This document shows positions 1-25,687 of a stretch of 25,687 nucleotides of DNA, in pieces. Where the stretch lies: assembly GCA_022925895.1 (NCBI GenBank), contig JAKSYS010000787.1:1-25687 (forward strand), read 5' to 3'. A program made the translations under genes and the position numbers. The stretch comes from Fragilaria crotonensis (taxonomy: Eukaryota; Bacillariophyta; Fragilariophyceae; Fragilariales; Fragilariaceae). Within the stretch, counting starts at the first letter, position 1; every line of letters starts with the position of its first letter. The notes under the pieces were generated by a model that did not search any database, was not told the DNA's origin, and saw only the letters and a program-made list of their open reading frames with translations.

Positions 1-17
1 GTACAGCAGGTTTCATC
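1..17 (+). repeat. Left terminal inverted repeat of Tc1-like element
   Basis: This 17-base sequence begins GTACAGCAGG and is perfectly inverted at 3537-3553. The window starts at its first base, so the repeat may be longer than seen. Confidence 0.85.
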
Positions 18-3000
18 ACCAAGAAACCTGGCGCAGCACCCAGTACAAAATGTACGTGTAGCCAATAAAAATGTTAGTGATGACGTAATCAAACGAGGAT
101 ATTCTCGTGTTGGAAGCAAGGCGTTTCACATATGAGATTGCATGCCGCTCAACACAACAGTTGCACTCCTATCTATCAACCCAACCCTGACAAGTGCCTT
201 CTTAATACAGTTTAGAATCAATCTGACGAAATTGGGTTGATAGTCAAGATGGCTGACCAAGGCATTTATACAATTTTGTGAACGCTGTTATGTTGATTCG
301 CGCCGATCCTTTGTACGGACCTCGAATGTCAAACTGCTGGCTCCCAGCGGCGACATGGGTAGAAGCACTTCGAAGAACGGGACATATTGATGCTGCAATC
401 GTCATTGACGTTCGGAAGTTTAATACGGCAATGTCCAAGGCTACAACATTTGGATCTGTCATGTCGAGATTCGATGGGTCAAACCAGAGCGGAGTCTTCC
501 GAGTCAATTACAATCATCAACACTTCTACTATATAACAAATGAAACGAGACAGGTAAGCTATCCAAATCCGCTGAATAAGGCCTGGAAGGAAAGAGTGCT
601 GGAAACGGCATCAAATGCACTTGTCATTCCATCGACAAGGGCAAGACCTGGTGCTGGTACTCTCCTCGTAAATCATGTCGACACAACTGAATCCACCAAT
701 GGGAATGACGGTGCTGAAGCGATAGAAGAACAGCCATCACCACAGAAACGCCCAAGATTAGAGCAGAGGGAGGAGGGCACTGCACTTATATCATATTGGC
801 CTGATAGCCCTGAAGCACGTCAGCTCTTTCGTCCAAGAAGGACGACGACGACGAGAGCATCGACAGCAGCTGCTGTTACTGACAACGACGCCGACGTGGC
901 GACGCTATGCATCAATGAAACTGCACAAGAGGCAGTGAGGCGAAGAATTAGACTGCTTCAATCTGTGCATGACAGTGAGGACGGCTGGAGAAACATTTTA
1001 ATAGGCAGGGACGAGGATAACTTCTGCAGCAAGGTTGAGATTTTTGAGATTCGGCAGCGGGCAACCTTTCTTTGTTGCGCGTACCAGATAGCCTTGACAG
1101 ATATGAACGAGAGAACTTGGCATGATTGTTGCAGACAGGCTTGCAAGTTTCTGAATAGCCTCGGACTCCGCCAAGCAACATTCTTCAAGACCGTCGCAAA
1201 TTGGAACAAGTTGTTCCGGCAATTTGATGGTTTTCCACACCCCAACCCGTATGTCCAATGTGGAAAGCGTCCACTCCCACGGTTGCTTGAACTTTTTCCC
1301 GATGCCAAGGACCAGATTGTCTCCTTTGGCATCAAGAACTTAGCAACACTAACTATAGAGAGTGTTCACGATTTCCTTGTGACATCAGTCATTCCAAGGC
1401 TAGCAAAAAAACTGGCGGAGCGAAAATGGGGTGACTGCAAGTACTACTGACACTACATGCGATGCTGCTGGCGATGAACTTCCTGATGACAATACCACCA
1501 CACCAATCCATTCATTCTTGCATGCTCACAGACTGGAGTCCGTAGGTTTGACTACAACTTGGCGGTGGATGCGCTGTCTCGGTTTTAAGTATGATTTAAG
1601 AAAAAAAGAGCTTCTATGTTGACGGCCATGAACGTGATGATGTGGTTGCCAATCGGCGAACGTTCTGCAAACGTTATCTAACAGTACACGAGCCCTATTG
1701 TAAACGCTGGGTACAAGTATCGGTTGATAAAGCAAAGGCAATGAAAAATATTAATCTGGCATTTGGTTATTCGTATCATGACATAATCGGAAATGAGGAC
1801 AGGATTGAGTTCCACATTGACTATTGGAATCAAGCAACAAACATCGGCAGCACCGACCGTGAGGACACCGACCACAATATAACACCAACAAAAGCATTCG
1901 CGTTTCTTCGCAGGCACGCCCTTTGATGATAATTGGCCAAGACGAGTGTCTTCGCTCAATACTTGCTTGGAAGCAAGACATGGGTAGGGCCAAAAGGACA
2001 ACGCCCGTTACTCCCGAAGTCCGAAGGCGACGGCTATGCTTTCTGCCTTTGTTTCACGAGAGTTCGGCTTCGACGAGAGATGACAGCAGCCGAGTTAGCG
2101 AAGGTCAATGATGAAAGGCGAGGAACACACAAGACATACCTTGACACTCTGGCTGCCACCGAGATTTTGAAGACCACCCAAAACCGCTCTTAACTGAATC
2201 GCCATTTGTTAAGTATCTATATATGGAGCCAACAATGAAGGTTATTGGAACAGCTATCACATGAGCTTGCAATTCGAAGATGTGGTGGATTGTTTGCAGG
2301 TTTTATACTCGGAATACGATTTCGTATTCTTGTTCGATCACAGCCAGGGTCACGCACGGAAGCGATGCGGAGCGCTGAGTGCTTTTCATATGTCGCGAGC
2401 CTACGGAGGGGCACAGCCAACAATGAGAGACACAACGATTGAACAAGCAGAGGGTTATCTTGGTGTGCACTCACCAAAACTGAATGTTGGCGACACTCAG
2501 TCCATGGTTTTCCAACCACAAGATTCTGGCCCATGGTACCTCTCCCCTCAGCAAAGAGAAGCGCAAAGACATGATCAGGCAACAGGGAAGAGCAGGCGTG
2601 TTGAACGGTCAAAGAAACTCTTAATTAAAGCTCTGTCTGAAGCTGGAGTTGAGATGCCAGAACAACGGGGCTATACAAGGAAAGAGCTGCAAACGTTTGC
2701 AAGACGTCACGGGATTGACTTGTTCGAGGAGAAACAAGGAGTCATTCCAGGGTGGCAAGGAAAGCCTAAAGGTCTTCTGCAAGTCCTTTGGGAGAGGGGG
2801 TTGATTTCGGAGGGTTCATTAGCGAAGTATACATTGGATGGGCGCAAGGATGCAATATCGCAACAAGTTGACTTACAATACTCGCTTCGGCATCTCATGT
2901 CTGAGTGCATCGATTTCAAGAATGAGGAAACAGCCCTCCAACATTTGGGAACTCAACTTGGAGTCAGTGTTGAGCTGACGCCAAAGTTTCATGCAGAACT

Positions 3001-3552
3001 TGCCGGTGAAGGCGTTGAATATAGCTGGGCGCAGGCGAAGTCGTTCTACCGACGAGTTCCAGTGTCCCGAAAGCGAGGCGAAAACTTCAAAGAACTTGTA
3101 CGAGAATGCACATGCCCTGTGAATGTTCTGAGCAGAGTGAGAATAGAAAAATTTGCTGCAAGAGCACGTGCATACATTTGCACTTACCACTATCTTGATC
3201 AGAAACTTGAAGAAGCGAATTCTGCTGCTGCTGGTACTCACGCCACCATGCCAAGTCATATGAAACAAGAGCTTTTGTACAATGAGATTGAGAGGCTCAT
3301 GAAAGCCTTTAAAGGACACCGATGTGCCCTTGATTTTGACCGTGGCTTTGTCAATTCTCAGTTAAGGGAAGCAAATGAAGCAAGAAGAAGTCCTGATGAA
3401 GAAATGGAATGATGCGTTGCGAAGTATGATTCTTCTTCGTCGAGGAGTTTGACTTCAGAAAATCTTTCAGAATTTTACTGTGCGAATTTGTATGCTTAGT
3501 ATGAATTTTACGTAGGGGTACGCCAGGACGGTCGAGGATGAAACCTGCTGTA
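2..3552 (+). mobile_element. Tc1/mariner-like DNA transposon with decayed transposase
   Basis: The first 17 bases of the window (1-17) are the exact reverse complement of 3537-3553, so the two ends are perfect terminal inverted repeats. If the TA at 2-3 and the TA at 3551-3552 are the target duplication, the element is 4-3550 and starts CAGCAGG, which fits the TA target and CAG-start termini of the Tc1/mariner/IS630 group. The interior is a single + strand transposase relic with no other gene. The left flank is not in the window, so the outer boundary and target duplication cannot be confirmed, and the inverted repeat could extend further left. The superfamily is inferred from the TA flank and DDE-type motifs. 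Confidence 0.75.
290..3412 (+). pseudogene. DDE transposase relic, frame-broken
   Basis: This is one ancestral transposase reading frame now spread over three frames. The first segment (ATG at 290, to 1450) holds an N-terminal domain and a helical region with motifs such as NSLGLRQATFFKTVANWNK and FPHPNPYVQCGKRPLPRL. The second segment (about 1450-1620) ends at GFKYDLRKK. A frame change in a poly-A run near 1600 then leads to YVDGHERDDVV and CKRYL (from about 1610). Further breaks lie near 1930-1950 (between IIGQDE and VFAQYLLGSK), near 2035-2085 (two compensating shifts), and near 2230. The last segment (2261-3412) has FVFLFDHSQGHARKR, GWQGKPKGLLQVLWERG and AFKGHRCALDFDRGFV. The Asp of IIGQDE and of FDHSQGH are the likely first two catalytic acidic residues; the third is uncertain. 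At least five frame disruptions make it non-functional. The match to a DDE endonuclease family is from recalled motif style, not a search. Confidence 0.75.
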
Positions 3553-3553
3553 C
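3537..3553 (-). repeat. Right terminal inverted repeat of Tc1-like element
   Basis: This is the exact reverse complement of bases 1-17 and ends CCTGCTGTAC. Similarity to the left end stops on the inner side after this point. An 8-bp-arm palindrome follows directly outside it (3554-3573). Confidence 0.85.
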
Positions 3554-3573
3554 GAGAATTGGTCTCAATTCTC
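3554..3573. repeat. Palindrome adjoining transposon right end
   Basis: GAGAATTG at 3554-3561 and CAATTCTC at 3566-3573 are perfect inverted copies around a 4-base loop. The palindrome starts at the base after the right terminal repeat, so it belongs to the target site or to an older element. Confidence 0.6.
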
Positions 3574-3657
3574 GGATGATACGGTGCCACGACGTCACGA
3601 CTCACGACTCAACGCAGTGGTGAGAGCAATGGTGGAGCAACTGTCGATGCGACCTCT

Positions 3658-3825
3658 ACAGTACTCGAAGTACAGTACTAGGTACTTCAGTACTTAAGCC
3701 CTCCGGGAGTACAATGGTACTCGCAGTACTAGTACTTGTACCAGTACTGTACTTGTACTCAAGTAATCAAGTACTGGAGTACGATGTACTTGTACCCAAG
3801 TACTACGGTACGCAAGTACATTGCA
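3658..3825. repeat. GTACT-rich low-complexity cluster
   Basis: About 170 bases are built almost entirely from GTAC, AGTACT and TACTTGTAC words in mixed order. Because GTAC is its own reverse complement, the tract looks the same on both strands and could form many alternative hairpins. There is no fixed repeat period. Similar clusters recur at 4770-4865, 6605-6785, 9245-9330 and 19114-19185, so this is a dispersed repeat class of the genome. Confidence 0.8.
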
Positions 3826-4108
3826 CTCCGCATTCATACTACAGTAGTAGGCCTCGGCAGGTCACGTTAAAATGAACACCTTTTAAAACCTTTAACTTCA
3901 ACCCACACTTTCACTCTTACCATTAAGATAATATTCTACCTTTACCTGTAACTTTGAAGAAATGCACTACCTTGTTTATCTTCAAACCTTTTTAACATGC
4001 AAAAGTATGCTATATGGTAATAACCATTCAAGAGGGGTTGAATAGTTATCTCAGGGATAATTTACTGTGAACCATACTAATGTACAAAAGGAACATTGCC
4101 TAGTAAGT

Positions 4109-4157
4109 AATGTTATGGGAAGACTTTTCCAATTTAATGTTATGGGGAGACTTTTTT
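4109..4157 (+). repeat. 27-bp imperfect tandem duplication
   Basis: The word AATGTTATGGGAAGACTTTT at 4109 recurs 27 bases later at 4136 with one change. Only two copies are present. Confidence 0.75.
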
Positions 4158-4769
4158 CCATCTTATCACCAATCACGCCAGCTTCATATCTTTGTGCACT
4201 TTTGAACTTGAATCAAGTGCTGCAATACACGGTATCACTGTTGTACACCAATCTTTCTTCTCAAAGGGCAAAATTAAAGGTTAAAAGGATATTTCTACCT
4301 GCAAGTCATTCATATTGTTGTCTTTAACCTAACCTTTAAGTTAACATCTAGCAATTGCTCTCCTACCTTTAAATAAACAAGGTTTTTAGCTCAGCCTCCT
4401 CTTCTTGTTAAAGGGTAAAACACTAAACCTGCCAAGGCCTAACTCACACTCAAATCAACTTGGGTGGAGTACAAGTACAAGTACTCCAGAGGTGTCCAAA
4501 TAAAAAAACCAAAATCTAATTTAACATGCACGTTAAGTTAGAGGTGTGGTAGGAGCTATGCTGCCCATTAAATGCTTTCTCCAATGATGGTTAAATGCTG
4601 ACCCCACCTGCATGAGTAGAATGCAAACAAGATAAAAAATTAAATGGTGGACACAAAAAGCACAAGGTTTGCAATCTCAGGCAGATTTTATTTTGTTACA
4701 AATACTTGGAATACCATATATATTCATACAATATAACTAAGTATAGAGGTTTGGACGGCTACTTGGACT

Positions 4770-4865
4770 GCATTAGTACTGTAGATAAAACGTACTGGGT
4801 ACGGTTACCGGTACCGGTACTTGTACTACCATGACACATATGCGGCTGTACTCGTACAGTACCGG
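4770..4865. repeat. GTAC-rich low-complexity cluster
   Basis: The tract is a dense run of GTACT, GGTACC and GGTACGG words, including alternating ACCGGTACCGGTAC. It has the same composition as the cluster at 3658-3825. Confidence 0.6.
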
Positions 4866-5694
4866 AAGAGCTTTATGATTCGTCTCTGAGTTGGCCTGTC
4901 TCGTACTCGAGTAATTTCTTGTTCCCAATGCCCGTCTTGATGTCCGACTCATGACTGAAACCTGTCTGATCATGTTGTATAACTTTTTGTATAACTTTCA
5001 CGCTCACTATACAGTATCATGCACTTCGACTGTATCAATTATATTTATACTCTAGCTAGTAGGAGTATGTAGAATCTTCTCTTTAATAGAATCTGTAAGC
5101 TGCTAAATAAAAGGGGAATAACACCAATTAAGTAAGCCATTTTCAATAACATCAATTATCTCGTTATTTACCAAAGCCATTTTTGCTATTTCACGTTTTC
5201 ATATTTGTTATTACAAAAACACAAAATATCTTTTCCCCAAATTGCAATAACAGCACCCTTTCATTCATCGAATCTTGCAATAACACCCATTAATTCTAGC
5301 GTTGCCAGCGTGACAGAATTGCAATTATTACCTGCTCTGCCATTGCGTTTTCCTTTATCATTTCTGCATCAAAGCCAATGAAGCTCAGTAGTGATACATT
5401 GCTGTTTACAATGTTGTTGGCAAGTGTTAACGGAGAATGTGATTCAGTTGATGTGGTCATTTCTTGTTGTCTTGATGAATTTCTGATGTTCATCGTGATG
5501 AGTGCAATATCTTTCATGAAAAGATCCAAAATTCTACGTGGTCACATGTGTAGACATTGTAGGGCCAGATCCACATTTGTCCAAATTCACATGAGCAAAT
5601 GAGTGCATGATGCCAACTTCCACACCTCTGCGCTCTGTTGTATTCACTTTGTTGTCGTCCAAGATCAACGCTCATTCTGCTCACCAGCAGAACC

Positions 5695-6095
5695 ATGCCC
5701 AAGATTCGTGCTTCTTCAAGGAAGAAGAAGGAGCAGCACTTTCCAGGAGACCCAAGATTTGGGATTTCTCTGTCTTGGGAAGGCAGGAGTGGCACTGCAA
5801 GCTCAGAAGGAGCAATTGCAACTGCTGAATGAAACTGCAAGAAAGGACGTCGCGAACAAGAAGAGTGAGGCAGGCACAGTTGAAGACATTGGAAAGAGCA
5901 CAGACAGCGCTAGCGAAACATGAAATCAATGCAGGGTCGCTTACCGAGAAGGATTGGGGCGATGTAGTTGGCTGGGTGCTACCTGAGGCAAAAGTGCCCT
6001 ATCTCTTGAAAGATCTCAAGAAGCGTGATCATATTCTCGCAAAACGCGCAACTTTGCCCAATAAGCAATTGGACCACTTACATTCCTTGAATTGA
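5695..6095 (+). pseudogene. Frame-broken small basic protein, unknown function
   Basis: Three overlapping frames appear to be pieces of one protein. A basic N-terminus starts with MPKIRASSRKKKEQHFPGD (ATG at 5695). A helical Gln-rich piece with LQAQKEQLQLLNETARKD follows in the next frame (about 5770-5860). A C-terminal piece (about 5845-6095) reads LERAQTALAKHEINAGSL then TEKDWGDVVGWVLPEAK and VPYLLKDLKKRDHILAKRA. The pieces read as a continuous charged, coiled-coil-prone protein of about 130 aa only if two single-base shifts are allowed. I do not recognise the family. It may be a relic of a multicopy transposon-associated gene. An alternative is a true short ORF at 5829-6095 (88 aa, own ATG). 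Confidence 0.4.
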
Positions 6096-7036
6096 GGTAG
6101 TCCCTGTTGTCCCACCAACACAAGTATACTAGTAATATATATCAACAAAACAATTAAGCATCAGTGGACTAGATTGTAAGCTTTACAATCGCCCTCAAAT
6201 GAGAATTATGCGCATCCGGGATTTCAATTACGAAGTCCCACAAAATTTCTGATGCAAGCAATAATGGGAAATTGAAGATCTAAAAAATCGAATATTGCAT
6301 TTCTAACAATGCAGCCTCATAGCGGACTCGCTCATTATTAACATCTTAGTGAACTGTAAGAGTGAAAGATCAACGGATTGATGAAAGGGATTCGATTTGC
6401 TCCATTAGTGACTCACCTGTCCGGATACTAGCTATGTTAAGGAAAATCTTGGGTGAAAACATCGAATAATCATATCTCCATCATTCAACATCACACATAT
6501 CATACACTCTGGATAGCTAGAAAGCATGCCCGACATCATCTACATTATATAACTTGGGGAAAAAGGGTAAGAAGTGGGCCGTTAAAGCGGTTTTTTCTTA
6601 ATCCAGGTACAAGTACTTGTATTCTACTACCTGGTACGATAGCTAATCGGATCCGGTTGAAGAGTTGAAGTACAAATACCAGGTACTAGCTAGTAGTAGT
6701 ACAAGTACCAGGGTACAAGTTCGTGTATTGGTCCAAGGCATAAAGTCCTACTCTACTAGTAGTACAAGTACGGTACTAGTACTCAGAGGTCAGAATTGTA
6801 TGGGAACCAAGAATCGATAAACGAACAGAAACCTAAAAAAAATCAGTTGACTTTCTCTCAGATTTGAATTCATTTTTAATCACTCTCGTGCACCCAGCAC
6901 ATGGGAGCAACTGTGTTCTGTGCTCGTAATACGGAGTCCCGAGTACAGAATTCCGTGCAACAGCCAACAGAAGCGACCGAGTCGCGCTTTCACAAATTCC
7001 TCGTTGCAGACCCCCAGAATCGCCGTTCATGGGACA
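6096..7036. other. Non-coding spacer with GTAC cluster
   Basis: No supported gene lies here. The stretch contains a short perfect palindrome (GATTGTAA at 6172-6179 with TTACAATC at 6183-6190) and a GTAC-rich cluster (6605-6785). The last 250 bases are the likely promoter and 5' leader of the SGNH hydrolase gene, but no clear TATA box is visible. Confidence 0.55.
6605..6785. repeat. GTACT-rich low-complexity cluster
   Basis: The tract holds repeated GTACAAGTACTTGTA-like and CTAGTAGTAGTACAAGTAC words with interruptions. It lies about 250 bp upstream of the SGNH gene start and matches the composition of the other GTAC clusters. Confidence 0.7.
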
Positions 7037-8799
7037 ATGTCAGTCCCTGTTGTGCTTGATCTGGATGAATCGAAGCTGAAGAGGGAGAAATCACGAGACG
7101 ACAGAACTCGCGAAACAGAGGTGTTGTTCGACGATGACGCTAGTGCAGTCACCTTGTTCTCAGCTCCAGGCAGACAAATAGCAAAACCTCGTACACTGGC
7201 ATGTATTGTCCTTGCCATATTTGTCACTGGGTTCTCTGCGGGACAACTTATGCCGATTGACGACGTCCGAGTTGCTGCGTTCGACGAATACTTTGCGCCG
7301 ACGTCAAGTCCGTCGCGTCGGCCGTATGATGAGGACAGTGTCGGTGAAAGCCCGTCGTGGGACATGTCATCGGTGAAGTCGGGGTCAGATGATGCCCTTG
7401 TATCGCCTCTGATAGAAGCGTTGGAAGATCCACACTTTTCCCTCGACGAACTGATTAGTTTCCTGCCGGATCCTGACCTATCGACCGCAGACACCATCGC
7501 GCTCTATTCAAAAGGAGCATACCAAGCCCTGTATGCTGGCTTGCATCCGGGAAAGCCTTTCCGAATTCTGATCAACGGTGGCTCGTCATCTGCTGGTGGA
7601 GGTAACGTCAATTACAACGATTCATTCTTTGTTCGATTTGGAATTGAACTGGAAACCAGATTCGGCGTTGTGACCGAAATTGTGAACCGGGCGCATGGAG
7701 ATCGCAACTCCATGCACTCCGCAATGTTGGGAGAGACATTCTTTGTTCCGAATGTAGATTTGATCATCTGGGAGTTTAGCATTAATGACCAAAGAGATGG
7801 TCCAACAGACGTACGCAACGAGTTCATTCTGTGGTTGCACAAAATCGTGGATTTGTACGACAACCACCCCCCGCCCGTGCTTCTTGTGTACCTGTGGAAC
7901 AAACCCTTCTCCACCGACAGATACGGGAGGATTATTGCAGACGTCTACGAGGAACACAGACGCCTTGGAGCGGAGTATGACTTCGTGCTGGGACATGTGA
8001 ACTTAGCGTCGTATCTTGACGCTTTCAGGTGGACAACTTATGACCTCACTCGCTATTTTTAGCTGATGCCATTCATCCCAACATATTGGCGCATGCAGCA
8101 GTTGCGAAGTTGATGGCCGGCTTTGTCAATGAGACAATGGAACCTATCGAGCACAAATTTGACTCAGAGACTGAATTTGAATGGACTTGTGGTGACGACA
8201 TGCAAGAGCAATGGCAAATACAAGAGATCTTTGAAGGATTACTTGGTGGCATGCCGAAGGCCGGATTTACAGCGGAAGTACCTCGGACTACAGATACGTC
8301 GTCACCCCGTGTGTTGGTGCCGCACAAAGCGTTTACGAATGGTACTGTCGATTATGATCATCAGCATTTTTCAACTCAACGATACGGAAAGGCTAAGCCA
8401 GGTCGAATTGATCGCCATCGCGGAGTTACAATACCTTGCTGCAGCGATGGCACGTTGGTCTTTGATTTGTCACAAAAATCGCATGTTACTGCTATTCAAT
8501 TCATGTTGCATGAAGTTGAAGGGGTGGATGGTGGAGGTCTTGGCCGACGACACTTGTCGGGCAGTGATCCCACGAAAGAGTTCTTGGATGGAGTCAAGAT
8601 TGCGATCAACAACCAAGACTACACAGGCCAAGTGGTGTCTGCACGTGACTGGAACTGTCTGCTGAGCAACGAACTGTTTTCAACGTGGATAGTTTTGGAC
8701 GAGAGAGATCGCGCATCCCCCGACCATGTATCGTTTTGCCGCGCTGACTCTTCTCCTGCGTCGTATTCACATGCGCTCGAACATTTAATTCTGTTTTAG
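7037..8799 (+). CDS. Membrane-anchored SGNH/GDSL-type hydrolase, frame-broken
   Basis: The first segment (ATG 7037 to TAG 8062, 341 aa) has an acidic cytosolic N-terminus, one membrane segment at about residues 52-68 (LACIVLAIFVTGFSAG), a Ser-rich stalk, and SGNH block I ILINGGSSSAGGG (about 177-189, nucleophile among the serines). It also has a possible block II Gly in NRAHGDRN and block III in WEFSIND (Asn about 250). The frame stops after LTRYF. In the -1 frame the sequence continues at once with LADAIHPNILAHAAVAKLMA, whose Asp and His fit the catalytic DxxH of block V, then about 230 aa with WTCGDD, VTIPCCSDGTLVFDL and a hydrophobic C-terminus to 8799. Restoring one T in the T5 run at 8056-8060 would make one protein of about 586 aa. 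The family are esterases or acyl hydrolases; the substrate is unknown. The start was placed at the first in-frame ATG; the frame also opens upstream without ATG. The break may be an assembly indel, since both halves otherwise look intact. Confidence 0.8.
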
Positions 8800-8931
8800 G
8801 GAGATCTTGCTCTGCATGTGTTATTGCTAATCGAAGGGGTTTTCGAAGTGTTAATGAGCTTTTGACTGTGCAAATCTCTCCGTTTTCCATGTTCCTGGAG
8901 TACTCCAGTAATCGATTAAAAATTAGTGGTG

Positions 8932-9066
8932 CGACATCGGCACTGATCCGCCGACAGCCATTGACCGGAGCACCGTCAGTAAAGTTTTCAGTCTGGTCCG
9001 ACATCGGCACTGATCTGCCGAAGGGAATGAACGGAGCACTAAGTTCACTAAGTTTTTAGTCTGAAC
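8932..9066 (+). repeat. 67/68-bp imperfect tandem repeat, two copies
   Basis: Copy one (8932-8998) and copy two (8999-9066) both begin CGACATCGGCACTGATC and both contain GGAGCAC then AGTTTT and AGTCTG. The middles have diverged. The repeat lies just 3' of the SGNH gene. Confidence 0.7.
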
Positions 9067-9244
9067 AGAAGCATTATTCGCTTAGATCAGTCGACGACCT
9101 TACTGAGAGGATAGCGATAGTCTGATTCTATATCGACATGTCCCTACTCAATAATCATACCTTTAGTTGGACTCTTTCGCTGTTAGGTTTAAAGTGTTAA
9201 CAAGGTGAAAGCAAACTTCTGGAGCGACCACGAAAATGCTTTCA

Positions 9245-9330
9245 ACGTACTGTGTACTACGTACTGTAGTACTACGTAGTACTCCAAGTAACCGATAGCA
9301 GTACCGGCTACTGTCGGAGTACAGTACATG
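9245..9330. repeat. GTACT-rich low-complexity cluster
   Basis: It consists of ACGTACTGTGTACTACGTAC-type words and several AGTACTACGTAGTACT palindromes. It lies between the SGNH and protease genes. Confidence 0.65.
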
Positions 9331-9690
9331 TAGTAAGATGAAATGAATGTGGCAACTGGCACCTTTCAGCTCGCTATTTGGGTCGTGTTTCGGTGCTGCA
9401 CCAAACCCAAAATTTGATAGCTCAAGGCGTTACATGCCACCTCAAGACGACATGCAAAAAAGACCGCTCAAATGCCCGAAGTAACAGTACCGAAAATCTG
9501 GTAATTCAGTACGCAAGTACAAGTACCCCGAGTATCTCTGATGCTGTTCTCTCTATCATATATATATATCGTAAAAACCCGGTTAAGGGCGACACATGAT
9601 GGTCATTTTCGAACACACGTTTTCGTGGTCGACTAGGCGCCCTCACTTACTCAAATCGATGTCGCTTCGTTCAGGACTGATGTGAGAAGG

Positions 9691-10880
9691 ATGAAACTTC
9701 AAGCCCTTATAACCCTGCTGCTTCTATGCACAAGACTCAGCATATCAGCAGACTTATTCGAATCTGAATCCGAGCCCGGTGAGATGAAAAACTATTCAAG
9801 TCGCTTTCTCGGAGGGCGAAAACGAAGGAAACCATCAGGACCGAAGGCATCAACGAGGATAAGGACCAGTAGCCGAATTGTAGGGGGAAGTCCTGCCGGG
9901 GCTGAAACGTACCCCTTCATGGTTGCGTTGTATAGCGCTGACGACCCATCTACGTCGCTTCCAGTTTGCGGTGAGCACCGACTTACTTGAAACTCGTATT
10001 CATCTTTGAACTTCAATTTGAGTTCTGACTTCATCTCATTCCCTGACGAACCACAACTTCATGTGCATTTCCTCTAGGTGGAAGTTTAATCACCCCGAAT
10101 GTTGTATTGACCGCAGCGCATTGCATTATGGAAATTAAAACAGCGCAGATTGGAAGATATGACATTGTGCTTGACGAGCCGGGGGTACAAACGTACGTGG
10201 CCTCGGAACGTCGCATGCACCCAACGTTTGACCGCCGCACATATGATTTTGACTACGCCCTACTGAAATTGGATCGACCGCATCCCAATCCATATATGGT
10301 ATCCTTACGAACAACGCCAGAAATTCCTAATTTGTTGACGATTATTGGATGGGGTGCGACATCGGATGGTGGCTCGCAGTCAACTAAACTACTGGCAGCC
10401 GACGTGCGTCGATTCAACACAACCAAATGCCGAAGGAATTACAATCCGGATCCTATAACAAAAAATATGTTTTGTGCAGAAAAAAAGGGAGTTGATGCCT
10501 GTCAAGGTGATTCGGGTGGACCCATAGTTATCAACGGATCGAACATTCAAGTCGGAATAACCTCCTGGGGGAGCGGATGTGCAAACGCTACCTATCCAGG
10601 TGTCTATGCGCGCGTTGACAAAGGCTATTCATGGATTGAAAAAACAGTCTGCTCCGATCTCAGTCCAGGTGACTGCGAAAAAGATGGCAGACTTCCCCTG
10701 GTCAGTAACGAAGGGTCTGCCCAGATGCGAACATGCGAAGAGCAGGATACGTTCATAGGACTTGGAAAGAAGCGGAGTGTACGGAATTGTGCCTGGGTTA
10801 AGGAAAATGCAATCCAACGCTGCCTTTGGTACGAAGATTTCTGTCCTTTGACGTGCGGTGTAGACCGATGCAAGAATTAG
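9691..10880 (+). CDS. Secreted trypsin-like serine protease with Cys-rich tail
   Basis: Two exons, 9691-9970 and 10078-10880, give 360 aa. The intron 9971-10077 (107 nt) runs from GTGAGC to CTCTAG and rebuilds VCGGSLITPNVVLTAAHC. Residues 1-20 form a signal peptide (LITLLLLCTRLSISA). A basic propeptide ends at Arg62 before IVGG, the usual activation cleavage. The triad is His108 (LTAAHC), Asp152 (DFDYALLKL) and Ser239 (ACQGDSGGP). Asp233, six residues before the Ser, predicts trypsin-like Lys/Arg preference. SWGSGCA and PGVYARV complete the S1 family fold. After the protease, residues 313-358 hold six cysteines, the last five spaced x10, x6, x3, x4, probably a disulfide-rich accessory domain resembling ShK-like modules. 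The start is the first ATG in frame; an upstream GTG is not needed. A paralogue lies at 16153-17553. Likely secreted or endomembrane; the natural substrate is unknown. Confidence 0.9.
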
Positions 10881-11457
10881 AGTGTAAGGTCCTTGGTTGA
10901 TATCCACCCCTCCTTGTCGCATGATCGTTCATCGTATGGATGTCCTCATCAGCAACTTTATACAGAAAGTACTATGTATGGGGAAGCTTGGTTGGCCGAG
11001 CAACCTTCTTGAGAAGAACCATAGATGCTCCTGGCTTCAAAATCCTTTACTTCCCGATCAGTGCAACATAGTACCTACTCGTAACAGCAGCAGGGGACTA
11101 AAAGACGCTCTTTCAAGATGAGTTTCAGCCAGGCGATGCTAACTCGCTACTATGTTTATCTTGAGTCTTGCACTCGTGTAGGTGTTGCGTAGTTTTTCAT
11201 CGTGATCGTGTGATCATAGGGATATAGATGTGATATGTGATGGTTACGTCAATTTGGCACGACCGAGCAGCTACAGTAGAGTAACTGGAGTATTCTACTT
11301 GTACAACAGGTGCAGGACTGATTTACATTAGAACCACATTTTAATTAGACTTTGCTCATACTAACTCGGAAAATACCTGTGGTGTTGGTGGCGCTTGTCG
11401 CACTCTCCATAGCTTATTTTATATATAGAGTGTTTGCTCTCTGAGTATTGAGTATGA
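10881..11457. other. Intergenic spacer between protease and Harbinger element
   Basis: No gene is seen. This 577-bp stretch plus 15955-16152 is the original DNA between the two proteases before the Harbinger insertion. A few short GTAC and AGTACT words occur, but no structured repeat. Confidence 0.5.
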
Positions 11458-11499
11458 GGCCGATGCTTACGGGATTTGGGAATTACAAAACAAACCACA
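11458..11499 (+). repeat. Left terminal inverted repeat of Harbinger element
   Basis: This 42-bp end is inverted at 15910-15951 with seven mismatches. The outer 15 bases and the inner CAAAACAAACCACA are identical. It is preceded by the TGA target copy. Confidence 0.88.
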
Positions 11500-11747
11500 G
11501 TCCGAAATTCCTCTGACGCTTTGTAGAATGACATCGCTTACAAACAATTCGATAACTTCCGATTTACAAAACAAACGGTGAATAATTCCATCGTATAGTG
11601 TATACGATCACGTATACCATAAAACATGAAAACCATGTATAGAAGCTCCCTCCACTGAACGTCAACAAGCGTCCGACAACAGTATGATAAGAACACAACT
11701 CCAGTCACTAATGCATAGACTCCATTTATCACTGCATAGACGTCTCC

Positions 11748-13551
11748 ATGGGTGTTGCAAATTCGAAGCTCTTCGTCAATCGGATGCTCAGAAGTGGGTT
11801 GTATGACGCAAACGACGATGAGGTGTGTTCAGATGCCGTGAGCTTTGATGCCCCCGTCAACTGCTTTGAAGAATCATTATTTAATAAACATGTCAACGAC
11901 GACGACGACGACGACAACGATACAAATCTGCTGTTGAGTTTGCTTGCGCATCACCATTCGAATGTTCGCAACGTCAAGAAGCAGAAAGGCTTTCAACAAC
12001 AAAAGCTGGCAGCGCTCAAAACAAGACGCCACAAAGGACCAGCACTACCTCGGCCTGTCAAAAAGATACGTGTACCCAGACTATTGTTCTTCAATGATCC
12101 AACAACGGGTTTGCGTCGCCCTGTAACACCGAAGTTAAGCCTTTGGTGGTTGTTGTATCTTCAAGACCCACAGCCACAATGCAAAAACTGGTCTAAGTCG
12201 TTCCGACAAAGGTTTCGCTTGCCTTACAATGAATTCTGCAAACTTTTGGTGATGATGAGGACAGCTCAATGATACCTACTTTCAACGGTGGAAGACGGAA
12301 GAGACGGAGGATGGATGCCATTCCGTTCGTCAGAAAGGAAGATCTCACCTATGGAATTGTTGCTTTTAGGGAGCTTGCGCTATCTTGGCAGAGGGTGGAC
12401 ATTTGACGACCTTGCAGAATCAACGTTCGTGAGCCGTGATGTTCATCGCTGTTTCTTCCACAAGTTCTGTGCTTGGGGTGCGAAGGTTTTGTATCCCATG
12501 TATGTTCGTCTTCCAACAACGCTACATGACTTGAGAGCTTGCGAACAAGAGTACAGCAATGCTGGGTTCCCCGGGTGCATTGGCAGTACGGATGCAACGC
12601 ACATACCCCTTGAAAAAGTTTCATACAATCTCAGACAGGGGCATCTTGGATACAAGATGCCTACTACTCAGGACGTACAATCTTACTGTGAATCATCGTC
12701 GGCAGATTTTGCACTCAACAACTGGCCACCCGGGAAGGTGGAACGACAAGACTTTGGTTCGTTTCGATTCATTTATGGCAGACTTGCGCAACGGTGCATT
12801 CAATGATACCATGTCATTTGAATTGAAGACCAATACTGGTGGAGAAGCGACAACCAGAATCATTAAAGGTGCTTATGTGATTGTTGACAACGGATATTTA
12901 AAGTGGTCAACAACCGTGCCACCCATCAAGCACTCAGGTAAGCGTTCTGAGATTCGGTTTTCGCAATGGCTGGAGTCATTGCGGAAGGATGTTGAGTGTA
13001 CCTTTGGAATTTTAAAGGGGCGATGGAGAGTACTGAAAAGTGGTATTCGCGTGCACAACACTGAAGCCGCTGACAACATTTGGCTTACATGTTGTGCTCT
13101 GCACAATTTACTTTTGGATGTTGACGGTCTGAGCGTTGGCTGGGATAGTGGTGTGCCTTCTTCTTGGGAAGGCGAAATTGGTAATTTTGAGCCCGATGCA
13201 ATTCCCCAGGCAATTCGAAGACTGATTTCGCCTGATGTCATCCGAACATACGATCAAAGTAGCGTAGGCTACAGAACTGGAACAAGTACTGTTGATGGCG
13301 TCAGGAACGACGGCAACAATGGCGACGACGGACGACAGTGCAATCAAATGATTTTTACGGAAGGTGAAGAGGTTCCAGTGAATCAGTTGTCCTTGCATCA
13401 ATTTCGGGCAATGCTCATTGAACATTTCAATATTCGTTTTCACGAAAACAGAATTACGTGGCCAAAACGACTTGCATCAAAGCACCTCCTCGGCACGTTC
13501 CAAATTAAATTGCTATTAGATCAACTTCTGACAATATTATTGAAAACGTAG
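11748..13551 (+). pseudogene. Harbinger DDE transposase, stop and frameshift
   Basis: The ATG at 11748 starts a protein with an acidic Asp run (about residues 50-56) and a basic segment, followed by LPYNEFCKLLVMM. An in-frame TGA at 12270-12272 interrupts it. The same frame then gives LLLLGSLRYLGRGWTFDDLAE and GCIGSTDATHIPLEK (first catalytic Asp) up to LGYKMPTT near 12670. There one extra base moves the frame and the protein continues with TYNLTVNHRRQI, HPGRWNDKTLVRFD, AYVIVDNGY (second catalytic Asp) and VECTFGILKGRWRVL (catalytic Glu), ending at TAG 13549. These are the hallmarks of the DDE_Tnp_4 Harbinger nuclease family. All three catalytic acids survive, and only two lesions are evident, so the copy is young or carries sequencing errors. 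Near the TGA the frame is uncertain; a compensated shift is also possible. Confidence 0.85.
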
Positions 13552-13847
13552 AGTACTATACTAGTAGGAGAGAAAATAGTGTATCTATAGATTGATCAGA
13601 CGTTGCTGGATTCACCATCCGATTCATAGTTTCCGTCACGAATAGAGTTCTGATTCGTAACACTTTCCTTGTCAAAACACTCCCACACCACCAAACCATT
13701 TCCAGACGACGGTGGCTGTAACAGCATACGTCACACACATATCTTTGCAGCGCCGACACTTGTGTGATGTCGGCGTAATTGAGCATTCAAAGCACACAAG
13801 GACGGCAGAGGATGCAGCAATTGACAACATTGCTTCAGCTGGCGACT

Positions 13848-15560
13848 TCATTGGAGATTCAAATATAACAACTCCACCAGACGGAAGGATAGATGGCTGT
13901 TTGACGGAGTCAGATGGATGGCTGTGGTTGGCTCTACTAACCGTAGATCTCCTATAGACGATTGCTGACGAATCCTGTCATCCTCCAATGAGGCACCAGC
14001 ACGGATGGCTGCTCGTTCAGATATTACATTCAACTGACGATTTGCCTCTTTGTTTTGAAGGAAACTCAAATACTCTTCGCGTTCAAGTAATTTTGCCTCA
14101 AGCGCCTCCATCTTTTCCAATAAGCTGTCAGCAAGTTGAGAACTTGTTCCAGTAGTTGCATGGTAGTAACGTCTCGAAACGCTTTCCACTTGACCACGCA
14201 ATGACGTAATCTGTCCTCGCACACGAAGACAAGACAGCATAGAATGCTTCTGTCGTGCCTTCTCAAGCGACTCGGAATCTAAATAATCCAATGCCTGCTT
14301 GAGGATTCCGTCATCCTCCACAGTGCCACTGACAAATGAAGTCACTGCTGTGTTGTCATCATCAGCACCACCCCACGAAGTAATTGCATCATCCTCATTG
14401 TCATCCTTTGGATTTCCCCGTTTCTGTTTCTTTCCTCGCCGGCTGTCAATAGGAATGGAAGACACTGCTGCCGCTTCCTTCATGGCCTTACGTGAACCGG
14501 TTTTCCGGCCGTAACTGGTCCCAACCTTTGATTCCGTAAATGCCATGGATTTCATTTCTGGATCGTTCGTGATGGTAATATGCCCCCAGAGACACCACGC
14601 TATGAAACCTTTGAAGAACGTCCCATCCGGCACGTCCGCCTCATCGGTTTCTGCACACACGAACACGGTATCAGAAAGATTTACAACGGATGAAGTCAAA
14701 TCATCGTTTTCAAATTCATTGCTGCCGTCCTCTGCGGTCGCGCCAACCACCAATTCTGGGCCAACATCAGTCACATCCTTGTTCAGCAATTCGTCATCAG
14801 CAGCTAGCACACCATCTGGTGAGTCCGACATCATGGCCTTCTCGGCCATGTCCTTCTGAAGCAGGGGACTTGCAACAATAATACCCGCCTTCTCGGCAGC
14901 GACTGCCTTTTTCATAGCTGTGATGCACCATTGAATATAATCCTCCCAATTCGTTCCGGAAGGATAGTTTCCGTCCTTGTACGGTGAGTTTGATGCTGTA
15001 ACAATGGCTGTCATTTTTTTACATGAGCGAAGTACATCCTTTGCTGCCCGTAGCATTGTCCTTCCGGAAATATGCGAGACAGTAGATCCCTTTGTCTTGC
15101 CAACAAGAAGTGACCTCTCGATTGAGCCCTTACCGACATAAATGTTGACGTCTAATCCACGTTGGTGCAATACGGGGATTAGTGTCAGTAGCATTGCTGC
15201 ATTCGGGGATACGCCTGGTTGAACGTCGACCGCTGACACTGAGTACAAACCATGAAAGCGATCAAGTCCATGGAGAAATTGGTCAACACAGCACACAATA
15301 TCGGGGTCATCATCACTGTCTCCCAAATACAGCTCGGCAATTTTCTTCATTTGTTGAACTTCTGATAGGGTTGAGACACCACAAAGGAGTGATGGCGAAT
15401 CAAAACATGCATATGCAATTGATGCCTGGAACTCCGTGAGAAGTTCCCTTTTTACATTCGTCGTCATCGCCGTCTTTGCCGATGTCTTTGTCTTTTTCTT
15501 CGCTGATACGCTTTTTCTGGTATCTTTGTTAGACACCACTGATTCGCCGGAAACCATCAT
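13848..15560 (-). CDS. Harbinger element second ORF, unknown function
   Basis: An intact 570-aa ORF on the opposite strand inside the Harbinger termini. The start is taken at the ATG pair at 15560/15557; a stop lies in frame a few codons upstream. The N-terminus is Lys/Thr-rich (KKKTKTSAKTAM). A conserved-looking core (about residues 55-250) contains LLCGVSTLSEVQQ, DVNIYVGKGSIERSLLVGK, VSHISGRTMLRAAKDVLR and TNWEDYIQWCITAMKKA. A second region has ADVPDGTFFKGFIAWCLWG, then a basic stretch SRRGKKQKRGNPK that may be a nuclear signal, and a C-terminal coiled coil around LLEKMEALEAKLLEREEYL. Harbinger elements usually encode a Myb/SANT DNA-binding partner of the transposase, but I cannot see a clear Myb tryptophan pattern here. 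It may be a divergent partner or a captured host gene. That it is intact while the transposase is broken is notable. Confidence 0.7.
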   Translation of the reverse strand: MMVSGESVVSNKDTRKSVSAKKKTKTSAKTAMTTNVKRELLTEFQASIAYACFDSPSLLCGVSTLSEVQQMKKIAELYLGDSDDDPDIVCCVDQFLHGLDRFHGLYSVSAVDVQPGVSPNAAMLLTLIPVLHQRGLDVNIYVGKGSIERSLLVGKTKGSTVSHISGRTMLRAAKDVLRSCKKMTAIVTASNSPYKDGNYPSGTNWEDYIQWCITAMKKAVAAEKAGIIVASPLLQKDMAEKAMMSDSPDGVLAADDELLNKDVTDVGPELVVGATAEDGSNEFENDDLTSSVVNLSDTVFVCAETDEADVPDGTFFKGFIAWCLWGHITITNDPEMKSMAFTESKVGTSYGRKTGSRKAMKEAAAVSSIPIDSRRGKKQKRGNPKDDNEDDAITSWGGADDDNTAVTSFVSGTVEDDGILKQALDYLDSESLEKARQKHSMLSCLRVRGQITSLRGQVESVSRRYYHATTGTSSQLADSLLEKMEALEAKLLEREEYLSFLQNKEANRQLNVISERAAIRAGASLEDDRIRQQSSIGDLRLVEPTTAIHLTPSNSHLSFRLVELLYLNLQ

Positions 15561-15593
15561 GGTCACCTACGCCTTGACGTATGTGCAGTGAGG

Positions 15594-15655
15594 ACTAGAC
15601 TCAACGTCTATGCAGTGCTGAGCAACTAGACTGGAGTCTATGCAGTGACTGGAGT
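15594..15655 (+). repeat. Imperfect 31-bp tandem repeat
   Basis: ACTAGACTCAACGTCTATGC at 15594 recurs from 15625 in diverged form (ACTAGACTGGAGTCTATGCA). It lies just upstream of the second Harbinger ORF, inside the element, in its probable promoter. Confidence 0.55.
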
Positions 15656-15807
15656 GTCTTCTTCTTCTTCTTGGAGTCTGCGATAAACTGGGATTTTTCT
15701 CCTGAATTCGTGGTGTTGATGATTCGATCTCGCGGTGTAATCGAATAATTATTTCATGGTTTGGAACATTTCGATCTACAAACGGGGCGTCACCGTTTGA
15801 AGAATAT

Positions 15808-15838
15808 TTCTCCGTTTGTAGAATCTACAAACGGAGAA
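15808..15838. repeat. Perfect 15-bp-arm palindrome, subterminal
   Basis: The arms 15808-15822 and 15824-15838 are exact inverted copies around one central A. Each contains TCTACAAACGG or its complement. Further copies of that word stand at 15775-15785 and 15880-15890, making a subterminal repeat array at the right end of the Harbinger element, possibly transposase-binding sites. Confidence 0.75.
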
Positions 15839-15909
15839 GTTGGTTTGTAACTCTGAAAGTCATTGTAAGCATCGGGGATTCTACAAACGGCGACGAAAAT
15901 GTCGTAAGT

Positions 15910-15951
15910 TGTGGTTTGTTTTGCAGTCCCGAATGTCCGTAAGCATCGGCC
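15910..15951 (-). repeat. Right terminal inverted repeat of Harbinger element
   Basis: This is the inverted partner of 11458-11499, followed by the second TGA target copy at 15952-15954. A related partial copy, GTAAGCATCGG, occurs internally at 15865-15875. Confidence 0.88.
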
Positions 15952-16152
15952 TGACGCAATAATGTCATTTCAAAACCTTGCATCCTCCGTAATTGGTACT
16001 CCGTACAGAGTCCCATACATTACACGGGATTGGTCATTTTGATTTCCGACAGACCGATTTTCGACACCATTACGACCACGAATGATAATCGTCGAACAGT
16101 GTCTGAGCTGCATTGCTGATGCTCCAAGGCGATATCATTCTCAATTTGTAGG

Positions 16153-17553
16153 ATGGACCGAGCCTCAGAAATACCTCCCAATACTCTGATGATAGATGGC
16201 GAGGTTCGTTCCAGGCCAAGCAATTACCTTTATGGCAATAATCGCTGGTGCAAGAAGAGCAAAGCCTGGACTCCTCTGTTGACCATGCTCTTGGTCATTT
16301 CCGTACTGCTCTTGTTCAGTGTGATTTCTTGTACACACAATGAGGAGAATAGATCATCTCGCAAGCTACGCGAAAGGCGCCACGGATCGTGGTCATCCCA
16401 ATCTTTGGCTCGCATCGTCGGTGGCACTACGGCGGGACAAGAGGAGTTCCCGTACATCGTGGCCCTCTATTTTGGATCAATGAATGGAAAGAAGCCTGTC
16501 TGTGGAGGTACATTGATTACACCCAATGTTGTGGTTACAGCTGCACACTGCGTGTACGCAGTAACATCTGTCGACATCAATCGATATGATGTCAACGTAG
16601 ATAAAGGTGTCACAAATTATCCGATATCATGGGAGAACAAGAGAGTCCATCCTGACTATGATTCAAGTACAAACAACAATGATATTGCCCTGATACATCT
16701 TCCAAGTCGTCATCCGGGTGCAAAGACAGCAACTCTTTTTCGGACCGGTACTGTCCCAACAACTCTAACTGCAATCGGATGGGGTCGACTGCAAGAAGGC
16801 GGGGAACAACCGAATCAACTCATGAAAGTGGATGTGACGTATCAACAGGATTGCGCGTCCATGTATGGAGCCAAGTACAATCCACAGACCATGATTTGCG
16901 CATCGGATGATGGAAAGGACTCGTGTCAGGGGGACTCTGGGGGGCCTTTGGTGGCCCAAGGGTCGTCAGTGCTTGTGGGTATCACATCTTGGGGATTTGC
17001 ATGTGCGTCACGCGCATTTCCCGGTGTTTACACGAGAGTCTCAACGTTTGACACCTGGATCGACGACGTAGTTTGTAACGACTTGAGTCCAGACGACTGT
17101 GAAGATGGACGCATTTTAAGTGAATTTCCCGATCCTAAGACTGTGAGCCCATCTAGCGATCCTTCTTTGAATCCTTCGCCATATCCAACCCAACGCCCTT
17201 CTCCATCACCCTCTGTGGCGGCTTCGGAGTTACCGAGTGGTCGTCCTTCATTCAAGCTAGGGCCATCCATAGAGCCATCGTTGATGATATCGGGTGATGG
17301 TGTTCCCGTCGTGTCGGAACCAAGGAAGCCCACAGCCAAGCCCACCGTCGAACTAGTCATTCTCACTCAGTCGATGATATCTGATTCTTGCAATGATCAA
17401 CAATTCTTTATTACGGGTGACGTTGTGCGTGATTGTACGTGGGTCAAGCAACGGAAGAGTCGAAGGTGCCTAAATTACATGGTCTTTTGCCCTGAGACCT
17501 GTCAGAAGCCCGAATGTTCTCAATCTACCACTAAAGAAGACTTAGTTCACTAA
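16153..17553 (+). CDS. Membrane-anchored trypsin-like protease with Cys-rich tail
   Basis: A single uninterrupted 466-aa ORF from ATG 16153. A 39-residue basic N-terminus precedes one membrane segment (about 40-60, LLTMLLVISVLLLFSVIS), suggesting a type II anchor. A basic propeptide ends at Arg87 before IVGG. The triad is His132 (VTAAHC), Asp177 (NNDIALIHL) and Ser262 (SCQGDSGGP). Asp256 is the S1 specificity residue of trypsin. SWGFACA has Ala where trypsins usually have Gly219. A Pro/Ser-rich linker (about 325-390, with SPSSDPSLNPSPYPTQRPSP) leads to a six-cysteine tail whose last five cysteines have the same spacing as in the 9691-10880 protease. Both the domain order and the sequence show these are paralogues. 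This copy lacks the intron. The Harbinger right end lies 201 bp upstream, so its promoter region may have been altered. Confidence 0.92.
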   Translation: MDRASEIPPNTLMIDGEVRSRPSNYLYGNNRWCKKSKAWTPLLTMLLVISVLLLFSVISCTHNEENRSSRKLRERRHGSWSSQSLARIVGGTTAGQEEFPYIVALYFGSMNGKKPVCGGTLITPNVVVTAAHCVYAVTSVDINRYDVNVDKGVTNYPISWENKRVHPDYDSSTNNNDIALIHLPSRHPGAKTATLFRTGTVPTTLTAIGWGRLQEGGEQPNQLMKVDVTYQQDCASMYGAKYNPQTMICASDDGKDSCQGDSGGPLVAQGSSVLVGITSWGFACASRAFPGVYTRVSTFDTWIDDVVCNDLSPDDCEDGRILSEFPDPKTVSPSSDPSLNPSPYPTQRPSPSPSVAASELPSGRPSFKLGPSIEPSLMISGDGVPVVSEPRKPTAKPTVELVILTQSMISDSCNDQQFFITGDVVRDCTWVKQRKSRRCLNYMVFCPETCQKPECSQSTTKEDLVH

Positions 17554-17586
17554 TTGGCAGAAACAACAAATGCACATCGTATCGAT

Positions 17587-18387
17587 TTAGAGACCAGGTC
17601 CAGTGCGGAATGGGTTGATGCGGGTGAAGATGGCGTGGCCTCGTGCCGAATGCTGGAGCGCCCCACCAACGTGAAGCGGAACCAAGTACTTTCCATAGGT
17701 TCCAATTTGCTTGTGGAGCTTGAACGACTGCAAGATAGTGTTGTGAGTAACTTTGGAATAGGAAAGTAGCACCAAACAGATCAGATACATGGCCACCCGA
17801 CCGGCTGAACTCACATTCTTGGCAATCTCACCGTACGTTTTCTTTTGAGCATCGTCTGCCGCTACTGGACTCGAAAATGTTGTGTAGAAAAACGGCAAAC
17901 CCTTGCCTCCGTAGTATCCCATCGCAACACCAGTCGCGGGCATAATAATCATGAAAGCATACAAGCCATAATGAACGGCTTTGGACGCGATGGTTTCAAT
18001 AGCTGACGAGCCCTGCACTTCTTCAACTTTGTAGGCGACCCTGTTGTAAACTCGGTAGACAAGCCGAGGAGCGACGACGATTGCGGTCAAGAGACCCAAA
18101 GACTTATGAGTATACATCCAGTATCCCTTATCTTCCTTCGGCGCTTGCTGCCAAGATGGAATGACACAACTGTTAGATCAGTACAACGGCAGACACGTAC
18201 ACACGCACGCATAAACAAGTCTTGCTACTTGAATATGGTAGAAAGCAGCAGCAGTGTCGCATCACATTTGTATATTACTTACCTGAGCTTTCAAAACAGT
18301 CCCAACACATCCAATTAATGGGATGGCCACCATCCAATGGAAAGAGGCGGCAACTCTGGTGTAGGCTTGAGCTGCGTAGGGCAACAT
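17587..18387 (-). CDS. Cytochrome b561, CybB/YodB-like
   Basis: Two exons, 18283-18387 and 17587-18147, encode 221 aa. The intron 18148-18282 (135 nt) starts GTAAGT and ends GGCAG, in phase 0. The protein has four hydrophobic helices. His17 (SFHWM), His49 (YTHKSLGLL), His180 (KLHKQIGTYG) and His194 (LVPLHVGGALQH) fit the four haem ligands of the prokaryotic-type cytochrome b561 family (E. coli CybB), including the 13-residue spacing of the last pair. Such proteins bind two b haems and move electrons through a membrane from a quinol or similar donor. Eukaryotic copies are organellar in some algae, but no clear transit peptide is visible and the N-terminus is short. Its 3' end faces the protease gene with 33 bp between them. 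The start is the only ATG before the first ligand helix. Confidence 0.9.
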
Positions 18388-18698
18388 GGTGGATTCTTGA
18401 GAAACGTAAAAAATTTCTGTTCTCAAGATTTCGTTTCACGATCTTGCCTCCTTGCCATGAGTATCACTATCACTATCGTATGTACCAGGTACCATGTACA
18501 ACCGTCGTACTAGTGGTTGCACCTTGCATGTTGAATGGCGGTTCCATCTTTGCCCATATGCACAGCCTAAAGCCAAACAATTCGGAAGGCCACTTGTTAA
18601 TCCGCATCAAATTGAAACCGACAAACGATCACATGGATTCATTCCTACTCCCTACGGCAGATGCTGGTACTGTACCCAGTATTACCATATGTCATATG
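18388..18698. other. Cytochrome b561 upstream region
   Basis: This 311-bp stretch is the probable promoter of the cytochrome gene on the - strand. It contains a GGTACCATGTAC word and no TATA box that I can place with confidence. Short + strand frames here have no recognisable motif. Confidence 0.4.
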
Positions 18699-19087
18699 CA
18701 GGGGTGTTTAATTAAGGCGATCCGGCCGGCGCGCCTTCTGACGCCTTAATTAGTGGATTAAGGCGCGAAATTTGGGTCCATAGAAGGCGCAGGTAGGTTT
18801 CTACTGGGCTACAGTGCTATGGAAACGATTGACAGTACAGTGTACAGTGTATACTGTAGTACTGTGTAAATTAGACTGGTGGTTTCTCTAGTATGCTATT
18901 CACGTACAGTGTGTACGGTAGTATGTTAATTGTGTAGAAGCTACTCTAGTATGATATTCACGTATGATGCAAACGGTAGTATGTTAACAGCGTAGATTTT
19001 ACGTGCCTTTCAGAAGGCGCGATTTTGAGGTCTTGAGAAGGCGATCCAGCTGTTGTGCCAGGCAGGCGCCTTATTTAAACACCCCTG
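18699..19087. mobile_element. hAT-type MITE, 389 bp, 8-bp TSD GTCATATG
   Basis: The ends 18699-18719 and 19067-19087 are inverted repeats matching at 20 of 21 positions, starting CAGGGGTGTTTAA. GTCATATG is present directly outside both ends (18691-18698 and 19088-19095). An 8-bp duplication and CAGGG-type termini are diagnostic of the hAT superfamily. No ORF fits inside, so it is a non-autonomous miniature element. AAGGCG or its complement recurs many times inside, probably as subterminal transposase-binding motifs. It also holds a 58-bp-period repeat (18886-18995). Confidence 0.92.
18886..18995 (+). repeat. 58-bp-period imperfect tandem repeat inside hAT MITE
   Basis: CTCTAGTATGCTATTCACGT at 18886 recurs at 18944 with one change, and both copies end with GGTAGTATGTTAA and a GTAG. 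Each similar block is 52 bp with a 6-bp spacer. Confidence 0.7.
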
Positions 19088-19095
19088 GTCATATG

Positions 19096-20097
19096 TCCTC
19101 GTCCGCTTTTTTTTCGGTACAGGGTACTTGTACGACGTACGCCTGAAGTAGCACTCCTACGCCCGGTACTACTGCTACTGGTACGCTTATAAAAGGACTG
19201 CAAGTACGCTCAGCAATACAGTATTGTACTCCCCAACTCTATTCACTGCTCGCTAATACTCGGATTGCAGTACGGCTGGTTGCATTCATGGGAAAATTAT
19301 AGTAGCCCACGTAGACCTTGGTATAAAACATTAGCATTAACCCTGTAGACTTAAAATTATCGTGGCAAATTACATGCTGTGATCGGCTCACGATGGCGCG
19401 CAATGGTTTGTCAAGATCTCCGCCGTTTCTAGGTTTTTAGTATTTCCTCAAAAGGTTTTAGATGTGTCATTATGACCATGAGTGGAAAGCTTGCGAGGAA
19501 ATATAGAAGACCTGAAAATTGTAAAATTATGACCATATCGGTAGTTGCCACCATAGTGACACGCCATTCTTGTGTGAGTGAAACAACGAACTCGAGGGCT
19601 TCGAGTGCCTGGGAATTTCTTGGATAATTAAATCTATACGAGGGCCTACGTATCCTACTAAAATGATCTTCTCCGTGCAACCAGCTATACCAATCCAAGG
19701 TTCGTATTGCAATGGTACTCCAGTAACGTACAAAAAAAATATAATCGAGAATTACAAACCTATCCTACTGTACTAGTATATGCTACCGTAGTTTCAGGGT
19801 TGTGAGTGGTGACGTCGATGACTCTTCTGTTTCCGGTGGAGTAGACAGGAACGTAGAACACGGGCACGGTAGACTACTATTTTAAGAAGTGTCAAAACGG
19901 GATCGATGCAACAGAACGCGGAGCAGTTGTACTCCGCCGCAAGGAGTTTCACAGCTCCCCAGTCCTATCTTGCAAGGGTCAATGCAATAGGGTGACGTCT
20001 GGGCGTATTTTTGGTGAATGCAAAAGATCAATATGATTCTCATTCGGAGACTCAATGTCTACACGACAGCAGAAGTAGTGCTTTCGTGATACGATAG
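19096..20097. other. Region without supported gene, GTAC cluster
   Basis: It contains a GTAC cluster (19114-19185), followed by a TATA-like CTTATAAAAGG at 19187-19197 with no convincing gene downstream. Open frames at 19429-19733 (-) show one hydrophobic stretch but no known motif. Around 19885-20035 two overlapping frames stay open and look protein-like, possibly the eroded 5' part of the exon at 20098. Confidence 0.4.
19114..19185. repeat. GTAC-rich low-complexity cluster
   Basis: The tract is made of GGTACAGGGTACTTGTACG-like words and ends just before a TATA-like CTTATAAAAGG. It begins about 20 bp outside the right end of the hAT MITE. Confidence 0.55.
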
Positions 20098-20332
20098 GGA
20101 CGTGTGGACGACATTGAGTTCCGGCTTGAGATTGATGGCGAATCCCAAATGCTTGACGAATCGATTAGGGATGTATGGCAAAGGAAGATCGATCAACACA
20201 TGGTTTTTCGTTACGCCACGAGGCTCAAAAGTTCACAGTGAATACCTGACATTGTCGACCGGAGGTGGAAGGAAGGGAATCGTAACTCGTGTCTGCAGGC
20301 CTCACTCTTCGTTATCGAGCGATAAAGAATGA
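20098..20332 (+). CDS. Possible exon(s) of unrecognised gene
   Basis: After a possible splice acceptor (GATACGATAG, ending 20097) a frame of about 46 codons reads GRVDDIEFRLEIDGESQMLD then ESIRDVWQRKIDQHMVFRYA, with a natural-looking charged pattern. A GTGAAT donor at 20238 and a TCTGCAG acceptor ending 20298 would join it to a 10-codon tail ending TGA at 20330-20332. No 5' exon with a start codon could be fixed; candidates lie near 19875-19990. I do not recognise the protein. It could be a remnant, and the competing frame 20102-20332 is also open. Only RNA evidence could settle this. Confidence 0.25.
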
Positions 20333-20655
20333 ACGGAGAATGATTAAAGAGAGCTCAAGGTGCAAAGTCATCCTGTTGAATAATATCTATACGAGTTATA
20401 GAACTACAGCGTAGTACTGCAGTACAGCTTTCTCTGCATGTACTAAGTGCACCAAAGTGCATTCAATCGAAGTAGAATCGAAGCAATTAAGGCGCTTTGT
20501 AATGATTTCATCGATCCCTCGTCAGTGACGGCAAATAAAGGATGAATTTGAAATAGAAGAGTGCAGTTTCATGCAGGCCTCGTGATTTGTGGATATGAAA
20601 ACATGATGTCATGAAGTGTTCTCATCGTGAAGTAGATTTTGGTGATACCCGTGCT
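20333..20655. other. Spacer, no feature seen
   Basis: About 320 bases with a few GTAC words (20412-20446) and no gene-like frame. Confidence 0.4.
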
Positions 20656-21289
20656 TCACTTTTGGAAGGTGTGTCGGGAACTTGTGAGACGGCGCTGGAC
20701 TTGGGCATGAGCAAGGTGCCCGCTCTCGCGCGCTGCCATGGCAGCGGCTTGCTCTCCTGCGCTCATGCCAGCAAATGCAATGGCGTGGTCGGACTTGTCG
20801 GAATTCCTTCTCCTTAGTTCTGACATGATATCTGGGAATCTCTTACACTCGGATGGAAATGAAGAGTCCACACACATCTTGTTGGCGATTGCCTTGCAGA
20901 ACTCCTTTGAGTAGCTTGAATCCATGTCGGCGCTAGAATCTTTTGAACGAGAGTGGATGTTTCGGATGAATATACATGATCTTGAATTGCTGCATTCTTC
21001 CGGGATCTTACCTTCTACAAGAGACTCATCTGAAAATTTGGTAGACACGTGTGAGCGCGGAGCTGGAAACAAGGAGCCAAATCCGCCATGGCCAGATGAT
21101 TACGACTTACGGAGGAGATCCGGTTCGTTGCGGTTGGAGAGGTGCCTTGCGAGGTTGAATGAGTGTGAATGCATTGTCGAAGGTGTCTACGGTAGCAGCA
21201 GGTAAAACTCTGGAGTCTGGAGTAAAATGAGACCCAGGATTCTTGGTAAGATCCCAAGTTTTCTTTGAGAAATCTTTTCTTGCAGGCAT
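20656..21289 (-). CDS. Hypothetical two-exon protein, 170 aa
   Basis: Exon 1 (21111-21289) starts MPARKDFSKKTWDLTKNPGS and ends before a GTAAGT donor. Exon 2 (20656-20989), following an acceptor GAATGCAG, continues in phase with NSRSCIFIRNIHSRSKDSS, SSYSKEFCKAIANKMC, FPDIMSELRRRNSDKSDHAI and an Ala-rich AGMSAGEQAAAMAARESGHL. The intron is 121 nt. Other AG sites in the intron give the wrong phase, so this acceptor is the only one I found that keeps both frames. The protein is small, soluble and basic with three cysteines. I do not recognise the family, and both the exon join and its expression are inferred. The exon 2 frame continues open upstream without a good ATG, which supports it being spliced. 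Confidence 0.45.
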
Positions 21290-22213
21290 GGTGTCAACCA
21301 GTACCGGTACAAAGTGTACTTGAAGAACAAATGCATTAACGGCAAGATTTTCGAGACATCAGAACAATTCTGATCCTGACTTCACAAGGAATTCTATTAT
21401 TCCAAAGCATACTCTTCTCTTCTGTTACTCGAGTTCGTTGTGAATCCCCACGAGTGGGAACCCTGTTGTCACCAGAACGACGTCAAAACACATCTTCGCA
21501 ATCTTGTTCGAGATGACCAGATGAAACAATGATAGCACATTGACGTCATAGTAAAATGGATTTCGAGGAAGGGTGAGGTGAATTCATAATTCATGCAATA
21601 CCAATAGAAGGTACAAGATCAACGATTTGACAGACGACAGATGACACAAAATCGTTGCGCTTGAATTGGAGGGAGGTGATCCGGCCTACAGATCTATTAG
21701 ATATGCTGTCATAAATGGTCCAGATACGAATAAAATCATAGTCCGCTTCCGGGTGCAAAAAGGTTGCAATATAGGTCTACTCAGAAGACAACATTCGAGG
21801 AGTTCGCGCCAAACCCATAATCCCCGGAATGAAATCTATCGAGGGAAGGTCAAGAAGCAAGAACCACTTAGAATGATTAACATGAATCCAGATCCAATCG
21901 CATTCCATAAAGTCGAACCAATTCACCCAAACTGATGACGTTCGCCAAACGTTTCAGTCGTCGTCGTCTGGAGTTCTCTGGACAACTCAAGCCAGGTGTA
22001 TTCAGTAGTAGTGCAACTCAAGGCAGACCTTATGCTTTGCATGTGCGAGTATTGCTTGGCACGTCACTCGCATCTCCACATTTAAATGCACCACCCCACT
22101 GCGCATTTGATGCTCAAATCCCAGCTGCGTTGCGTTTCACCTTGCTGTAGATCGTTCCGGATCTATTCCTAATTATCGTCGTCATGTGAATCAGGTAACT
22201 AATCTAGTCACCT
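21290..22213. other. Region without a supported gene
   Basis: No confident gene. Frames at about 21377-21529, 21661-21935 and 21935-22150 on + remain open and are partly protein-like, but have no start context, motif or splice pattern that I can defend. A GGTACCGGTACAAAGTGTAC-like word at 21300 is the only GTAC-type feature. Confidence 0.4.
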
Positions 22214-24564
22214 TCAAATGATTATCTTCTTTTTCGAAGATAGGAGTGGCTTGCGACGCCTTCGGTTTCCTAACGTCGGGATGGGGTTGACACCAATCTG
22301 CGTAGACACTTGAAGATCCTTCCTCGTTTCAACTTTTCTAACGGCATCTGCCGATTCTCGCACATTAGCCGAGATCTCCGCAGTGATTGAGTCGGATGAC
22401 TCGCCAATGGTGGGCAAATTGGATTGATGAGAAGTTTTTGATGATCCAGAGTCCGAGGAGCTGTCAGAGTCGCTATCTGAGCTGCTATCAGATGAACTTC
22501 CCTCGCTTGAGCTATTCGAGGCAACCGCTGTCTCCTCACTAGTCGGAGCGGTAGGATCTTCCGCGGGTTGAACAGTTTGGGCACGTGGTGCCGGGGACAA
22601 TTTTTCCTCATCGAAATCCACATTCTGTGGAAACAGGTCATTGTCGTTGTCCTTGAGCTGCTGTTCAGGAATCTCGAATTCCATGCTCTCCGACGCATTC
22701 CCATTCGAGATATTCTCACTGCTGGCGATCTTGTCCTCAAGGGGTTCCATTGCGTCGTGATCGGAGTCTGCGGAATCCGAGTCACCTCCGAGGCACTATC
22801 GGACGAGCTGGATGATGAACTGCTTGAGGAGCTACTACTTGAGGAAGTAGCGGCTGAGGATGACGCGGAACTCTTATCGCCCGCATTGGGATCGCCAAGG
22901 TCGTTCGGTATGGCGGGATTCTTGTCATCATCCACATCCGACCAAACCTTTTCGAGTTCAGGCTCTGGCAACGCAGGTTGGCGAAGAACCAGGAGCGGAA
23001 CTTTTCCTCCATTCGTGGTCTCTCCTCGTCGTCCCTCGGACGGTTCCGCGTCACTGACAAGCGGGGGCGAGACTTCTGGAACAGCTTGGTTTTTGGAAAT
23101 CATCTCGTTAGGACCCAATTCGTTAGTTGTCGTTGATAAAGATACTGCGTCGTGCTGACGAAAAAGATTTTTCGCTAATGGAGTATCTTCTCCTTCACCG
23201 ACAAGATCAGCTGCTTCTTCGTCAATCCCGTCGCTGAGCGTTTTGAGATGCTGTATGTGGTCGTCGAGCTGAGTTATTGCATCGTGCTGGCTTCCCGTGT
23301 CCATATTTGATGTCTTTTTGAGCATATCAATGTTGCCTCCCAGCTTTGCAATTGCTTGTTTCAGAGGAGATTTAATACTTCCCGGCGAAGCGTTTGTAAG
23401 ACTTTTAATGATGCTTCCCAGTTCAGTAACTGCTTTTCCTAGAGGGGACCGTCGTCAGTCGACGCGTCATCCACGTTAGGTATGTCTTCTCCAACCTTGG
23501 GCTCGTTGGAGACACTCTCGATTCTAGCTCGCTTGCGTGGGTGATTTTCTTGATCGTGAGTTTCGTTATTTCCATTGAGAGACGTTTTCTCTGTTTGAGG
23601 TTCGTCCAGTGGTTGCGCGATAGCGTCTACTTCTACACTTGGTCCTTCGGTTGGCTCCAATGCGTTTCTTTCACGAGGTCGTTCGCGCTTTCCAACTTCT
23701 CGAGACTCATCAGTAAGCACATGCTCTTGCGTCTTTGAAGTTTCCACCAGTGCGTCGGCAGTCGGGCCATCTCCGAGTTCCATATGTTTTCGTCGTCGTC
23801 GTTGCTTTGTACTGTACTTGATCCACTCTAATTTCTGTGGTGGTTTCCACGGTGGCAGAGGCCGCGCCGTTTTCTCTGGTAATGATGGTTGTCGTAAAAG
23901 CGGCGCCAGCGTGCTGGACCATAGCCATTGACTGTTGGGATGCTGCGTTGCCAAGAATTGTCGCTCTTCGGCATCAAGAAGGGGTCGATCGTCCACGAGT
24001 CGTATGTGAACCTTGCGGGTTGTGGGTGCAATGGTTTCGCAACACACGAGTTCCGCAAGAGTAGTATCATCTCGTAGATTCAAGTACTGGTCGGGAAATA
24101 GTAGGGTGCACTTTCCCATCTCTGTCACGAGTCGAAGCGCAATGGCGACATGTCGCAGAGGCTTCGCCTTGTGCTCACCGTATCCATCCAATACTCGGCA
24201 TTCGTTGCCAATGTAGATGTTTGTAGGTCGGTTTCCTGTGAGGATTCGATACACGGCATCTGGCAATTGCAGACCGCAAATGAAATCATCGACGGAAACA
24301 TCGGGACAGGCGAGTGCCTTCAACCTTATTTGAGGATACCAAGAACAACTAATGATACATACAGGAGGTCGATCAGGCTCCTTTGTGTCGGGGTGCTCCC
24401 ATATTCGATACATGTTGCAGAACTCGGGATGAGGCTACAGAACAGGATGCGATGATGTAACTCAGTGAATTCAATGTTCAACGATTTAAGGGAGATCAGA
24501 CCTTAATTTGTACGCCGACATGGTAGGTTGGTTTGTCAAAACTGGGGCCAAAAGCAAATATCAT
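22214..24564 (-). CDS. Large acidic Ser-rich nuclear-type protein, frame-broken
   Basis: Exon 1 (24502-24564) encodes MIFAFGPSFDKPTYHVGVQI plus Lys. A 67-nt intron (24435-24501, GTCTGA to TGTAG) leads in phase to PHPEFCNMYRIWEHPDTKEP and a folded-looking domain (to about residue 200) with DVSVDDFICGLQLPDAVYRI and GNECRVLDGYGEHKAKPL. A basic KQRRRRKHMEL, a second basic patch PRKRARIE, and a stop at 23439 follow. In the next frame the protein goes on with a twice-repeated unit (SPLGKAVTELGSIIKSL, then SPLKQAIAKLGGNIDML), a coiled segment and a run of about 16 serines. Near 22770-22797 it shifts again to an acidic DSDSSSDSGSS tail ending RRRRKPLLSSKKKIII at 22214. Both breaks fit one missing base each. 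The full product would be about 750 aa. The family is not recognised; the basic patches and acidic serines suggest a nuclear, phosphorylated protein. The gene is either a recent pseudogene or affected by assembly indels. Confidence 0.55.
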
Positions 24565-24580
24565 GCGAATAAATCTGGTA

Positions 24581-24611
24581 CCACCTAAAAATGGCTTGGA
24601 GTCCCTAAAAA
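24581..24611 (+). repeat. Left 31-bp terminal inverted repeat
   Basis: It is exactly inverted at 25650-25680 and preceded by TA at 24579-24580. Confidence 0.9.
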
Positions 24612-25649
24612 TATTCGAGTCCCTAAACGATGTAATTTTCACTTCGAATGTGACAACGTACTCAATTCAAGTCGAATCGAGATATCACAAGTGGAAAAAA
24701 TATTCCTTGCCATGTGGAGCTCCAGATGTTTGCAGGGAGCGACAATCACTCCAGAGGCCTGTTTGCTGAGAAGGACACTGAAAGATGGAGGTTCGGCAGT
24801 TTTGGAATTCACAAAACTTACACTATTGAGCCGGACCTCCCATTCTGTTTAGACATAAAGAAACCGTATGTTTTTAAATGATTAAAAGAAGTCTAGATAA
24901 CGGTTTAACTGCTACTTTCATCAAGTCCTAAACCTCACGTGATGGTGGTCATGGCCCCTTCGAAGAGGTCATCATGGGGTCCAACAATTACAGCAATTCA
25001 GAGCCCGACGTTCCAGGGGCGGTCGCGTTGGGACAAGGAGTAACGGTCGACACGTCGCGCCGTCGAAGTCAAGCGACAAGGTCTCTTGACGAGTAGATTC
25101 CTGTGTCGCTCATTTTCCTCCACAACACTTGCAGCAGCCGACCACGAGACGACGAAAAAGAGCGCTGAAAAGAGAGGGATTAGATAGGCATTTCCGAGCA
25201 AAATGTCAATGTCCAGTAAGATAATCAAGTGAATGAGTGCGATGCATGGTTGTAGGAGTGCTTGAGATCAATATCGACAAATCGTTGGTGTGATGAGTTG
25301 CGATCTGTGAGCTCATACAACACTCCGATGAAATCGTACACTACGAAGTAGATGCGTGAAATCAGCGTAGCAGTACGAAATTCATATCACACATTTACTT
25401 CGAATGGTGTAAAAAAGCTCAAAAAACGAACATAAAAAATATTCGGGTATATAGATAATTGAATGAATGGCTTGGAGTCCCTAAATCGAAAACGATGCTT
25501 GCAAGAACGTCGACATCTCAATGAATTCATCGTCCAGTACAAAATGATTAAACCAATGTGTACTTTGAAGCATGATCTCCCTCTCAGTCATGTTGCTGAG
25601 TGCATTGCAGCTGCTTTTCGTCGAGATATTTTTAGTCGAAACTTGATGT

Positions 25650-25680
25650 TTTTTAGGGACTCCAAGCCATTTTTAGGTGG
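25650..25680 (-). repeat. Right 31-bp terminal inverted repeat
   Basis: It is exactly inverted relative to 24581-24611 and followed by TA at 25681-25682, near the window end. Confidence 0.9.
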
Positions 25681-25687
25681 TACTGTA

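Follow-up and report, generated by a model that had tools for sequence, protein, structure and literature searches.

A 4,494 bp element at positions 11458-15951 of Fragilaria crotonensis contig JAKSYS010000787.1 is probably a once-autonomous, two-gene PIF/Harbinger-like (PHIS) DNA transposon, whose native 570-aa partner protein does the job of Harbinger ORF1. The window (the whole stretch of DNA that was analysed) comprises 25,687 nucleotides, and two trypsin genes flank the element within it. We favour this explanation because the transposase matches DDE_Tnp_4 and Plant_tran and keeps its three acidic residues between recognizable ends and a target site duplication, and because the partner gene combines host-like codon usage and a leader common to the transposase gene with basic stretches and a helical C-terminal part in its product. 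The two-ORF plan also argues for it, since both proteins are known to be needed in Ping/Pong and in zebrafish Harbinger3, according to PMC2836001. Against it stand the lack of a DNA-binding domain in Pfam, NCBIfam, PHROGs and PDB sequence searches of the partner, the failure to see a second copy in the window, and structural models that mostly lie below a pLDDT of 50.

Limits of the element and its transposase gene

The element, its flanking duplications and its two genes are arranged as follows.

11455-11457, no strand: left target site duplication, TGA
11458-11499, plus strand: left terminal inverted repeat, 42 bp, with a looser match running on to 11543
11748-12272, plus strand: transposase gene, first open part, from the ATG at 11748 and closed by an in-frame TGA at 12270-12272
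12273-12670, plus strand: transposase gene, second part, frame unchanged, end approximate
12671-13551, plus strand: transposase gene, third part, after the frame change, start approximate, with the DDE_Tnp_4 / Plant_tran match
13848-15560, minus strand: intact partner ORF of 570 codons, running from the ATG at 15560 to the stop at 13848 and converging on the transposase gene
15910-15951, minus strand: right terminal inverted repeat, 42 bp, with a looser match running on to 15863
15952-15954, no strand: right target site duplication, TGA

The first-pass annotation had described a complete element with inverted 42-bp ends and matching TGA duplications, and both of these features were recovered. 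Counted from 11458 and 15951, the terminal inverted repeats are identical at 35 of 42 positions, the first 15 being perfect, and TGA adjoins the element on both sides, an agreement that taken alone carries the 1 in 64 chance of any 3-bp match. The arms (11457-11499 and 15910-15952) are the longest among 12 inverted pairs reported in 11000-16400, and a gapped match extends them to 11543 and 15863 (71 of 82 aligned columns identical, with 11 gap columns). Comparison of the outer 400 bp of both ends gave a local score of 63, whereas 1000 plain shuffles reached no more than 30. The first 14 bases of the end have only two exact matches in the window, one at each end of the element; with mismatches allowed, this query gave four matches against 1.37 expected, the two extra sites carrying three mismatches and one of them lying inside the right end. 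In this one copy, the target site context reads A-TGA-C.

The DDE_Tnp_4-type relic noted earlier was also found. Pfam detected this domain in one unaltered frame, 12535-13548 (E=8.5e-18, positions 32-158), and more fully when the broken gene was read through with an X at the join (E=3.6e-20, positions 2-158 of 158); Plant_tran also matches. The first catalytic Asp lies in the second part of the gene (GSTDATH, codon 12591-12593) and the second Asp and the Glu lie in the third part (codons 12886-12888 and 12994-12996), all three acidic residues (D, D, E) thus being kept despite the breaks. The frame changes near 12676, the point from which the later frame matches. With its in-frame stop and frame break, the transposase gene apparently encodes no intact product. 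Completeness therefore holds for the ends of the element, while this copy, because its transposase gene appears broken, does not look autonomous.

The partner gene and its leader block

The second gene is intact, convergent and 570 codons long, as first described, and it is really coding. Across 300 first-order random copies of the element, stop-free frames reached 245 codons at most, and the codon usage of the partner is host-like, with a mean of 0.110 per codon in its own frame, the remaining frames of that strand scoring -0.231 and -0.219 (trained on five ORFs of the same window, with self-scores of 0.105-0.175).

No accepted family match for the partner was obtained from Pfam, NCBIfam, PHROGs or a PDB sequence search. 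Weak Pfam rows (DUF3764, Mrr_N, Nup49_C, Focal_AT, DUF4716, DUF6525 and DUF7880; E 0.019-0.28, below the cut-offs), one NCBIfam row (E=0.037) and two PDB sequence rows (E=1.5 and 1.8) were taken as chance. The predicted structure of the whole protein has a mean pLDDT of 41.9, with 457 of 570 residues below 50, and that of residues 30-240 alone a mean of 37.3, with 196 of 211 residues below 50. A helix-strand pattern in the N-terminal half of the whole-protein model was not reproduced in the shorter one, and neither model is good enough to support a fold search. The helical C-terminal part is modelled better (block means of pLDDT 67-88 at residues 411-510), the rest of the model being unreliable.

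It is quite conceivable, if short of probable, that the partner descends from the usual Myb/SANT-type ORF1 of Harbinger elements and has diverged beyond the Pfam models; such a rival concerns its ancestry and leaves its job unchanged, and it overlaps with our favoured explanation. Two basic stretches lie near residues 21-25 and 375-381 of the partner. Its tryptophans at 205, 211, 322 and 325, a basic GRKTGSRKAMKE stretch and then long helices in the predicted model form an order of parts reminiscent of plant NAM-associated / Myb partner proteins. Set against this, Myb, SANT, MADF and NAM-associated models were absent from Pfam searches at E up to 10 of the whole partner, three sub-segments and 10 overlapping windows of 100 residues each, within the limit that most matches beyond about E=0.1 do not pass the HMMER filters. 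The original observation of a partner without a Myb/SANT pattern thus stands as far as Pfam tells, but the Myb-like partners described in the literature also diverge widely (PMC9179366), so that a distant homologue is conceivable.

A less likely alternative, which we regard as doubtful, makes the partner an accessory gene that the element carries for some other purpose, for instance anti-silencing or chromatin modification, either replacing ORF1 or beside it. Precedents are the SET-domain HarbingerS of oomycetes and the TET/JBP genes in fungal PHISTA (PMC12730594), but Pfam searches of the whole partner, its segments and its windows gave no SET, TET/JBP, YqaJ or other accepted enzyme match. 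Nor does the element hold another good candidate for ORF1, the remaining stop-to-stop frames, transposase and partner excluded, being at most 126 codons long (unspliced).

Relatives were sought in viral contigs and in bacterial and archaeal genomes, collections in which their absence has little weight. In the viral contigs, none of 19 pattern stretches was confirmed for the whole partner, none of 15 for its C-terminal 267 aa, and none of two and of three for the two transposase pieces; two DNA patterns gave no matches each. Of five stretches found with the partner residues encoded in 14900-15500 (200 aa), one was confirmed, on a contig that we take to be from a phage on account of its presumed terminase- and portal-like ORFs; it was rejected as chance, only 24 query residues having matched. 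Bacterial and archaeal genome contigs yielded 0 of 155 confirmed for the partner and 0 of 30 for a transposase piece. After masking of the element, a second copy was also sought in the rest of the window, where the best tblastn rows (E=0.094 for a transposase piece, 0.21 for the partner) and the best blastn row (21 bases, E=0.097) were all taken as chance. Among the literature matches listed, no title or abstract start described such a partner.

Outside the coding regions, the following features are relevant.

11689-11743, plus strand: left leader block copy, with two TGCATAGAC copies, ending 4 bp before the transposase start codon
15604-15663, minus strand: right leader block copy, with two CACTGCATAGAC copies, ending 43 bp before the partner start codon
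15776-15890, both strands (15776+, 15812-, 15825+, 15881+): four CTACAAACGG subterminal motifs

New here is this near-identical leader block, placed in mirror image just ahead of both start codons (11689-11743 and 15663-15604). Its copies are identical at 49 of 51 aligned bases, with 13 gap columns, and score 51. Plain shuffling, repeated 1000 times, reached 31 at most, and 2000 pairs of first-order random sequences peaked at 32; among 412 overlapping stretches of 300 bp taken from the window beyond the element, the best score was 25. Because a near-identical leader precedes the transposase gene too, the partner is, to judge from the sequence, most likely native to the element and under shared control with the transposase, rather than a captured host gene. 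The common block could be promoter sequence only, silent on the job of the partner protein. A perfect palindrome with 15-bp arms lies among the CTACAAACGG motifs, at 15808-15838.

Capture of a host gene by the transposon, an origin proposed in the first-pass annotation, is accordingly disfavoured and appears improbable. The host-like codon usage of the partner would fit such an origin, as would its intactness beside a broken transposase, but the transposase parts equally show host-like codon usage (0.042-0.104), and the partner starts close behind a copy of the leader found ahead of the transposase gene as well, a position that one would expect for a gene belonging to the element. As a sign of selection, intactness is weak: two apparent breaks in the 1.8-kb transposase imply, by simple arithmetic, that at the same rate a 1.7-kb gene would be unbroken about 15% of the time, and an argument from intactness to selection on the partner was therefore rejected. 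Finally, an accidental open frame would account for the lack of relatives in the viral and prokaryotic collections, but the chance of this is negligible given the length of the partner relative to the random copies and an in-frame codon bias inside the range of the training ORFs.

Comparison with known PHIS groups

The element has a DDE transposase alignable over the catalytic region of DDE_Tnp_4, and terminal inverted repeats (35/42) with a duplication (TGA/TGA) of the short kind (0, 2 or 3 bp) found in PHIS elements. Transposase, ends and 3-bp duplication therefore agree, and the earlier assignment to a Harbinger-type (PHIS) element is borne out. The TP in Harbinger4_TP is the diatom Thalassiosira pseudonana. 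This family has a 3-bp target site duplication and belongs to the sister lineage of the TET-bearing families (PMC12730594).

The comparisons that follow draw on that paper and on Han et al. 2015 (PMC4482050). Strict PIF/Harbinger elements (PMC4482050) share with ours a DDE transposase, two ORFs, terminal inverted repeats below 60 bp with G as first base, and a 3-bp duplication. They differ in their Myb/SANT second ORF, for which the partner has no Pfam row at E up to 10 after HMMER filtering, and in duplicating TWA, which the TGA on both sides of our one copy misfits. NuwaII (PMC4482050) is alike in its TNA duplication, GG at the repeat start, repeats of 13-46 bp, mean length of about 4.7 kb and two ORFs; its target preference is C-TNA-G, with which our single A-TGA-C site agrees in TNA and disagrees in its flanks, A and C in place of C and G, and it has a Myb/SANT partner, unlike ours by Pfam.

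Pangu / Harbinger2 (PMC4482050, PMC12730594), whose hosts include one heterokont and two algae, resembles our element in a second ORF without known motif and an AG or GG repeat start, but has an ANT duplication, in contrast to TGA, and a mean length of about 3.5 kb. The text of PMC4482050 is inconsistent on Pangu, its results calling the second ORF motif-less and its discussion placing it among the Myb/SANT groups. ISL2EU (PMC4482050) also has two ORFs, the second non-Myb, and GG at the repeat start, yet an AT duplication and a YqaJ exonuclease partner, neither of which was found here. PHISTA (PMC12730594) carries extra proteins without Myb/SANT (a third protein) but has a TA duplication and TET/JBP, again neither found here, and HarbingerS (PMC12730594) is a Harbinger relative whose extra protein has another domain, SET, not found in ours. 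Non-Myb partners are thus already on record in these sources for ISL2EU, PHISTA and perhaps Pangu. The description of our partner as unlike the usual Harbinger protein stands with respect to the missing Myb/SANT match, but such a lack is less unusual than claimed.

Proposed mechanism and its meaning

Under the favoured explanation of a two-gene transposon with a native partner, the transposase would have cut and pasted the element, leaving the 3-bp TGA duplication, and no intact transposase would now apparently come from this copy. The partner gene would be switched on from the leader block that it has in common with the transposase gene. The partner protein most likely performs the ORF1 job of end binding and nuclear delivery: it may bind repeated sites near the ends, with the TGCATAGAC pairs or the CTACAAACGG motifs as candidate targets, may pair via its helical C-terminal part, and would carry the transposase to these ends inside the nucleus. 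A bolder extension, which we hold to be tentative and on balance unlikely, makes the partner the founding member of a class of Harbinger cofactors without Myb ancestry. Unrelated to Myb/SANT and with a leader common to the transposase gene, it would have taken the place of ORF1 in end binding and nuclear import in a (probably algal) PHIS lineage with TGA (TNA) target sites.

The element is a transposon of a known kind (PHIS) with one unexplained protein. The labour of transposition in Harbinger elements is split between two proteins, and second proteins outside the Myb type have been little explored; the present element, with its defined limits, intact orphan partner and mirror-image leaders, offers a concrete protein and concrete DNA sites for testing. 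Should the partner be a diverged Myb protein, the case would be an ordinary one. If, lacking a Myb fold, it were to bind the repeated sites and deliver the transposase, this would show the partner role in Harbinger elements to be replaceable.

Boundaries and surroundings of the element

The element, a Harbinger-like DNA transposon of the PHIS superfamily with two convergent genes, spans 4,494 bases (11458 to 15951) and has inverted ends. Compared without gaps, its terminal inverted repeats (TIRs) are identical at 35 of the 42 outer positions, the first 15 being free of mismatch, and a gapped alignment extends them to 11543 and 15863 (71 of 82 aligned columns identical, 11 gap columns). The flanks read A-TGA-GGCC... 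on the left and ...GGCC-TGA-C on the right, so that the target site duplication (TSD) is TGA; a 3-bp match is expected by chance once in 64, and its position coincides exactly with the outer limits of the repeats. Two ORFs enclose the element:

10047-10880, + strand: trypsin ORF (Pfam Trypsin, E=6.7e-44, 10047-10877)
16120-17553, + strand: trypsin ORF (Pfam Trypsin, E=1.9e-51, 16120-17550)

Their mutual identity of 46% over 208 aligned columns marks them as a diverged tandem pair with the transposon in between. Among the other ORFs of the window, the minus-strand one at 17587-18177 matches cytochrome b561 (Ni_hydr_CYTB; E=1.8e-10). Pfam, up to a limit of E=0.01, matches neither of two long plus-strand ORFs, 257-1450 (397 aa) and 2213-3412 (399 aa); the second may resemble an algal mobile-element protein. 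G+C content is low at 3751-5500 (0.348-0.390, six overlapping 500-base windows) and likewise at 6001-6750 (0.378-0.392), the bulk of the remaining window lying at 0.42-0.53.

Coding status of the two genes

Pfam detects DDE_Tnp_4 (E=8.5e-18) and Plant_tran (E=1.5e-14) in frame 12535-13548 of the transposase gene. When the gene was joined over its frame break, with an X put at the break for that search alone, the match covered DDE_Tnp_4 positions 2-158 of 158 (E=3.6e-20). All three acidic residues are kept:

12591-12593, + strand: codon of the first Asp (GSTDATH)
12886-12888, + strand: codon of the second Asp (VIVDNGY)
12994-12996, + strand: codon of the Glu (DVEC), 36 codons from the second Asp

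The gene looks broken, with two apparent breaks: an in-frame TGA (12270-12272) and a frame change near 12676, the start of the later frame's Pfam match. Of two 120-base stretches, codon usage prefers the first frame for the one starting at 12640 and the second frame for the one starting at 12700. Read in this way, the copy, taken as it stands, is not autonomous.

The partner, as we call the second gene, runs unbroken for 570 codons on the minus strand, from an ATG at 15560 to the stop at 13848; when the element was randomized 300 times to first order, the longest stop-free frame reached 245. Its frame has a codon-usage score of +0.110 per codon, compared with -0.231 and -0.219 for the other same-strand frames and -0.243, -0.090 and -0.133 for the three frames of the complementary strand. 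Five other ORFs of the window, three of them without a Pfam match, served as the training set, and their self-scores are 0.105-0.175. This length and in-frame codon usage make the partner very probably a real coding gene. Its intactness is not proof of selection because, given two apparent breaks per 1.8 kb, a 1.7-kb gene would be expected to stay unbroken about 15% of the time. The delimited element with an intact partner described in the first-pass annotation is thus confirmed by the TIRs, the flanking TGA, the DDE_Tnp_4 match and the open frame.

A shared leader block and candidate binding sites

A second inverted match, here termed the leader block, lies inside the TIRs at both ends, ahead of each start codon and in mirror image; it is an addition to the first-pass account, from which it was absent.

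11689-11743, + strand: left leader copy, 4 bp ahead of the transposase ATG (11748-11750)
15604-15663, - strand (read 15663-15604): right leader copy, 43 bp ahead of the partner ATG
15776-15890, right end: four CTACAAACGG motifs, two inside a perfect palindrome
15808-15838, right end: the perfect palindrome, 15-bp arms

The leader copies are identical at 49 of 51 aligned bases with 13 gap columns, an aligned-base identity above that of the TIRs (35/42), but in a gapped alignment. Their alignment scores 51; the highest control scores were 31 for plain shuffles (1000), 32 for first-order random pairs (2000) and 25 for overlapping 300-bp stretches (412) drawn from the parts of the window that flank the element. 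Each copy contains TGCATAGAC twice, oriented toward the gene. The plainest reading is that the block may serve both genes as a common promoter or leader, or as a protein-binding site. The first-pass annotation had proposed a Harbinger-type element whose partner was a new cofactor or a captured host gene; this interpretation is supported in part: the Harbinger-type (PHIS) assignment stands, and the shared block argues against capture and for a partner that would be the element's own, in a mirror-image two-gene plan. The CTACAAACGG motifs are candidate binding sites, and with the palindrome could form a putative asymmetric binding region, the left end having only the shorter ACAAACGG, in one copy at 11571.

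Affinity and role of the partner

The partner had been described as showing no obvious Myb/SANT pattern, and our searches agree: Pfam gave nothing for the whole protein up to a limit of E=10, and its sub-segments and ten overlapping windows gave sub-threshold Pfam rows only, Myb, SANT, SET and YqaJ being absent. NCBIfam returned a single weak row (E=0.037), PHROG no match and PDB sequences two rows, both with E above 1. Single-sequence AlphaFold modelling was poor (mean pLDDT 41.9; 457 of 570 residues under 50), residues 411-510, which are helical, being the sole region with block-mean pLDDT of 67-88. Residues 30-240 modelled alone were all-helix (mean pLDDT 37.3) and differed from the whole-protein model; because of this disagreement and the poor models, no fold is assigned. 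Protein-guided scans of viral contigs and of bacterial and archaeal genomes found no relatives of partner or transposase, one phage-like contig being rejected as a chance match, and two DNA patterns had no matches in viral contigs.

According to Han et al. (PMC4482050), strict PIF/Harbinger elements are marked by TWA duplications, and most of their autonomous candidates also carry a Myb/SANT partner, whereas the present TSD is TGA and its partner has no Myb/SANT match in Pfam. NuwaII is described there with TNA within C-TNA-G, TIRs of 13-46 bp mostly starting with GG, a size of ~4.7 kb and a Myb/SANT partner; our element resembles it in TNA, GG start, TIR length and size, but in this one copy differs in its flanks (A-TGA-C) and in its partner's lack of a Myb/SANT match. 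Pangu has ANT rather than TGA duplications, and its second ORF likewise carries no known motif according to that source's results, yet is grouped with Myb/SANT in its discussion. ISL2EU has AT duplications and a YqaJ partner, unlike the TGA and the absent YqaJ row here. As PMC12730594 reports, PHISTA has a third protein without a Myb/SANT domain; HarbingerS of oomycetes bears SET, for which our partner has no Pfam row; and Harbinger4_TP, with 3-bp duplications, is sister to TET-bearing families, in a lineage whose position close to or within Nuwa is weakly supported. Thalassiosira pseudonana is reported to have Harbinger-like elements (PMC2806351). On this comparison the element is a PHIS transposon, unplaced as to subgroup and closest to NuwaII in anatomy, and should be kept apart from strict PIF/Harbinger.

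Ping/Pong and Harbinger3 depend on both proteins; in Harbinger3, end binding and interaction with the transposase are functions of the partner, and nuclear localization of the transposase requires it (PMC2836001). Position and the shared leader suggest, with somewhat better than even probability, that the present partner does the same job: it would bind the element ends, interact with the transposase and be required for its nuclear localization. As to ancestry, a diverged Myb protein has somewhat less than even probability, and something new and non-Myb is unlikely. The element belongs to a known type; the exception is its orphan partner protein, which deserves a search of the right genomes.
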